DNA of 54,341 nt from a virus: IMG/VR virus record IMGVR_UViG_3300047509_000095, positions 1 to 54,341 of that record; one strand, written 5' to 3'. Below are positions 1 to 54,341 of the stretch, piece by piece (within the stretch, counting starts at the first letter, position 1; every line of letters begins with the position of its first letter). The translations under genes and the position numbers were made by a program. The notes beneath the pieces were generated by a model, which saw only the letters and a program-made list of their open reading frames with translations, was not told the origin of the DNA and ran no database searches.

Positions 1-127
1 GCCGAGCTGGTCATTCTCTTTGGTGAGTCTGGCGCGGGCAAGAGTTTCACGGCGCTGGACCTGGCCGGCGCTGTGGCCCGCGGCATAGAGTGGCGCGGCA
101 ACCGGACCCGCAAGGGGCGCGTCGTGT
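1..127. repeat. Terminal direct repeat, left copy
   Basis: These 127 bases are identical to the last 127 bases of the window. The same reading frame (primase/helicase) continues through both copies. A length of exactly 127 matches a common maximum k-mer in short-read assemblers, so this probably shows a circular-mapping contig and not a physical terminal repeat. A real short terminal repeat of T7 type cannot be excluded from sequence alone. Confidence 0.95.
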
Positions 128-921
128 ACATCGCTGCCGAAGGCGCTGGGGGTTTCCGCAATCGCCTGCTGGCGTACGCGCAGCGTGAGGGTATCGCCTT
201 GGGCGATGTCGACCTGCACGTGATCGCGGCGGCGCCGAACCTGCTTGAGCGCATCGATGCGCTGGACGTGGCCCGGTCGATCGGCAAGGCCGACCTGGTC
301 TTCGTCGACACCCTGGCCCAGGCCACGGCCGGCAGCAACGAGAACTCGGGCGAGGACATGGGCAAGGCCCTATCCCACTGCAAGGGTATCCATCGCGCCA
401 CTGGTGCCACCGTGGTGCTTGTCCACCACGCCGGCAAGGACTTGACCAAGGGCGCCCGTGGGTGGTCGGGCCTACGGGCCGCTGCCGACGCCGAGATAGA
501 GGTGTCCAGGCAGGAGCCTATCCGCATGCTGCGCATGACCAAGCAGAAGGACGGCGAGGACGGCAAGTGCATCTACTTTGACCTTACCCAGGTGCCTATC
601 GGCATGGACGAGGATGGCGACACGATCACCTCGTGCGTCATGAACTACGACGTGACGGCGCCGGTGGCGAAGCAGGGCGGCCCCAAGTTGAACCAGTGGG
701 AGACCCTAATCATGACCTCTTTGACAATCATATCCGAGTCACAGTCGGCCGGGATTGAGAAGAAAGCGGTCGTCCTGGACGCATTGGAGGCGTACAAAAC
801 ACAGGGTGGCGTTAATACTTCGGCAAGGGATTTACTGAACAGGGCGGTTAAAACGTTGGCAACAAAGGAATATTTTATTGTCGAGGATGACTGTATCGAG
901 CTCCTGAAAGGCGACCTATGA
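1..921 (+). CDS. Primase-polymerase/helicase, C-terminal part (continues from 53012-54341)
   Basis: This is the 3' part of the gene that starts at 53012 and crosses the contig junction. On the circle the protein has 707 residues. Here lies the RecA/RepA-like ATPase domain: Walker A GESGAGKS (residues about 409-416), a Walker B-like LVFVD (about 500-504) and LVHHAGKD further on, as in AAA_25/RepA-type replicative helicases of phages and plasmids. The C-terminal 90 residues look like a small helical or winged-helix tail. The frame is open from base 1 without a start, and the methionine at 73 is internal. The stop overlaps a possible ATG at 918. From about base 720 the DNA becomes clearly more AT-rich, suggesting a recombination boundary near the gene's end. 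The ATPase assignment is firm; the helicase role is inferred from the fusion to a PrimPol domain. Confidence 0.88.
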   Translation, partial: AELVILFGESGAGKSFTALDLAGAVARGIEWRGNRTRKGRVVYIAAEGAGGFRNRLLAYAQREGIALGDVDLHVIAAAPNLLERIDALDVARSIGKADLVFVDTLAQATAGSNENSGEDMGKALSHCKGIHRATGATVVLVHHAGKDLTKGARGWSGLRAAADAEIEVSRQEPIRMLRMTKQKDGEDGKCIYFDLTQVPIGMDEDGDTITSCVMNYDVTAPVAKQGGPKLNQWETLIMTSLTIISESQSAGIEKKAVVLDALEAYKTQGGVNTSARDLLNRAVKTLATKEYFIVEDDCIELLKGDL

Positions 922-1061
922 ACTCGCAAAACATTACATGTGGTTGTTTTTGCGACACAACAAACCCAACAACAGGCCCAACAACATGTTGTGTCGGGAA
1001 CCTAAAAAACCCAACAACACAACAAACCCCTTTAGGGGTGTTGTGTTGTTGGGTTTTATAA
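918..1061 (+). CDS. Possible 47-aa Cys-rich peptide overlapping the hairpin region
   Basis: The ATG overlaps the primase/helicase stop as ATGA, the usual coupling in this genome. The frame gives 47 residues with six cysteines (CGCFC, CC, CC) and repeated NPTT motifs. However, nearly all of it lies over the two inverted-repeat hairpins at 953-1057, whose CAACA/TGTTG repeats would by themselves give such a low-complexity peptide. It could be a leader peptide coupled to the hairpins, or no gene at all. I recognise no family. Confidence 0.25.
   Translation: MNSQNITCGCFCDTTNPTTGPTTCCVGNLKNPTTQQTPLGVLCCWVL
953..996 (+). promoter_or_regulatory. Upstream hairpin of a tandem pair
   Basis: A perfect 10-bp inverted repeat (CGACACAACA at 953-962 and TGTTGTGTCG at 987-996) encloses 24 bases containing two CCCAACAAC motifs. 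Its right arm shares TGTTGTGT with the right arm of the next hairpin, and its left arm shares ACACAACA with that hairpin's left arm. The two structures could therefore exchange partners, as in transcription attenuators. The pairing is seen; the regulatory role is inferred. Confidence 0.55.
1006..1057 (+). terminator. Long hairpin, likely terminator or attenuator
   Basis: The left arm at 1006-1023 and the right arm at 1040-1057 pair perfectly over 18 bp. After an AA bulge (1024-1025) a 5-bp ACCCC/GGGGT stem follows with a TTTA loop (1031-1034). The right arm ends in TTTT. It sits between the replication gene and the sugar cassette, so it probably limits readthrough. The short T run and very long stem are unusual for a simple intrinsic terminator. 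Confidence 0.7.
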
Positions 1062-1125
1062 CCCGCGAAGTTTTACCAGTTGGAGCGTACTTGCAAATTT
1101 TTACTAGACAGAGATTGAGGATGAT

Positions 1126-1341
1126 ATGAAACATAAAAATGTACCTAATAGCAACCATATCGAAAATTGTAATTTTGTCGGCGTGCAATGGGATTCCAAA
1201 GCAGTCGCTACTGTTCAAACTATCCCCGACGGCTTACTGGAAAACGCCAAAGCATTTCACTCGCTGATTAGCGTTCTTAAAGCCCAGAACGTAGAGATAA
1301 AAGCAATGCTTAATATCGAAACGCCTCGGGGTGAAAAATGA
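1126..1341 (+). CDS. Hypothetical 71-aa protein, first gene of the sugar cassette
   Basis: A GAGGAT ribosome site lies just upstream, and the stop overlaps the next start (ATGA at 1338), so it is translationally coupled to the dehydratase gene. The protein is small and soluble, with a predicted helical C-terminal half (DGLLENAKAFHSLISVLK) and no cysteine motif or membrane segment beyond one Cys. Its DNA is more AT-rich than the genes that follow, like the 3' end of the primase/helicase gene. I recognise no family. Position suggests it belongs to the phage backbone at the insertion border, or is the leader gene of the cassette. Confidence 0.7.
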   Translation: MKHKNVPNSNHIENCNFVGVQWDSKAVATVQTIPDGLLENAKAFHSLISVLKAQNVEIKAMLNIETPRGEK

Positions 1342-2213
1342 AAACCTTCGGAAGCGTTTTGATCACCGGCGGCACCGGCTTCTTCGGCCGTGGTTGCGTG
1401 AGAGCATTGCTCGACGGCAAGCTGTCGGATCGGGTGTGTATTTACAGCCGGGACGAGTACAAGCAGTCGCTGATGCGGGCCGAGTTCAAGGACGACCCAC
1501 GGCTGCGTTTCTTCGTTGGCGATGTCCGGGACAAAGACCGGCTGACACAGGCTATGCAAGGCGTGAACGTGGTGATCCACGCCGCTGCGTTGAAGCGAGT
1601 CGAGGTAGGGGAATACAACCCGGCCGAGATGGTCAAGACGAACGTGCTCGGGTCCATGAACGTGATCGACGCCGCCTACCTGGCGGGGGTGCAGAAAGTT
1701 GTCATGCTGTCTACAGACAAGGCTTGCGAGCCAGCTAACGCCTACGGCGCGTCGAAGCTCATGGCCGAGAAGCTATTCCTGGCCGCGAACGTCACCCACG
1801 GCATGGCCCGCACCTACACAGGGCCGAAGTATGCGGTCTGCCGGTACGGCAACGTCGCCGGTAGCACAGGGTCGGTGATCCCGACCTGGCGCCGCATCCT
1901 GGCCGAAGGGGGGCGCTTGAGCGTGACGGACCGCTGGTGTACCCGGTTTTTCATGACCCTAGACGAGGCCGTGCGTTTGGTGATCAACACGGCCACGACG
2001 ATGAAAGGGGGTGAACTGGCGATACCGCAGCTGCCAGCCTATCGGCTGCAGGATCTGGTCGTCGCTCTCGGGGGCAATCTTGAGGCAGTTAAATCGACAG
2101 GCCTCGGCAAAGGCGAGAAGCTGCACGAGTCCATGGTGCCGGGCGCGACGAGCTACGAAGCACGGCGCATGACGATCGATGAACTTCGGGAGGCACTGAG
2201 CCATGTCGTATAA
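1338..2213 (+). CDS. SDR nucleotide-sugar 4,6-dehydratase, PseB-like
   Basis: A 291-residue extended SDR enzyme. The NAD(P)-binding motif GGTGFFG is at 11-17, HAAALKRVE follows beta-4 at 81-89, STDK is at 125-128 and the catalytic Y136-x3-K140 pair is present. In the PseB/FlaA1 family the TDK and YxxxK residues perform C5-inverting 4,6-dehydration of UDP-GlcNAc, the first step of pseudaminic acid synthesis. A legionaminic-type or other UDP-HexNAc dehydratase role remains possible. Slightly shorter than cellular PseB (about 330). It is the first enzyme of a chain of overlapping genes: its start overlaps the preceding stop and its last 11 bases overlap the next gene. The protein should act in the cytoplasm. 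Family assignment is strong; the exact sugar is inferred from the neighbours. Confidence 0.85.
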   Translation: MKTFGSVLITGGTGFFGRGCVRALLDGKLSDRVCIYSRDEYKQSLMRAEFKDDPRLRFFVGDVRDKDRLTQAMQGVNVVIHAAALKRVEVGEYNPAEMVKTNVLGSMNVIDAAYLAGVQKVVMLSTDKACEPANAYGASKLMAEKLFLAANVTHGMARTYTGPKYAVCRYGNVAGSTGSVIPTWRRILAEGGRLSVTDRWCTRFFMTLDEAVRLVINTATTMKGGELAIPQLPAYRLQDLVVALGGNLEAVKSTGLGKGEKLHESMVPGATSYEARRMTIDELREALSHVV

Positions 2214-2439
2214 CCCTAAGTTCGGATACCGCGTTGATACAGTCGGCCGCGCTTGCTTCGCGTTCAAAAATGGCGATGGTTTCTGGTCCTACTACGCCGA
2301 CAACGTGAACGGCACGACGGAGCGCGACGGCGCCATCGAGTTCGATGGCAAGGTGTGGCGATCGCAAACCGGGCGGGTTGTCCACGCGCCGAAGGCGGTC
2401 ATGGACGATTTTTGTTTTCTTGTAGCAGTGGAGGCTTGA
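2203..2439 (+). CDS. Hypothetical 78-aa protein within the sugar cassette
   Basis: Overlaps the dehydratase 3' end by 11 bases, with a GGGAGG ribosome site inside that gene. The product is rich in aromatic residues and predicted beta strand (FAFKNGDGFWSYYAD, KVWRSQTGRVVH), with no signal peptide or membrane segment. It lies between dehydratase and aminotransferase genes. I do not recognise it. It could be an accessory subunit of one of these enzymes or a phage gene caught in the cassette. Confidence 0.75.
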   Translation: MSYNPKFGYRVDTVGRACFAFKNGDGFWSYYADNVNGTTERDGAIEFDGKVWRSQTGRVVHAPKAVMDDFCFLVAVEA

Positions 2440-2440
2440 C

Positions 2441-3073
2441 ATGTACAACCCGCACCAAGTCACGAAGGACTTCGAGGCCGCTCTTTGTGCCTACACGGGA
2501 GCGCGCTTCGCGGTCACGACCACATCATGCACGCAGGCGATCCTGATGGCGTTGGCGTGGAACAATACGGCCTTTCGCGAAGGCGGGGTGCTTTGGGCGT
2601 TCATGCCGCCTACCATTTGGATGCCAAAATTTAGCTATGTCGGCGTGCCGGCCGCCGCAAAGAATGCCGGGTTTAAGGTGTTCTTCGCGGACGACGATTG
2701 GGATGGGGAGTACCGATTGAAGCCAACCCCGGTCTGGGACAGTGCGCGCCGCTTTACTTCCAATATGTACCGTCCAGGTGCGATGCAGTGCGTGTCCTTC
2801 CACTGGTCCAAAACCCTTGGCCTATCCCAGGGCGGCGCTATCCTGCATGACAACCCCGAAGCCGATGCATGGCTGCGGCGCGCGCGCTTCGATGGCCGCA
2901 CCGAGGGCGTCGACCCGAAGAACGACCAGGTGCAGTACCCATCCTGGCATGCGTACCTGTCACCCGAGGTGGCCGCCCACGGGTTGATGAAATTGTCGCT
3001 GCTGCCGAAGCACAACCCCGACTTACCCAAGTCGGATTATCCCGACCTCTCACTCATAAAGGCCTTTCAATAA
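2441..3073 (+). CDS. Short PLP sugar aminotransferase (DegT/DnrJ/EryC1-like, PseC-like)
   Basis: A 210-residue protein resembling the large PLP-binding domain of DegT/DnrJ/EryC1/StrS aminotransferases. The PLP lysine is in SFHWSKTLGLSQGGAI (K124), matching the family's SFxxxKxxxxxxGG pattern, and D100 in VWDSAR sits where the family has the cofactor-binding Asp of EDAAH. In pseudaminic acid synthesis PseC transfers an amino group from glutamate to C4 of the keto-sugar. Family members have about 370-390 residues; here the C-terminal small domain is absent, with no second fragment downstream in any frame I can see. GGAGG precedes the start; the stop overlaps the next ATG (TAATG). It may be a compact active enzyme or may have another role. 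Confidence 0.72.
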   Translation: MYNPHQVTKDFEAALCAYTGARFAVTTTSCTQAILMALAWNNTAFREGGVLWAFMPPTIWMPKFSYVGVPAAAKNAGFKVFFADDDWDGEYRLKPTPVWDSARRFTSNMYRPGAMQCVSFHWSKTLGLSQGGAILHDNPEADAWLRRARFDGRTEGVDPKNDQVQYPSWHAYLSPEVAAHGLMKLSLLPKHNPDLPKSDYPDLSLIKAFQ

Positions 3074-3435
3074 TGGACATTCGAAACGACTTGACGATGC
3101 AAGTGGCCGCGCGCGACGGCAAAGTAATCCTGCTGTTTTCGCGCCACCATGAGGCAACCAACGACCTCGTGCCCGAGAAGACGGATCACATGATGCTCGA
3201 CCCGCAAGGCGCGCTGCTCGCCGCCGAGTGCATGAGCGCGATGGCGTTTGAGGCCGACACTGGCCTCAAACCTGTGGGTGAGGTGCTCAAGGTCGAGCTG
3301 GTGCAGAAGCACCGCGAGAAGCTGGCGCCGCGCTTGGCGTTGATGCTGAACTCCATGCGCGAAAACAAGCGCATCACAAACCAGCAATTGGCCAAGCAGA
3401 TGCTCGACGCTTTCTGCAGCGAGGTGTTCTCGTGA
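3073..3435 (+). CDS. Hypothetical 120-aa protein within the sugar cassette
   Basis: Starts at the ATG overlapping the aminotransferase stop. The upstream extension of this open frame lies inside the aminotransferase gene and is unlikely to be used. The N-terminal half has beta-like segments (KVILLFSRHHEATNDLV), the C-terminal half is predicted helical and charged. No cysteine motif, signal or membrane segment. I do not recognise a family; proteins like this occur as unknowns in phage genomes. It overlaps the next gene by GTGA. Confidence 0.72.
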   Translation: MDIRNDLTMQVAARDGKVILLFSRHHEATNDLVPEKTDHMMLDPQGALLAAECMSAMAFEADTGLKPVGEVLKVELVQKHREKLAPRLALMLNSMRENKRITNQQLAKQMLDAFCSEVFS

Positions 3436-4022
3436 ACGCGCGCATTGCCATCATCCCGGCGCGGGGCAACAGCCGGCGCATCTACAAGAAAAACATCGCG
3501 CTATTCCACGGGAAGCCAATCATCGCTTACTCCATAGAGACAGCGCTCGCGTGCAATCTGTTCGATGCTGTGATCGTGTCGACCGACAGCCAAGAGATTG
3601 CCGACATCGCCCAGATCTATGGCGCTGTGGCGCTGATGCGCGACGCCGAGCACTCGGAAGACCACGTCGGCACACAGGACGTAGCGCGCAACGTGCTCGA
3701 CGAGCTCAAAGAGAACGGACATGCATTTGCATACGCATGCGTGATCTACCCCACGGCGCCGATGATGACGCCGGGCGACCTCATCGCCGGGTACACCGAG
3801 ATCGAAGCATCAGGCGCTGGCTTCGTGATGTCGGTGGGCGATGCGCCGCTGGCCGACGCGGGGCAGTGGTACTGGGGGGTGCCCGATTACTTCGGGGTCG
3901 ATCCGCTCATCTCGACGCGCACGACGATGTACCCGATTCCGAAAGAGAGGGTATGCGATGTCAATCACCCCGATGATTGGGCGCAGGCCGAGGCGATGTA
4001 CAAAAAATGGAAAGGAATTTGA
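3432..4022 (+). CDS. CMP-nonulosonate cytidylyltransferase (NeuA/PseF-like)
   Basis: A 196-residue nucleotidyltransferase with GTG start overlapping the upstream stop. The N-terminus IAIIPARGNSRRIYKKNI carries the PARGxSxRxxxKN signature of CMP-sialic/pseudaminic acid synthetases, followed by GKPIIAYSIETAL and VIVSTDSQEIADIA. The C-terminal CDVNHPDDWAQAE matches the closing D-x-DxPxDW-xxAE segment. Known PseF/NeuA enzymes have about 220-235 residues, so the middle part is shortened. The reaction is CTP plus nonulosonic acid to CMP-nonulosonate and PPi, the activation step before transfer. Its presence makes the cassette a nonulosonate pathway and not a general deoxysugar pathway. Confidence 0.85.
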   Translation: MNARIAIIPARGNSRRIYKKNIALFHGKPIIAYSIETALACNLFDAVIVSTDSQEIADIAQIYGAVALMRDAEHSEDHVGTQDVARNVLDELKENGHAFAYACVIYPTAPMMTPGDLIAGYTEIEASGAGFVMSVGDAPLADAGQWYWGVPDYFGVDPLISTRTTMYPIPKERVCDVNHPDDWAQAEAMYKKWKGI

Positions 4023-4024
4023 TC

Positions 4025-5137
4025 ATGAAATGGTGCCGTACTTGCTGTTACCCGGACACGAAGCCCGACCTGCATTTCGATGAGACAGGCCAGTGCAGCG
4101 CGTGCGTGAACCACGCTAAGCGCCCAACGATCGAATGGGCCGCGCGCGAGCAGGAGCTGCGCGCGCTGCTGGCGAACGCGAAGCCGAACCGCTCGGGTTA
4201 CAACTGCATCGTGCCGTCGTCGGGCGGGAAGGACAGCACGTTTCAAGTCCTGAAGATGATCGAGATGGGCGCCAAGCCGCTCGTCGTAACCGCGGCCACC
4301 TGCTACATGACCGAGATCGGCCGCAAGAATATCGACAACCTGGCGCGTTTCGCGACCACGATTCAAGTGACGCCAAATCGCGCCGTGCGGGCGAAGCTGA
4401 ACCGGCTTGCGCTGCGGATGGTGGGCGACGTGTCATGGCCTGAGCACTGCTTGATCTTCACCACGCCGTTCAAGGCGGCCGTCGACTACGACATCCCGCT
4501 CGTCATGTATGGAGAAAACCCACAGGAAGCGTACGGCGGCCCGCAGGGCAGCGACGCAGCCAAGACCATGACCCGGCGCTGGGTGAGCGAGTTCGGCGGC
4601 TTCCTGGGCCTGCGCCCCGCCGACTTCGTTGGTCTTGACGGCATCACTGCGCAAGACATGCAGGACTACATGCCACCGACCGAAGGCATGATCTATGGCC
4701 AAGGTATCGAGGCGCACTTCCTCGGCCAATACCTCGAGTGGGACTCGAAGATGAATTTCAAGGTGGCTGTCGACAATGGTATGCAGTTCAAGAACCCGGC
4801 GCGCGCGAACTGGTGGGGTTTCGAGAACCTGGACAACGCGCTGCATGGTCTCCATGATTTTATGATGTACAGGAAGTACGGGTATGGTCGAGGCGCCGCG
4901 CAGATCAGTGTCGATGTGCGCAATGGTGAGACGCGATTGGAAAGCGCGCGCAGCTGGTGCACGCACAACGATGGCATTTTCCCTGCCGCGTATGGCGGCG
5001 TTCACGTTCACGATATCCTCGCACACATCGGCGTGACGATGGACGAGTTCAAGCGGATCGTTGACAGGTTCACTGATTGGTCGCTCTTCGATCGTGTTGG
5101 CGAAGACGGCGCGCGCCTCAAGGTGCCGCAATGCTAG
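4025..5137 (+). CDS. N-acetyl sugar amidotransferase (PseA/WbpG/WbuX-like)
   Basis: 370 residues from the ATG at 4025, two bases after the preceding stop. The N-terminus WCRTCCYPDTKPDLHFD...CSAC has the paired-Cys zinc-like motif of N-acetyl sugar amidotransferases, and SSGGKDS is the PP-loop that adenylates the substrate. In these enzymes ammonia converts an acetamido group to acetamidino, as in Pse5Ac7Am or ManNAc3NAmA-type sugars. In known clusters the partner proteins are a HisF-like and a HisH-like subunit; the HisF-like gene overlaps here by seven bases, but no HisH-like gene is present. Length is typical for the family. The assignment is firm; the sugar substrate is inferred. Confidence 0.87.
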   Translation: MKWCRTCCYPDTKPDLHFDETGQCSACVNHAKRPTIEWAAREQELRALLANAKPNRSGYNCIVPSSGGKDSTFQVLKMIEMGAKPLVVTAATCYMTEIGRKNIDNLARFATTIQVTPNRAVRAKLNRLALRMVGDVSWPEHCLIFTTPFKAAVDYDIPLVMYGENPQEAYGGPQGSDAAKTMTRRWVSEFGGFLGLRPADFVGLDGITAQDMQDYMPPTEGMIYGQGIEAHFLGQYLEWDSKMNFKVAVDNGMQFKNPARANWWGFENLDNALHGLHDFMMYRKYGYGRGAAQISVDVRNGETRLESARSWCTHNDGIFPAAYGGVHVHDILAHIGVTMDEFKRIVDRFTDWSLFDRVGEDGARLKVPQC

Positions 5138-5883
5138 CCAAGCGCATCATACCGTGCCTCCTGGTCCGGGGTCGCCAGCTCGTGAAGGGCAAGCAATTTC
5201 GTTCATGGCGCAGCGTAGGCGTCGCCGAACAGGCTGCTCGCATCTACGCCGCGCGTGGCGCCGACGAACTGTGCATCTTGAACATCGGCGCAACGCCGAG
5301 CAATGAAGGCCCGGACTTCGCCATGGTCGAGCGCATGACGGCGAACAACTTCTGCCCCGTGTCGGTGGGTGGGGGTGTGCAGACTGTGGAAGATGTTCGG
5401 CAATTACTGCTCGCAGGCGCGGATAAGGTGGTCATCAACACAGCCGTTGCAGAGAGCAAAACATTGTTGCGTGCTTGCGCCGACAAATATGGGTCGCAAG
5501 CCATTTGCGTAAGTATCGATTATACGGATGGCAGAATAGCCACGCACTGCGGGGCTATTATATGGGATTCGCAACCGTTTTATGGTGTGGCGATGCAAGC
5601 GGAAGGCGCGCAGCATTGCGGAGCCGGCGAGATCCTGCTCACATCTATCGACCGTGACGGCATGATGGAAGGCTACGACCTCGACATGATCAGGGCCGTG
5701 TCTGCCGCTGTCGATATCCCTGTAATCGCAGCAGGGGGGTGCGGCACGCCACAACATGCGCTTGAAGCGTTGCAGGCCGGCGCCGACGCTGTGGCGATCG
5801 GCTCCATGTTTTTGTTCACTGACCACACCCCCTCGAGTGTGGCGGAATACCTCACCTCGAAAGGAATTGTATGTCGGACCTAG
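5131..5883 (+). CDS. HisF-like ammonia-handling subunit (WbuZ type)
   Basis: A 250-residue (beta/alpha)8 barrel with start at MLAKRIIPCLLV, the only start that fits the family's N-terminus, overlapping the amidotransferase stop by seven bases. HisF normally has CLDV here; the catalytic Asp (D11 in histidine biosynthesis) is Leu, as I recall for WbuZ-type paralogues in surface-sugar clusters. The second HisF aspartate region is kept as VSIDYTDG, and phosphate-binding loops SVGGGVQT and AAGGCGTP are present. It therefore should not make imidazole glycerol phosphate, but pass ammonia to the adjacent amidotransferase. A glutaminase partner (HisH/WbuY) is missing. Confidence 0.85.
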   Translation: MLAKRIIPCLLVRGRQLVKGKQFRSWRSVGVAEQAARIYAARGADELCILNIGATPSNEGPDFAMVERMTANNFCPVSVGGGVQTVEDVRQLLLAGADKVVINTAVAESKTLLRACADKYGSQAICVSIDYTDGRIATHCGAIIWDSQPFYGVAMQAEGAQHCGAGEILLTSIDRDGMMEGYDLDMIRAVSAAVDIPVIAAGGCGTPQHALEALQAGADAVAIGSMFLFTDHTPSSVAEYLTSKGIVCRT

Positions 5884-6281
5884 TTTTAACTTCGGTGTAC
5901 GAAGATGCGCACGCCTCACATTACCTGTACGCTCTGTTGGCGCAACGCGAAATGCACGAGAGCATCAGCCACAAGACAATGCCGGAAGTGCCGGATCATA
6001 TCGCGTTCATCGACAGCAAACCTTACGAGGCGTGGTATCTGGTGTGGGTAGGTAGTGCACCGGTCGGGGCCGTGTACCTGTCCAAGCAGCGCGAGATCGG
6101 TATTGCGATCTTCAAGGAGCACCGCCGGCGCGGGTACGGGGTTAAAGCTGTGGTGGCGCTGATGGAACTACATCCCGGCAAATTTTTGGCGAACATCAAC
6201 CCGGGTAACGCCGGCTCGCAGGCGATGTTCAGGAAGTTGGGCTTCGATATGGTGCAAGTGACTTACGGGGTGGAAGCATGA
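5871..6281 (+). CDS. GNAT N-acetyltransferase (PseH-like position)
   Basis: A 136-residue GNAT-fold protein overlapping the HisF-like gene by 13 bases. The acetyl-CoA loop is EHRRRGYGVKAV, followed by a beta-4/alpha-4 region and a C-terminal NAGSQAMFRKLGFDMV, both standard GNAT marks. In pseudaminic acid synthesis PseH acetylates the C4 amino group of the aminotransferase product; this gene's place between aminotransferase and synthase suits that step. It is somewhat shorter than PseH (about 160-180), and a different acyl donor or substrate cannot be excluded. A 4-base ATGA overlap couples it to the next gene. Confidence 0.78.
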   Translation: MSDLVLTSVYEDAHASHYLYALLAQREMHESISHKTMPEVPDHIAFIDSKPYEAWYLVWVGSAPVGAVYLSKQREIGIAIFKEHRRRGYGVKAVVALMELHPGKFLANINPGNAGSQAMFRKLGFDMVQVTYGVEA

Positions 6282-6556
6282 AACTCGCGTGCGGGATGGT
6301 CGTGTTCCTCCGCATGGCGTTTAGCGACCATCGCCGTTTGCATTACGGCGAGCACGCCAAGAAAGTAGTGATACACCCAGAGCATTACGCCGAACTGGTG
6401 CTCGAACTTGAGCCCCAATTCATCTATTTCAACCCCACCAATCCAATCCAGATGCCACCGGGTGCGCTGATGTTTGAAGGCATACTCGTGGAATCGTCTG
6501 AAGAGCCAGGCACGCCGAAGCTCATCAATTGCAAAAATGAGGTGATCTACTTATGA
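6278..6556 (+). CDS. Hypothetical 92-aa protein within the sugar cassette
   Basis: Coupled at both ends by ATGA overlaps, to the acetyltransferase upstream and the NeuB-like synthase downstream. The product has a hydrophobic N-terminus (MKLACGMVVFLRMAF) too short and too charged for a clear signal peptide, then a mixed beta-rich body with a Pro-rich turn (NPTNPIQMPPG). No recognised family. Tight coupling inside the pathway suggests an accessory role, but nothing in the sequence shows which. Confidence 0.75.
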   Translation: MKLACGMVVFLRMAFSDHRRLHYGEHAKKVVIHPEHYAELVLELEPQFIYFNPTNPIQMPPGALMFEGILVESSEEPGTPKLINCKNEVIYL

Positions 6557-7533
6557 AACAGCCTTTCATCGTCGCCGAGCTTTCGGCATCGCATAACGGC
6601 AGCCTTGAGCGCGCACTGGCAATTGTTGATGCTGCCGCTAATGCGGGTGCTGATGCTCTAAAAATCCAGACGTGGGAACCTGACACGATGTGCCTCGACC
6701 GTTCCTACGTGCTCCCCAAAGGGCGCTGGGCGGGCACGAACTTGTTCGACTTGTACCGCGAAGCGCATTTGCCTTGGGAATGGCACAAGCCGATCTTCGA
6801 CCGCTGCCGCGAGCGTGGCATCGAGTGCTTCAGCGCGCCGTTCGATAAGGCGTCCGTCGATTTTCTCGAAACGCTGGGCGTGAAGCGATTTAAGATCGCC
6901 TCGTTTGAGCTGGTCGATCTTGATCTGATTCGGTATGCAGCCTGCTCGGGCACCCCCATGATTCTGAGCACGGGCATGGCATCGCTGGATGAGATCAAGG
7001 CTGCAGTTACCGCATGTGAACAGGAGGGTTGCCGAGACATCACACTCCTGCAATGCACCAGCGCGTATCCTGCTGACGCGAGCGACGCCAACCTGCTGAC
7101 AATGCGGTCCATGAACATCGAGACTGGCTGGCCCGTCGGGCTGTCCGACCACACACCCGGCATCGGTGTGGCCGTGGCCGCCGTCGCACTTGGCGCGGTC
7201 ATGGTTGAGAAGCACATGACGCTGAGTAGGGCGGATGGTGGCCTGGATGCATCGTTCAGCATGGAACCGCACGAGTTTAAGCAGATGGTGGTCGAGTGCC
7301 GGCGCGCAGCCAGCGCCAGCGCCATCGGCACGCCAGTCTACGGGTGCGGGCCGAATGAGAGCACCGAACTGCGCCGGTCGCTGTACTGGGCGAAGGACAT
7401 CAAGGCGGGGGAGGTAATAACGGCTGAGCATATACGGACGGCTAGGCCAGCGCTCGGGGCTTACTGCGACGCCGCAGCGCTGTTCGTTGGTGAGACAGCG
7501 AAGTGCAGCCACAAGGCGGGTATGCCGGTATGA
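6553..7533 (+). CDS. Nonulosonic acid synthase (NeuB/PseI-like)
   Basis: 326 residues with the NeuB TIM-barrel pattern: PFIVAELSASHNGS at the N-terminus, ADALKIQTW, CFSAPFD, FKIASFEL, STGMAS, LLQCTSAYPA, GLSDHTPG and VEKHMTLSR. These line the PEP/metal site that condenses PEP with a 6-carbon amino sugar to give the nine-carbon acid. The motif LYREAHLPWEWHK is close to the PseI form. The C-terminal SAF (antifreeze-like) domain begins near residue 275 (RRSLYWAKDIKAGEVIT) but stops at KAGMPV, about ten residues short of the usual end, so the last strand of the substrate-lid domain is missing. The stop overlaps the next start. Confidence 0.87.
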   Translation: MKQPFIVAELSASHNGSLERALAIVDAAANAGADALKIQTWEPDTMCLDRSYVLPKGRWAGTNLFDLYREAHLPWEWHKPIFDRCRERGIECFSAPFDKASVDFLETLGVKRFKIASFELVDLDLIRYAACSGTPMILSTGMASLDEIKAAVTACEQEGCRDITLLQCTSAYPADASDANLLTMRSMNIETGWPVGLSDHTPGIGVAVAAVALGAVMVEKHMTLSRADGGLDASFSMEPHEFKQMVVECRRAASASAIGTPVYGCGPNESTELRRSLYWAKDIKAGEVITAEHIRTARPALGAYCDAAALFVGETAKCSHKAGMPV

Positions 7534-7718
7534 TTGACTGGTTCCGCGTCATCACCGACCTTGAGCGGGTCTACAGCCTAGCGCAGATCGGCCGGGCCGT
7601 GAACCTGGACGCCGCTACGGTGTGGCGGTACAAGGGCGGCGCGGAACCAAAGTACTCGGTTGGGGTGGCTTTGTTGGATATGCATAGCAAGTTGCCAAAA
7701 ATAAAGCCCGCTCAGTAG
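7530..7718 (+). CDS. Small HTH-like protein ending the sugar cassette
   Basis: A 62-residue protein starting at the ATG that overlaps the synthase stop. The pattern YSLAQIGRAVNLDAATVWRYKGG reads as a helix-turn-helix in which the second helix ends in a recognition helix with Trp-Arg-Tyr, then a short helical tail. Proteins of this size in phages are often Cro-like DNA binders. Its last codons form the left arm of the terminator hairpin. It could bind the palindromes at 8002-8016 and 8648-8662, but that is inference. Confidence 0.65.
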   Translation: MIDWFRVITDLERVYSLAQIGRAVNLDAATVWRYKGGAEPKYSVGVALLDMHSKLPKIKPAQ

Positions 7719-7728
7719 CGGGCTTTAT
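7701..7728 (+). terminator. Intrinsic terminator closing the sugar cassette
   Basis: A perfect 12-bp stem (ATAAAGCCCGCT at 7701-7712, AGCGGGCTTTAT at 7717-7728) with a CAGT loop. The stop codon of the preceding gene lies in the loop and right arm. The symmetric A and T ends mean it can act in both directions, and it faces the leftward gene at 7745. Confidence 0.9.
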
Positions 7729-7744
7729 GTTGGAGCGGTGTTGG

Positions 7745-7960
7745 CTATTTCGTATTGGGGAACTTGGTAAAAGTTGTTCCTTCAGGGGCGCCGCGCGATA
7801 TGGTATCCGAGATCAGACCGAACACCGGGACTTCCTTAAGCCAAATAAAATCAGTTCCGATTTTGATGCCCAGCACACCGGCCGGGGTTTCGTAGTAGCC
7901 CTTGGCGTTGCCGTTAAAGGATTTAACCCGGCCAAGTTGATTTTCGTTAAGGGTTGCCAT
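7745..7960 (-). CDS. Hypothetical 71-aa protein
   Basis: Leftward gene with a GGAGA ribosome site, preceded by a promoter/operator copy at 7996-8023 and followed by the bidirectional hairpin at 7701-7728, so it forms a complete monocistronic unit. The protein is beta-rich (YYETPAGVLGIKIGTDFIW) and soluble, without cysteines. I do not recognise it. The same 5' leader sequence (CCGGAGAAAA before the ATG, MAT start) precedes the gene at 8602, so the two units share a promoter and leader by duplication. Confidence 0.8.
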   Translation of the reverse strand: MATLNENQLGRVKSFNGNAKGYYETPAGVLGIKIGTDFIWLKEVPVFGLISDTISRGAPEGTTFTKFPNTK

Positions 7961-7995
7961 GTTTTTCTCCGGTTGGGTTGTGCTGCGATGACTGA

Positions 7996-8023
7996 ACTAT
8001 AGCACGGAATCCGTGCATTGCAA
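7996..8023 (-). promoter_or_regulatory. Leftward promoter/operator, copy 1
   Basis: On the minus strand: -35 TTGCAA (8018-8023), 16-base spacer, extended -10 TGC-TATAGT (TATAGT at 7996-8001). The spacer contains the perfect palindrome GCACGGA-T-TCCGTGC (8002-8016), so a repressor bound there would block RNA polymerase. It drives the 7745-7960 gene. The same unit recurs at 8642-8669. Confidence 0.75.
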
Positions 8024-8027
8024 GGGT

Positions 8028-8204
8028 TTATTTCACGAATATTTTGATCATGAACAATTCCCACAGGCCTGGGTGCATTGCTGCCTTGCCCGCTTCCCAG
8101 TCCTGCCAGGTGCGCATGGTGGACTGGATCAAGGCTGCCGCTGCCGTTTGGGACAACCCGGCCACTACGCGAGCGGCGCGGATTTCTGGGGGTGTGGGGC
8201 TCAT
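8028..8204 (-). CDS. 58-aa XRE-type HTH protein
   Basis: Starts at the ATG two bases after the stop of the upstream leftward gene and ends with TAA at 8028. Translation begins MSPTPPEIRAARVVAGLSQT and continues AAAALIQSTMRTWQDWEAG, which is the XRE/Cro helix-turn-helix pattern (AGLSQTAAA as helices 2-3, then the conserved TW..WE..G closing turn). The rest, MHPGLWELF, is typical of small phage HTH proteins. As a DNA binder encoded beside two identical operator palindromes it is a good candidate for their repressor. Confidence 0.85.
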   Translation of the reverse strand: MSPTPPEIRAARVVAGLSQTAAAALIQSTMRTWQDWEAGKAAMHPGLWELFMIKIFVK

Positions 8205-8206
8205 GA

Positions 8207-8602
8207 CTACACCGCGAAAGGGGAGATGCCATATTTCGTGGCGATTTGCTTACGCTTCGTTTCGGCTTTATCGGATGCGTGGCGAGTGAACTCCCGGAAG
8301 GAGGCGCCAACAGCGATTTTCAACACGCGGGCCTGATTCAGCGTGGTGTTGTAGTTGATCGACTCGTCGGTGTTCGCAAATTCCGCTTTGGCCAGGCCCA
8401 CTTTAGTGTTGTAAGCCGTCTCAGCCTCCGACCGAATGGTTTTTGTATCCCTCCCACTATGGCGGGTTGCGCAAACGCAACCGAAGTAGAACACCACACC
8501 ATCGTCGCGTTCCATGGCGACAGTTGATTTCAAGTTCGATTTGCCGCAGCAATCGCAAGTATTAACATCGTCTACGATTGCGAGAGTCTTGTAAGTTGCC
8601 AT
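8207..8602 (-). CDS. Hypothetical 131-aa protein with Cys motif
   Basis: Start chosen at 8602, which has a GGAGAAA site and gives an MATYKTL N-terminus like that of the neighbouring unit. An upstream in-frame extension to 8803 would run through the promoter. Near the N-terminus DVNTCDCCGKSNLKST and FYFGCVCATRH supply paired cysteines that could bind zinc. The C-terminal half is helical and charged. No family recognised. It is the first gene of a two-gene leftward unit with the HTH protein. Confidence 0.8.
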   Translation of the reverse strand: MATYKTLAIVDDVNTCDCCGKSNLKSTVAMERDDGVVFYFGCVCATRHSGRDTKTIRSEAETAYNTKVGLAKAEFANTDESINYNTTLNQARVLKIAVGASFREFTRHASDKAETKRKQIATKYGISPFAV

Positions 8603-8747
8603 GATTTTCTCCGGTTGGGTTTGTGCTGCTGGTATGACTGAACTATAGCACGGATTCCGTGCATTGCAAGCTTTTATTTTTATTGCGAAAACGCAATGGG
8701 TTTTGTGGCAATATGCTTGACTAAATGCATGATTGCACGGGGATAAC
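8603..8747. other. Divergent intergenic region before terS
   Basis: Contains the leftward promoter copy 2, then a 6-bp inverted repeat ATTGCG-AAAA-CGCAAT (8682-8697) in AT-rich DNA. A rightward promoter for the late genes is expected here, but I find only a weak candidate: TTGACT near 8717 with a poor -10 17 bases later. The inverted repeat could be an activator or operator site for late transcription. Confidence 0.4.
8642..8669 (-). promoter_or_regulatory. Leftward promoter/operator, copy 2
   Basis: Minus-strand -35 TTGCAA (8664-8669), 16-base spacer, extended -10 TGC-TATAGT (8642-8647). The spacer carries the same 15-bp palindrome (8648-8662) as copy 1, except that the central A/T reads on the other strand. 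It drives the genes at 8602-8207 and 8204-8028. About 30 bases downstream toward the genes are also shared with copy 1. Confidence 0.75.
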
Positions 8748-9362
8748 GTGGCCCTGAACGCCAAACAACTGAGGTTTTGCCAAGAATATGTGATCGACTG
8801 CAACGCTACTCAAGCTGCTCACCGCGCTGGGTATAGCCCTCATACAGCCGCATCGCAGGGGGGTCGCCTGTCGCAACATGTTGAAGTTCAAGCGGAAATA
8901 CAGCGTTTAACACGGGAAATAGGCAAGAAAACCGAATTTACTGCGGAAAATGTACTGAGAGAGGTCTGGCGCCTAGCATCGTTTGACCCGCGCAAGCTGT
9001 ACAACGACGATGGCAGTCTGAAAAGCATCACCGAACTGGACGACGACACAGCGGCAGCGATCCAGGGCCTCGAAGTCGAGTACCTGGAGGTGGGTGGTAA
9101 GGTGCAAATGCTTTCCCCTGAGGAAGAATTCCTTGGCGAGGAGCCAGTCAAAGCGCCAAAAGCACGTATCACGACCAAGAAACTGAAGTGGGCCGACAAG
9201 AACACAGCGTTGACCCTGGCCATGAAGCGCTTCGGGTTGCTGGTCGATAAGGTCGAGGCCACGGGCAAAGACGGCAAAGACCTGGTGCCGCCAAGCGACC
9301 CGGTCGAGACCGCAAGACAGATTGCTTTCCTCTTGGCAACAGCAGCGAACAAAGGAGCTTAA
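8748..9362 (+). CDS. terS: Terminase small subunit
   Basis: 204 residues from the GTG at 8748, chosen because GGGGAT precedes it at good spacing and the product then begins MALNAKQLRFCQEY; a TTG at 8733 is an alternative. The N-terminal half LNAKQLRFCQEYVIDCNATQAAHRAGYS is the DNA-binding signature of the Terminase_2 family, followed by RLSQHVEVQAEIQRL. The small subunit recognises phage DNA and positions the large subunit for packaging. The C-terminal half is charged and probably mediates oligomer or TerL contact. TerL follows at 12565 after five inserted genes. Confidence 0.88.
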   Translation: MALNAKQLRFCQEYVIDCNATQAAHRAGYSPHTAASQGGRLSQHVEVQAEIQRLTREIGKKTEFTAENVLREVWRLASFDPRKLYNDDGSLKSITELDDDTAAAIQGLEVEYLEVGGKVQMLSPEEEFLGEEPVKAPKARITTKKLKWADKNTALTLAMKRFGLLVDKVEATGKDGKDLVPPSDPVETARQIAFLLATAANKGA

Positions 9363-9365
9363 CCC

Positions 9366-9509
9366 ATGGCAACGGACAAGAAACCAGCATCGCCGCTCAC
9401 TCAGCGCGTGCCGCCAGTGACGGAAACGATCATGGGCAAAGCCAAACCAGCGGCACCGGGCAAGCCGGGGCAAATGACCACTATCCTCGGAGGCAGCCGT
9501 GGCAAATAA
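9366..9509 (+). CDS. Small 47-aa protein
   Basis: Short gene starting four bases after terS and overlapping the next gene by 11 bases. The product is basic and Pro/Ala-rich, without predicted structure, ending GKPGQMTTILGGS. Small disordered phage proteins with similar TxLxG-type tails are common near the terminase and portal genes (compare 14606-14947 here, with RASTILT). Function unknown; a virion or scaffold-associated role is possible. There is no clear strong ribosome site, only coupling to terS. Confidence 0.6.
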   Translation: MATDKKPASPLTQRVPPVTETIMGKAKPAAPGKPGQMTTILGGSRGK

Positions 9510-9849
9510 CATCTATTCCCCAGGGCCGCAAACGATTCTCACGTCCTCGTCAACCGGCTCTGGCAGCTGGTATCGCCTGCACCCGCAAGTGCGCAACATC
9601 ACGTTCCAGTGCCTGCAATCGGGCTCAAGCGTCGGCGTGACAGTGGGCAGTACCATCTACATCGAGGTGAGCAACGATGGCGTGAATGCGTTGGCCACGA
9701 AGCCAATCACGGTCGCGTTCAATGGCGCCAGCCCGCAAAGCGATGGCGCCACGCTCGACGCGCACTACGAATACGTGCGCGCCACCTTGAACGCGAGCAC
9801 CACCGGTACGGTCAGCGTGATCGCCTCGGCCCAGTTCGGGAGCCAATGA
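9499..9849 (+). CDS. Small beta-rich structural protein
   Basis: 116 residues from a GTG with GGAGG six bases upstream. Rich in Ser, Thr and Gly with alternating beta pattern (ITFQCLQSGSSVGVTVG, EYVRATLNAS). This composition is typical of head decoration or fibre-associated proteins. It precedes a fibre-like gene by an ATGA overlap. I do not recognise a specific family. Confidence 0.72.
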   Translation: MANNIYSPGPQTILTSSSTGSGSWYRLHPQVRNITFQCLQSGSSVGVTVGSTIYIEVSNDGVNALATKPITVAFNGASPQSDGATLDAHYEYVRATLNASTTGTVSVIASAQFGSQ

Positions 9850-11195
9850 TGCGGCGCGCGCTCCCCGCTCTGTTGTTCCTGGCCCAGTGCTGCTATGCGC
9901 AGGTCACGACCAACCCGTCCGTTACGGGCGTCCCCGCGCCGCAGTCCTCGGTCGCGATCACTGGTGGCACGATCAGCAGCACGCCTATCAGCGGCTCCAC
10001 TGGCTCGTTCACCACCCTTACTGCTTCACAGGGCCTCACGCTCCCAACGGTCGAGAACGCGCTCACGGCCGGCGCGGGCGGCACGCAAGCCGGTTGCCTG
10101 GCGCTCAGCTCAACCGCTACGTTTCACAGGATCACGACAGTTGCCTCGAACGCCGATTCGATCTGTTTGCCGACCGCTACAGCCGGTGCGATGCATTACA
10201 TTCGCAATGATGGTTCGAGCGGGAATGCGATCATGGTGTTCGGCACCTCGCCTGACACGATCAACGGCATCGCGACAGCTACTGGCGTGAGCATGTCGGT
10301 CAATCAGGGCGCATGGTTCATCAGCACGGCCAACGGTGCGTGGACAAGTACTGGACCCTTGCTGTTCACGGGCACAGGCGTCGTCGGCGTACGCCAAACG
10401 AGCCCTTCGCTGATCACTCCTGTCCTTGGCGTCGCAGGCGCTACCAGCATGAACTTGACTGGCGGCGGCCTGACATGGACCAATGACAATACCTACAATT
10501 TTGGTGCTGTTGGCGCCAACCGCCCGGCCAACATTTATGCCGGGACCAGTGTCAATGCGCCAGCTATCACGGCCAGCGCAGCGCTAACCGGCGCATCCAC
10601 TAGTTTGACAGGCGGTGGGATCACCTGGGTCAATGACAATACCTATAACATCGGCGCTGCTGGTGCGAACAGGCCAGCGAATATCTACGTGGGTACGAAC
10701 GCAGTCATCGGGGGGACCATCACCGCTGGCGCTATCGCGTCCAATGCATCTGCGCAGTCCGGCTACCTCTGCTACAACACCAGCGGCGGCGTGATCACGT
10801 ACGATGGCGGCGCCACATGCTTGATCTCGTTGGAGGAGTACAAGGATAACCACGGCTATATCACCGGTCCTGATGCCATGAAGGATGTCATGGCCTTGCG
10901 CCCATTCTGGGGCTCGTACAAAACCGACAGTACCTTGCATGACGCGCACGAGCAGCCTTTCCTCGGCGCTCGCCAGGTCGAGTCCGTTGACAAGCGGCTC
11001 GCAGCCTACGGCGAGGACAACGTGCTGCGCTCGGTGCGCTACCAGAACTTGACTGCTGTGCTAGTGGCCGCGATCCAGGAACAGCAGAAACAGATCGATC
11101 GCATGTACTGGTGCTTGATGGCGCTGGCAGCATTCTGTGGCTTCATGTTCGTAACAGTTAGCCGACTGCCTCGGCCACTCCACAGCAGCCAGTAG
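9846..11195 (+). CDS. Exported fibre-like protein with S74-type chaperone domain and C-terminal TM
   Basis: 449 residues from the ATG overlapping the previous stop. Residues 1-19 (MMRRALPALLFLAQCCYA) look like a cleavable signal peptide. The body is Ser/Thr/Gly-rich with two copies of a roughly 45-residue repeat around NDNTYN(F/I)GA-GANRP-NIY. Near the C-terminus, CLISLEEYKDNHGYITGP through VRYQNLTAVLVAAIQEQQ resembles the Peptidase_S74 intramolecular chaperone of tail fibres, with the Ser...Lys pair kept. It then ends in a hydrophobic segment WCLMALAAFCGFMFVTV. A fibre with a signal peptide and membrane anchor is odd; it may be shown on the host surface or be membrane-attached before assembly. 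Confidence 0.72.
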   Translation: MMRRALPALLFLAQCCYAQVTTNPSVTGVPAPQSSVAITGGTISSTPISGSTGSFTTLTASQGLTLPTVENALTAGAGGTQAGCLALSSTATFHRITTVASNADSICLPTATAGAMHYIRNDGSSGNAIMVFGTSPDTINGIATATGVSMSVNQGAWFISTANGAWTSTGPLLFTGTGVVGVRQTSPSLITPVLGVAGATSMNLTGGGLTWTNDNTYNFGAVGANRPANIYAGTSVNAPAITASAALTGASTSLTGGGITWVNDNTYNIGAAGANRPANIYVGTNAVIGGTITAGAIASNASAQSGYLCYNTSGGVITYDGGATCLISLEEYKDNHGYITGPDAMKDVMALRPFWGSYKTDSTLHDAHEQPFLGARQVESVDKRLAAYGEDNVLRSVRYQNLTAVLVAAIQEQQKQIDRMYWCLMALAAFCGFMFVTVSRLPRPLHSSQ

Positions 11196-11221
11196 GCGAG
11201 AAACGTTATAAGGAGATTATC

Positions 11222-11701
11222 ATGCCATTCGGATCAACCAGCATCAGTTCGCTCACGCGTGAGCAATTGCGCAGCCAGATCGTCACGTCCCTCTTCGGCC
11301 GTCGCGCCGGCTTGGACGCTAACGGTTACGAGGTCGGTCATCAAGACTCACGCACACCGATCGACAACATCACGACCACGGCGGCCACGTCGTTGATCCC
11401 GAACGGGTGCAGCGTGCTTAGCGCTACGCCGGCGTCGAGCGCGATCTACACGATGTTCCAGGCCACAGCCGGCGTCTACAAGGAGATCACGCAGATCAGT
11501 ACTCCTGCCGTGGGCTTCCAGATCCAGCTGGGCGACAACGCGCATATTGTCACGACCGCCGGGACATCGTTTAACCAGATCACGATCGGCGGCGTGGGCG
11601 GTGGCATTAACATGTTCTGCATCTCGAGCAGCACAGCAACCGGCCCGATTTGGATCACCGATGGCTACGTAAGCACCGGCACGATCTTCTCGACCTATTA
11701 A
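11222..11701 (+). CDS. Hypothetical structural protein, 159 aa
   Basis: AAGGAG lies nine bases upstream. The N-terminus MPFGSTSISSLTREQLRSQIVTS is followed by RRAGLDANGY and a beta-rich body with many Thr, Ser and Gly. Proteins of this kind are common in podovirus head modules and are often found in virions, but I cannot name a family. It lies between the exported fibre-like gene and the DUF115-like gene. Confidence 0.72.
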   Translation: MPFGSTSISSLTREQLRSQIVTSLFGRRAGLDANGYEVGHQDSRTPIDNITTTAATSLIPNGCSVLSATPASSAIYTMFQATAGVYKEITQISTPAVGFQIQLGDNAHIVTTAGTSFNQITIGGVGGGINMFCISSSTATGPIWITDGYVSTGTIFSTY

Positions 11702-11728
11702 TCGAAGTATCTGAGGAGGTATTCGATT

Positions 11729-12562
11729 ATGAGAATTGCACTACTCGGCTCTGCCCCGTCATCCCTGCCCCTGGCTCCGTTCAAGGACGAGAGCTATGCG
11801 GCCTACGCAAACGGCAAACCAAATATCCAACCACCGGCGCCGTTTATCGAGCAGTCGTGGCAAATCTGGGCTTGCTCGCCAGGTGTCTACGGCCGTGTTG
11901 AGCGTTGCGATGCCTACTTCGAACTGCATCGGTGGGAACCGGGCAAGCCGTGGTTCAGTCCCGAGTATTGCCAGTTCCTGCGCGAGTTCAAAGGCCCGGT
12001 CTACACCGGCGGTGTGGTGCCTGAACTGCCAACTGGCGAAGTGTACCCGATCAAGCAGATTGAGGGCGAGTTCAGCTCCTATTTCCTGACCTCAAGCCTG
12101 TCCATGATGTGTGCGCTGGCGATCTACCAACTGGGCCAGCTCGATAAACAATTTGAAGCGGCAGGTGTACCCAAAGAACAGCACACCATCGGCATGTGGG
12201 GCGTGGACATGGCCGCGAACGAGGAGTACGGATATCAGCGTGCCGGCTGCCAGTACTTCATCCTGGAAGCGCTGCGCCGCGGTATCGAGATTTATGTGCC
12301 GCCAGAGTCCGACCTGTTGCGCCCGATGCCTGTCTATGGCATGTGCGAATGGGACCACAACTGGATCAAAGCGACAGTGCGCCTGCAGGAATTGCAGATG
12401 CACGAGAACAACGCCATGCAGTCGATGCGCAACACCGAGCAGACGCTTTCGTTCTTCAAGGGCGCCCGTGAGAACCAGCGCTACAACATGGACACGTGGA
12501 CATCGCCTTACGGCATTCAGTCGGGTCAGTTCATCAAGGCTGTGCAGGTGCCGGACGAATAA
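11729..12562 (+). CDS. DUF115/MAF-like Rossmann protein (possible glycosyltransferase relative)
   Basis: 277 residues with a strong GAGGAGG site. The N-terminal strand-loop IALLGSAPSSLPLAP resembles the nucleotide-binding GxxPS loop of DUF115/MAF and GT42 sialyltransferase-like proteins. Later TSSLSMMCALAI and IGMWGVDMAANEEYGYQR match the pattern xSGxxMxxxAI...GxDM, and GIEIYVPPESDLL closes the domain. Related proteins are common in phage head modules, where their role is unknown. MAF proteins transfer pseudaminic or legionaminic acid to flagellin, so in a phage with a nonulosonate pathway this gene is notable. The catalytic His region of GT42 enzymes is not evident, so activity is uncertain. 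Confidence 0.6.
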   Translation: MRIALLGSAPSSLPLAPFKDESYAAYANGKPNIQPPAPFIEQSWQIWACSPGVYGRVERCDAYFELHRWEPGKPWFSPEYCQFLREFKGPVYTGGVVPELPTGEVYPIKQIEGEFSSYFLTSSLSMMCALAIYQLGQLDKQFEAAGVPKEQHTIGMWGVDMAANEEYGYQRAGCQYFILEALRRGIEIYVPPESDLLRPMPVYGMCEWDHNWIKATVRLQELQMHENNAMQSMRNTEQTLSFFKGARENQRYNMDTWTSPYGIQSGQFIKAVQVPDE

Positions 12563-12564
12563 CC

Positions 12565-14169
12565 ATGAGCGACCTCGACGCGATCATTGCCCGCCTTGCT
12601 GGCCTTCCTGAAAAGGAACGCCAGCAAGTGGCAATGGACGCGGCAAAGGGCGTGCGTGACATGGGCGCCAAGTGGATACCAAATCCCGGGCCGCAGACGG
12701 ATGCCTACTTCAGCAAGGCAGATTGCTTGCTGTACGGCGGCGAGCCGGGCGGGGGCAAGTCCCAACTCTGCCTGGGCCTGGCCTTCAACGAGCACCAGCG
12801 CAGCGTGATCATGCGCCGCAACTACGCGGATCTTGACCGCATCGTCGAGGACGCGCTCAAGATTCACGGATCGCGCGACGGCTTCAACGGCTCGCCACCA
12901 CCTAAACTCAAGATCAGCACCAAGCAGATCATCGACTTCACCGCGGCGAACCACGTCGGCGACGAGCAGGGGCAGATGGGCAAGGGGCGCGATCTGATCT
13001 GCTTCGATGAGGCCACCCACTTTGCCGAGTCCCAGATTCGTTTCGTGATGGGCTGGAACCGCACGGAAGATCCGAATCAACGCTGCCGCGTCATCCTGGC
13101 CACGAATCCGCCTTTGGCGGCCGAGGGATTGTGGGTGCTTGACATGTTCGCGCCATGGCTGGACCCCAAGTTTCCCAACCCCGCCAAGCATGGCGAGCTG
13201 CGCTGGGTGCTATCGGACGAAGACGGCAAAGACATGTGGGTAGATGGCCCTGACGACTGCCGCCAGATCCGGGGCAAGATCATGTACCCGACCTCGCGGA
13301 CCTACATTCCGGCCGCTGTCAAGGACAACCCCTACTATGTCGCATCCGGCTACGAGCAGCAGCTCGACGCCATGCCCGAGCCGTATCGCTCGCTGCTCAT
13401 GGGTGGTTTCCGGACCGCGTTCAAGGACTTGCCGAACCAGATCATCCCCACGAAGTGGGTGCAGATGGCGCAAGAGCGCTGGACCGACAAGCCACCGAAG
13501 GACATCCCGATGTGCACGATGGGTGTTGATGCTTCGGGCGGTGGTGAAGACCCTATGATCATTGCCAGCCGGTACGACGGGTGGTACGCGCCGATTATCG
13601 AGGTGCAGGGCAAGGAGATCCCGATGGACCGCGCCGGGTCATATTGCAGCGGCATCGTGGTGTCCCATCGGCGCGACCGCGCGCTAGTGGTGATCGACAT
13701 GGGCGGCGGGTACGGCGGCCCGATGTACGAGCACTTGCACGCGATCCCGGTCGAGGTGAAGGCGTACAAGGGGGCCGAGGCGACGAACCGGCGCACCAGC
13801 GACGGTAAGATGCGGTTCACGAACAAGCGTAGCGCGGCGCTGTGGGGCTTTCGCGAGGCGTTGGACCCTGGTCAGCCAGGCGGCAGCCCGATTGCCTTGC
13901 CACCGGGCGGCAAGGTGCTGGCTGACCTGACTGCACCAACGTTCGAGGTGACGCCGAACGGGATCAAGGCCGAGCCCAAAGAGAAGGTTTGCGCGCGCCT
14001 CGGCCGCTCGACCAATGAAGGCGACGCCGTGGTCATGTCCTGGTACGAGGGGCCGCGCATGCTGACCGATGCGATGGACTGGATCGACCGCGCCCAGGCT
14101 ATCAAGCCGATGGGCCGTCAGCCGCAAGTCGTGGCCGGCCCGCGCAAACCACTGAGCGCGCGGCGATGA
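12565..14169 (+). CDS. terL: Terminase large subunit
   Basis: 534 residues from MSDLDAII at 12565, three bases after the previous stop. ATPase Walker A is GGEPGGGKS (58-66), Walker B LICFDEATHF (144-153), and the coupling motif region is ILATNPP (178-184). The RNase H-like nuclease domain has GVDASGGGED (320-329) and VVIDMGGGYGG (375-385), whose aspartates bind metal. It pumps DNA through the portal and cuts the concatemer. Length is normal. The gene overlaps the downstream acetyltransferase by four bases. Confidence 0.95.
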   Translation: MSDLDAIIARLAGLPEKERQQVAMDAAKGVRDMGAKWIPNPGPQTDAYFSKADCLLYGGEPGGGKSQLCLGLAFNEHQRSVIMRRNYADLDRIVEDALKIHGSRDGFNGSPPPKLKISTKQIIDFTAANHVGDEQGQMGKGRDLICFDEATHFAESQIRFVMGWNRTEDPNQRCRVILATNPPLAAEGLWVLDMFAPWLDPKFPNPAKHGELRWVLSDEDGKDMWVDGPDDCRQIRGKIMYPTSRTYIPAAVKDNPYYVASGYEQQLDAMPEPYRSLLMGGFRTAFKDLPNQIIPTKWVQMAQERWTDKPPKDIPMCTMGVDASGGGEDPMIIASRYDGWYAPIIEVQGKEIPMDRAGSYCSGIVVSHRRDRALVVIDMGGGYGGPMYEHLHAIPVEVKAYKGAEATNRRTSDGKMRFTNKRSAALWGFREALDPGQPGGSPIALPPGGKVLADLTAPTFEVTPNGIKAEPKEKVCARLGRSTNEGDAVVMSWYEGPRMLTDAMDWIDRAQAIKPMGRQPQVVAGPRKPLSARR

Positions 14170-14615
14170 TCACAATCCGCCCAGTCGTGCCCACCGAGGT
14201 ACTGCCCGAGATCAAGGCGCTGATGGCCGCCCATTGGCGCGAGACAGAGAGCAGCATCGGCGACGGGCCAGACCCACAGGCTGAACTGTATAAGGCCGGC
14301 GAGGATGCGGGTGTGGTCGTCGCCTTCGGCGCCTTCGACGGCGAGACAATGGTGGGGTATGTGACAGTTTTCGTCACATCGCAGATGCACTACGGTTTTC
14401 TGTGCGCGAACCACGACACACTGTTCGTGCACAAGGACTACCGGGGGCGCACCGGTATCGCGCTGGTGCGGGCAGCAGAGAAGGAAAGTGCCTTGAGGGG
14501 GGCGAAGTTTATTGCATGGCATGCAAAGATCGGCAGCGCTTTCGAGCAGCTGCTGCGCCGAATGAATTACCCGAGCGAAGAAATTATCTTCAGGAAGGAA
14601 CTAGCATGCCAGTGA
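14166..14615 (+). CDS. GNAT acetyltransferase in the packaging module
   Basis: 149 residues with N-terminal ITIRPVVPTEVLPEI, a typical GNAT beta-1/alpha-1, a central LFVHKDYRGRTGIALVRAAE acetyl-CoA loop (RGRTG) and a C-terminal strand. It lies between terL and a small pre-portal gene, overlapping both. GNAT genes at this position are common in podoviruses; the substrate is unknown. It is not related in detail to the cassette acetyltransferase at 5871. Coupling with terL (ATGA) suggests a late, virion-related or host-modifying role. Confidence 0.8.
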   Translation: MITIRPVVPTEVLPEIKALMAAHWRETESSIGDGPDPQAELYKAGEDAGVVVAFGAFDGETMVGYVTVFVTSQMHYGFLCANHDTLFVHKDYRGRTGIALVRAAEKESALRGAKFIAWHAKIGSAFEQLLRRMNYPSEEIIFRKELACQ

Positions 14616-14947
14616 TCCCATTCATTCCGGCGATGATCACCATTGCGTCGAAGGTCGGCACGCAGAAACTGGTCGACCCTGCCGGCGTCCTCCCCAAGGG
14701 TGTGGCCAAGGTGCTCAACAAAGGCGCCGACCCAGCTGGCATTTTCATGAAGCCCGAGGCCGGCGCAGCGGGAGCAGGCAGCGCGCCGACGGCGCTGGCC
14801 GTTGACAAGCCAACGGTTATGCCAACACCTGACGACAAGACAGTGCAGGACGCCAAGAAGAAATCGATCATCGAGCAGTTATCGAACCGTGGGCGTGCCA
14901 GCACGATCCTGACCGACCAAACCAACGACCAGAAACTGGGAGGCTAG
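14606..14947 (+). CDS. Small pre-portal protein with RASTILT tail
   Basis: 113 residues from the ATG at 14606, with AGGAAGGA upstream, overlapping the acetyltransferase by ten bases. The middle is Ala/Pro/Gly-rich and probably disordered. The C-terminus GRASTILTDQTNDQKLGG carries the RASTILT motif seen in small phage proteins encoded next to portal genes. Function unknown, perhaps assembly related. Confidence 0.75.
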   Translation: MPVIPFIPAMITIASKVGTQKLVDPAGVLPKGVAKVLNKGADPAGIFMKPEAGAAGAGSAPTALAVDKPTVMPTPDDKTVQDAKKKSIIEQLSNRGRASTILTDQTNDQKLGG

Positions 14948-14948
14948 C

Positions 14949-16592
14949 ATGGACGCCAAACAGTTGAGCGAGATCGCGACGATGCTCTTTAACAAGAAGA
15001 TGCCGCTGACATCCTTGCACCAAGAGATCGCCGAGAACTTCTACCCCGAGCGCGCTGACTTCACGTTGACACGCTCTATCGGCGCTGACTTCGCTGCCAA
15101 CCTGATGACATCGTATCCGGTGCTGTGCCGGCGCGAGCTGGGCAACCAGTTCAGCACCATGTTGCGCCCCACGGCGCGCCCATGGTTCCACACCGGCATC
15201 CGGCACGTCAAGAACACGGACAACGACACGAAGGGTTACCTCGAATGGTTCCAGGAAGTGCAGCGCAAAGCGATGTACGACCCTATTTCGAAGTTCACGC
15301 GCGCGACCAAGGAAGCCGACCACGACTTCGCGGCCTTCGGCCAGGCCGTCATCTCGGTCGAATTGAACCGCAACGCCGACGGCCTGCTGTATCGCAGCTG
15401 GCACTTGCGCGATGTCGCGTGGCAGGAGAACGAGAACGGCGACATCGGCAGCGTGTTCCGCAAATGGAAGCCCACGGCCCAGATGCTATGCCGACTGTTC
15501 CCGGGCAAGATCGATCCGAAGGTGACGCGCATCTGCGAGAAGTCGCCCTTCGAGGAGATCGAGATTATGCACATGGTCGTCGAGGCCGACATGTACGACG
15601 ACTCGGCGCGCGGGCGGCCGTACTGGTCGGTGTGGTACGACACCACGCACCAGAAGCTGATCGAGGCCACACCGATCTGGAACAAATATTACGTGATCCC
15701 GCGCTGGCAGACCGTGTCGAACAGCCAGTACAGCTACAGCCCCGCTACCGTGGCCGGACTGCCCGACGCGCGCTTGATCCAGGCCATGACGTACACGTTG
15801 CTGGAAGCCGGCGAGAAGGCCACCAACCCGCCGTTGATCGCCACGCAAGACGCAGTGCGCTCGGACGTGTCGGTGTACGCGGGCGGCATCACCTGGGTGG
15901 ACAACGAGTACGACGAGCGGCTCGGCGACGCGCTGCGCCCCATCGCGCAAGACTTCCGGGGGTTCAACTACGGTATCCAGATGAACGAGGCCTCGCGCGC
16001 CATGATCCATCAAGCCTTCTTTCTGGACGCGCTCAAGATGCCCGAGCGCGGCAACGAGATGACGGCGTACGAGGTGGGCCAGCGTGTGCAGGAGTATATC
16101 CGCAATGCGCTGCCGATCTTCGAGCCGATGGAGATGGAGTACAACGCGGCGCTGTGCGACGTGACGTTCGATATCCTCTGGCGTGGCGGCGCGTTCGGCG
16201 ATGCGCGCAGCTGGCCTAAAGCGCTGCGTGGCGCCGAGATCGCGTTCAACTTCGAGAGCCCGCTGCACGACGCCATCGAGCAGCAGAAGGGCCAGAAGTT
16301 TCAAGAGGCCCAAGGCCTTATCTCCGTGGCGATCGGTCTGGACCCATCTTGCGCCTCGGTGCCCAAGGCCGAGGTGGCGCTGCGCGACGCGCTTACCGGC
16401 ATCGGCGTGCCGGCGACCTGGATGAACACCGAGGAGTTCGTCAAGGAAGCCAAGGCCCAGCAGCAACAGGCCCAGCAGGCCCAGCAGGCGCTTGCCGCCA
16501 TGGAGCAAGGGTCCAACGTGGCTAAAAACATCGGCCAGGCTGGCGTGCGTGGCGCCAGCGGCCCGGCTCAAGGGGGGCCGCAGCCAGTATGA
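14949..16592 (+). CDS. Portal (head-tail connector) protein
   Basis: 547 residues, starting just after the previous stop. The N-terminus (LHQEIAENFYPERADF) and the segments MTSYPVLCRRELGNQFSTMLRP and RPWFHTG follow the podovirus head-tail connector family, with the conserved stretch EATPIWNKYYVIPRW and the helix-rich C-terminal half RGNEMTAYEVGQR. The last 60 residues are Gln/Ala-rich. Portals form the 12-subunit ring at one capsid vertex through which TerL packs DNA. Typical length for the family. The stop overlaps the next start (ATGA). Confidence 0.93.
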   Translation: MDAKQLSEIATMLFNKKMPLTSLHQEIAENFYPERADFTLTRSIGADFAANLMTSYPVLCRRELGNQFSTMLRPTARPWFHTGIRHVKNTDNDTKGYLEWFQEVQRKAMYDPISKFTRATKEADHDFAAFGQAVISVELNRNADGLLYRSWHLRDVAWQENENGDIGSVFRKWKPTAQMLCRLFPGKIDPKVTRICEKSPFEEIEIMHMVVEADMYDDSARGRPYWSVWYDTTHQKLIEATPIWNKYYVIPRWQTVSNSQYSYSPATVAGLPDARLIQAMTYTLLEAGEKATNPPLIATQDAVRSDVSVYAGGITWVDNEYDERLGDALRPIAQDFRGFNYGIQMNEASRAMIHQAFFLDALKMPERGNEMTAYEVGQRVQEYIRNALPIFEPMEMEYNAALCDVTFDILWRGGAFGDARSWPKALRGAEIAFNFESPLHDAIEQQKGQKFQEAQGLISVAIGLDPSCASVPKAEVALRDALTGIGVPATWMNTEEFVKEAKAQQQQAQQAQQALAAMEQGSNVAKNIGQAGVRGASGPAQGGPQPV

Positions 16593-16894
16593 AGCAGCCA
16601 AGAGAAGCGCCAGCGCGGCCTAAGCCTACCCGCGCGCAGGGAGCGCATATCCCTGCCGACTACGGTGCGCCCGAAGTGGCCGCCATCCAGGCGCTCATCG
16701 CCGGGGAGGCCGACGCGTACCAGCAGCAGCTGGCGCTGCGCTGGATCATCGAGCAGGCAAGTGGCGTCTACGAATTCCAGTTTTACCCCACCGATCGCGA
16801 TACATCGTTCGCGCTCGGGCGGGCGCATGTCGGGCAGCAGATTATCAAATTGTCAAAACTTAACGCAATGTCTCTGAGGAGGGACCAAGAATGA
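16589..16894 (+). CDS. Bbp19-like small protein
   Basis: 101 residues coupled to the portal by ATGA and to the scaffold by ATGA. The core WIIEQASGVYEFQFYPTDRDTSFALGRAHVGQQII resembles Bbp19-type proteins from BPP-1-like podoviruses, which have a D...G.R..G.. pattern. Their function is not known. Its N-terminus is Pro/Arg-rich and likely disordered. Confidence 0.75.
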   Translation: MKQPREAPARPKPTRAQGAHIPADYGAPEVAAIQALIAGEADAYQQQLALRWIIEQASGVYEFQFYPTDRDTSFALGRAHVGQQIIKLSKLNAMSLRRDQE

Positions 16895-17925
16895 TCAAGC
16901 ACTGGATGTGGAAGCGGTACATGGCGCCGGCTGACGGCGATGATGGCGCGAGCAATGGCGGGGGCGATGCGGGGGGCGATGCAGGCGCTGGGGGCGACGG
17001 CAAAGCAGCCAGTGGCGATACATCGGGTGCCGCAGGTGATGGCAAAGCCGCTGCGGGCGGCGACGGCAAAGCAGCGCCAGCGGCCAAGGAAGGCGACAAG
17101 AAGGGTAGCGAAGGTGGCTACTGGCCTGACGACTGGCGCGCGCGCATGGTTGCCGGCATCACCGACCCGGCGGCCAAGGAGAAGGAACTCAAGCAGCTGG
17201 GCCGGTACGCCAACCCGGAAGAAGTGCACCGCAAGGCGCGCGCGCTTGAGCAGCGCCTGTCATCGGGTGAGCTGAAGTCGGTATTGCCCAAGGATGCGAA
17301 GGCCGAAGAACTGGCCGCGTGGCGCGCCGAGGCTGGCATCCCCGAGACACCGGACAAGTACGACTTGGACCTGGGCAGCGGCCTAGTGGTGGGCGAAGCC
17401 GACAAGCCACTGGTGGGCAAGTTCCTCGCGGCGGCCCACGCCACGAACCAGACCCCGGACCAGGTCAAGGCCAGCTTGCGCGCCTACTACGAGGTGAATG
17501 AGCAACTGAACGCCGACCAGGTGGAAAAGGACAAGCAGGTACAGGAATCCTCGACCGAGGCGCTGCGCACCGAATGGGGGCCCGAGTTCCGGCGCAACGT
17601 CAACCTGATCAACGGCCTGCTCGACTCGACCTGTTCACCCGAGATCAAGGACTTGTTCCTGACTGGCCGGCTCGGCAACGGCACCCCTATCGGCAGCTCG
17701 CCCGAGGCGCTGAAGATGCTGCTCGGGCTGGCGCTGGTGAATAACCCGGCGGGGACGGTGGTGCCGAACAGTGGCGGCAACATGGCCGGCGCGATCGACG
17801 ACGAGATCACCAAGATCGAGACGACGATGAAGACGAACCGCACCGCCTACAACAAGGACGAGAAGATGCAAGCCCGCTACAGGGAACTGCTCGGCGCCCG
17901 CGAAACGATGAAAGCAAGAAAGTAG
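16891..17925 (+). CDS. Scaffolding protein
   Basis: 344 residues, preceded by GAGGAGGGA. The first 80 residues are a Gly/Ala/Asp/Lys low-complexity tract, followed by WPDDWRARMVAG and KYANPEEV-like spacing (GRYANPEEVHRKARALEQR), then acidic helical segments and PDKYDLDLGSGL, all typical of podovirus scaffolds such as those of BPP-1 relatives. Scaffolds guide procapsid assembly and leave before or during DNA packing. Position directly before the capsid gene supports this. Confidence 0.85.
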   Translation: MIKHWMWKRYMAPADGDDGASNGGGDAGGDAGAGGDGKAASGDTSGAAGDGKAAAGGDGKAAPAAKEGDKKGSEGGYWPDDWRARMVAGITDPAAKEKELKQLGRYANPEEVHRKARALEQRLSSGELKSVLPKDAKAEELAAWRAEAGIPETPDKYDLDLGSGLVVGEADKPLVGKFLAAAHATNQTPDQVKASLRAYYEVNEQLNADQVEKDKQVQESSTEALRTEWGPEFRRNVNLINGLLDSTCSPEIKDLFLTGRLGNGTPIGSSPEALKMLLGLALVNNPAGTVVPNSGGNMAGAIDDEITKIETTMKTNRTAYNKDEKMQARYRELLGARETMKARK

Positions 17926-18179
17926 TTGCGGTAAATCAGTAATTGGTGTTTAATTCGCCTAGGATCAAACCGCCGTGCGACCCAAGTATTTGAAAGTCAG
18001 TATCCCGCGAGGGGGAACCCGATTAGAAGAACACCTAGCACGGCGGGGCGAACCCAGCAATTTTCACCAGTAGCGAGGCCCCAAGACGGCGGGCTTCCGG
18101 CCCCGAAAGGACACCCCGGAAAATAGCCAGATGGACACCCCAAGCGACGGTTACCCAATCGTTTCTCAAGGAGCCCATC
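17926..18179 (+). promoter_or_regulatory. Structured 254-base leader before the capsid gene
   Basis: The only long gap in the late block. It contains a 9-bp inverted repeat (CCGCCGTGC at 17970-17978 and GCACGGCGG at 18038-18046), several GC-rich short stems, and GGACACCCC twice (near 18111 and 18132). AAGGAG precedes the capsid ATG. I find no open frame, tRNA or clear promoter. It may be a structured 5' leader, an RNA-processing site or a promoter region raising capsid expression. Confidence 0.5.
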
Positions 18180-19031
18180 ATGGCCGATACAGCATTCCAG
18201 ATTCAATATCGCCAGGAATTCATCCAGGCGTTTGAACAGCACCAGACCCTCTTGCGCGAAACGGTTACGACCGAAGCCGTGATCAAGGGCCAACAAGCCG
18301 TCTTTCTCGTCGCCGGTTCCGGTTCTGCCACTGCGGTAACGCGCGGCACGAACGGCCGCATCCCAGCCCGCGCCGACAGCAATACGCAAAACACTTGCAC
18401 CCTGCAAGAATGGCATGACCTGGTCCGCAAGACTGGCTTCAATGTCTTCGCATCGCAGGGCAACCAGCGCGCGATCATGCAGATGACGACCATGGCGGTC
18501 TTGAATCGCCAGATCGACACCCTGATCATCAACGAGCTCAACACCGGCACCATCACCATCGGCGCCGCCGGGACCATCCCGAACGTCAGCCTGTTCCAGA
18601 ATGGCCGCGTCAAGCTGTCCAATGCCTCCGTGCCTTGGGACAGCAACATCACGCTGCTGTGCCAGCCTTCGTTCCTGGCATACATGGAGCAAGCGCCCGA
18701 GTTCGCAAACGCTCAATATGTGGACATGCGCCCGTACGCCGGCCAGGACAATCCATCCTGGAAGGACAAGCCGATGGCCTACCGCTGGCGCAATGCCCTG
18801 CTCGTCGAGCATCCGAACCTGCCGGGTAAGGGCACGTCGAGCGAGAAGTCGTTCCTCTACCACAAGACATCGATCGGCCACGCCATGGACACGGCCGGCG
18901 TTGAGTCGCCAGTGGGCTACGAGGAAGAGCAAGGCTACTCGTGGGCGCGTTGCTCGGCCTTCATGGGCGCCAAGCTGCTCCAGAACACCGGCGTGATCGT
19001 GATCACTCACGACGGCTCGGCTTACGCCTAA
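18180..19031 (+). CDS. Major capsid protein
   Basis: 283 residues with a good AAGGAG site, after the scaffold gene. The sequence (FQIQYRQEFIQAFEQHQTLLRETV, GRIPARADSNTQNT, then MTTMAVLNRQIDTLIINELNTG and LLCQPSFLAYMEQAPEFA) follows the capsid type of BPP-1-like podoviruses, with HK97-like fold order. About 280-330 residues is usual. It forms the icosahedral shell. The assignment rests on remembered family pattern and gene order. Confidence 0.87.
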   Translation: MADTAFQIQYRQEFIQAFEQHQTLLRETVTTEAVIKGQQAVFLVAGSGSATAVTRGTNGRIPARADSNTQNTCTLQEWHDLVRKTGFNVFASQGNQRAIMQMTTMAVLNRQIDTLIINELNTGTITIGAAGTIPNVSLFQNGRVKLSNASVPWDSNITLLCQPSFLAYMEQAPEFANAQYVDMRPYAGQDNPSWKDKPMAYRWRNALLVEHPNLPGKGTSSEKSFLYHKTSIGHAMDTAGVESPVGYEEEQGYSWARCSAFMGAKLLQNTGVIVITHDGSAYA

Positions 19032-19059
19032 TCCGTCCTGACTTGAAAGGAACCTGATC

Positions 19060-19377
19060 ATGACAACCGCATATGTAGGCACCACGGCAGCGAGCTCCAT
19101 TGCCAATCCCCCCGTCGAGCTGGTCAATTCGCTCGGTGGCCAAGTCAACCGCCCAGTCGCCGGTTCGGCGATCTGGTATTACAACTCGACGAACAGCTCG
19201 ACGGAGTTTTCGACCGCGAACTTCTTCACCGATGGGTACTACCTGGGCATGAAGGCGGGCGACATCGTCTTCTGCGTGTACACCACCAGTGCGGGTTCGA
19301 CGAACTCGATCCCGTACATGGGGTGTATCGGCGAGTCCTCGACGGACGGCGCATCGCTGCACACCGTCACGTCGTAA
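19060..19377 (+). CDS. Probable head decoration protein
   Basis: 105 residues following the capsid gene with AAGGAA upstream and a terminator directly behind. Ser/Thr/Gly/Asn-rich beta protein (SAIWYYNSTNSSTEFSTANFF, DIVFCVYTTSAGS) without charged helices. Its size, composition and place suggest a decoration or head-fibre protein; no specific family recognised. Confidence 0.7.
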   Translation: MTTAYVGTTAASSIANPPVELVNSLGGQVNRPVAGSAIWYYNSTNSSTEFSTANFFTDGYYLGMKAGDIVFCVYTTSAGSTNSIPYMGCIGESSTDGASLHTVTS

Positions 19378-19397
19378 GGCGTGGCGACTTCGTAATG

Positions 19398-19425
19398 AAG
19401 GCGGGCCAGTTGGTCCGCCTTTTTT
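19398..19425 (+). terminator. Intrinsic terminator after the capsid genes
   Basis: Stem AAGGCGGGCC / GGTCCGCCTT (19398-19407 and 19412-19421, with one G-U pair) and a short AGTT loop, followed by six T. It would end most capsid transcripts and reduce expression of tail genes downstream. Confidence 0.85.
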
Positions 19426-19447
19426 CCAACTCTGAGGAGAGTGATTC

Positions 19448-19933
19448 ATGAAAGTCGATACAGCACCGGCCGAACAGGTCAAAGCCCCCACCCCGATTGT
19501 CAAGCGCGAACTGCAATTGCAGCCTGAGCGCATGCAGTTGTCCGAATACCTGCGCAACGACTGGGTCGTTACAGCCGAGCAGGGCACCACACCGGAAGAT
19601 ATCGTCAAGCCGATCTACTTCGCCCACAAGGCGGACCTGATGAAGCCCTACGACCACATTGAAGTGCGTGTCGACGATGGCTCGTGGCTGGTAGAACTGA
19701 TCGTGCTGCAGTGCGAGCGCAACTGGGTGCGTGTCAAGATGCTCGCGTTCCACGAGCTGGCAGCCGTTGCCGAGCAAGACGCGGCCCCGTCCGCATACGA
19801 CGCGCTGTGGAAGGGTCCGCACCTGAAGTGGTCCGTGATCCGCAAGAGCGACCAGGAAAACATCAAACCCGGCTTCGCTGACAAGGTCAGCGCACAGGCC
19901 GCCATGCGCGACTTGGAACGTCTGGTAGGCTAA
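19448..19933 (+). CDS. Hypothetical 161-aa head/tail region protein
   Basis: GAGGAGAG precedes the ATG. The N-terminal 25 residues are extended; the centre KPIYFAHKADLMKPYDHIEVRVDDGSWLVELIV is beta-rich; the end AQAAMRDLERLVG is helical. Genes like this regularly lie between capsid and adaptor genes in BPP-1-like podoviruses and appear as virion or unknown proteins. No catalytic motif seen. Confidence 0.78.
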   Translation: MKVDTAPAEQVKAPTPIVKRELQLQPERMQLSEYLRNDWVVTAEQGTTPEDIVKPIYFAHKADLMKPYDHIEVRVDDGSWLVELIVLQCERNWVRVKMLAFHELAAVAEQDAAPSAYDALWKGPHLKWSVIRKSDQENIKPGFADKVSAQAAMRDLERLVG

Positions 19934-19936
19934 GCC

Positions 19937-20128
19937 ATGGCAAATACCACCGTCAGCACGACGTACCACAGCGACAAGGAGAACCACGCCTTGTTGCGTA
20001 AGTGGTGCGATCAAGCTGCTCACGGCGGTGGTTCCTTTGCGATCAACTACAACGCCCACACGGGATACACAACGTACACCATCAATTGGCCCTGGCCCGT
20101 TGAAGTTACTACTGAGGCGCTGCGATGA
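19937..20128 (+). CDS. Hypothetical 63-aa protein
   Basis: Starts three bases after the preceding stop and overlaps the adaptor gene by four. The product is small, with HALLRKWCDQAAHGGGSF helical and AINYNAHTGYTTYTINW beta-like. No strong ribosome site, so it is likely translated by coupling. Unknown function; conserved spacing suggests a real gene. Confidence 0.65.
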   Translation: MANTTVSTTYHSDKENHALLRKWCDQAAHGGGSFAINYNAHTGYTTYTINWPWPVEVTTEALR

Positions 20129-20772
20129 CCACGAAACTCTCCCTCTACAACGACGCTTTGCTACTGTGCGGCGAGCGTTTCCTCGTGTCGCTGACCGAGG
20201 AGAGGGAGCCGCGTCGCTTGCTGGACCAGGTCTGGGCCAGCAACGGCGTCAAAACCTGCCTCGAAATGGGGCAATGGTTCTTCGCCATGAGCGCCATCCA
20301 AATCGATTACGACCCCTCGGTAGAGCCTTCCTTCGGCTACAACCGCGCGTTTGAGAAGCCCGCCGACTGGGTGCTGACCAGCGCCGTGTGCAGCGACGAG
20401 TTTTTCCGCGTGCCGCTGCTGCAGTACACGGACGAGGCGCTGTACTGGTACTCGACACTGGACACGATCTACGTGAAGTACGTATCCGACAGTACCGACT
20501 ATGGACTGGACATGAACAAGTGGCCCGAGTCGTTTCGCGAGTACGTCGCCGCGCACTTCGCCAGCAAGATCATCCTGAAAATCTCCAATGACGAGAGCAA
20601 GCTGAACCTGATCAACAAGCTCAAGGAGAAGGCGCTCTCCAAGGCCAAGAACTCGTCCGTCATGGCCGGCCCTACCCTGATCCCCGCCCGCGGCACTTGG
20701 TCGAATTCCCGTAACCGCTTTGGCGCGCGCCGCGATGGCGGCAACAATAGCGGCGGCAACTTGATCGGCTGA
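20125..20772 (+). CDS. Tail tubular protein A / head-tail adaptor (T7 gp11-like)
   Basis: 215 residues. The N-terminus LSLYNDALLLCGERFLVSLTEEREPRRLLDQVW and CLEMGQWFFAM is the pattern of T7 gp11/P22 gp4-like adaptors (L.L.N.AL...G...L..L.....E......W), followed by FEKPADWVLTSAVC and the YVAAHFASKI helix. These form the ring joining portal and nozzle. Gly/Asn-rich C-terminus. The next gene, the nozzle protein, supports the call. Confidence 0.87.
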   Translation: MTTKLSLYNDALLLCGERFLVSLTEEREPRRLLDQVWASNGVKTCLEMGQWFFAMSAIQIDYDPSVEPSFGYNRAFEKPADWVLTSAVCSDEFFRVPLLQYTDEALYWYSTLDTIYVKYVSDSTDYGLDMNKWPESFREYVAAHFASKIILKISNDESKLNLINKLKEKALSKAKNSSVMAGPTLIPARGTWSNSRNRFGARRDGGNNSGGNLIG

Positions 20773-20774
20773 CC

Positions 20775-23492
20775 ATGGGCCAGCTAAACTCCATCCTCGC
20801 CTTCAATCGGGGGCTCGTGTCGCGCCTCGGCCTGGCCCGCGTCGACATCAAGCGCGTCGGGCTGTCGGCCGAGATCATGGACAACTGGATGCCGCGCGTG
20901 CTCGGATCCATGTCGCTGCGCCCCGGGCTGAAGTACCTGGGCGCCACGCTGTCAAACGCGGCGGCCCGCTTCCTGCCGTTCATCTTCTCCACCAACGACA
21001 CGGCCCTGATCGAATTGACCGAAGGCGCTATGCGCGTGTGGGTAGGCGATGCGCTGGTGTCCCGCGCTGCCGTCAGCACGGCAGTGGTAAATGGCAATTT
21101 CACGTCGAACCTGGCCAACTGGTCCGACGAGGACGAGGCGGGGGCGACGTCTTCCTGGGTATCGCCCGGCTATCTGCAGCTTGTAGGCGACGGCACGAAC
21201 GCCGCCATCCGGCGCCAGTTGATAGGTGTCGCTGCTGGTGATGTCGGCGTCGAGCAGGCGCTGTACATCGTCGTCGCTCGGGGGCCGGTATCGTTTCGCG
21301 CCGGCTCGCTCGCCGGGACAAGCGACTATATCGCCGAGACAGTGCTCAACGAGGGTATTCACGCGCTCGCGCTCACCCCCACGGCTACGTTCTTCTGGAT
21401 CGACTTCCTTAGCCGACAAATCCCGGCTGTGTGGGTAGACTCGTGCAATATCGAAGGCGCCGGTGTGATGACGCTGCCGACACCGTGGGGTGCGGCCGAC
21501 CTGGGCCTGGTCCGTATCGACCAATCGGGCGACGTCATCTTTGCCGCGTGCAAAGGGTTCCAGCAACGCCGCATCGAGCGGCGCGCCACACGCTCGTGGT
21601 CCATCGTCAAATATCTCCCCGACGATGGGCCGTTCAAAGTGCGCAACGTAGGCCCTATAACGATCTCCCCGTCCGCTTTGTCGGGCGATATCACGCTGGT
21701 GGCGTCTGACGCGCTGTTCCATGCCGGGCACATCGGCGCGCTGTTCAAGATCGTGTCGGACGGGCAAACGGTCAACACCAGCGTATCGGCGCAGAACGAG
21801 TTCACAAACCCTATCCGCGTGGTCGGCGTCGGCACTGATCGCGCTTTCACCGCGTCCAACACCGGCGTGTTCGTGGCCACGACCGTGCTGCAGCGATCGA
21901 TCGGCAGCGATTCCGGCCCGTGGGTCGATGTCCCGACCAAGAGCTGGACAGCGCCGTTTGTCGACATCTACACCGATGGTCTGGACAATCAAGAGGTGTG
22001 GTACAGACTTGGCGTCAAGACCGGCGACTACACCAGCGGCACAGCGGTCGAGGTGCTGACGATCAACACCGGGTCCATCACCGGCGTCGTCCGTGTCACT
22101 TCCTTCTTTAGCTCGCTCCAGGTTGGCGCGCAGGTGCTCAAAGCACTGGGCGCCAACCTGGTGGCGACCGACAACTGGTCCGAGGGCGAGTGGTCTGACT
22201 ACCGCGGGTGGCCGTCTTCGGTAGCGCTTCACGAGGGGCGTCTGTGGTGGGCCGGCAAAAGTAAGATCTGGGCGTCCGTCTCGGACGCCTTCGACAGTTT
22301 CGACGAGGACTTCCTTGGTGACGCCGGCCCACTGTCCCGGTCCATCGGCTCGGGGCCGGTGGATACGATCAACTGGCTCATGTCGCTGCAGCGCCTGCTG
22401 ATGGGCGCGCAGGGTGCCGAGTACACGGTGCGCTCTACCGCGCTCGACGAGCCGATCACCCCTACCAATTTCAATCTGAAGCCGGGTAGCAATCAGGGAT
22501 CTGCCGCAGTGCGCCCGGTGAAGATCGATCAGCGTGGCCTGTTCGTGAACCGCAGCGGGATCAAGGTGTTCGAGCTTGAGATGGGCAACAACTACCCATC
22601 GTACGACTTCAAAGCCGGCGACCTGATGGCGCTGGTGCCCGAGATCGGGCGCCCCGGCATCGTGCGCATGGACGTGCAACGCCAGCCCGACACGCGCGTG
22701 CACTGCGTGCGCTCCGATGGGGTGGCCGTGGTCGGCGTCTCGGACAAGGACGAGGATGTGCAGGCTTGGGTGACGGTGAGCACGAACGGCGTCATCGAGG
22801 ATGTCGTCGTGCTGCCCGCGCTGGCTGGCAATGTCGACGACCAGGTCTATTACGTCGTGAAACGGACGATCAACGGCGCTACCGTGCGTTACCTCGAAAA
22901 GTGGGCACAGGAAGTGGACTGCCGTGGTGACAAGCAGCTGTGCGACCTGGCCGACGCTTACGTGACCTACAGTGGTGGCGCCACACGCCACATCACCGGC
23001 CTCGGGCATCTGGAGGGCGAAGAGGTGGTCGTGTGGGCTGACGGCGCCGATGTCGGCACCGACGACAGCGCCACCACCTGGACGCAGCGCTACACCGTGT
23101 CGGGCGGCACCATCACGTTGACGGATGCCGCCTCGAACGTGGTCGTCGGCTTGGGCTACACGGCACCGTTCAAGAGCTCCAAGCTGGGGCAAGCCACGCA
23201 GGACGTGCAGTCGCCGCTCAACACCCAGAAGAAAATCAACCACCTGGGACTGGTCATGGCCGATGTGCACAGCAAAGGCGTGCGCTACGGCGCCGACTTC
23301 ACGGTGATGGACGATTTGCCAAGCACGGTCAACGGGGTCGATATCGGCAACGTGGTCCTTACCGACTACGACGAGAACCCAAGTGAATTCCCTGGCACCT
23401 GGACCACGGACAGTCGCCTGTGCCTGCTGGCGCAAGCGCCGCGCCCCGTGACCATGCTGGCTACCACCGTCGATATCGAGGTGCACAAGTGA
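20775..23492 (+). CDS. Tail tubular protein B / nozzle (T7 gp12-like)
   Basis: 905 residues. The N-terminal FNRGLVSRLGLARVDIKR and NWMPRVLGSMSLRPGLKYLG match the F..G..S.....R.D......NW.P...G....RPG pattern of podovirus nozzle proteins. FEDEDFLGDAGPLSRSIGSGPVDTINWL-like and LLMGAQGAEYTV segments lie in the middle, and the rest is beta-rich. The protein forms the distal tail tube; fibres and the tailspike attach to it. Longer than T7 gp12 (794), as is usual in this group. An 844-residue open frame on the other strand is a GC-bias shadow. Confidence 0.87.
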   Translation: MGQLNSILAFNRGLVSRLGLARVDIKRVGLSAEIMDNWMPRVLGSMSLRPGLKYLGATLSNAAARFLPFIFSTNDTALIELTEGAMRVWVGDALVSRAAVSTAVVNGNFTSNLANWSDEDEAGATSSWVSPGYLQLVGDGTNAAIRRQLIGVAAGDVGVEQALYIVVARGPVSFRAGSLAGTSDYIAETVLNEGIHALALTPTATFFWIDFLSRQIPAVWVDSCNIEGAGVMTLPTPWGAADLGLVRIDQSGDVIFAACKGFQQRRIERRATRSWSIVKYLPDDGPFKVRNVGPITISPSALSGDITLVASDALFHAGHIGALFKIVSDGQTVNTSVSAQNEFTNPIRVVGVGTDRAFTASNTGVFVATTVLQRSIGSDSGPWVDVPTKSWTAPFVDIYTDGLDNQEVWYRLGVKTGDYTSGTAVEVLTINTGSITGVVRVTSFFSSLQVGAQVLKALGANLVATDNWSEGEWSDYRGWPSSVALHEGRLWWAGKSKIWASVSDAFDSFDEDFLGDAGPLSRSIGSGPVDTINWLMSLQRLLMGAQGAEYTVRSTALDEPITPTNFNLKPGSNQGSAAVRPVKIDQRGLFVNRSGIKVFELEMGNNYPSYDFKAGDLMALVPEIGRPGIVRMDVQRQPDTRVHCVRSDGVAVVGVSDKDEDVQAWVTVSTNGVIEDVVVLPALAGNVDDQVYYVVKRTINGATVRYLEKWAQEVDCRGDKQLCDLADAYVTYSGGATRHITGLGHLEGEEVVVWADGADVGTDDSATTWTQRYTVSGGTITLTDAASNVVVGLGYTAPFKSSKLGQATQDVQSPLNTQKKINHLGLVMADVHSKGVRYGADFTVMDDLPSTVNGVDIGNVVLTDYDENPSEFPGTWTTDSRLCLLAQAPRPVTMLATTVDIEVHK

Positions 23493-23830
23493 TCGTCATG
23501 GACGCCACCGCCGCGCAGCTGTGCGCCTTCTACGGCACCGTGCCGCCGCGCACGTGCCGCACCTGGGCGGTCGTCGACGGCGTGCGCGTGGTCGGTGTCT
23601 GCGGGTACATGCAGGCCGGCGCTGGCTTTCGGGTGTTCGCCGATTTGACGCCGGAACTGCGCCGGTGCCCGCGCGTGATCTTGCAGGCCGCGCGGCACGT
23701 GCTGACGGAGCTGCGCGGCAAGAAGGTGCCGGTGACTGCTATTTGCGATGAAACGATCCCCGCTGCTGCGCGCTTCCTCGCGCACTTCGGCTTTAAACGC
23801 CAACTTGACGGGGTGTTCCTATGGACATGA
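23489..23830 (+). CDS. GNAT-like small protein in tail module
   Basis: 113 residues from the GTG overlapping the nozzle stop (an ATG at 23498 is an alternative). VRVVGVCGYMQAGAGFRVFADLTPELR and AICDETIPAAARFLAHFGFKRQ show the GNAT order, including the terminal AxxFLxxxGF, with a degenerate acetyl-CoA loop. Small GNAT-like proteins at this place, before the gp14-like gene, are frequent in podoviruses. Enzymatic activity is doubtful. It overlaps the next gene by ten bases. Confidence 0.72.
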   Translation: MIVMDATAAQLCAFYGTVPPRTCRTWAVVDGVRVVGVCGYMQAGAGFRVFADLTPELRRCPRVILQAARHVLTELRGKKVPVTAICDETIPAAARFLAHFGFKRQLDGVFLWT

Positions 23831-24438
23831 TGGGATCGATGGCCGAATCGGGCGCAAGCAGCGGCTCGGGTTGGGTAGGCCCAGCCATGCAGGTAGGCGG
23901 CACGCTGTTGTCGGCCTACGGGCAGAAGCAAAGCGGCTCCGATGCAGCGGCTACTGGCTTGCAACAGCAGCAGCTCGCCAACTACCAAGCGGCGCAGCTG
24001 CGCGTCAACGCGGGCGAGGCGATCGCCTCGTCCCAGCGGTCGGCGCAGGACATTCAGCGGCAGACCGACTATGTCGCCTCGCGCGCGCTGGCCGTTGCGG
24101 CGGCCAGCGGCGGGGGTGCGTCGGACCCGACAGTGGTCGACCTGATCGCGCGCGCCGCCGGTGAGGGCGCCTACCGCCGTTCGGTGGCGCTGTACCAGGG
24201 CGAGGACAAGGCGCGCGCGCTGAACGCCCAGGCTAGCGCAACCGAGTACGGCGGCCAGCTCGCGGCCGAAGCAGGAGGCAAGACGCAAGCAGCGTCCGAC
24301 ATCGGTGCTGCATCTACGCTGGCCAAGGGCGGCGCCTCGCTGTTCTCGAAGTACGGCGCAGGTACGCAACCCGGCTTCACGCCTCAATCGCCAACGGACG
24401 CAATGACGGCCGATAACATGTCGGCAGGGTGGTTCTGA
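23821..24438 (+). CDS. Internal virion protein (T7 gp14-like)
   Basis: 205 residues, Ala/Gln/Ser-rich and largely helical (DAAATGLQQQQLANYQAAQLRVNAGEA), with a short Gly-rich hydrophobic N-terminus and SGGGASDPTVVDLIARAAGEGAYRRSVALY. The DPTVVDLI-GEGAYR segment is usual in gp14-like ejection proteins of this phage group. They form the outer part of the DNA-translocating channel. The following two large genes would be gp15- and gp16-like. Confidence 0.82.
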   Translation: MDMMGSMAESGASSGSGWVGPAMQVGGTLLSAYGQKQSGSDAAATGLQQQQLANYQAAQLRVNAGEAIASSQRSAQDIQRQTDYVASRALAVAAASGGGASDPTVVDLIARAAGEGAYRRSVALYQGEDKARALNAQASATEYGGQLAAEAGGKTQAASDIGAASTLAKGGASLFSKYGAGTQPGFTPQSPTDAMTADNMSAGWF

Positions 24439-26780
24439 TGGCAACTTTGCCCGACGAACGCGCCCTGGGCGAACGCCCCGTACCGCAGGCAAGCGGCAGC
24501 GTTGCCTCGTACAACGTGCCGGGTGCAAGCAATCGCGGCTCGATCCTGGCCGGTGCGGGCAGCCAGATCGCGCAGGCGGGCGACATCATCGAGGAGACAA
24601 ACAAGAAGTGGGACGCGATCAGCGCCGAAGATGCCTTCAACAAGCTCAAGGAAAAGGCCGCATCTCTGCAGTACGATCCGCAATCCGGGTTCGCGCAAGC
24701 GCGCGGCGGCAACGCTGTAGGGCAGGACTTCACCAAGCAGTACACCGACCAGTTCTCGGACGCGGCGGCAGGTATTGCGGGCAGCCTCAAGAACCAGCAG
24801 CAAAAGCTGATGTTCCAGCAGCGCGTCGGCATCGCGGCCGCCCAGTTCCAAAGCTCGCTCTTGCAACACCAAGCGCAGCAGACCACGGTATTCGGCAACG
24901 ACACGGACGCCAGCCGCGTGAAGAACGGGCTGAACGCCATCGCGGCGAACCCCTACGACGACGGCCGATACGACACCGAGATGATGGGCATCCATGACGC
25001 GCTCGCGGGCAAGTTCCAGCGCAATGGCTACTCGGCCGACATGGCCAAGAACGAGATGGCAACCGTCACCAGTGCCGCGCTGGCGTCGCGCACGGCTGGC
25101 ATGATGCTCGACAATCCGATGAAGGCGGCCCAGTTCTTCCATGCGCACGAGCTTGACTTCGAGCCATCACAGCGCCTGGACCTGGCGCGCCAGTTGAAGA
25201 CGACGGTCGACGCGCAGACCGCGCGCGCGGACGGCGCCGCCGCGTTCAATGACGCGAAGGGCGCTGTCACGACGGGCACGCCAGCGCAGGCGCCACTGCC
25301 GGCCAACATGAACGCGGATCATGTTCGGCCATATGACCAAGATACAATAGATAATTTGGTTAAACAGGTAAAATCACCGTTTAAATACGATGCTTTAGTG
25401 AAAGAAACCGCAGCAAAGTACAACATCAGCCCGAACGAACTGAAGCTGCGCATCATGGCCGAATCGGGCGGGCGGCCTGACGCGAGCAGCGATCAAGGCG
25501 CGGTCGGGCTGGCCCAGCTCACGGCCGAGACGGCCGCGCGCCTGGGTGTCAAGAACAGGATGGACCCAGCCCAGTCCATCGACGCCGCCGGCAAGCTGAT
25601 GGCATCCTACGGCGGGACGTTAGGTGGCGACATGTCGAAGGTCGACCAGATGTACTACGGCCCGGCCACGCCGAACGGCCCGAACACGAAGCAGTATGTG
25701 GAGAACCTGCGCGCGGTGCGCGCCCAGTTGTTCGGTGCTGCGGCGACACCAGCAGGTAAGGCCGACATCGAGGCGATGGAAGGGCCAACGATTGCTAATG
25801 CCAAGGCCTACGCCGAGGCGAAGCGCCCCGGCGATTTGGTCTACCAGGACCAGGTCGTGCAGGAGGCGCGCAAGAACTGGTCGCAAGCCCTAGGCGTACA
25901 GCGCGCCAACGACTACGCCAATTTTTCAAACGTGTTGCAATCGTCGATCGGCGACAACGGTGCGCGCAGCCTGAGCGACTTGTCACCCCAGCAGCAGATG
26001 ACCTTTGCCCAGCTGCCACCGCAGAACCAGCACTCTCTGATGACGCTATGGGCCGCCAACCAGCGCAGCGACGACAAGGGCGACAAGATCGTCCAGAACG
26101 AGGACACGAACCGCAAGACGCTGACCCTGATGGGGCAGGCTTTGAACGACCCGGTCGCGTTCAAATCGCGCAACATCGCGGCCGACATCACCGACCTGCC
26201 AACGCACCAGCAGAACCAGGTCATGTCGGCCTGGATGAGCATCGACAAGACCGCAGCGAAGGGCGCCAACTACCAGCACGCGCTGGCCGTGATGAAGCCG
26301 GCCATGGAGATCGCGAAGATCAAGATCCCGAACGCGGCCGAGAAGGGCAGCACGGCCTCATACGACGACTACAACGCCTACACGGCGCTGCTCGGCAATG
26401 CGGTGGACAGCTTCATGGAACAGAACAAGCGCGCGCCGACAGACACCGAGATCAAGAGCATCGCGGCGCCGCTACTGGCCCAGGCCACGGTCAAAGGCGC
26501 CCGGTACTTCGGCTTTGGCGATGTGACCGAGCCGGCGTTCAAGCTAAAACCGGACGAGGAGGCGCGCGCCACGATCAACATGACGCCGTTGGAGAAAGCG
26601 TCGGTGACGCAGAAGCTGCAGGCGCGCTACGGCTACGCGCCGACCGAAGCGCAGATCCAGACAGCCAAGATGCTGTCGGTGCTGCACTCGAACGACCCGG
26701 CGGCGCTGTCCACGTTCGACCGTGCCATGAAGGAATACAAGGCTAAAAGCCAATCTCAGGTAGGGGTCATCAAGCCATGA
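24438..26780 (+). CDS. Internal virion protein with SLT lytic transglycosylase domain
   Basis: 780 residues from the ATG that overlaps the preceding stop (TGATG). The N-terminal 290 residues are helical. Near residue 315-400 lies a lytic transglycosylase (SLT) domain: YDALVKETAAKYNISPNEL, then IMAESGGRP with the catalytic Glu and AVGLAQLTAETAARLGV. It would open peptidoglycan during DNA ejection. The remaining part is helical. The DNA just before the SLT domain (about 25310-25430) is markedly AT-rich in a GC-rich gene, which suggests the domain was acquired by recombination. Confidence 0.88.
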   Translation: MATLPDERALGERPVPQASGSVASYNVPGASNRGSILAGAGSQIAQAGDIIEETNKKWDAISAEDAFNKLKEKAASLQYDPQSGFAQARGGNAVGQDFTKQYTDQFSDAAAGIAGSLKNQQQKLMFQQRVGIAAAQFQSSLLQHQAQQTTVFGNDTDASRVKNGLNAIAANPYDDGRYDTEMMGIHDALAGKFQRNGYSADMAKNEMATVTSAALASRTAGMMLDNPMKAAQFFHAHELDFEPSQRLDLARQLKTTVDAQTARADGAAAFNDAKGAVTTGTPAQAPLPANMNADHVRPYDQDTIDNLVKQVKSPFKYDALVKETAAKYNISPNELKLRIMAESGGRPDASSDQGAVGLAQLTAETAARLGVKNRMDPAQSIDAAGKLMASYGGTLGGDMSKVDQMYYGPATPNGPNTKQYVENLRAVRAQLFGAAATPAGKADIEAMEGPTIANAKAYAEAKRPGDLVYQDQVVQEARKNWSQALGVQRANDYANFSNVLQSSIGDNGARSLSDLSPQQQMTFAQLPPQNQHSLMTLWAANQRSDDKGDKIVQNEDTNRKTLTLMGQALNDPVAFKSRNIAADITDLPTHQQNQVMSAWMSIDKTAAKGANYQHALAVMKPAMEIAKIKIPNAAEKGSTASYDDYNAYTALLGNAVDSFMEQNKRAPTDTEIKSIAAPLLAQATVKGARYFGFGDVTEPAFKLKPDEEARATINMTPLEKASVTQKLQARYGYAPTEAQIQTAKMLSVLHSNDPAALSTFDRAMKEYKAKSQSQVGVIKP

Positions 26781-29700
26781 GCGATCAGATCGACCAGATG
26801 TTCGCCAACATGGACAAGCCGGCTGCCGACCCGGCGGCGGCAGCCACGGTCGCGCCAAAGCAGCCCGATGCGCTCGACACGATGTTCCAGAACATGGACA
26901 AGTCAAGTGCCACAGTGGCCACCAACAACCTACTACAAGCCCAAGGCACGAACCCGGACGCCGCCGCGCGCGCGCAAGCGCTATCGAAGCAGACCGGCGT
27001 GCCGCAGCCAACCGTCGAGGCAGACCTGCCCAGCTATGAGCAGCAGCAAAAGCTCAAGGATAACGTCGACGCGCTGGATCAGCACCCCGGCCTGGCCAAC
27101 TTCGTTGCCAACAATCCGCTCGCGGCCCGCATGGCACAGGATGACTTCGACAAGCTGGGCGTCCTTGAGAAGGCATGGGACGCAATCAAGAGCGGCACAG
27201 CAACGGCTTTCCTACAGAACCAGATGGGCCGCCTCGGCAACGTCAAGCAGTTGGGCGACGCTGTCGGAGCAGCAACGCCAGGGGCCGATAGCCAGATCCG
27301 GACGATCAATGAGCAGCTGTCGAAGCAGCCCCACCTTGTCGGTGCCTTCGGCGCGGCGCAAAGCTTCACCGGCTTCTTGGCCGGGCTGATCGACAATGGC
27401 ATCCAGGGCGCGATCCCTGGGGCGCTTGCCGGCGGGGCGGCTGGTGCTGTCGTCGGTGCTGGCGCGACACCTGAATTGCTAGGTGCAGGCGCCATCCCTG
27501 GCGCGGTAGCCGGCGCGCCTATCGGCGCTGCCATCGGCTTCAACGCTGACATGGCGCGCGTGGCCGCCGGTAACGCCTACATCAAGATGGGCCAGATGCG
27601 CGGCCTTGACGGCCAACCGATCTCCGAGAGCGGACGCCAGTTCGGCGCCTTGTTCACGGGGGTGGCCACCTACGCCATCGGTAAGTACGCCACGGCAGTG
27701 GAGGGCGCGCTCATGGGCGAGACAGCCGACGCGCTGGCAGGGCGCGCGCTGCAGCAGGCCATGACACGGCCGACGTTTGCCGCCGCGTTGGTGCAGCTCG
27801 GCAAGGAGACAGCCAAAGGCGCGGCGCAAGGCGCCGGTGTCATGACCGCGATGGAAGGATCGAGCATCATTGGTGAGGAGATCGGCAAGGCATTCAGCGA
27901 CGGCCAGTTCGAGCACAACCCGCACGAGATCGTCGAGCGCCTGGCGGACGCGGCGCTAAACGGCGCCATCATGCTAGGCACGATGCACGGCGCCATGCAC
28001 GGCATGGGCCTGTACGGCGACTACCGGGCGGCGCAGCGTGCTGACGGTAACGCGCAGATGTTCCAGAACCTGATGGAAGGCTCGGCCGGCTCGAAGCTGC
28101 GCGAGCGCGACCAGCAGGCGTTCCAGGAGTTCATGCAGCACCAGACGGACGGCACGCCAGTTGAAAACCTGTACATCGAAGCGGCCAAGGTGCGCGAGTT
28201 CTACCAGTCCATGGGCATCGACCCGAGTCTGGACAACCGCGCCAGCGACCCGCTGTTCGGGTTCGTCAAGGACATGCCGCAACAGCTGCGCGAAGCCGCC
28301 GACACGGGCGGCGATGTAGTCATCCCATCGGCCGACTACCTGACGCACCTGGCCGGTACGCCAGCTGCCGACAAGCTGCTGCCAGACTTGCGGGTCGGCG
28401 CGAACGCCATGTCGGTGAACGAGGCGAAGACCTACAACCAGGAGGCGCAGACGCGGCTCAAGGCTGCGGCCGACGTGGCGGCTACGCCCGAGGCGTCGCC
28501 CACACAAGGCGTGTTCGAGGACGTGAAGAAGCAGGCGCTTGCAGCGGGCTATCCGGAGAGCGAAGCGAGCATGCACGCCGCGATCTACGCCTCGCGGTAC
28601 GGCGCGCGCGCCGAGCGCCTGGGCGTCGATCCGATGGAGGCGTACAAGGCGTCCAATCTCACCATCAAAAAAGGGGCAGATCGCCCCGACAATGGTTTTA
28701 ACCAACCCACAGGGTGGGACTCTGTAGATGGCGGGGGCGAAAAACAACTCGCACCCGGCGCCAGTTCCAAGGGCGTTATCCAGCTCGGCGATAGCAAGGC
28801 CATCATCCACATTTTCTCAAACGCCGACCATAGTACCCTCGTCCATGAGACGGGCCACTTGTGGCTCGACGAGCTGTCCAAGGACGCGCTCATCGACGGC
28901 GCGCCGCAGCAGCTCAAGGACGACATGGCGACCGTCATGAAGTGGTTCGGCACCGACACCATCGGCGTCGAGCAGCACGAGCAGTTCGCGCGCGCCGTCG
29001 AGGCGTACTTCATGGAAGGCAAGGCGCCGACCAGTGCGCTTGCGCGTGTGTTCTCCCGCTTCAAGACTTGGCTGACGAAGATCTACCAGAACGCCAAGGC
29101 GCTCAACACGCCGATCAACGACGAGATCCGGGGTGTGTTCGACCGCCTGCTGGCGACCGACGACGAGATCGCCCAAGCCAAGGCCACGCAGGGCCTCACC
29201 CCGGCGTTCAAGGACAAAGTTGAAGCCGGTATGACCACGGCTGAGTGGAAGGCCTACACGGGCGCAATTGACCGCGCCAACCAGAAGGCAGAATCGGTCC
29301 TGCTTGAGAAGGCCATGGCCAGCATCCGGCGCCAGCGCACCACCGAATACAAGGCCGAGTTCAAGGCGGCGCAAGAAGCGGCGGCCGTCAAGGTCGATCA
29401 GCGCCCCGACATCCAAGCCCTGAACCTGCTCACCAAGGGCGTGCTGCCTGATGGCACGGTCGAGGAGCACGCCAAGCTCTCGCGCGGCGATATCGTCAAA
29501 CTGTACGGCGAGAAGGGTGTCACCGACCTACCCAAAAACACCACGGCCGTAGACGGCGTACACCCCGACTATGTGGCCGAGCTGCTGGGCTTCAACTCGG
29601 GCGACGAGCTGGTCAAGTCGCTGCAAGCGCTGGAGCAACAGCACCGCACGATCAAGCTGCAGGAAGGCGAGCGGCGCGGCATCCGGCAATACCTGATCGA

Positions 29701-32700
29701 CGAGGAAGCCAAGCAACAGGTCCAGGACAAGCACGGTGACTTGCTCGACGAGGTGTCCATGCAGCAGGAAGCGCTGACTGCTATCCACTCGGACAAGCAG
29801 ACTGAACTGCTGGCGCTCGAACTGCGCTACCTGCGCCGGATGGGTGCCCAGGAACTGGTCGAGCGCGGCGCCGGCCGCAAGGCGCTGACGCAGGCCGAGC
29901 AGCAGGCCAAGTGGGACGCCGCCCTGGCCGACTTCAACGCCAAGCTGGACCTGGCCAAGAAGGAAGGCAAGGCCAAGGATATCATCGACGGTCTGAAGCA
30001 GAAAATTGCCGATCTGCAAGATACGATCAAGCAGGCCAAAGCCAAAGAGTCCTATGTCAAGGGCGCGCTGCACGACTCCACGGCCATCACCCGGCCGATG
30101 CTTGACGCCGTGCGCGCGCACGTCGACACGATGCTTGAGACGAAGACCGTGTCCGATATCGGCAATTACGACAAGTACACGCGCGACGAGCGCAAGGCAG
30201 CACGCGAGGTGCAAGACGCCATCCTCAAGAAGGATTGGAACGCTGCAGCGGCGGCCAAGCAGCGCCAGATCCTGGCCAACGTCCTGTATGTCAAGGCGAA
30301 GGCAGCGTCCGACCAGATCGACATGGGCAAGCGCGAGATGGCCTACCTCGCGTCCAAGAAGTCATTCAAGAACATCAGCCAGGAATACACAAACCAGTTG
30401 CACGACCTGATCGGCCGTTTCGGCTTCGACTCGGGCCGGGGCGAGGAACTGCAGCGCGTGAAGGATGGCACGCTGCAGGAGTTCGTCGAGAAGAAGTCGG
30501 CCGAAGAAGGCATCGAGCTGGCGGTCGATCAGTCGCTCTACAATGCGGCAGGCGGCGATGTGGGCAAGATGACGCTGGCGCAGTTCCGCGCGCTGTCGCT
30601 GGCCGTGCGCTCGATGCGCGAGATCGGCGCCGGCGACAAGCTGATCGTGGTCGACGGTGAGAAGCGCGAATTCTCCCAAGTGAAGAACCAAGTGGTCGAC
30701 GCGATCCGCGCGCTGGGCGAGCGCAAGCAGTCGGCCTATCTGAACCCGGACAGTGCCCCGCTGATCGAGCGCAAGGCCAACGCCATCAAGGCGATGGCGC
30801 GCGGCGTCGACGCGGCGCTCACCAAGAAGGAAGCGCTGTTCGACCAGATCGACCTGGGCGACCCGAACGGCATCATGAACAGCGCCATCTTCCGCAAGCT
30901 CAAGGACGCCGTACACAACCGCGATCTGTGGTCCGAGGACACCGCCAAGGACTTCAAAGCGGCGGCTGAAGCCGCCGGCAAAGATTGGCTCAAGGGTTTG
31001 CGCGAGTTCGTGCCAGACGACCCGGCGCTGCTCGACCCAGCCACCAAGCGCCCGATCAAGATCGCGCGCAAGGACATGCTGGGCATGATGCTGAACTGGG
31101 GCAACCAGGGCAACAAAGACCGGCTCACGAAGGGCTACCAGTGGACAGAGGGCGCCGTCAGTGCGTTCTTTGACCGCAACGCCACCAAAGCCGACTGGGA
31201 CTTCGTGCAGCGTGTATGGGACGCCTACGACAAATACAAGGCGCCGCTCGACGCGCTGCAAGTGCGCGCCACCGGCGTGGGGCTGGACATGGTGCACGCC
31301 GAGGCGTTCGACACGCCGCACGGGCGCTATGAGGGCGGCTACTACCCGGTTGTCGAGGACAAGTCGCGCAGCTACCGCGCCGAGGACAACGCCGGCCGTA
31401 ACGCGCAGTCCATGTTCACGAACAGCTACGCGCGCGCCACGACCCCGCACGGCAACACGATCAGCCGCATCGGCGGCGATCGGCCGATCTCAATCGATCT
31501 CGACATCGCGCCGTGGAAGATCGGCCAGACCATCCATGACATCGCCATGCGTGAGGCGCTGATGGACGCCGACCGGCTGCTCAGCCACCCCGATGTCAAG
31601 AGCGCCATGGACGACGTGTTCGGCCCCGAGTACCGCAAGTCGCTGCGCCCATGGCTGCAGACGATGGCGAACGCGCGCAACATCGACGACGCGGCGCTGG
31701 GCACCTGGAACCGCATCCTGTCGGTAGCGCGCACGAACACCGTGATCGTGGGCATCGGGTTCCGTCCGATGACCATGCTCAAGCACGCCACCACGGCGGT
31801 GTCGAACAGCATCAGCGAACTCGGCGCCAAGTGGATGATGGTCGGCACGCGCGAATTCTACGGTCCAGGGATGGCCGCCAAGTGGGACTTCATCAAGTCC
31901 AAGTCGCCTGACATGGCCTACCGCCTGAAGCACTACGATCAGGACGTGAACGGCCAATACGCGAACCTGTTCAAGGACAGCACCTACACCAAATTCCAGC
32001 AGAAGGCCCAGTACTTCAGCCATATCGGGATCTCGTATCTCGACCTCGGCTCGGCCGCGCCGACCTGGCTTGGCGCCTACCGCAAGGCGCTCTCCGAAGG
32101 CATGGCCGATGAAGATGCGGTCTACTCGGCCGACAAAGTCGTGCGCAACGCCCACGGCGGCACGGGTCTGACGGACCGCTCGGCGATCCAGGAGACGAAG
32201 GGCGCGTGGTCGGCGGCCACGATGTTCTATAGCTTTTTTAACCACATTTACAATCGCCAGCGCCAGATCGTTATCGATGCCGCACACGGCGTCTCCGACC
32301 TGAAAGCCGGCGAGTACAAGTCGGCCAGCCGCAATTTTGCTGGCGTGCTCGCGCGTAGCTGGTACTACGTCGCTGTGCCGGCGTTCATCGAGGCGATGGC
32401 GCAGTCGGGCGGCCCGAACGAGGACAAGGAGGAAACTTGGGCCGGATGGGCTGCCAAGGCCATCACGTCCGAGATCCCGGCCGGTATCCCGGTGCTGCGC
32501 GACATCGCCAAGGCGGCCATCGAGGGGCGCGACTACGAGATCAGCCCGCTCGCGCGCGCCGTGAACACGACCATCAAGGGCATCACGGACACCTACGGCG
32601 CGATCATGAACGACGAGCCGCCAAAGAACGCCGCCCAGCACATCGTCGAGGGTGCCGGCTACCTATCCGGCCTGCCGACTGCGGCGCCGTTCACGGCCGG

Positions 32701-32797
32701 TAAATTCCTGTGGGATTACAGCGAAGGCAACGTCGACCCGAAAGACTTGGCCGACTGGACGCAGGGCATGCTGCACGGAAAGTTGAAAGAAAAATGA
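26777..32797 (+). CDS. Giant internal virion/ejection protein (2006 aa) with HETGH motif
   Basis: Coupled to the previous gene by ATGA. The N-terminus repeats QxDxMFxNMDK twice. A Gly/Ala-rich hydrophobic stretch (about 195-265) could insert in a membrane. Residues 690-694 are HETGH, inside HSTLVHETGHLWLDEL, a zincin-like metalloprotease motif. Long helical and coiled-coil regions follow (about 820-1200). The C-terminal 500 residues (PMTMLKHATTAVSNSISELG, MFYSFFNHIYNRQRQ) resemble large polyvalent-protein domains of phage ejection proteins. It occupies the T7 gp16 position, so it should enter the cell with the DNA. The protease idea is inference. Confidence 0.85.
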   Translation: MSDQIDQMFANMDKPAADPAAAATVAPKQPDALDTMFQNMDKSSATVATNNLLQAQGTNPDAAARAQALSKQTGVPQPTVEADLPSYEQQQKLKDNVDALDQHPGLANFVANNPLAARMAQDDFDKLGVLEKAWDAIKSGTATAFLQNQMGRLGNVKQLGDAVGAATPGADSQIRTINEQLSKQPHLVGAFGAAQSFTGFLAGLIDNGIQGAIPGALAGGAAGAVVGAGATPELLGAGAIPGAVAGAPIGAAIGFNADMARVAAGNAYIKMGQMRGLDGQPISESGRQFGALFTGVATYAIGKYATAVEGALMGETADALAGRALQQAMTRPTFAAALVQLGKETAKGAAQGAGVMTAMEGSSIIGEEIGKAFSDGQFEHNPHEIVERLADAALNGAIMLGTMHGAMHGMGLYGDYRAAQRADGNAQMFQNLMEGSAGSKLRERDQQAFQEFMQHQTDGTPVENLYIEAAKVREFYQSMGIDPSLDNRASDPLFGFVKDMPQQLREAADTGGDVVIPSADYLTHLAGTPAADKLLPDLRVGANAMSVNEAKTYNQEAQTRLKAAADVAATPEASPTQGVFEDVKKQALAAGYPESEASMHAAIYASRYGARAERLGVDPMEAYKASNLTIKKGADRPDNGFNQPTGWDSVDGGGEKQLAPGASSKGVIQLGDSKAIIHIFSNADHSTLVHETGHLWLDELSKDALIDGAPQQLKDDMATVMKWFGTDTIGVEQHEQFARAVEAYFMEGKAPTSALARVFSRFKTWLTKIYQNAKALNTPINDEIRGVFDRLLATDDEIAQAKATQGLTPAFKDKVEAGMTTAEWKAYTGAIDRANQKAESVLLEKAMASIRRQRTTEYKAEFKAAQEAAAVKVDQRPDIQALNLLTKGVLPDGTVEEHAKLSRGDIVKLYGEKGVTDLPKNTTAVDGVHPDYVAELLGFNSGDELVKSLQALEQQHRTIKLQEGERRGIRQYLIDEEAKQQVQDKHGDLLDEVSMQQEALTAIHSDKQTELLALELRYLRRMGAQELVERGAGRKALTQAEQQAKWDAALADFNAKLDLAKKEGKAKDIIDGLKQKIADLQDTIKQAKAKESYVKGALHDSTAITRPMLDAVRAHVDTMLETKTVSDIGNYDKYTRDERKAAREVQDAILKKDWNAAAAAKQRQILANVLYVKAKAASDQIDMGKREMAYLASKKSFKNISQEYTNQLHDLIGRFGFDSGRGEELQRVKDGTLQEFVEKKSAEEGIELAVDQSLYNAAGGDVGKMTLAQFRALSLAVRSMREIGAGDKLIVVDGEKREFSQVKNQVVDAIRALGERKQSAYLNPDSAPLIERKANAIKAMARGVDAALTKKEALFDQIDLGDPNGIMNSAIFRKLKDAVHNRDLWSEDTAKDFKAAAEAAGKDWLKGLREFVPDDPALLDPATKRPIKIARKDMLGMMLNWGNQGNKDRLTKGYQWTEGAVSAFFDRNATKADWDFVQRVWDAYDKYKAPLDALQVRATGVGLDMVHAEAFDTPHGRYEGGYYPVVEDKSRSYRAEDNAGRNAQSMFTNSYARATTPHGNTISRIGGDRPISIDLDIAPWKIGQTIHDIAMREALMDADRLLSHPDVKSAMDDVFGPEYRKSLRPWLQTMANARNIDDAALGTWNRILSVARTNTVIVGIGFRPMTMLKHATTAVSNSISELGAKWMMVGTREFYGPGMAAKWDFIKSKSPDMAYRLKHYDQDVNGQYANLFKDSTYTKFQQKAQYFSHIGISYLDLGSAAPTWLGAYRKALSEGMADEDAVYSADKVVRNAHGGTGLTDRSAIQETKGAWSAATMFYSFFNHIYNRQRQIVIDAAHGVSDLKAGEYKSASRNFAGVLARSWYYVAVPAFIEAMAQSGGPNEDKEETWAGWAAKAITSEIPAGIPVLRDIAKAAIEGRDYEISPLARAVNTTIKGITDTYGAIMNDEPPKNAAQHIVEGAGYLSGLPTAAPFTAGKFLWDYSEGNVDPKDLADWTQGMLHGKLKEK

Positions 32798-32799
32798 GA

Positions 32800-32869
32800 A
32801 CTCAAGCGCAGCTGGTGAAGCCGCAAAGGTGCCTCCTCCCGGCGCTGTGGAGCCGGCTGTCGCTTGAGT
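32800..32869 (+). promoter_or_regulatory. Long imperfect hairpin before the tail fibre genes
   Basis: ACTCAAGCG (32800-32808) pairs with CGCTTGAGT (32861-32869). After one bulged T, CAGCTGGT pairs with GCCGGCTG using G-U pairs, giving about 17 bp. An inner hairpin GTGCC/GGCGC has a TCCTCCC loop. There is no T run after it, so it is not a usual terminator. The ATG of the next gene lies 13 bases downstream with its ribosome site just outside, which fits RNA processing or translation control. Confidence 0.6.
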
Positions 32870-32882
32870 ATTGGGGGGCGTC

Positions 32883-33764
32883 ATGGCTGTAGCCCCATCA
32901 ATCCAGAACGTGGCCGGCTACAACGAGCTGGTCGAATATATCGACATCAACGCGGCCACTGCGCGCTTGTCCGTTGTCGCCAACACGAGCGGCGCGACAA
33001 TCGCCAAGGGCAGCGTGGTCTACGTGACCGGCGCCTCGGTGTTCGTGCCCAGCGTCGCCAAAGCCAAGGCCAACGCCACGGCCACGATGCCGGGTTTCGG
33101 GATCATACCAGCCGACATCCTGAACGGTGCCACCGGCAACTGCCAATTTTCCGGGGTAATGGACAACCTGGACACTAGCGCGTTCAATGCCGGCGACCTG
33201 CTGTACGTAAGCGCGGCCACCGCCGGCGTGCTCACGGCAACCGCGCCGGCGCATCCGAACCTGAGCCAGCTGGTGGCGATCGTCACCAAGAAGGACGCGG
33301 CCACGGGCGCGCTGTTCGTGCTCCAGGGCGGGGCCGTGTACGGGCGTGAGGCTGGCACGTTGTCCGACACATTCAAGGTCGGCGCCGGCACGGCGGGCGC
33401 CAAGGCGGTGGCCTTCGTGAACGCGTTCACGGGCACGTTGTCCTGGACCCCGACAGCGGCGCGCGCGCTGGTCCTGCCAGACGCCAGCGACACGCTGATC
33501 GGCAAGGCCACCACGGATGTGCTGACCAACAAGACATTCGACTCGGCCGGTGCGGGCAACGCCCTGAAGATCAACGGTACAACAGTTCCCGCAGCTGGCG
33601 CCACTTCTGCGTCAAGTACCGCGCCGGCAGGGGGTGTGGGAACTGCGGCCGGTGGGTGGGACACGGCGGCGAACCGTGACGCGGCAATTGCTGCGATCAA
33701 CGCCTGCGCAGCAGCCATCACGAAGCTAAACACCATTGTTGTAAATGCCGGGCTCGGCACATAA
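32883..33764 (+). CDS. Tail fibre/structural protein, 293 aa
   Basis: Start at 32883 with GGGGGG upstream. The N-terminal half has a beta-barrel-like pattern (GSVVYVTGASVFVPSVAKAKANATATMPGFG, NAGDLLYVSAATAG), seen in phage fibre or head-fibre proteins with a T4-like knob. The middle TDVLTNKTFDSAGAGNALKINGT is the common fibre repeat, and the C-terminal 40 residues are Ala-rich helix. It directly precedes the tailspike, so it may be an adaptor or a second receptor protein. Confidence 0.75.
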   Translation: MAVAPSIQNVAGYNELVEYIDINAATARLSVVANTSGATIAKGSVVYVTGASVFVPSVAKAKANATATMPGFGIIPADILNGATGNCQFSGVMDNLDTSAFNAGDLLYVSAATAGVLTATAPAHPNLSQLVAIVTKKDAATGALFVLQGGAVYGREAGTLSDTFKVGAGTAGAKAVAFVNAFTGTLSWTPTAARALVLPDASDTLIGKATTDVLTNKTFDSAGAGNALKINGTTVPAAGATSASSTAPAGGVGTAAGGWDTAANRDAAIAAINACAAAITKLNTIVVNAGLGT

Positions 33765-33774
33765 GGAGAACACC

Positions 33775-35925
33775 ATGGCATCGTCTACCATCGCCCGCCG
33801 TCTCGGGCTCACCGGCAACCGTGGGTGCAAGGCGCCAGTGCGCGCGGCCACATCGGCCAATATCACGCTGTCCGGTGAGCAGACAACGGGCGGCGTGGCC
33901 CTTGTCGATCGCGACCGCTGCTTGGTGTGGCAGCAAACTGACGGCACGCAGAACGGTATCTACGACGTATCCACGGGCGCCTGGACCCGCAGCATTGACG
34001 CGGATGGCACGCAGGACTGGTCGACGGGCACGATCGGCATCATCACGGCCGGTACGTACATCGACCAATTCTGGTTCTTGACCACGACTGGGTCTATCGT
34101 CCCAGGCACAACGTCGCTTGCTTTCCAAGTCGGCATCCCGCAGTTGCCAGTGCTGGCCGCGCAGACGGGGGCCGGGCTCATTGGCTTCATCAGCGCACTC
34201 GCCGGCGCGATCCCGACGACTGTACAGGCCGAGATGCGGACGCGGCTCACGGTCACACAATTTGGCGCCGATCCAACAGGTGCGACCGACTCAAGCGCCG
34301 CGGTTGCGGCGGCGATCGCGGCGATGCCCAACCCCTGCGCGCTCGTGTTCCCCTACGGGACGTACCGGCTAAACTCTGGCATATCGGTGCCGTACGCTGG
34401 CGTGAACGGCTCTGGCAAGACGCTGATCTTTGAAGGCTGCACGCTGCAGGCTGGCGCGGACAACGTAAAGTTGCTCCACTGGTCCGACTCGCGCGGCTCG
34501 GCGATCGGCAGCGTCAAGTTCACCACCGGCGGGTACGCTGGTGTGTCCGGGTTCCGCTTGTCGCCGACAAACGAGGCGAGTACGACGGTTCTGGAAAATC
34601 AGAACTTCAACAAGTTCGGCGCAGAGATGGAGTTCATCGGCCTGGCCGAGGGAATCGTCACGCAAACCGGCCCCCGCGTTTTGGGCGCTGACTCCGGGTG
34701 CTACTTCAATATGTTCTCGGGCGGCTTGGTGTTCGGCAGCTGTGACCGCTGCATCTGGTTCAGGGATGGCAGCTTGGGGCCGAACTCCGGGCAGAACTCG
34801 AACATGTTCACGGGCGGCATATCACTGAACGGGTCCATCAACACCGGCATCGAGATCGACGCCGGCGGCGGGAATCTTTTCATCGCGCCGCGCTTTGAAA
34901 ATATCACGAACGGCGCCACGCCAAACGCTACGCCGATTGCGTTGTACGTGTCCGACACCATGGCGAACGGGAACGCGAACCCGGACAACACCTTCATCAA
35001 TCCGCACTGGGAAAACTGCACGATCAACGCGACTATCAACAACCCCGACACGCGGATAGTCAACGTCAGCGATTCCGACCTGTTGAACTCGAATGGGCAG
35101 ATCACAGCCTTTACAGACCAATATCGGCAGGCCGTGCCTTCAAAGGGGAACATGGTAAATTCGATCCTGAATACCGTAACGTCGGTGACGACTATTCGCG
35201 GGTTGTGGTTGTTCGACGAGTACGGGGCCTCGTCCGAGATCGTCGACCGCAGCACGAAGGGGCACAGCCTGTTTCTCCGTGATGCGTCCCTTGTCGCGCA
35301 AGCAGCCCGGCTTTGGGGTCCGCGTATTTCTGGTGAAGCATTCTGCCTCACCTACGGCGACGAATCTCACCTGTGGGACGTGGCAAGCCACGCCGACTTC
35401 AACTTCGGCGATGGCGCCACCGACTCGGCGTTCTCGATCGTAACGCTGATCTACCCGACATTGGCCTCATCCTGCGAGATCGTGTCAAAAGACGACATCA
35501 CGACGGCTTCGACCAAGCGGCAGTACGCAACATCGGTTGAGACCAACGGCAGCATGTCGTTCTTCTTGTTCGACGATTCGGCCGGTGCTTACATCGCTCG
35601 GACCGCGCCGGGCGGGTCGATCACGGCCAACGCCGTGCACCTCGTCACGACCACGTACGACGGCGCAGGCCTAGCTGCCGGGATGAAGATCTACGTCGAT
35701 TCGTCCCAGGTGGACAACACCACCTTGACGGCGGGCGTCTACACGGCGATGGAAGCGAAGACTGCCAAAGTGGCCGGGTACCGTACATCGACGGCGGGCG
35801 TCCCCGAACGATTTTTCAAGGGGCGTTTGTTCCTGACCATGATCATCGGCGCTGAACTGACGGCCAGTCAGGTGCGCCAACTTTCCTACCTCCTGCGCTC
35901 GTATGCTGGCGCAGCCCTTTCCTAA
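33775..35925 (+). CDS. Tailspike with beta-helix and LamG-like C-terminal domain
   Basis: 716 residues from the ATG with AAGGAGAA before it. After a 170-residue N-terminal attachment part comes VTQFGADPTGATDSSAAVAAAI, the usual start of pectate-lyase-like right-handed beta-helix tailspikes. Repeated coil-like segments (GSNIFSGG-type, NGSINTGIEIDAGGGNLFIAP) follow. The last 240 residues (FSIVTLIYP, ATSVETNGSMSFFLFDD, HLVTTTYDGAGLAAGMKIYVD) read as a concanavalin/LamG-like sugar-binding domain. It should bind and perhaps cut a host surface polysaccharide. No catalytic residues can be named from sequence. Confidence 0.85.
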   Translation: MASSTIARRLGLTGNRGCKAPVRAATSANITLSGEQTTGGVALVDRDRCLVWQQTDGTQNGIYDVSTGAWTRSIDADGTQDWSTGTIGIITAGTYIDQFWFLTTTGSIVPGTTSLAFQVGIPQLPVLAAQTGAGLIGFISALAGAIPTTVQAEMRTRLTVTQFGADPTGATDSSAAVAAAIAAMPNPCALVFPYGTYRLNSGISVPYAGVNGSGKTLIFEGCTLQAGADNVKLLHWSDSRGSAIGSVKFTTGGYAGVSGFRLSPTNEASTTVLENQNFNKFGAEMEFIGLAEGIVTQTGPRVLGADSGCYFNMFSGGLVFGSCDRCIWFRDGSLGPNSGQNSNMFTGGISLNGSINTGIEIDAGGGNLFIAPRFENITNGATPNATPIALYVSDTMANGNANPDNTFINPHWENCTINATINNPDTRIVNVSDSDLLNSNGQITAFTDQYRQAVPSKGNMVNSILNTVTSVTTIRGLWLFDEYGASSEIVDRSTKGHSLFLRDASLVAQAARLWGPRISGEAFCLTYGDESHLWDVASHADFNFGDGATDSAFSIVTLIYPTLASSCEIVSKDDITTASTKRQYATSVETNGSMSFFLFDDSAGAYIARTAPGGSITANAVHLVTTTYDGAGLAAGMKIYVDSSQVDNTTLTAGVYTAMEAKTAKVAGYRTSTAGVPERFFKGRLFLTMIIGAELTASQVRQLSYLLRSYAGAALS

Positions 35926-35937
35926 AGGCAGAACGAC

Positions 35938-36264
35938 ATGAGCGAACAAGAAAAACCCTTGGCGCGCCGGGATCAGCCGGCGGAGTGGCACGACTATGTA
36001 GCCGACAAACTGCGCGCGCAAGAGGAGCGCATGGACGCCCACGAAGTGGCGTTGCAGGCGAACACCGAAGCGACAAAAGCGGCGGCGCAGGCGACAGCGC
36101 GTGTCGAGGCCAACACCGCCGGGATCGTTGACATGCTCAACTCGTGGGAGGGCGCCATGAAGACTATCGCGTCAATCGGCAAGTTCCTGCGTCCGATCAC
36201 TTACATCATCGCCTTCTGCACGGCAGCTGCCGGGTTGTGGGCAAAATACAGGGGGCACGAATGA
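35938..36264 (+). CDS. Putative holin
   Basis: 108 residues: charged N-terminus, coiled-coil-like Ala/Thr-rich helix (about 25-65) and one hydrophobic segment at about 82-103 (FLRPITYIIAFCTAAAGLW), with a short charged tail. This is the layout of single-TM holins encoded directly before endolysins. It overlaps the endolysin start by four bases. A tail-associated membrane protein is the alternative. Confidence 0.72.
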   Translation: MSEQEKPLARRDQPAEWHDYVADKLRAQEERMDAHEVALQANTEATKAAAQATARVEANTAGIVDMLNSWEGAMKTIASIGKFLRPITYIIAFCTAAAGLWAKYRGHE

Positions 36265-36803
36265 TAACCATAGAGCAGCTCAAAGCGATCATGCCGGGGG
36301 GTTCCACCCGCGCGGCGCGGTTCATAGATCCCCTCAACAAGGCTATGGTGAAGTTCGACATCGACACCGTGCCGCGCATGGCGTCCTTCCTGGCCCAGAT
36401 CGCGCATGAAAGTGGCCAGCTGCTCTACGTGCAGGAGCTGGCGAGCGGCGACGCCTATGAGAACCGCAAGGACTTGGGCAACACGCATCCAGGCGACGGG
36501 CGCATGTTCCGCGGACGCGGCCTGATCCAGATCACCGGGCGGGGGGACAACCAAGCGTGCGCGGACTTCTTCAAGATGAACCTGCTCGACTTCCTGGCCT
36601 GGGTCATCCAGGACGAAGGCGCCGCGATGGCCAGTGGGTGGTGGTGGTACAAGCACAACGCGAACTTGGTTGCCGATACCGGCGACGAGCTGGCAGTAAG
36701 CCGGTTAGTCAACTGCGGCTCGGCACATTCGAAGTGCACGCCGAATGGCTTGGACAAGCGACTCGCTTTCAAAGCGGTCGCGCTGCGCGTGCTAGGGGGT
36801 TGA
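36261..36803 (+). CDS. GH19 endolysin
   Basis: 180 residues from the ATG overlapping the holin stop. FLAQIAHESGQLLYVQEL carries the two catalytic glutamates of GH19 chitinase-like lysozymes (E50 and E59). GDGRMFRGRGLIQITGRGDNQ is the second conserved block. No signal peptide is visible, so the holin should release it. GH19 phage endolysins cut the peptidoglycan glycan chain. Confidence 0.92.
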   Translation: MITIEQLKAIMPGGSTRAARFIDPLNKAMVKFDIDTVPRMASFLAQIAHESGQLLYVQELASGDAYENRKDLGNTHPGDGRMFRGRGLIQITGRGDNQACADFFKMNLLDFLAWVIQDEGAAMASGWWWYKHNANLVADTGDELAVSRLVNCGSAHSKCTPNGLDKRLAFKAVALRVLGG

Positions 36804-36804
36804 T

Positions 36805-37158
36805 ATGGGACTTATCAGACATCTCATCGACGCGGCCAAGGGCAAGCACCCGCTGGCGTCGGCGCGCTCAGGGCACTGGCCGGCGGCGCGCAAGGGGCAC
36901 CTCGCGACGCACCCTTGCTGCGCCGTGTGCGGCGGTACGGCCAAGTTGGAAGTGCATCATATCCGGCCGTTTCACTTACACCCCGAACTGGAGCTCGATC
37001 CCGCGAACTTCGTCACGTTGTGCGAGGCGAACAAGGGCGGCATCAACTGCCACTTGGCCGTGGGGCACCTCGGCAGTTTCAAGAGCTTCAACACCACAGT
37101 GAAGGCTGACGCGATCGCGTGGCTGCTGAAAATTAAAAATCGACCATCTGGAGAATAA
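36805..37158 (+). CDS. HNH endonuclease in the lysis cassette
   Basis: 117 residues. CCAVCGGTAKLEVHHIRPFH holds the first Cys pair and HH of the HNH fold; LDPANFVTLCE with NCHLAVGHLG completes the N and H positions and second zinc half. It lies between endolysin and lipoprotein genes. A role in packaging-linked nicking is known for some HNH proteins near terminases, but here it may be a free-standing homing-type nuclease. Confidence 0.85.
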   Translation: MGLIRHLIDAAKGKHPLASARSGHWPAARKGHLATHPCCAVCGGTAKLEVHHIRPFHLHPELELDPANFVTLCEANKGGINCHLAVGHLGSFKSFNTTVKADAIAWLLKIKNRPSGE

Positions 37159-37159
37159 C

Positions 37160-37420
37160 GTGAAAAAATCCCTTTTGATTATCGCTTTACTGGCGCTGAC
37201 CGGCTGCTCGACTGTCATGACCGGCTATGAGGCAACGGCCGTTGACGCGATCAAGCGCGCCGACGACCAGCGCCTCGGGCTGCAAGTCATCGGCATCTGC
37301 TCGACGCCATACAGCGCCGTGCTGCGCAACCCGCAGGTGATTCCGGGTGTCGAGGCACTGTGCCTGCACGGCGCCAACACGGCGCCGGCTGCGCTGTTCG
37401 ATGGTGTGAGGCCCAAGTGA
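37160..37420 (+). CDS. Small lipoprotein, possible spanin-like
   Basis: 86 residues from a GTG with GGAG nearby. MKKSLLIIALLALTGC is a lipoprotein signal with LTGC lipobox, so the mature protein starts at Cys16 and is lipid anchored. The remaining 71 residues include two more Cys and DAIKRADDQRLGLQ. Location after holin and endolysin suggests a lysis role such as outer-membrane spanin, but no inner-membrane partner with overlapping frame is evident. A superinfection-exclusion lipoprotein is another possibility. Confidence 0.75.
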   Translation: MKKSLLIIALLALTGCSTVMTGYEATAVDAIKRADDQRLGLQVIGICSTPYSAVLRNPQVIPGVEALCLHGANTAPAALFDGVRPK

Positions 37421-38019
37421 TCTCGCCCGCCGTCTGCGCGCAACTGAGCGCTGATATCTACGGGGGCAAGGACTTCGGCAAGATGTGGACAATCGGTGGC
37501 GTGGTGATCGGCCTGAAGCGCGTCGACGGCTTCGATGTGCTGGCGCTGCGCGGCTCGCTGACGGTCGAGGACTGGATGCGCGATTTTGAAGTGCTGCCGG
37601 TGTGGCACTCGGGTTTGGGCTTTGTGCACGGCGGGTTCTTGGAGGACATGGACGAGGTGTACGCCACGGTGTCCGCCGTGGTCGGCCCGAACGTCGTCAC
37701 GACGGGGCACAGCCTTGGTGGCGCGCGTGCGCGTATCTTGGCGGCGATGTTTGCCGTGGCGGGCAAGCCGGTGTCGATGGTCTGCGTGTTCGGGTCGCCC
37801 AAGCCGGGATTCGAGAACCTGGCCCGCGTGATCCAGAAAAGCGGCACGGTGCACCTGTCGTACCGCAACCGGCGCGACGTGGTGCCACTGGTGCCGATGG
37901 CGCCGTGGTGGGCGCATCCGGAAGACTGGACAGTATGCGACGCGGCCCCGAGCGCTGACAATCTGGAAGCGCTGCGGGACCACTCGTCGGCGCTCTACGT
38001 CCAGGCGCTCAACAAGTAG
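37417..38019 (+). CDS. Class 3 lipase-like esterase
   Basis: 200 residues from the GTG overlapping the lipoprotein stop. TTGHSLGGARAR holds the nucleophile elbow GHSLGG (S99). VFGSPKPGFENLA, YRNRRDVVPLVP (likely catalytic Asp) and the C-terminal DHSSALY (likely His) complete the Lipase_3 pattern. An alpha/beta-hydrolase in a lysis cassette may act on membrane lipids at lysis, comparable in idea to LysB of mycobacteriophages. No signal peptide is seen. The last 25 bases overlap the convergent gene at 37995. Confidence 0.85.
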   Translation: MISPAVCAQLSADIYGGKDFGKMWTIGGVVIGLKRVDGFDVLALRGSLTVEDWMRDFEVLPVWHSGLGFVHGGFLEDMDEVYATVSAVVGPNVVTTGHSLGGARARILAAMFAVAGKPVSMVCVFGSPKPGFENLARVIQKSGTVHLSYRNRRDVVPLVPMAPWWAHPEDWTVCDAAPSADNLEALRDHSSALYVQALNK

Positions 38020-38117
38020 AGAATGAACCCAAGGGCACAGACAGCGGCCACGATCCAGTTATCGACGGCGTTGTCCTCGGGTGTTTGCTGCCACTCGGCG
38101 GGGTCTTCGGGGATCAT
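37995..38117 (-). CDS. 40-aa single-TM protein
   Basis: The ATG overlaps the stop of the upstream leftward gene (ATGA at 38117-38114). It reads MIPEDPAEWQQTPEDNAVDN followed by a membrane segment WIVAAVCALGFILYLLSAW. Its 3' end overlaps the lipase gene on the other strand by 25 bases. Small acidic-N-terminus membrane proteins of this type are common in phages. Function unknown. Confidence 0.7.
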   Translation of the reverse strand: MIPEDPAEWQQTPEDNAVDNWIVAAVCALGFILYLLSAWT

Positions 38118-38380
38118 GTCGCACTACCTTTCAGGGCGTGGATATTAGCGGCGAAGTCATGCAACCATTGCGCCGATGTTTTAATGTATCCGCACTCGTC
38201 ACACGAAGCCGTGCCGCCTTCGGGGAAGGCATCTTCGATTTGGTCGAACGTTAGTGGCGCATGCGCTAGGTACAGAGGGGTATCGTAAAAGCAGGTTTGC
38301 TCGGTATTCGCTGACCGCAGATATCCACGCGTGCGCATTCCTTTTAAATCTTCGGCGTTGACCCACATAACGGCTTCCAT
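38114..38380 (-). CDS. Hypothetical 88-aa protein
   Basis: Start at 38380, where GGAGG precedes the ATG and the upstream stop overlaps (TGATG). The sequence MWVNAEDLKGMRTRGYLRS, then FDQIEDAFPEGG and CDECGYIKTSAQW, has one Cys pair and no membrane segment. I do not recognise it. It belongs to the chain of coupled leftward genes. Confidence 0.72.
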   Translation of the reverse strand: MEAVMWVNAEDLKGMRTRGYLRSANTEQTCFYDTPLYLAHAPLTFDQIEDAFPEGGTASCDECGYIKTSAQWLHDFAANIHALKGSAT

Positions 38381-38928
38381 CAAAACCTCCGTTGTAATTG
38401 CAACCCGATAGCAGCTGGTGTCGCGTGCCGTTCCCACTTCCCGCCGTCCGGGTCGTAACGCACGCTGCCCTTGATCGGCGGCAGGAACAGCAGCTGCGCA
38501 CCCCAGTCACGGCCAGACCAGCGCATCACGCCACCAGCAGCTGCGAACGCGTGCCCGTTGCGCATCGTCGCGTAGCCGTCGAGCGCGCCCGCTACCAGAC
38601 CGACATCGGCGCCCAGCACATGCACCGGCGTGTAACCCAGCATCGCGTACCGGCTGGGCGTGCCCAAGGAATTATTGTACCGGCCCGCCATCACGAACAG
38701 CTCGCCCCAGCGGCGCTCGACGCCAAGGCCGAAGTTGTTGCGGTTGTAGGACTGCTCGGCGTTGATGTGCACGCTGGTCGTGCTCACGTCGAGCCAGTTC
38801 TCGGCTGCGCGCGCGGGGGAACAAGCGAGCAAACCCATAAATACCAGAACGGAGGTGACCGCTACAGCGGCCCCCGAAGTAAGGAGAACTATGGCCGCCC
38901 AACTCCAAAATTTATCGAACTTAATCAT
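38380..38928 (-). CDS. Exported outer-membrane beta-barrel-like protein
   Basis: 182 residues from the ATG at 38928 (GGAG six bases upstream; a GTG at 38931 is worse placed). A hydrophobic N-terminal segment (WAAIVLLTSGAAVAVTSVLVFMGLLA) followed by SPARAAEN looks like a long signal or anchor with an AxA site. The rest alternates in beta fashion (YNRNNFGLGVERRWGELFVMAGRYNNS), ending QLQRRF, with terminal Phe as in outer-membrane barrels. It resembles small phage barrels of the PagL/PagP-like size class. A role in altering host lipid A or blocking superinfection is possible. Confidence 0.7.
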   Translation of the reverse strand: MIKFDKFWSWAAIVLLTSGAAVAVTSVLVFMGLLACSPARAAENWLDVSTTSVHINAEQSYNRNNFGLGVERRWGELFVMAGRYNNSLGTPSRYAMLGYTPVHVLGADVGLVAGALDGYATMRNGHAFAAAGGVMRWSGRDWGAQLLFLPPIKGSVRYDPDGGKWERHATPAAIGLQLQRRF

Positions 38929-39116
38929 CACGCTCTCCAGTAAATGTGCTCGGGGTTCGAGTCGATCGACTTGATCGCCTCGTTGATACGCGCCAGCGTA
39001 CAGCCGGCTTGCTTCATGGTTTCCTGTTCCAGTGCGGCGATGTTGTCGCTGCCCGGTGCGAGGGCGTCGAATATGCGCAGGATCTCAACGTCGCGCAGTT
39101 GCAGTTCGCGGGTCAT
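38928..39116 (-). CDS. Hypothetical 62-aa helical protein
   Basis: Start at the ATG with GGAGG seven bases upstream; the ATG at 39131 has none. The product is helical (RDVEILRIFDALA, AALEQETMKQAGCTLARINEAIKSID). Its stop overlaps the downstream barrel gene. No family recognised. Confidence 0.68.
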   Translation of the reverse strand: MTRELQLRDVEILRIFDALAPGSDNIAALEQETMKQAGCTLARINEAIKSIDSNPEHIYWRA

Positions 39117-39301
39117 GATGTTTGCCTCCATTTATCCAGCAACAGTTCTTTTTCGGTACGCTCGATCAGCCGGATATCGCGGATGGTGTCTTTGCGCCAG
39201 TACGGGAGCGCCTTTTCATACTGCTCCACAGTGCTGTAGGTCATCGTGTCTTCCCACCCGCCGAACACATTTTTAATTTGGAGGATCAACTTGGCGCTCA
39301 T
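39113..39301 (-). CDS. Hypothetical 62-aa protein
   Basis: Begins at 39301 with AAGGTG upstream and overlaps its neighbours at both ends. The product is charged (VEQYEKALPYWRKDTIRDIRLIERTEKELLLDKW), likely mixed helix. An upstream in-frame extension is Arg-rich and lies in the neighbouring gene. Function unknown. Confidence 0.66.
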   Translation of the reverse strand: MSAKLILQIKNVFGGWEDTMTYSTVEQYEKALPYWRKDTIRDIRLIERTEKELLLDKWRQTS

Positions 39302-39507
39302 GGGAAGCACCTTGGCGATCCGCCGCAGTAGGAATTTTCTGGATCGTATTCTTCTGGCTCGCACCTGATCTCGTAATCGCCGCCGCAGCACCCGCATATA
39401 CCCCACCAGTCCCCACGGACGCCGAGATACAGGCCTTCATAGTCGATCTCATCGTCGACCGGTGCTACTGGCGCCTGGTCCGCCATCCATCGTCCGAAGT
39501 CTTTCAT
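39298..39507 (-). CDS. Zinc-ribbon-like protein, tandem paralogue 2
   Basis: 69 residues from the ATG overlapping the upstream stop. GDWWGICGCCGGDYEIRCE and YDPENSYCGGSPRCFP align along their length with WWARCRACGAAYELWFDHAKFDPALSYCGRTPECMP in the adjacent gene, except for gaps near the N-terminus. Paired cysteines suggest zinc binding. The two genes arose by tandem duplication and diverged. Target unknown. Confidence 0.74.
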   Translation of the reverse strand: MKDFGRWMADQAPVAPVDDEIDYEGLYLGVRGDWWGICGCCGGDYEIRCEPEEYDPENSYCGGSPRCFP

Positions 39508-39686
39508 GGCATGCACTCCGGTGTGCGCCCACAGTACGACAGGGCGGGGTCAAACTTGGCGTGATCGAACCACAGCTCGTAGGCAGCGCCGCATGCGCGG
39601 CACCGCGCCCACCAGCCACCGTCTGGCGCCTCGTACGGCACTTGGTTGTCCCAGGCTTCCTGCTCGGCCTTCTCTTGGTCGTTCAT
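39504..39686 (-). CDS. Zinc-ribbon-like protein, tandem paralogue 1
   Basis: 60 residues with a strong AAGGAGGGG site. CRACG and SYCGRTPEC form the two Cys pairs. Acidic N-terminus (NDQEKAEQEAWDNQ). Overlaps the SNF2 helicase stop upstream by four bases and its paralogue downstream. It may bind nucleic acid or protein; nothing more can be read. Confidence 0.76.
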   Translation of the reverse strand: MNDQEKAEQEAWDNQVPYEAPDGGWWARCRACGAAYELWFDHAKFDPALSYCGRTPECMP

Positions 39687-41128
39687 TTGATGCCCCTCCT
39701 TTTCATCGCTTCGAGTAATAAATCCTGAACTTCGCGCTTGCTGTCACGGCGCGCCATCACGATCTCGTCGACCGTGTCGCGCGCCACGATGTGGTAGACG
39801 AACACTGGGCGGTTGCGGCCTGCCTGCATCTGCCTAACACCACCGATACGTTCGATAAATTGGAGGAAGGTTTCAAGATTCCACCAATGCCCGAAAAACG
39901 CGCAGATATTGCAATGCTCCTGTAACCCGTCGACGCCGTGGCCGATGCTGTCCGGGTGTCCGAACCACACACGTCCTTCGCCCTTCTTCGCGCGCCGCAG
40001 GCCGTCAGGTGTAGCGATGTTAATTCCGTCCGGGAAGGCCCGCATCAGGCGCGCAAGATCCGGCTTGAAGTGGTAGGCCACCAGCACCGGCATACCGGCC
40101 GCTTCTTCGAGTACATCTTCGAGAGCCTGGATCTTTACATCGTGTACCTCGGCGAATTCCTTGTTGCTCCCGTTTATGAAAATCGCGCCGTTTGCCAATT
40201 GCAAACATTTTATTGTGCATGATGCCTGGTTGAAGGCTTCGACCTGGTTCTCCTTTATCTGCAAGAACATATCGCGTTCCATGTCATCGTAGAGCTTGCG
40301 CGCCTTACTCGGTAGATCAACATAAATCGTGTTGACGACTGGCGCCGCGATATCTTGATAATCCGCAATGTCTACGGTCAAACAGATGTCGCGCAGCAGG
40401 ATTTGCACCTCAGCCATAGCGTGCGGCAATACCTCGAAGCTGTAGCCGTCAAATGACTTCTTGAACCAGCGCGACATGAACGCGTCGTAGGATCGCCCCA
40501 GCCGCTGGCCGCCGTCCAGATACCAGATCTGGCCCCACAAGTCTTTAAGCCCGTTAGGGGATGGGGTGCCAGTCAGCTCGGTAATGCGGGGCTTGTATTT
40601 GTGAACCATCTTGGCGAGCGCCTTGGCGCGCGCGCCGCCTTGCCCTTGAATGTATTCCTTGCCGGATTTGCTCGTTCGTGCCGATACGCGCAATCCTTTT
40701 ATCTTCGTCGATTCGTCGGGCACGACATACCCGAATGGCCACTTGATACCCTCCTCGGATAAGGCAGTCTCAAGCCACGACAGGTTCTCGTAATTGATTG
40801 TGTACACGCTGTTGTTGCCAGCGCGGATCGATTGCATCAGTGCGCGGGTTCGGGTCTTAGGATCGCCGATAATCGGCATCACATCGATATGTCGCAGGTG
40901 ACTCCACTTGGCCGCCTCGTCGGGCCAGGTGCCCCCCGCCACGCGCAATGGGGCGCAGACAAGTGTCGGTGTGGTGATGACCCCGGCCATGAGCATATAG
41001 TCCAGTGCGGTGAGTACGCTCATTGTCTTGCCCAGCCCCATGCCGGCCCAGAGAGCGCAACGTGGCACGTCAATGATATGATTTATCATCGAGGGTTGCC
41101 ACGGACGCGGGACAAATTCAGTCGCCAT
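39683..41128 (-). CDS. SNF2-type DNA helicase/translocase
   Basis: 481 residues. Walker A GMGLGKT at 29-35, a motif Ia region (LVCAPLRV), motif II VVPDEST at 135-141 (DES instead of DEGH/DEAH), and motif III TGTP at 186-189. The C-terminal RecA half ends with FFGHWWNLETFLQFIERIGGVRQ, the motif VI analogue with an Arg. SNF2-like phage proteins are thought to act in replication or recombination. It overlaps the downstream Zn-ribbon gene. Confidence 0.9.
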   Translation of the reverse strand: MATEFVPRPWQPSMINHIIDVPRCALWAGMGLGKTMSVLTALDYMLMAGVITTPTLVCAPLRVAGGTWPDEAAKWSHLRHIDVMPIIGDPKTRTRALMQSIRAGNNSVYTINYENLSWLETALSEEGIKWPFGYVVPDESTKIKGLRVSARTSKSGKEYIQGQGGARAKALAKMVHKYKPRITELTGTPSPNGLKDLWGQIWYLDGGQRLGRSYDAFMSRWFKKSFDGYSFEVLPHAMAEVQILLRDICLTVDIADYQDIAAPVVNTIYVDLPSKARKLYDDMERDMFLQIKENQVEAFNQASCTIKCLQLANGAIFINGSNKEFAEVHDVKIQALEDVLEEAAGMPVLVAYHFKPDLARLMRAFPDGINIATPDGLRRAKKGEGRVWFGHPDSIGHGVDGLQEHCNICAFFGHWWNLETFLQFIERIGGVRQMQAGRNRPVFVYHIVARDTVDEIVMARRDSKREVQDLLLEAMKRRGIK

Positions 41129-41372
41129 CTTGCGCCCGGTTGATCGTGATGTAAGTCAGCAGCTCGGCTTCGCGTTCGTCGGCCGCCGGGGTATGTGCCG
41201 CTGGCACGAGCTGGTCGTTGATAAAACCGATCACCACGTCTAGCAGATCGCTTTGCGAGAATTCGTCGTAGCTGAGATCCTGGATATTGACAGACCACCC
41301 GACCAGCTTAAAACCGTTCGGAGTGCGCTCGATGCGCCCCGGCTTCGTGACGATGATCTGGCTGCGTGTCAT
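41118..41372 (-). CDS. Hypothetical 84-aa protein
   Basis: Start at 41372 coupled to the VRR-NUC stop by ATGA, with AAGGGG upstream. Beta-rich N-terminus (RSQIIVTKPGRIERTPNGFKLVGWSV) and acidic helical remainder. It sits between nuclease and helicase genes and overlaps the latter by 11 bases, so it may work with them. No family recognised. Confidence 0.74.
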   Translation of the reverse strand: MTRSQIIVTKPGRIERTPNGFKLVGWSVNIQDLSYDEFSQSDLLDVVIGFINDQLVPAAHTPAADEREAELLTYITINRAQDGD

Positions 41373-41647
41373 ACCCACCCCTTGTCCAGATAGTCGTCGA
41401 TTGCCTTCTTCGTGTTCAGCACCACCACTTCGACACCGTGAACGCGCAGGCGCGCATGCTCACGGGCCTGCTTCGCCGTGGCATCTTTGCGGGGGCGCTT
41501 CAGTTCGACCAGCACCACGCCCGTGAGGGGGAACGACACGAACCGATCCGGCGCACTGTTATGGCCGATCCATTTCATCTTGCGCGTGAAGCCGCCCATC
41601 GCCTCGACGCGCTCGACCAAGTAATCCTCGACGGTCGACTCACGCAT
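41369..41647 (-). CDS. VRR-NUC domain nuclease
   Basis: 92 residues covering a stand-alone VRR-NUC (PD-(D/E)xK) domain: ESTVEDYLVERVEAMGG, HNSAPDRFVSFP with the metal-binding Asp, VLVELKRP with the ExK pair, then AKQAREHARLRVHGVEV. Stand-alone VRR-NUC proteins in phages probably resolve DNA structures near replication. Gene partners are the helicase downstream and wHTH upstream. Confidence 0.9.
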   Translation of the reverse strand: MRESTVEDYLVERVEAMGGFTRKMKWIGHNSAPDRFVSFPLTGVVLVELKRPRKDATAKQAREHARLRVHGVEVVVLNTKKAIDDYLDKGWV

Positions 41648-42089
41648 CGCGGAACCTCAACGCGGTGCAGTTCGCCGGATCTGGCCAGTACGAGCGTTGA
41701 TTCGCGGGTGCGGCTTCCACCGCCGTGTCATCGACCTCGTGGGCGCCACACGGGCAATGCCCGAAGAAGTAGGCGTGCAGCTGGTCCTCGACTGGCAAAG
41801 GGTCGTTCACAGGTGCGGGCGGCAATGTTTTCCGGTGGCGCGGTGAGTACACCGCGTCGGGCTCGCGCCCAAGGTGGAAGATCGGCGTTGGTGGTGAACC
41901 GCGGCCAGGCACGATGCAGAAGCCGCCGATGCAGATCTTGCCTTCACGGCGCAGCGCTCGCACATAGCTGCGGGCTGTGCTTGTCGTCACGCCGATATGT
42001 ACGGCGATCGTGCTGACCGTGGCAGGCAGAAGCTTTAAGGTGGCGCGCATCCCTTCCGCGCGCGCGGCGATCCTGTGCGAGTTTCTCAT
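41640..42089 (-). CDS. Winged-helix/HTH DNA-binding protein
   Basis: 149 residues from the ATG at 42089 with GGGGGCGGG upstream. LLPATVSTIAVHIGVTTSTARSYVRALRREGKICIGGF has the shape of a winged helix (recognition helix TTSTARSYVRALRRE, then a beta wing). The C-terminal part contains FFGHCPCGAHE with two Cys. It could regulate the leftward genes. An in-frame upstream extension is Arg/Pro-rich and lies over neighbouring genes. Confidence 0.8.
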   Translation of the reverse strand: MRNSHRIAARAEGMRATLKLLPATVSTIAVHIGVTTSTARSYVRALRREGKICIGGFCIVPGRGSPPTPIFHLGREPDAVYSPRHRKTLPPAPVNDPLPVEDQLHAYFFGHCPCGAHEVDDTAVEAAPANQRSYWPDPANCTALRFRDA

Positions 42090-42262
42090 GACCCGCCCCC
42101 GTTCATGATGAACCCGAGCAGGAAGGCCAGCAGACCGATCGCGATCCAGCAGCAAGCGATCAACAGGCCGGCGCACACGAACGGCGAACGAGGCGTCCAG
42201 GGGATCACGCGGCGAGAGATCGTCGGGATGACCGGGGTTACGCGTTTGCGGAAGATGTTCAT
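42086..42262 (-). CDS. 58-aa single-TM protein
   Basis: The ATG at 42262 overlaps the clamp-like gene's stop, and the stop overlaps the wHTH start, both as ATGA. It reads MNIFRKRVTPVIPTISRRVI, then a hydrophobic stretch CAGLLIACCWIAIGLLAFLL and a short Gly tail. The basic N-terminus suggests the C-terminus faces the periplasm. Function unknown. Confidence 0.78.
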   Translation of the reverse strand: MNIFRKRVTPVIPTISRRVIPWTPRSPFVCAGLLIACCWIAIGLLAFLLGFIMNGGGS

Positions 42263-42873
42263 ACAAAGCTCTCGAGAAGTGGGTGGTGGGCAAAGCTCGG
42301 GATCGGCGGCTTGGGTTCTTTTTCCGTATTGTGGTTGTAAGGTGAGATGACTCCGATGAAAAGGGGTTCGACCCGAATGCCGACGACACCCGGCGCTTTC
42401 GGGCCGTTTTGGTAGATGATTGGGCTTTCGTTCTTTTGCCCCAACAACACGGCTACCTTCTTGAACCGCGCGATCAGGTCAGCGCTATAGTCGCCCGGCT
42501 CACCGGACACAGATGACGGGATCACGCGCAGATAATCGGGGAATGTCCCTTCGACTGGCGTGAATGGGTAGGCGTCATTGCCGATGCAAAGTGACCAGTC
42601 GCCCGTGCCGTTGTCGTGAACGTAAAGCAGGTTAGGGTCTTTGGCAGTGACCAGCTCAACCTTGGCACGCGGGATAGTCAAGGTGATGACACCCTCGACC
42701 TGGTTCTCGCAAGGATAAGACAGGCACCCGGCAAGCGAGCCATCGGTAGCGACCAAGCGAGTCTCACCACTTGACGCGATGACGTGAACGCCATTCAGGT
42801 AATAGCGGATATCCTGATTAGCGGCAAGGACGCGTGCTGCGCGCAGGTAATCCCGTTTGATATTGATGCGCAT
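42259..42873 (-). CDS. Sliding-clamp-like protein (DnaN domain)
   Basis: 204 residues with GAGG upstream. Segments DIRYYLNGVHVIA, TRLVATDGSLAG, VTLTIPRAKVELV-type and GTFPDYLRVIPSS are the landmarks of one beta-clamp domain pair (the ATDG and FPDYRRVIP motifs of DnaN domains 2-3). Bacterial clamps have about 370 residues, so this is a shortened clamp with perhaps two domains. It may serve the phage polymerase as processivity factor or compete with the host clamp. Confidence 0.78.
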   Translation of the reverse strand: MRINIKRDYLRAARVLAANQDIRYYLNGVHVIASSGETRLVATDGSLAGCLSYPCENQVEGVITLTIPRAKVELVTAKDPNLLYVHDNGTGDWSLCIGNDAYPFTPVEGTFPDYLRVIPSSVSGEPGDYSADLIARFKKVAVLLGQKNESPIIYQNGPKAPGVVGIRVEPLFIGVISPYNHNTEKEPKPPIPSFAHHPLLESFV

Positions 42874-42877
42874 TGCG

Positions 42878-42988
42878 TTACCTCGTCGGATTGGTCTTCG
42901 ATTGGAAACCCCAACCCAGCGCGCGGCGCGCCTGGTCGGGGGTCATTGGGATCGGCTTAGGTGCCGGTGGTTGCTTGGGCGTGTTCAT
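42878..42988 (-). CDS. 36-aa basic peptide
   Basis: ATG at 42988 with AAGGA upstream, four bases after the repeat-protein stop; TAA lies four bases before the clamp-like start. It reads MNTPKQPPAPKPIPMTPDQA then RRALGWGFQSKTNPTR. The location in a tightly packed operon supports it. No family known; TPDQARRALGWGF looks like a short helix that could bind a partner. Confidence 0.55.
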   Translation of the reverse strand: MNTPKQPPAPKPIPMTPDQARRALGWGFQSKTNPTR

Positions 42989-42992
42989 GGCA

Positions 42993-44234
42993 TCAATCCT
43001 TCACGAATTTACCGTCGACGACCTTGTACCAGACATCGGCATCCAGGTCTTCGCCGATGTAGCCGACGAGAAAGCGCATGCGCTTGCCATCGTGCCAAGG
43101 CGTGGCGATACACCCGCCTTCCGCAGCCTTGAACAAGTAGACACCGTTCGCGCACGCGATCACAGCATCCTTGCCGGTTGCGTCGATCCGGGCGGAGCCG
43201 CCGCTGCTGCCGATCTGGGCGTAGCCGCCGCTGCTGCCGATCCGGGCGGAGCCGCCGCTGCTGCCGATCTGGGCGTAGCCGCCGCTGCTGCCGATCTGGG
43301 CGTAGCCGCCGCTGCTGCCGATCCGGGCGGAGTCGCCGCTGCTGCCGATCTGGGCGGAGCCGCCGCTGCTGCCGATCCGGGCGGAGTCGCCGCTGCTGCC
43401 GATCTGGGCGGAGCCGCCGCTGCTGCCGATCTGGGCGTAGCCGCCGCTGCTGCCGATCTGGGCGGAGCCGCCGCTGCTGCCGATCCGGGCGGAGTCGCCG
43501 CTGCTGCCGATCTGGGCGGAGTCGCCGCTGCTGCCGATCTGGGCGGAGTCGCCGCTGCTGCCGATCTGGGCGGAGTCGCCGCTGCTGCCGATCCGGGCGG
43601 AGTCGCCGCTGCTGCCGATCTGGGCGGAGTCGCCGCTGCTGCCGATCTGGGCGGAGCCGCCGCTGCTGCCGATCCGGGCGGAGTCGCCGCTGCTGCCGAT
43701 CTGGGCGGAGCCGCCGCTGCTGCCGATCCGGGCGTAGCCGCCGCTGCTGCCGATCCGGGCGGAGTCGCCGCTGCTGCCGATCTGGGCGGAGCCGCCGCTG
43801 CTGCCGATCCGGGCGGAGTCGCCGCTGCTGCCGATCTGGGCGTCGTATTTATCAGAACAGAGATCACTTGCCGGCGTCTCGGCAGCGATCTTCGCGTAAC
43901 TGGAAGGGATCGTCACGAGCCACGCCTTGGCCACCATGTTGAATGCGACAGCGAACTCGCCACTGTAGACAACGTCACCAGCACGAAACTTGACCTTGCC
44001 CCCGATCCGTACGATGTCGGCCTCGTCAACGGACACGACCTGCCAGATGGCTTGGTCGTGGTCCTTGATATCGGACCAGTTACCCTCTGGCCACAGGATG
44101 CCATGCAACCCGTGACCGCATTCTGGCTTCGGGTTCCAGTCTGGGCACTCGACCCGACCGGACGCGGGCCACTGGAAACCGCCGTGTGCTTTGCCGTCCT
44201 TGTCGCTCGTGCGCAGGACCAGAACTTTTGCCAT
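42993..44234 (-). CDS. Repeat protein with 24 nonapeptide units
   Basis: 413 residues. The N-terminal 130 residues (DGKAHGGFQWPASGRVECPDW, HGLHGILWPEGNW) resemble a phage domain I remember as DUF7666-like. Residues about 132-347 consist of 24 units of A(Q/R)IGSSG(D/G)(S/Y), with no insertions, then ARIDATGKDAVIA. Such 9-residue repeats would build a beta-solenoid. The last 65 residues are mixed. Role unknown; a solenoid could mimic DNA or bind proteins. GAGG precedes the start and the promoter at 44292-44320 drives it. Confidence 0.85.
   Translation of the reverse strand: MAKVLVLRTSDKDGKAHGGFQWPASGRVECPDWNPKPECGHGLHGILWPEGNWSDIKDHDQAIWQVVSVDEADIVRIGGKVKFRAGDVVYSGEFAVAFNMVAKAWLVTIPSSYAKIAAETPASDLCSDKYDAQIGSSGDSARIGSSGGSAQIGSSGDSARIGSSGGYARIGSSGGSAQIGSSGDSARIGSSGGSAQIGSSGDSAQIGSSGDSARIGSSGDSAQIGSSGDSAQIGSSGDSAQIGSSGDSARIGSSGGSAQIGSSGGYAQIGSSGGSAQIGSSGDSARIGSSGGSAQIGSSGDSARIGSSGGYAQIGSSGGYAQIGSSGGSARIGSSGGYAQIGSSGGSARIDATGKDAVIACANGVYLFKAAEGGCIATPWHDGKRMRFLVGYIGEDLDADVWYKVVDGKFVKD
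43194..43841 (-). repeat. 27-bp tandem repeat, 24 copies
   Basis: Contiguous 27-base units run without spacers, coding for nine residues each. Units differ only at set positions: CAG or CGG (Gln/Arg), GAC or GGC (Asp/Gly) and TCC or TAC (Ser/Tyr). The lack of stop codons in every frame of the unit opens long false frames on both strands. Unequal recombination should change copy number readily. Confidence 0.95.
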
Positions 44235-44291
44235 TTTGATTGCCTCTGTTGTTGGGTTGTCGGTGGTTTAGCGGGCTCAGCCCGTAACCAC

Positions 44292-44320
44292 AATATAGCA
44301 AACGCTTTATTGATGCGCAA
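44292..44320 (-). promoter_or_regulatory. Leftward promoter before the repeat protein
   Basis: Minus strand -35 TTGCGC (44315-44320), 17-base spacer, extended -10 TGC-TATATT (TATATT at 44292-44297). Downstream lies a short inverted repeat CGGGCT-GA-GCCCG. It shares the TGCTATA core with the promoters at 7996 and 8642, but not their palindrome. It would start a second transcript of the leftward block. Confidence 0.65.
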
Positions 44321-44332
44321 CAAGAATTTTGT

Positions 44333-45439
44333 TTATTTGTGGTATCGCGGGCCCTCGAACCCCTCAGCCGCGAGGGGTAGTCCTGCCGACCACTTCTTAT
44401 TCGCCGCCAAAAGCTTGCACAAACCACGAACAGAAAAGCGATCTTCGTCGGGTGTCTCGGTCAAGGCTTCATCGTGCACGGTGAGAACCATCTCGTAGCC
44501 GGCGGCTTCGATGTCAGGCATGTTGTAAGCCAGCACATCGCGCGCGATCCCTTGCGTACATTGCTCGAAAGTTTTCCCCCCGTAGGACTTGATACGGCAA
44601 TACTTCCGGTTGTACTGGTTCACGCCCATGTACGACCAACCGCCGTCCTTGTCCACCTGCGGCGACGGGTAGCACAGGAACCCGCCCGAGGGTAACTGGA
44701 TGCGCAGCCACGCGCCGTCGCGCCGGATCTTGAGCTTGCCATCGGCGAGCACGTAGGTAACCCCCGGCCGGTTGGTGGCCATCACCACGGCGTCGCCCAG
44801 CTCCTTCCACAGCGCCACGATGCGGGGGTGCGCCAGACGCCAGGCGCGCTTGAACACGTCGCACACGATGAACACTTCACGGGATAGGCCATACTGGGCG
44901 GCGTCCAGTTCCTCCTTGACGCGGTTCGCTTCCGTTTGCAGATCGGCGCCCTTCTTGATCCGCTTCTCGCTCGCGTCCCACACCTTACTGTGCAGCCATG
45001 ACAGAAACTTCTCGGCCTCGACCACCAGCTCGATCGGCAGGTCGGGCCACGCGTCGGCGGCCATTTGGTCCAGGTCGATGTTATAGGCGATGGCAAAGGT
45101 CACGAAGGCACCAACACCGCCCTGGTAGCCGAGGGCGAGTTCCTGTACCTTGCCCTTCTGGCGCTGGTCCTTCGTCACCATCCCAGGGTTTATCCCGAAC
45201 GAGTTCGCGTACGCAAGGCAGTACAGATCGAAACCCTTGCGGATCGCCTTGCCCTTCTCGTCGTGCCCGAGGATGGTGTCGTAATCCCGGAACGCTTGCA
45301 GCTTCCAGGACTCCCCGGCGAGCCACGCCTGCACACGGCCCTCGATGTTGGACAAGTCGGCCACCACTAGCTTCTTGCCCGGCGGCGCGATGATGCAGCC
45401 GCGCATTGCGCTTGCGGCTACTTCCATGACGTTATGCAT
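44333..45439 (-). CDS. DNA polymerase family A, C-terminal fragment (palm/fingers)
   Basis: 368 residues from the ATG at 45439 (GGAAG upstream, overlapping the HTH stop). Motif A VVADLSNIEGR (25-35) holds the first metal Asp. Motif B RQKGKVQELALGYQGG (about 93-109) holds the fingers Arg and Lys, and motif C LTVHDEAL (about 319-326) the second Asp. These are complete polymerase motifs, but exonuclease and thumb parts are in the separate gene at 45703. Its N-terminus NVMEVAASAMRG continues exactly where that fragment stops. The two products probably assemble into one enzyme. Confidence 0.9.
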   Translation of the reverse strand: MHNVMEVAASAMRGCIIAPPGKKLVVADLSNIEGRVQAWLAGESWKLQAFRDYDTILGHDEKGKAIRKGFDLYCLAYANSFGINPGMVTKDQRQKGKVQELALGYQGGVGAFVTFAIAYNIDLDQMAADAWPDLPIELVVEAEKFLSWLHSKVWDASEKRIKKGADLQTEANRVKEELDAAQYGLSREVFIVCDVFKRAWRLAHPRIVALWKELGDAVVMATNRPGVTYVLADGKLKIRRDGAWLRIQLPSGGFLCYPSPQVDKDGGWSYMGVNQYNRKYCRIKSYGGKTFEQCTQGIARDVLAYNMPDIEAAGYEMVLTVHDEALTETPDEDRFSVRGLCKLLAANKKWSAGLPLAAEGFEGPRYHK

Positions 45440-45710
45440 TGAGCGTCTTCCGCATCGCTTTGGCAAGCGCATCCAGCGAGGTGCCGTAAGCTGCCGATAT
45501 GCGCATGACCATCTCGAACGACGGCACGTGCTTCTGGTTCTCAAGCCCCCACAAATACGATTTGGAGCACCGGATTTGTTGCGCACCATCGTCGAGTGTG
45601 TATCCTATCGACTCCCGAAGTGTCTTAATTACTTGGTGAAATGGGTAGTCGCCTTCGAGCTCGGCGCATTTCGGAAAGTAGAGCACTCCGTTTATTCGAA
45701 CTTCAGTCAT
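45432..45710 (-). CDS. HTH protein inserted between the polymerase halves
   Basis: 92 residues. The ATG lies within the last polymerase N-fragment codons (overlap of eight bases) and is preceded by GAGGAG. The C-terminal 60 residues have an XRE-like HTH: VIKTLRESIGYTLDDGAQQIRCSKSYLWGLENQKHVPS, followed by MRISAAYGTSLDALAKAM. The N-terminus has a VRINGVLYFPK strand. It could regulate transcription of its own operon, or be the cargo of a mobile element that split the polymerase. Removing 272 bases (45434-45705) restores an unbroken polymerase frame. Confidence 0.88.
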   Translation of the reverse strand: MTEVRINGVLYFPKCAELEGDYPFHQVIKTLRESIGYTLDDGAQQIRCSKSYLWGLENQKHVPSFEMVMRISAAYGTSLDALAKAMRKTLNA

Positions 45711-46809
45711 AAAATATCTCCTCTACTCCGTGTCTAATTGCCTCGATGCCGAAGTCGATCTCGGCCTGAAGCTCGTCGTCATGCAAGTCCCCGATCTTCG
45801 GGCGCAGCATGTTCTGTGGTTGCACCAGGCGCCCGGCCCATCGCTTCGTGCGCTGGGCACCGGCGAACTGCAGCAGCCCCCGCGCGCGCTGGTCGCTTGA
45901 CACCCCGTGCACGATCGTCTTGTACTTGCTGGTGCTGGAGGACGATGCTTGCAGCCGGTTGGCGAGCAGCATGCGCAGCGCGACCGGCAAGTCCGGGTCG
46001 TCGATCCGGCGCTCGAGCGTTGACTTCTTCAGGTCGGGCAAGTCAACCCCGAAGCGCGCGAGCAGGAATTTCAGGAGCTTGTCGCGCTGCGTCGTCTTCT
46101 GGACCTCGCCATCGGTCAACTCGACCGTCTGCCGGGACAGCTTGGCCTGGGCGCGGGCCACGGCCTGAATGGCGGCGGCCGCGAAGTCGGTGTCCATCAG
46201 CGCCCCGCGATTATTTATTTTGGCGTCAAGGTGCCACAGGTCGAGCTCGGGGCCGCTGTAGTTCCACATCGGCAGCTTCTTATGGATCGCGCGCATTGGC
46301 GCGATGTCGTCAACGGCGTAGGTCTTGAACTGCTCCCAGCGCTCGGGGTGCGTGTGCCGCGTCGCGCGCGGCTTGCCCATCGGCTGGGGTTTGCAAAATA
46401 GCTGGATCAGCGCCTTGCCGTCTTTGTTCTTGCGCTGGTCCCGTGGCAGGCCCAGGATGTCCCCCAGCACGTCAAGGCCGCCCGGCATGCCGTGGGTCAG
46501 CGCTTGCGCCAGCGTGCAGCGAAACCGCTTCTGCTCGGTCAGCAGCTTCCATAGCGACGGGCGGCAGTACCGGATCACGGTGCCGTCGAACATGACATTG
46601 TGGAACCAGATCAGGATATCGCGGTCAGCGAGGATGTCTTCCAGATCGGACGGCATCTTCGGGTTCACGGTCAAGTCCCACAGGCTGGTCGGCCCGTCGC
46701 CTACGGCATAGGGCCACAGCATGATCTCCGATTTTTCCGCGTAGGCGTGGGTGCCGTCCTTGAGCGGGACTTCGGAAAAAGTCTCGAGATCCTGGAACGA
46801 GTCGATCAT
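45703..46809 (-). CDS. DNA polymerase family A, N-terminal fragment (3'-5' exonuclease/thumb)
   Basis: 368 residues from the ATG overlapping the methyltransferase stop. Exo I is DLET (7-10), Exo II FHNVMFD, and Exo III YAVDDIAPM, so proofreading residues are present. Then follows DLWHLDAKINNRGALMD and a thumb-like helical part, ending GLLQFAGAQRTKRWAGRLVQPQNM...GVEEIFYD before the stop. In intact phage family A polymerases the chain continues directly into VM...SxxRG. This fragment therefore lacks motifs A-C, which are in the next-but-one gene. Confidence 0.9.
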   Translation of the reverse strand: MIDSFQDLETFSEVPLKDGTHAYAEKSEIMLWPYAVGDGPTSLWDLTVNPKMPSDLEDILADRDILIWFHNVMFDGTVIRYCRPSLWKLLTEQKRFRCTLAQALTHGMPGGLDVLGDILGLPRDQRKNKDGKALIQLFCKPQPMGKPRATRHTHPERWEQFKTYAVDDIAPMRAIHKKLPMWNYSGPELDLWHLDAKINNRGALMDTDFAAAAIQAVARAQAKLSRQTVELTDGEVQKTTQRDKLLKFLLARFGVDLPDLKKSTLERRIDDPDLPVALRMLLANRLQASSSSTSKYKTIVHGVSSDQRARGLLQFAGAQRTKRWAGRLVQPQNMLRPKIGDLHDDELQAEIDFGIEAIRHGVEEIFYD

Positions 46810-47228
46810 GCTAAAGGCCGAAACACACACACAGCGGAAGGAAAGGGTGCGCTCGTCGCCGCGCCGCCAAACTTGAGGCGCCCCCGAATAAAGCGCACTT
46901 CACCCTTCGCGGCGTAGTCATGCCACCAAGCGGTGTCCGTGCGTGCCGGTACGAGGCACACCACGAGGGCGCCGTCCAATACCGACGACTCATAAGCCTT
47001 GCGCATCCAGTCGCCGATAGTGCGCCCGTATGGCGGGTTCATGAAGACAATTTCATCGGACCACGATTGCGTGAGCCCATCGTCCGATTCAGTGAAGTGT
47101 TTTTGTACGGTGGCGTTCTCGTGTGTGCAGCACGGGTCCAGTGTGAAATTAAACTCGGCGTTGAGCGCATCGAAAAAATCACGCGGGGTGTACCACTCTG
47201 GCGTAGCCGAGGAGAAATGCACGCTCAT
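46806..47228 (-). CDS. Phage-type DNA N6-adenine methyltransferase (Dam)
   Basis: 140 residues: WYTPRDFFDALNAEFNFTLDPCC at the N-terminus, IVFMNPPYGRTIGDW with the catalytic NPPY, and GRLKFGGAATSAPFPSAVCVF near the end, as in the phage Dam family (PF05869-like). It transfers methyl from AdoMet to adenine in DNA, probably to guard phage DNA from restriction. GAGGTTGAT precedes the start. A second methyltransferase, C5 type, lies at 52260. Confidence 0.92.
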   Translation of the reverse strand: MSVHFSSATPEWYTPRDFFDALNAEFNFTLDPCCTHENATVQKHFTESDDGLTQSWSDEIVFMNPPYGRTIGDWMRKAYESSVLDGALVVCLVPARTDTAWWHDYAAKGEVRFIRGRLKFGGAATSAPFPSAVCVFRPLA

Positions 47229-47581
47229 ATCAACCTCAATTGTTCGGGTTCAGAAAACATCTCGATTTGCTCAGGGCACCAATAATTGCCACGCGACGCG
47301 TTCACCAAATACGGCACCACGCGCAAATTATTTGCAACGTGCAGACCACAAACCCGTTCATGCCGCAGCGGTATCTCGTGGTCGACCGTGTGCTTGATGC
47401 CGGTTAGCTCGGTCGCCATCGCGGCCAGCTTGTACACCTTGCGGATCTCGGAGAAATTGGCCCAGCTTGGGGTGGCGATGATCCGAGCGCGCAGCCAGCC
47501 GGTATAGAACGCGGGCGCCGCACCGGCGAGAAGGCGCACGCGCAACTGGCGGAAGGCTTTGGTGCCGAAGTGGTTGCTCAT
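47225..47581 (-). CDS. HNH-like endonuclease
   Basis: 118 residues, coupled to neighbours at both ends. TGIKHTVDHEIPLRHERVCGLHVANNLRVVPYLVNASRGN is the pattern of phage HNH proteins with a VDHxxPL core, a CGLHV Cys/His and N-N-L. It lacks the usual two Cys pairs. Possibly a homing-type or replication-associated nuclease. Confidence 0.78.
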   Translation of the reverse strand: MSNHFGTKAFRQLRVRLLAGAAPAFYTGWLRARIIATPSWANFSEIRKVYKLAAMATELTGIKHTVDHEIPLRHERVCGLHVANNLRVVPYLVNASRGNYWCPEQIEMFSEPEQLRLI

Positions 47582-47859
47582 CGCTCCGTCTCCAAGTACA
47601 TGCCGGCGGGTGTGTCAGGGTCGATGCGCGTCTCCACCAGCACGGCGTGAGTGCGCGCAGCGCGCGGCCCGTACAGACGAAGGAACGCGCCGTGTTTGCC
47701 TTTGCGTGGCTTTGGCGCTTCGACCTGTTCGCGCGAATGCCAAGGGCGATTTCGGCAGTGGTGCCGGTAGCCATCTGGTGCGATGAGCGTCCAACGACCT
47801 TCGAGCGTTTGCTTCCACTCAAGGTCATCGGTGCCGCAGTATTTGCACTGATCACTCAT
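47578..47859 (-). CDS. Zinc-ribbon-like protein, 93 aa
   Basis: Start at 47859 overlapping the upstream stop. CKYCGTDDLEWKQTLEGRWTLIAPDGYRHHCRN supplies two Cys near the N-terminus and HxC further on. The C-terminal half is basic. Similar small Zn-finger proteins occur in phage early operons. Function unknown. Confidence 0.76.
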   Translation of the reverse strand: MSDQCKYCGTDDLEWKQTLEGRWTLIAPDGYRHHCRNRPWHSREQVEAPKPRKGKHGAFLRLYGPRAARTHAVLVETRIDPDTPAGMYLETER

Positions 47860-48170
47860 TTTGGCCTGTACTCCAAAGGCACATCGTCGTGCGCAACACC
47901 TCGTGCGCGCGCCTGGTTGTAAATCCCGTGCGGGTGTTGCTCGCAGCACGGGTGCCATCTGTTATGCGGTATAGGCTCATTGTTCCGGCCCAGCGGGCCG
48001 TCGCAGTGGCACAGGTTCCGCTTGTGGTAATCCCGGTTCTCGATCCGCCAACCCTTACGGTTGCCACAGACCGGGCACTTCGGGACGACCTTGTAATCGT
48101 CCGGGTGCGTGTGCGTCACACGCCGGTGGCGGCAGCTTGATACGCGGCAACGGACGGAGTACGTGGTCAT
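47856..48170 (-). CDS. Cys/His-rich zinc protein, 104 aa
   Basis: MTTYSVRCRVSSCRHRRVTHTHPDDYKVVPKCPVCGNRKGW contains a first ribbon-like C-x4-C...CPxCG set, then CHCDGPLGRNNEPIPHNRWHPCCEQHPHGI with more Cys and His, so several zinc sites are likely. Start at 48170, downstream of the 56-aa gene by ATGA overlap. Function unknown; the strong basic charge suggests nucleic-acid binding. Confidence 0.8.
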   Translation of the reverse strand: MTTYSVRCRVSSCRHRRVTHTHPDDYKVVPKCPVCGNRKGWRIENRDYHKRNLCHCDGPLGRNNEPIPHNRWHPCCEQHPHGIYNQARARGVAHDDVPLEYRPK

Positions 48171-48337
48171 GGCGTGTCAATGTGCGCCTGTACCGCGTCG
48201 GCCATGTCCTTCGGGTTTTCTTCCGTACAGATGGCGGTCGCGAGGGCCAGAGCTTCCACCATTGAATTAGCGGAAACCGTTGCGTCGGCGAGATCGCAAT
48301 TGCCATCGTCGTAAAAAGTGACCAGATAACGTTTCAT
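48167..48337 (-). CDS. Hypothetical 56-aa protein
   Basis: Preceded by AGGAGGTGTGAA, the strongest ribosome site of the region. The product is small and acidic, MKRYLVTFYDDGNCDLADAT, with a helical ALALATAICTEEN. First gene after the terminator at 48435, so it probably has its own promoter, which I cannot place with confidence. Unknown family. Confidence 0.74.
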   Translation of the reverse strand: MKRYLVTFYDDGNCDLADATVSANSMVEALALATAICTEENPKDMADAVQAHIDTP

Positions 48338-48356
48338 TTCACACCTCCTATAAAAA

Positions 48357-48441
48357 CTTTTCTGTGGGGAGCCGATCACCCTTATTACTGGCCCGTGGTT
48401 GCTCGACGAGTAGTGTTCGCAAACGGCCCACCACAGAAAAG
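48357..48441. repeat. 11-bp inverted repeat in intergenic region
   Basis: CTTTTCTGTGG (48357-48367) is the exact reverse complement of CCACAGAAAAG (48431-48441), separated by 63 bases between two leftward genes. The right arm overlaps the T-tract side of the terminator. The 131-base gap should also hold a promoter for the 48337 gene. Function unknown. Confidence 0.7.
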
Positions 48442-48462
48442 CCCTGCCCCGAAAGGCAGGAC
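48435..48462 (-). terminator. Leftward intrinsic terminator after the SSB-like gene
   Basis: Read on the minus strand, GTCCTGCC pairs with GGCAGGGC (one G-U) around a TTTCGG-type loop, followed by TTTTCT. It lies six bases behind the SSB-like stop and would reduce transcription into the following genes, giving high SSB-like expression. Confidence 0.85.
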
Positions 48463-48468
48463 AGAAAA

Positions 48469-49053
48469 TTACACGAACGAGTCCTCGACACTGCCCCCGC
48501 CGTCGAAGTCGGCGTCCGAGCCTTCGCCCAGGTCGTCGAACTCGTCGCCCTTCGACTTGCTGGCGCCGCCGAAGCTGTCACCATCACGCAGGAACTGGAC
48601 GCCTAACAACCCGCAGCGGATGCCGCAGTTCTCACCGTCTTGCGCGTAGATATCGATACTGGCATTCACGTAGCAGCCGCCGTACGGCTTGCCATCCTTG
48701 GCCGTCAGCGGTGCCTTGTTCACGTCCAGGATCAACGGTTGCCCGTCACTTTGCTTGCGGTGCCCGGCGATATACCACATGCCTTGGTAGCCGTCATAGT
48801 CCTTCAGATCGCCATTCTGGTAGCAGAACTTGTTCGTGTTGCCTTTCATGCCTTCAATCATCTGCTTGGCTTTCTTCGGCCACTTCTCCTCGGCCACTGC
48901 CATGATCGCGGCCTTAATCGCTTTGTCGTTGGCGCTGCCCGGCTCGATCAGGTACGTGGCACTGTGACGGAACGCACCCTTGCCTTGGTACTGCTCGGCC
49001 TCGAACAGCGACTGGCAGAACGAGATACGTACATCCTTGAGAACGACTTTCAT
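48469..49053 (-). CDS. Single-stranded DNA-binding-like protein (DUF2815/gp2.5-like)
   Basis: 194 residues from MKVVLKDVRISF with AAGGAG before. The pattern SFCQSLFEAEQYQGKGAFRHSATYLIEPGS, WYIAGHRK, then YGGCYVNASIDIYAQDGENCGIRCGLLGVQFLRDGDSFGG is that of DUF2815 proteins, viewed as T7 gp2.5-like SSBs. The C-terminal 25 residues are acidic and end VEDSFV, as in SSB tails that bind partner proteins. A terminator lies just behind. Confidence 0.88.
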   Translation of the reverse strand: MKVVLKDVRISFCQSLFEAEQYQGKGAFRHSATYLIEPGSANDKAIKAAIMAVAEEKWPKKAKQMIEGMKGNTNKFCYQNGDLKDYDGYQGMWYIAGHRKQSDGQPLILDVNKAPLTAKDGKPYGGCYVNASIDIYAQDGENCGIRCGLLGVQFLRDGDSFGGASKSKGDEFDDLGEGSDADFDGGGSVEDSFV

Positions 49054-49082
49054 TGCTGTACTCCTTGGTGGTTGTGAAGCGT

Positions 49083-49577
49083 TTAGATCAAGCCCTTGAG
49101 CTTGTGGATAAAGTCCAGTTGGCAGCCCAGGACGACGGTTGGCGTTTCTTCTTTCAGTTTGCGCAGGCGCGCGACTTCTGCTTCGGCTTGCCGGATGCGC
49201 GAGTCGAGCAGATCGGCCACGGTGCGGATAATAATGGGTGATTCCTTGACGCCCACGACAGGCCATGCTGCCGCGCCGCGCATCGCTCTCTCAAGGCTAC
49301 CGATCGTTTCGCCTTGTGGTGCCTCTACGGCCAAACCGGCGACGTCGCGCGGGATATTCTGTGGATGGCTTGGCCCGCCGGACATAGTAAAAGGTCCGCT
49401 GGACCCGGCATAGTGCAAAGGCTTGGCGCCCGTAATCGGCGAGCGCGCTACGGCTGCGTGTAACCGTTCCGTGATAACTTCAGCGGCTCCCCTGAAGTTA
49501 TGGGGGTCGGTCGCCAAGATAAGACGCTTTGTTTCAGCGGCGCGGTGCGCCGCATCGGCCATTTCTTCCTCGTTCAT
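49083..49577 (-). CDS. Hypothetical 164-aa protein
   Basis: Coupled to the DUF2800 gene by ATGA. The N-terminal half is polar, the middle Ala/Gly/Pro-rich and the end a coiled-coil-like helix (LLDSRIRQAEAEVARLRKLKEE). Not recognised. Placed between nuclease-like and SSB-like genes, so a replication accessory role is possible but not shown. Confidence 0.74.
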   Translation of the reverse strand: MNEEEMADAAHRAAETKRLILATDPHNFRGAAEVITERLHAAVARSPITGAKPLHYAGSSGPFTMSGGPSHPQNIPRDVAGLAVEAPQGETIGSLERAMRGAAAWPVVGVKESPIIIRTVADLLDSRIRQAEAEVARLRKLKEETPTVVLGCQLDFIHKLKGLI

Positions 49578-50962
49578 ACAAACTCGCTTTCTTCGCCCGT
49601 GGCGTCTGGTACTGCGTCAAAGTCATCCCCGACCGGCGTGACAACAACGGCCGGGCGCTTGTCACTGATCGGCGCCACGGAGAGCGCGCCGTCTGTTTGC
49701 GTGATCAGCGCCTTCAGCTTGGCCCAGCGCTTCGGTTGATCCTTCAGGAGCTTCTCGGCTACGGCTACCGAGATCAGGTCGAGCTTGTACATCTGCTCGA
49801 CCTTCAGCCGGAAGGACTTCATCAAGCGCTCGGCTTCCACCTCGTCGCCGAATTTCCGGTTGCCCTTCTTGCCTTGCACCAGCTTGCAGGTTTCGAAAGC
49901 GGCGCCGGCCAGGGCGCGCTTCTCGATCTCGCCACGCACCCCCTTGAGCCAGATCTCGACGAGGTCCAGGTTCGGGTAGAGCACGTCGAGCATGTGTTCG
50001 GTTGCGTCGTGCAGTTTTGCCTGCCCTAACTTGACCCGCTGTTCGAGCGCCGCTGCGCTCGCCGTAGTCGTGCTCAGGTCTTCAAAGTCCTGCGACACGA
50101 TATGGATGATGCTTTGGGTGAGGGCGTTGCACGAACCCTTTACCTTGCACCACCGGCACTGCTTCTTGCCCGGGGTGAAGTCCCACAGCGGGATAGGCGT
50201 ATCAGGGCTTTCCAGGTACAGCCGCGCCTGGTCGGCGGCCGCGCGGGCGCGGGCCGCGAACGCGAGCAGCTCGTCTACGTCGCACTCGTACTCGTCGAAG
50301 TGGTTCAGGCGCGGCTGGTAGATCGCCATGCTGATCTTCTTGAAGTCGTAGATGCTTGAGTACTGGTCGTAGGCGCCGAGGGCGTAGAGCATCATCTGCT
50401 CGTTGCCCTGGATGACGTCTTCCGAGAGTTGGTTCCCTTGCTCGCCGAATGTCGCCGGCTCGATCAACTGGCTCGCGTACACTTGCACGCCCATGCCGTA
50501 CTTCAGGTCGCCCACGTCGATCTGGGCGGTGCCGTCTGCCCACTCGACGATCAGCACCACGTCGCTGGTCCCGAACGCGTCGGGGTGGCCGATGTAGGCC
50601 GAGTAATCGACGCGGACTTCGACGAGCAGCTGCACGTTGACGGCGCCGGCGTCATAGAAAGCCTGAATGCGCGCGCGGATACGATCAACGTACGTCTGAA
50701 CGTGTCCGGCCATATCGTCATCGACCACGAATACACGCTCGCCGACTGTGATGTGGTCGTCAAGATGATCCTTGGCGAAGGCGCCCTCGCCGCGCTCCAG
50801 AACTTTGGCGCCCAGTTCGTGCGCCGCCGTGCCTTCGTCCGCAAACTCGCTGCTAGAGTCGGGCTTGCCCACCTCGCAGGCGAGCATCGGTGCGCAGCGC
50901 ATCCAGGCAGGCGCTTTGCTGGCGCTGAATAGGGCGTGCGCCTTTTCGGTGATGGCGGTCAT
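49574..50962 (-). CDS. DUF2800 protein (Cas4/RecB-like nuclease fold)
   Basis: 462 residues from the ATG at 50962, coupled upstream. KAPAWMRCAPMLACE, FADEGTAAHELGAKVLE, IGHPDAFGTSDVVLIVEWADGTAQIDVGDLKYG (the D...D.K nuclease core), QMMLYALGAY and CRWCKVKGSCN (Cys cluster as in Cas4-like iron-sulphur exonucleases). DUF2800 proteins occur next to DUF2815 proteins in phages, as here, and are thought to act in recombination or replication. Confidence 0.88.
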   Translation of the reverse strand: MTAITEKAHALFSASKAPAWMRCAPMLACEVGKPDSSSEFADEGTAAHELGAKVLERGEGAFAKDHLDDHITVGERVFVVDDDMAGHVQTYVDRIRARIQAFYDAGAVNVQLLVEVRVDYSAYIGHPDAFGTSDVVLIVEWADGTAQIDVGDLKYGMGVQVYASQLIEPATFGEQGNQLSEDVIQGNEQMMLYALGAYDQYSSIYDFKKISMAIYQPRLNHFDEYECDVDELLAFAARARAAADQARLYLESPDTPIPLWDFTPGKKQCRWCKVKGSCNALTQSIIHIVSQDFEDLSTTTASAAALEQRVKLGQAKLHDATEHMLDVLYPNLDLVEIWLKGVRGEIEKRALAGAAFETCKLVQGKKGNRKFGDEVEAERLMKSFRLKVEQMYKLDLISVAVAEKLLKDQPKRWAKLKALITQTDGALSVAPISDKRPAVVVTPVGDDFDAVPDATGEESEFV

Positions 50963-51213
50963 GGCTTTTCGACCTGCTCGACGACGCACACTTGGCCATC
51001 GATATGCTTCGTTTCGTAGACCTTATCGACCATGTCCAGGCCATGCGCGGCGCCAAGGTCAGTCCAGAACTCCAGGCGTTGCTTTTGCAGCTCGCTGCGG
51101 TGGTTGGAGTGGTATTGCAGCGCCACGCGGAGGGTGTTTTCGTTCGCTTCTTCGTCGAAGCGCTGCTCGTCCAGCGTGCGAATCTGGTCGGCCGTAAGCG
51201 GAATCGGTGTCAT
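50959..51213 (-). CDS. Hypothetical 84-aa protein
   Basis: Starts at 51213 with GGAGATACAA before. Predicted helix (LTADQIRTLDEQRFDEEANENTLRVALQYHSNHRSELQKQ) then HGLDMVDKVYETKHIDGQVCVVEQ. Overlaps the DUF2800 gene by four bases. No family recognised. Confidence 0.76.
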   Translation of the reverse strand: MTPIPLTADQIRTLDEQRFDEEANENTLRVALQYHSNHRSELQKQRLEFWTDLGAAHGLDMVDKVYETKHIDGQVCVVEQVEKP

Positions 51214-51258
51214 TTGTATCTCCGGTTGCGCGCCACCTGTCACGCGGCGCGCTGTTGA

Positions 51259-51723
51259 TTATGCGAACTCTTCGGCCGGCTCGGTTTGCGCGATGCTGTC
51301 GCGCGGGTCGAGCGTGCCGGCAAGGATTTGCGTTGCCATTTCGATCAGGCCGACCCACTGGGTTTCCTTCAGTTCGGTCGCCTTGGCCACGCCGAAGCGC
51401 GACATCATGGCGCGGGTGATCTCTGGCCCCTTCTCCTTGGCGACAGCCAAGACGGTGTTGCGGACCTCGTCAAAGGTCGTAGCGCCGGCAGCCGGTGCCT
51501 TCTCGGGCGCAGGCTCCTTCTTGGCCGAAGATTTTTGCGTTGCAGTATTCGGGGACGAAGCAGTCGCCGCAGCGGGCTTTTTTGCTTCGGGTTCCTTGGC
51601 CGGTGTGCTGCTCGACGCCTTGCCGGTGGCGAGCCATTCGGCCGTCTCGAGAGCCGACTCGATGCTATTGGCGGTGTAGCTGAACGAGGCGTGCACGCCC
51701 ATAACGTTACAAGTAATTTCCAT
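51259..51723 (-). CDS. First gene of leftward operon, 154-aa Ala/Lys/Pro-linker protein
   Basis: GGAGATT precedes the ATG, about 60 bases from the -10 box of the leftward promoter. N-terminal 35 residues are folded (CNVMGVHASFSYTANSIESALETAEWLA), then a 50-residue Ala/Pro/Lys/Ser linker and a helical C-terminal domain VRNTVLAVAKEKGPEITRAMMSRFGVAKATELK. The C-terminal piece recurs in phage early proteins of unknown function that I remember from Burkholderia phages. Confidence 0.8.
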   Translation of the reverse strand: MEITCNVMGVHASFSYTANSIESALETAEWLATGKASSSTPAKEPEAKKPAAATASSPNTATQKSSAKKEPAPEKAPAAGATTFDEVRNTVLAVAKEKGPEITRAMMSRFGVAKATELKETQWVGLIEMATQILAGTLDPRDSIAQTEPAEEFA

Positions 51724-51782
51724 GAAGGAATCTCCAAAATGTGGATGAAAAGAAATCGATTTATTTCCGTAAAGCAGATATG

Positions 51783-51812
51783 ATTTTATGTTTTGATTTA
51801 GAGCAATGTCAA
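51783..51812 (-). promoter_or_regulatory. Main leftward promoter
   Basis: Minus-strand consensus -35 TTGACA (51807-51812), 18-base AT-rich spacer, -10 TAAAAT (51783-51788), then 60 bases to the first leftward gene. It is the strongest sigma70-like match in the window and should start the leftward operon. Confidence 0.8.
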
Positions 51813-51896
51813 GCTAAATATTCGCTGCGCTATATCAACACGCGGCAACACTCCCGCGTGCGCGGCTTTACAAACAATCATTTACTTAATTACTAG

Positions 51897-51958
51897 TTGT
51901 GATAGATCAAAACGGCAGCTATACTTGCCGTTAGTAATTTTTCCAGGAGCATGCCGTT
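51897..51958 (+). promoter_or_regulatory. Rightward promoter with overlapping operators
   Basis: -35 TTGTGA (51897-51902), 17 bases, -10 TATACT (51920-51925). The -10 box lies inside the inverted repeat AACGGCA (51911-51917) and TGCCGTT (51926-51932). A third half-site TGCCGTT (51952-51958) touches the repressor start codon, just behind its CAGGAG site. Repressor bound here would shut its own gene. This is an autoregulatory switch in layout. Confidence 0.78.
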
Positions 51959-52189
51959 ATGAGTCAAGACCCGCTGGCCGCTGTCTACGCCACCCGCCTC
52001 TCCAACCTGCGCGCGCTCGCTAAGGACAGCCAAAAGCTTTTGGCCAAGCAGCTCGGGGTTTCCCCTGCCAACTTGAACCAGCTGGTCAAGCCGGTGCCGA
52101 CGCGGCGCATCACTGAGGGGATCGCCCGCCGCTTTGAAGAAAAGCTTGGCCTGCAACACGGCTGGCTGGACATGACTCGCGGCGTATGA
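51959..52189 (+). CDS. Cro/CI-like HTH repressor
   Basis: 76 residues. YATRLSNLRALAKDSQKLLAKQLGVSPANLNQLVKP is a helix-turn-helix (LLAKQLGV then SPANLNQLV as recognition helix), followed by RRITEGIARRFEEKLGLQHGWLDM, the tail found in Cro/C1-type regulators of proteobacteria and phages. It stands at the divergent switch, so it likely binds the AACGGCA/TGCCGTT sites. No dimerisation/cleavage domain of lambda CI type is present. Confidence 0.87.
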   Translation: MSQDPLAAVYATRLSNLRALAKDSQKLLAKQLGVSPANLNQLVKPVPTRRITEGIARRFEEKLGLQHGWLDMTRGV

Positions 52190-52263
52190 GACTGCTGCGC
52201 TGCCACAGGTGCGGGCTGCTGTATAACCCGCTGCGAATCCATCGTTGCCCTCATTGCAAATGA
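52186..52263 (+). CDS. 25-aa zinc-ribbon microprotein
   Basis: The ATG overlaps the repressor stop and the stop overlaps the methyltransferase start, both as ATGA. It reads MRLLRCHRCGLLYNPLRIHR followed by CPHCK, with a CxxC...CxxC set able to bind one zinc. The double coupling is the main sign that this very short gene is real. It may act with the repressor or the methyltransferase; nothing shows which. Confidence 0.72.
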   Translation: MRLLRCHRCGLLYNPLRIHRCPHCK

Positions 52264-53015
52264 GCGACTACTACAACGAATTTGACCCGTACGTTGCGCA
52301 ATGGCTACGCAATCTAATTGCTGCTGGCCTGATCCCTGACGGCGTGGTCGATGAAAGCGATATCCGAGATGTCAACCCTGCCTACCTCATGCAGTTCAGA
52401 AGGTGCCATTTCTTCGCCGGCCTTGGTGGCTGGCCCCTCGCCTTGCAGCTTGCCGGCGTCCCAGACAGCGAACGCCTGTGGACTGGCTCGTGCCCCTGTC
52501 AACCTTTCAGCGTGGCAGGTCGAGGCCTTGGGTTTGCTGACGAGCGGCACCTGTGGCCTCATTGGCACTGGCTCATCGAACAGTGCCGCCCTGCAAAAAT
52601 ATATGGAGAGCAGGTTGCGAGCAAGGCTGCAGAGCCTTGGATCGACCTTGTACACGCTGACCTGGAAGGTCTGGGTTACGCCTTCGGGTGTGTCGCGTTC
52701 CCGTCTGCGGGCGTGGGCGCGCCCTGCGTCCGAGACAGAGCTTACTGGATGGCCCGCGCCCTACACCCCGAGGGAGAAGGATTCGGACCAATCGGCGTTC
52801 CGGTGGACCCCGAGCGGGCAGCAAACGAACCCGGTCCAGGCGATTTTTGGAAAACGGATGCGGTTATCCGATGTGCCGATGGAAGAACGCGGCCAATTAA
52901 ATCCAGCATTCAACCATTGGCTCCTGGGTATCCCGGGCGGTGTGGCGAACTGCGCGCCCTCGGGAACGCGATCAATGTTGAGCAAGCGCGCATCTTCATT
53001 GAAAGCTGCATGTGA
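52260..53015 (+). CDS. C5-cytosine DNA methyltransferase
   Basis: 251 residues. Motif I FFAGLGG (51-57), motif IV GSCPCQPFS with catalytic Cys80, motif VI in the form GEQV (116-119, usually ENV), motif VIII VRDRAYW (157-163) and a C-terminal LGNAIN as motif IX/X. The target-recognition region is short, so it is compact for the family. It methylates cytosine in DNA from AdoMet, probably against restriction. Most of it is overlapped by another protein-like frame (52351-53019). It overlaps the primase/helicase start by GTGA. Confidence 0.92.
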   Translation: MSDYYNEFDPYVAQWLRNLIAAGLIPDGVVDESDIRDVNPAYLMQFRRCHFFAGLGGWPLALQLAGVPDSERLWTGSCPCQPFSVAGRGLGFADERHLWPHWHWLIEQCRPAKIYGEQVASKAAEPWIDLVHADLEGLGYAFGCVAFPSAGVGAPCVRDRAYWMARALHPEGEGFGPIGVPVDPERAANEPGPGDFWKTDAVIRCADGRTRPIKSSIQPLAPGYPGRCGELRALGNAINVEQARIFIESCM

Positions 53016-53019
53016 CTGA
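52351..53019 (+). CDS. Overlapping +1-frame ORF inside the methyltransferase gene
   Basis: A 222-residue open frame in another frame of the methyltransferase gene. It reads like a real protein: SGTCGLIGTGSSNSAALQKY, then RLQSLGSTLYTLTWKVWVTP, SGVSRSRLRA and near the end QLNPAFNHWLLGIPGG. I remember the same GSTLxxLTWK...TPSGxxxxRLR and LNPxxxxWLMG segments accompanying phage C5 methyltransferase genes, where they can belong to the target/C-terminal part. It may therefore be a conserved dual-coding frame. The start codon is uncertain; no clear ribosome site was found. Confidence 0.5.
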   Translation: MKAISEMSTLPTSCSSEGAISSPALVAGPSPCSLPASQTANACGLARAPVNLSAWQVEALGLLTSGTCGLIGTGSSNSAALQKYMESRLRARLQSLGSTLYTLTWKVWVTPSGVSRSRLRAWARPASETELTGWPAPYTPREKDSDQSAFRWTPSGQQTNPVQAIFGKRMRLSDVPMEERGQLNPAFNHWLLGIPGGVANCAPSGTRSMLSKRASSLKAACD

Positions 53020-54341
53020 TCCCCAAACACGCCACGGCGCCACGCCCGCCGAGTGGGACCACCTGACCCTGATCCTGGGCCTGACCGCCGATCTGCTGCC
53101 CGTCGTCAGCAACCCGCATGCCGAGATCGGCCCCACTAGTGAATTGAAGGGGTTGGGGAAGACACCGTCCCGGTACAACGCCCTGCGCAAAGTGGTCGGG
53201 ATCAAGGGGTGGCCCCAGCACCAGGCCACGAACAACGCGGTAGCGGCCTGGTCGAAGGAGCCCGACTATGGGGTTTGTGTTATCACGCGCACCGTGCGCG
53301 CGATCGACATCGACATTGGTGATTGGAACGAGTCACACCCCGTCACGATGTTTATTCTCGAGCATCTGGCGCAAGAACTGCCGTGCAGGGTGCGCGACAA
53401 TAGCGCGAAATGCTTGTTGGCCTTCTCCCTACCCGGCGACATGCCGAAGCGCGTCCTGCACGTCGAGGGCGGCATCATCGAGTTTCTGGCCACGGGGCAG
53501 CAGTTCATCGCCTGTGGCACGCACCCCAGCGGCGCGCGCTACGAGTGGGAGGACGGCCTGCCCGACGAGTTCCCCACCCTCACGCTCGAGCAGTTTGAAA
53601 GCCTGTGGACCGCGCTCGACAAGCGCTTCTCGATCGCCCCTTCGTCCCAGTCCAAAGTATCGACCAAGGCCGAACGGCTCACCCAGGCGGCCCAGGACGA
53701 TCCTGTCGCGGCCCACCTATACGAACAAGGCCACGTGCGCAGCCAAGACCGTGACGGGCGCCTGCACATCGTCTGCCCCTGGCAATCAACCCACACGAAC
53801 GAGGCGACAAATGCCGACACCTCCACGACTTACTGGCCGGCTCATACAGGCGGATATGTCATGGGACACTTTAAATGTCTTCATGCGCATTGCACCGAAC
53901 GCACCGATCGAGACTTTAAAGACGCTGTCGGGTATGTGCTTGACGACGACCTTTCAGACTTTGATGACCTCGGGTCTTCGGCAGGGCTTTCCGATTTCCC
54001 CCTGGCTGGCGCTGTGTCGGCTGAAGCCGATTGCGGATCAGATTTCGATTGCGAAGAGGAGCAAGGCGCCGAACCTGCACTGGATAACGCCACGGTGGGC
54101 AGTAAGGACGCCGCCCCGAGTACCACAGTCAAGCAACGCTTTCCTCTTATCCCCGCTTTAGCGTTCAGCGAGCGGGCGGCGCCACGGTGGATTATCAAGG
54201 GTATCTTGCCCATGGCCGAGCTGGTCATTCTCTTTGGTGAGTCTGGCGCGGGCAAGAGTTTCACGGCGCTGGACCTGGCCGGCGCTGTGGCCCGCGGCAT
54301 AGAGTGGCGCGGCAACCGGACCCGCAAGGGGCGCGTCGTGT
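53012..54341 (+). CDS. Primase-polymerase/helicase, N-terminal part (continues at 1-921)
   Basis: Starts with GTG overlapping the methyltransferase stop; frame stays open to the window end and continues from base 1. The N-terminal 200 residues are a PrimPol (archaeo-eukaryotic primase-like) domain: YNALRKVVGIKGWPQHQ, GVCVITRTVRAIDIDIGDW with catalytic Asp99 and Asp101, and GQQFIACGTHPSG. A middle part with CPWQSTHTNEATNADTS and CLHAHC may bind zinc. The RecA-like ATPase domain begins near 54170, with Walker A GESGAGKS. Fused PrimPol-helicases start and unwind phage or plasmid replication forks. Confidence 0.9.
   Translation, partial: MTDPQTRHGATPAEWDHLTLILGLTADLLPVVSNPHAEIGPTSELKGLGKTPSRYNALRKVVGIKGWPQHQATNNAVAAWSKEPDYGVCVITRTVRAIDIDIGDWNESHPVTMFILEHLAQELPCRVRDNSAKCLLAFSLPGDMPKRVLHVEGGIIEFLATGQQFIACGTHPSGARYEWEDGLPDEFPTLTLEQFESLWTALDKRFSIAPSSQSKVSTKAERLTQAAQDDPVAAHLYEQGHVRSQDRDGRLHIVCPWQSTHTNEATNADTSTTYWPAHTGGYVMGHFKCLHAHCTERTDRDFKDAVGYVLDDDLSDFDDLGSSAGLSDFPLAGAVSAEADCGSDFDCEEEQGAEPALDNATVGSKDAAPSTTVKQRFPLIPALAFSERAAPRWIIKGILPMAELVILFGESGAGKSFTALDLAGAVARGIEWRGNRTRKGRVV
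54215..54341. repeat. Terminal direct repeat, right copy
   Basis: Identical to bases 1-127, in the same frame of the primase/helicase gene. See the left copy. If merged, the circular genome is 54,214 bp. Confidence 0.95.

Follow-up and report, generated by a model that had tools for sequence, protein, structure and literature searches.

The window analysed here, i.e. the whole stretch of 54,341 nucleotides from IMG/VR virus record IMGVR_UViG_3300047509_000095, encodes a family-A (Klenow-type, BPP-1-like) phage DNA polymerase in two pieces. What is new is that the cut is not unique to the window, but recurs at the same loop in other phages, with varied passengers or none lodged between the pieces. 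We consider it probable that the two pieces form a working split polymerase, that an acquired HTH gene was inserted in a tolerant loop, and that its product probably acts as a regulator carried along as a passenger. An intact BPP-1-type family-A gene would have been interrupted by a 272-nt insert with a small acquired XRE-type HTH gene, at a position which a structural model of a relative assigns to a variable loop on the surface, immediately ahead of the helix preceding motif A. Judging from the overlaps and the Shine-Dalgarno-like sites, ribosomes travelling along one mRNA would finish the N piece, start the HTH frame at ATGACTGA, and then finish the HTH frame and start the C piece at ATGCATAA. 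By analogy with gp43A/gp43B of T4-like phages, and considering that many phages have the same arrangement, the exonuclease/thumb and palm/fingers pieces may then assemble into a working polymerase.

Two polymerase pieces and their junction

On the minus strand of the window, a methyltransferase-like ORF is followed by the polymerase N piece, the HTH ORF and the polymerase C piece (Table 1). The N piece, for which a GTG at 46830 is a possible alternative upstream start, matches the PHROG 17 DNA polymerase (E 2e-38), shares 52-55% identity with the N halves of the YeP5 and BPP-1 polymerases, and keeps the exonuclease motif DLE near its N-terminus; no solved structure is close to it by sequence. 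The C piece matches Pfam DNA_pol_A above cutoff as well as three polymerase PHROGs, is 48-55% identical over its full length to BPP-1, YeP5 and BcepC6B, and keeps both motif A (ADLSNIEGR) and motif C (VHDE). When compared with the BPP-1-type family-A class, the pieces exhibit homology over the full length (exonuclease, thumb, palm and fingers) along with the catalytic residues, and depart from the class in not being a single continuous gene.

Table 1. Features of the split polymerase locus and of its surroundings in the window.
Feature	Position	Strand	Remarks
Methyltransferase-like ORF	46806-47228	-	named by eye
DNA polymerase N piece	45703-46809	-	368 aa; coordinates include stop; ends ..EEIFYD-stop; 3'-5' exonuclease domain, thumb, first part of palm
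GAGGAG	45718-45723	-	Shine-Dalgarno-like; 7 nt before HTH start, within last N-piece codons
Overlap ATGACTGA	45703-45710	-	8 nt; HTH start / N-piece stop
XRE/Cro-type HTH ORF	45432-45710	-	92 aa; between polymerase pieces
Insert	45434-45705	-	272 nt; deletion gives one frame, ..IFYD-NVMEV.. (D joined to N)
GGAAG	45447-45451	-	weak Shine-Dalgarno-like; 7 nt before C-piece start, within HTH gene
Overlap ATGCATAA	45432-45439	-	8 nt; C-piece start / HTH stop
DNA polymerase C piece	44333-45439	-	368 aa from ATG 45439; coordinates include stop; begins MHNVMEV; rest of palm, fingers
Repeat protein	42993-44234	-	downstream of polymerase; many SA(Q/R)IGSSGD-type repeats
Putative beta sliding clamp	42259-42873	-	named by eye
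ORF YYNEFDPYVAQWLRNLIAAG..	52245-53015	+	resembles the C5-methyltransferase carried between the polymerase pieces of L053

That an N piece ending FYD-stop and a C piece continuing NVMEV are restored to one frame by removal of the 272 bases between them, as the preliminary description had it, is borne out by the ORFs and by tblastn alignment with intact polymerases. In YeP5, BcepC6B and many IMG/VR loci (the latter designated by L-numbers) the two matches abut exactly, with query residue 368 of the N piece next to residue 1 of the C piece: in YeP5 the N match extends to 8451 on the minus strand, where the C match takes over at 8450, and in many of the IMG/VR loci the boundary lies between 4000 and 4001. 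For BPP-1 the last N residue is unaligned, hence the 4 nt between the N and C matches. Since the halves abut at the junction in intact homologues, the split is clean and not a product of chance; a chance arrangement is likewise excluded because the matches in close relatives cover the whole pieces, at ~45-58% identity and with E <=1e-80. As in other phage split genes, two complementary ORFs make up one intact homologue, with no residue lost. A sequencing error is rejected as the cause of the split: the insert is 272 nt of coding sequence, which a read-level frameshift error cannot create.

The HTH gene overlaps both polymerase pieces, at its start and at its stop, just as had been noted before, and translation of the three frames would be coupled through these overlaps. 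The weakness of the Shine-Dalgarno-like site of the C piece is one point against the explanation that we favour.

To locate the cut in the enzyme we modelled the intact relative L002 with AlphaFold2 from a 35-sequence alignment (mean pLDDT 92.4); the solved folds closest to the model are Klenow fragments. The cut maps to 377/378 in a 3-residue loop (376-378) between helices 372-375 and 379-390, with the motif-A strand at 397-404 and the motif-A aspartate being the 26th residue after the cut. None of the alignment columns 346-387 (L002 numbering) is invariant. The earlier statement that the cut falls at a conserved palm position before motif A is therefore right about motif A, just ahead of which the cut lies, but not about conservation, the site being a loop between two helices in a stretch devoid of invariant columns. 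In the model, the exonuclease, the thumb and the beginning of the palm lie on one side of the cut, and the remainder of the palm with the fingers on the other; the place appears to be a tolerant one.

Other phages split at this loop

When viral contigs were scanned with the C pieces of the window and of split relatives, 169 loci were obtained (some contigs twice), with more added later. The polymerase is split at the same loop in 32 distinct IMG/VR loci and, in addition, in L032, a distant outlier with a GTG start. Essentially no insert is present in ten of the 32 (L011, L050, L052, L055, L056, L085, L130, L149, L152 and L198), and the other 22 have coding inserts. The cargo comprises (i) N6/N4 methyltransferases (L003 and L133 by Pfam; L126, L135 and L166 alike by eye), (ii) C5 methyltransferases (L053 by Pfam; L159 and L167 alike), (iii) a 236-aa protein without Pfam match (L027; L048, L086, L087 and L150 alike), (iv) HNH nucleases with NUMOD4 (L045; L131 alike) or with AP2 (L047; L048, L049, L058 and L139 alike), (v) DUF7220 (L087; L159 alike), and (vi) other ORFs of 40 to 201 aa (L025, L046, L051). 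Close relatives within the split clade carry differing cargo, and the HTH gene of the window is the insert in none of the 32 loci nor in the outlier. In L204 the N piece is absent because the contig joins unrelated sequence upstream.

The split clade (L011, L003, L027, L045 and others) shares with the window the polymerase type, the loop, the start/stop overlaps and a coding insert of variable content. It differs in its cargo and at the junction itself, where the N piece ends ..EDLV-stop and the C piece starts M(T/S)xVME (typically ..GAGGATTTGGTATGACAAGCGTTATGGAA.., with MTSVME as the C start). A literature search, with most subscription journals outside its reach, found no account of BPP-1-type polymerases that are cut at a common site and carry interchangeable cargo there.

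Because 32 further loci are split at this loop, ten without and 22 with a coding insert, the break has evidently been tolerated over long evolution. This bears on the view that the polymerase is a decaying pseudogene and that another enzyme replicates the phage. A split can indeed be the first step of gene loss, but neither piece has a further frameshift or stop, the catalytic residues are kept, the base composition is of the coding type (third-position GC of 0.86 in the N piece, 0.81 in the C piece and 0.62 in the HTH gene), and no fewer than 32 further distinct phage loci keep the same split. Hence, we regard decay as distinctly unlikely.

The scans yielded further observations on polymerase architecture. 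Near 4990-5010 in L138 and L140 the polymerase is continuous (..EDLIGGPTVMD..), and since these continuous genes are nested deep inside the split clade (support 100), their sequences suggest re-fusion of a split polymerase. A second break just before motif C leaves the polymerase in three pieces in L025, L027, L085, L086, L126, L149, L150 and L152; it takes the form ..IE(A/T)WRP-stop with an overlapping ATG or GTG start (e.g., L025:3950-4180 and L027:4870-5110) and corresponds to the loop before the VHDE strand in the L002 model. The C pieces of L087, L126, L149, L150 and L152 comprise 600-632 aa, ~300 aa over the usual length and in frame, and the extra residues are probable inteins.

The HTH gene and its insert

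The HTH protein scores above the Pfam cutoffs for both HTH_31 (E 2e-9) and HTH_3 (E 2e-8), as is characteristic of XRE/Cro HTH regulators, and exhibits weak likeness to RstR, SlrR and SinR. The G+C content of the insert is 52.6%, versus 62-63% in the two polymerase pieces, and 4.6% of the 272-nt stretches of the window have G+C as low. Searches of viral contigs, GTDB species genomes, phage records and plasmids turned up weak generic HTH matches only and no close copy of this gene; no second copy was found within the window, and no terminal inverted repeat was seen by eye at the insert ends. The preliminary description had also considered a small mobile HTH module, which should have related copies at other sites or terminal repeats; with neither found, this idea lacks support.

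Most likely, judging from its domain, the HTH protein is a passenger that would bind DNA as a regulator. A tighter role may be considered as well, in line with the regulated split polymerase of the preliminary description: as an autorepressor or a third subunit, the HTH protein would govern how the polymerase is made or put together. XRE-type domains are often repressors, and the overlapping starts and stops link production of the HTH protein to that of both pieces. Relatives with a split in this loop, however, carry unrelated cargo or none, and the HTH protein is thus not needed for such a split enzyme; we consider this regulated form unlikely.

Another possibility is that the HTH ORF lies within a small self-splicing intron or other spliced element, so that one polymerase polypeptide is made. 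Removal of the insert restores the frame exactly, a cut three bases earlier likewise keeps it, group I introns are known in phage polymerase genes, and the match to the related APSE-1 polymerase is interrupted at a later site, where an HNH gene is annotated. On the other hand, the insert consists almost entirely of a single HTH coding frame, whose start and stop overlap the polymerase pieces, and the relatives split at this loop have unrelated ORFs or no insert. Moreover, the insert has no Rfam match at either the gathering or a permissive threshold and its fold is no better than that of shuffled sequence (z-score 0.07), on which grounds a group I intron is rejected. Splicing of any kind is hence very unlikely. 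An intein is rejected too: the insert, at 272 nt, is not a multiple of three and thus out of frame, as had been pointed out, and stop codons are present at the junctions.

In a split gene created by a homing endonuclease the inserted gene encodes such an enzyme, and none is inserted here; the ORF matches XRE HTH families alone, in agreement with the earlier view that the insert is not such an enzyme. HNH endonucleases with NUMOD4 or AP2 domains do occupy the same loop in other phages, and the HTH ORF might be conceived of as the DNA-binding remnant of an endonuclease that once split the gene. This is exceedingly unlikely, considering that the ORF matches no NUMOD or nuclease family and constitutes a whole small protein.

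Origin of the split, known precedents and significance

In a 70-row tree, the 26 split-clade members included form one group (support 100), the window is placed with L002, BcepC6B and other intact rows, and the intact/split state requires three changes. A 7-residue linker insertion (KIGxLxDExLQxEID; length read from the alignment, since a separate length count mixes rows whose N match stops a few residues early) is common to the window and the intact loci L002, L005-L008 and L015, and is absent from the split-clade loci compared. At the junction of the window the N piece still has Y-D; the split clade has lost this YD of intact enzymes. Because the window groups with intact relatives having the same linker insertion, and because its N piece keeps the Y-D lost in the split clade, an independent split is favoured: that of the window likely arose separately from that of the split clade. 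In an AU test on 31 rows, however, a shared origin for the split of the window and that of the clade was not rejected (p 0.27), which is a second point against our preferred explanation. One may speculate further that independent lineages have repeatedly broken the enzyme in the loop before motif A, that this loop serves them as a docking site where translationally coupled passengers keep being swapped, and that in the window the regulator passenger sets the amount of active polymerase; taken as a whole, this proposal is rather unlikely.

Split phage genes are already known, and the split polymerase of the window is a variant of these. The T4-like Aeromonas phages 25 and 44RR have a split gene 43A/43B polymerase, and in phage 25 the gp43A and gp43B pieces purify together and have activity (PMC2988022). 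As in the window, a replicative phage polymerase is coded for as two polypeptides, with additional DNA separating the coding regions; the enzyme is, however, of family B, and either a seg homing endonuclease or untranslated sequence stands where the window has an HTH gene (PMC2988022). For the proposed assembly of the N and C pieces, gp43A/gp43B is the best precedent. For a family-A enzyme split with a small ORF in between, the best one comes from the OM43 phages MEP401 and MEP402, with polymerase and intervening ORF arranged as ORF13-ORF14-ORF15 (PMC10580990; OP830906), for which the authors left the possibility of an intron open (PMC10580990). Here, too, a small ORF, of 77 aa, separates the pieces, and the cut lies between the RLSS..PNLQN motif and motif A, but the polymerases are only distantly related, the cut is nearer motif A, and ORF14 has no family assignment and does not overlap the neighbouring ORFs. 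BPP-1 (Rauchvirus) and BcepC6B have a polymerase homologous over its full length and a similar replication neighbourhood (exonuclease, SSB-like protein, polymerase, endonuclease and helicase); in both, the polymerase is one continuous gene.

Some neighbouring ORFs merit mention in their own right. The putative beta sliding clamp in the window is unexpected in such a replication module, and L198 carries, directly upstream of its polymerase, a C5-methyltransferase of the same look as the C5-methyltransferase-like ORF of the window.

Taken at its broadest, the finding is that a core replication enzyme is broken at one surface loop in many phages, and that the gap is a gene slot whose content varies between close relatives; at times the slot has apparently been closed again, by the suggested re-fusion in L138 and L140. 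This opens to test how essential enzymes survive fission, and how phages bring accessory genes under coupled expression. Finally, the same cut could guide the design of a two-part Klenow-type polymerase for laboratory use.
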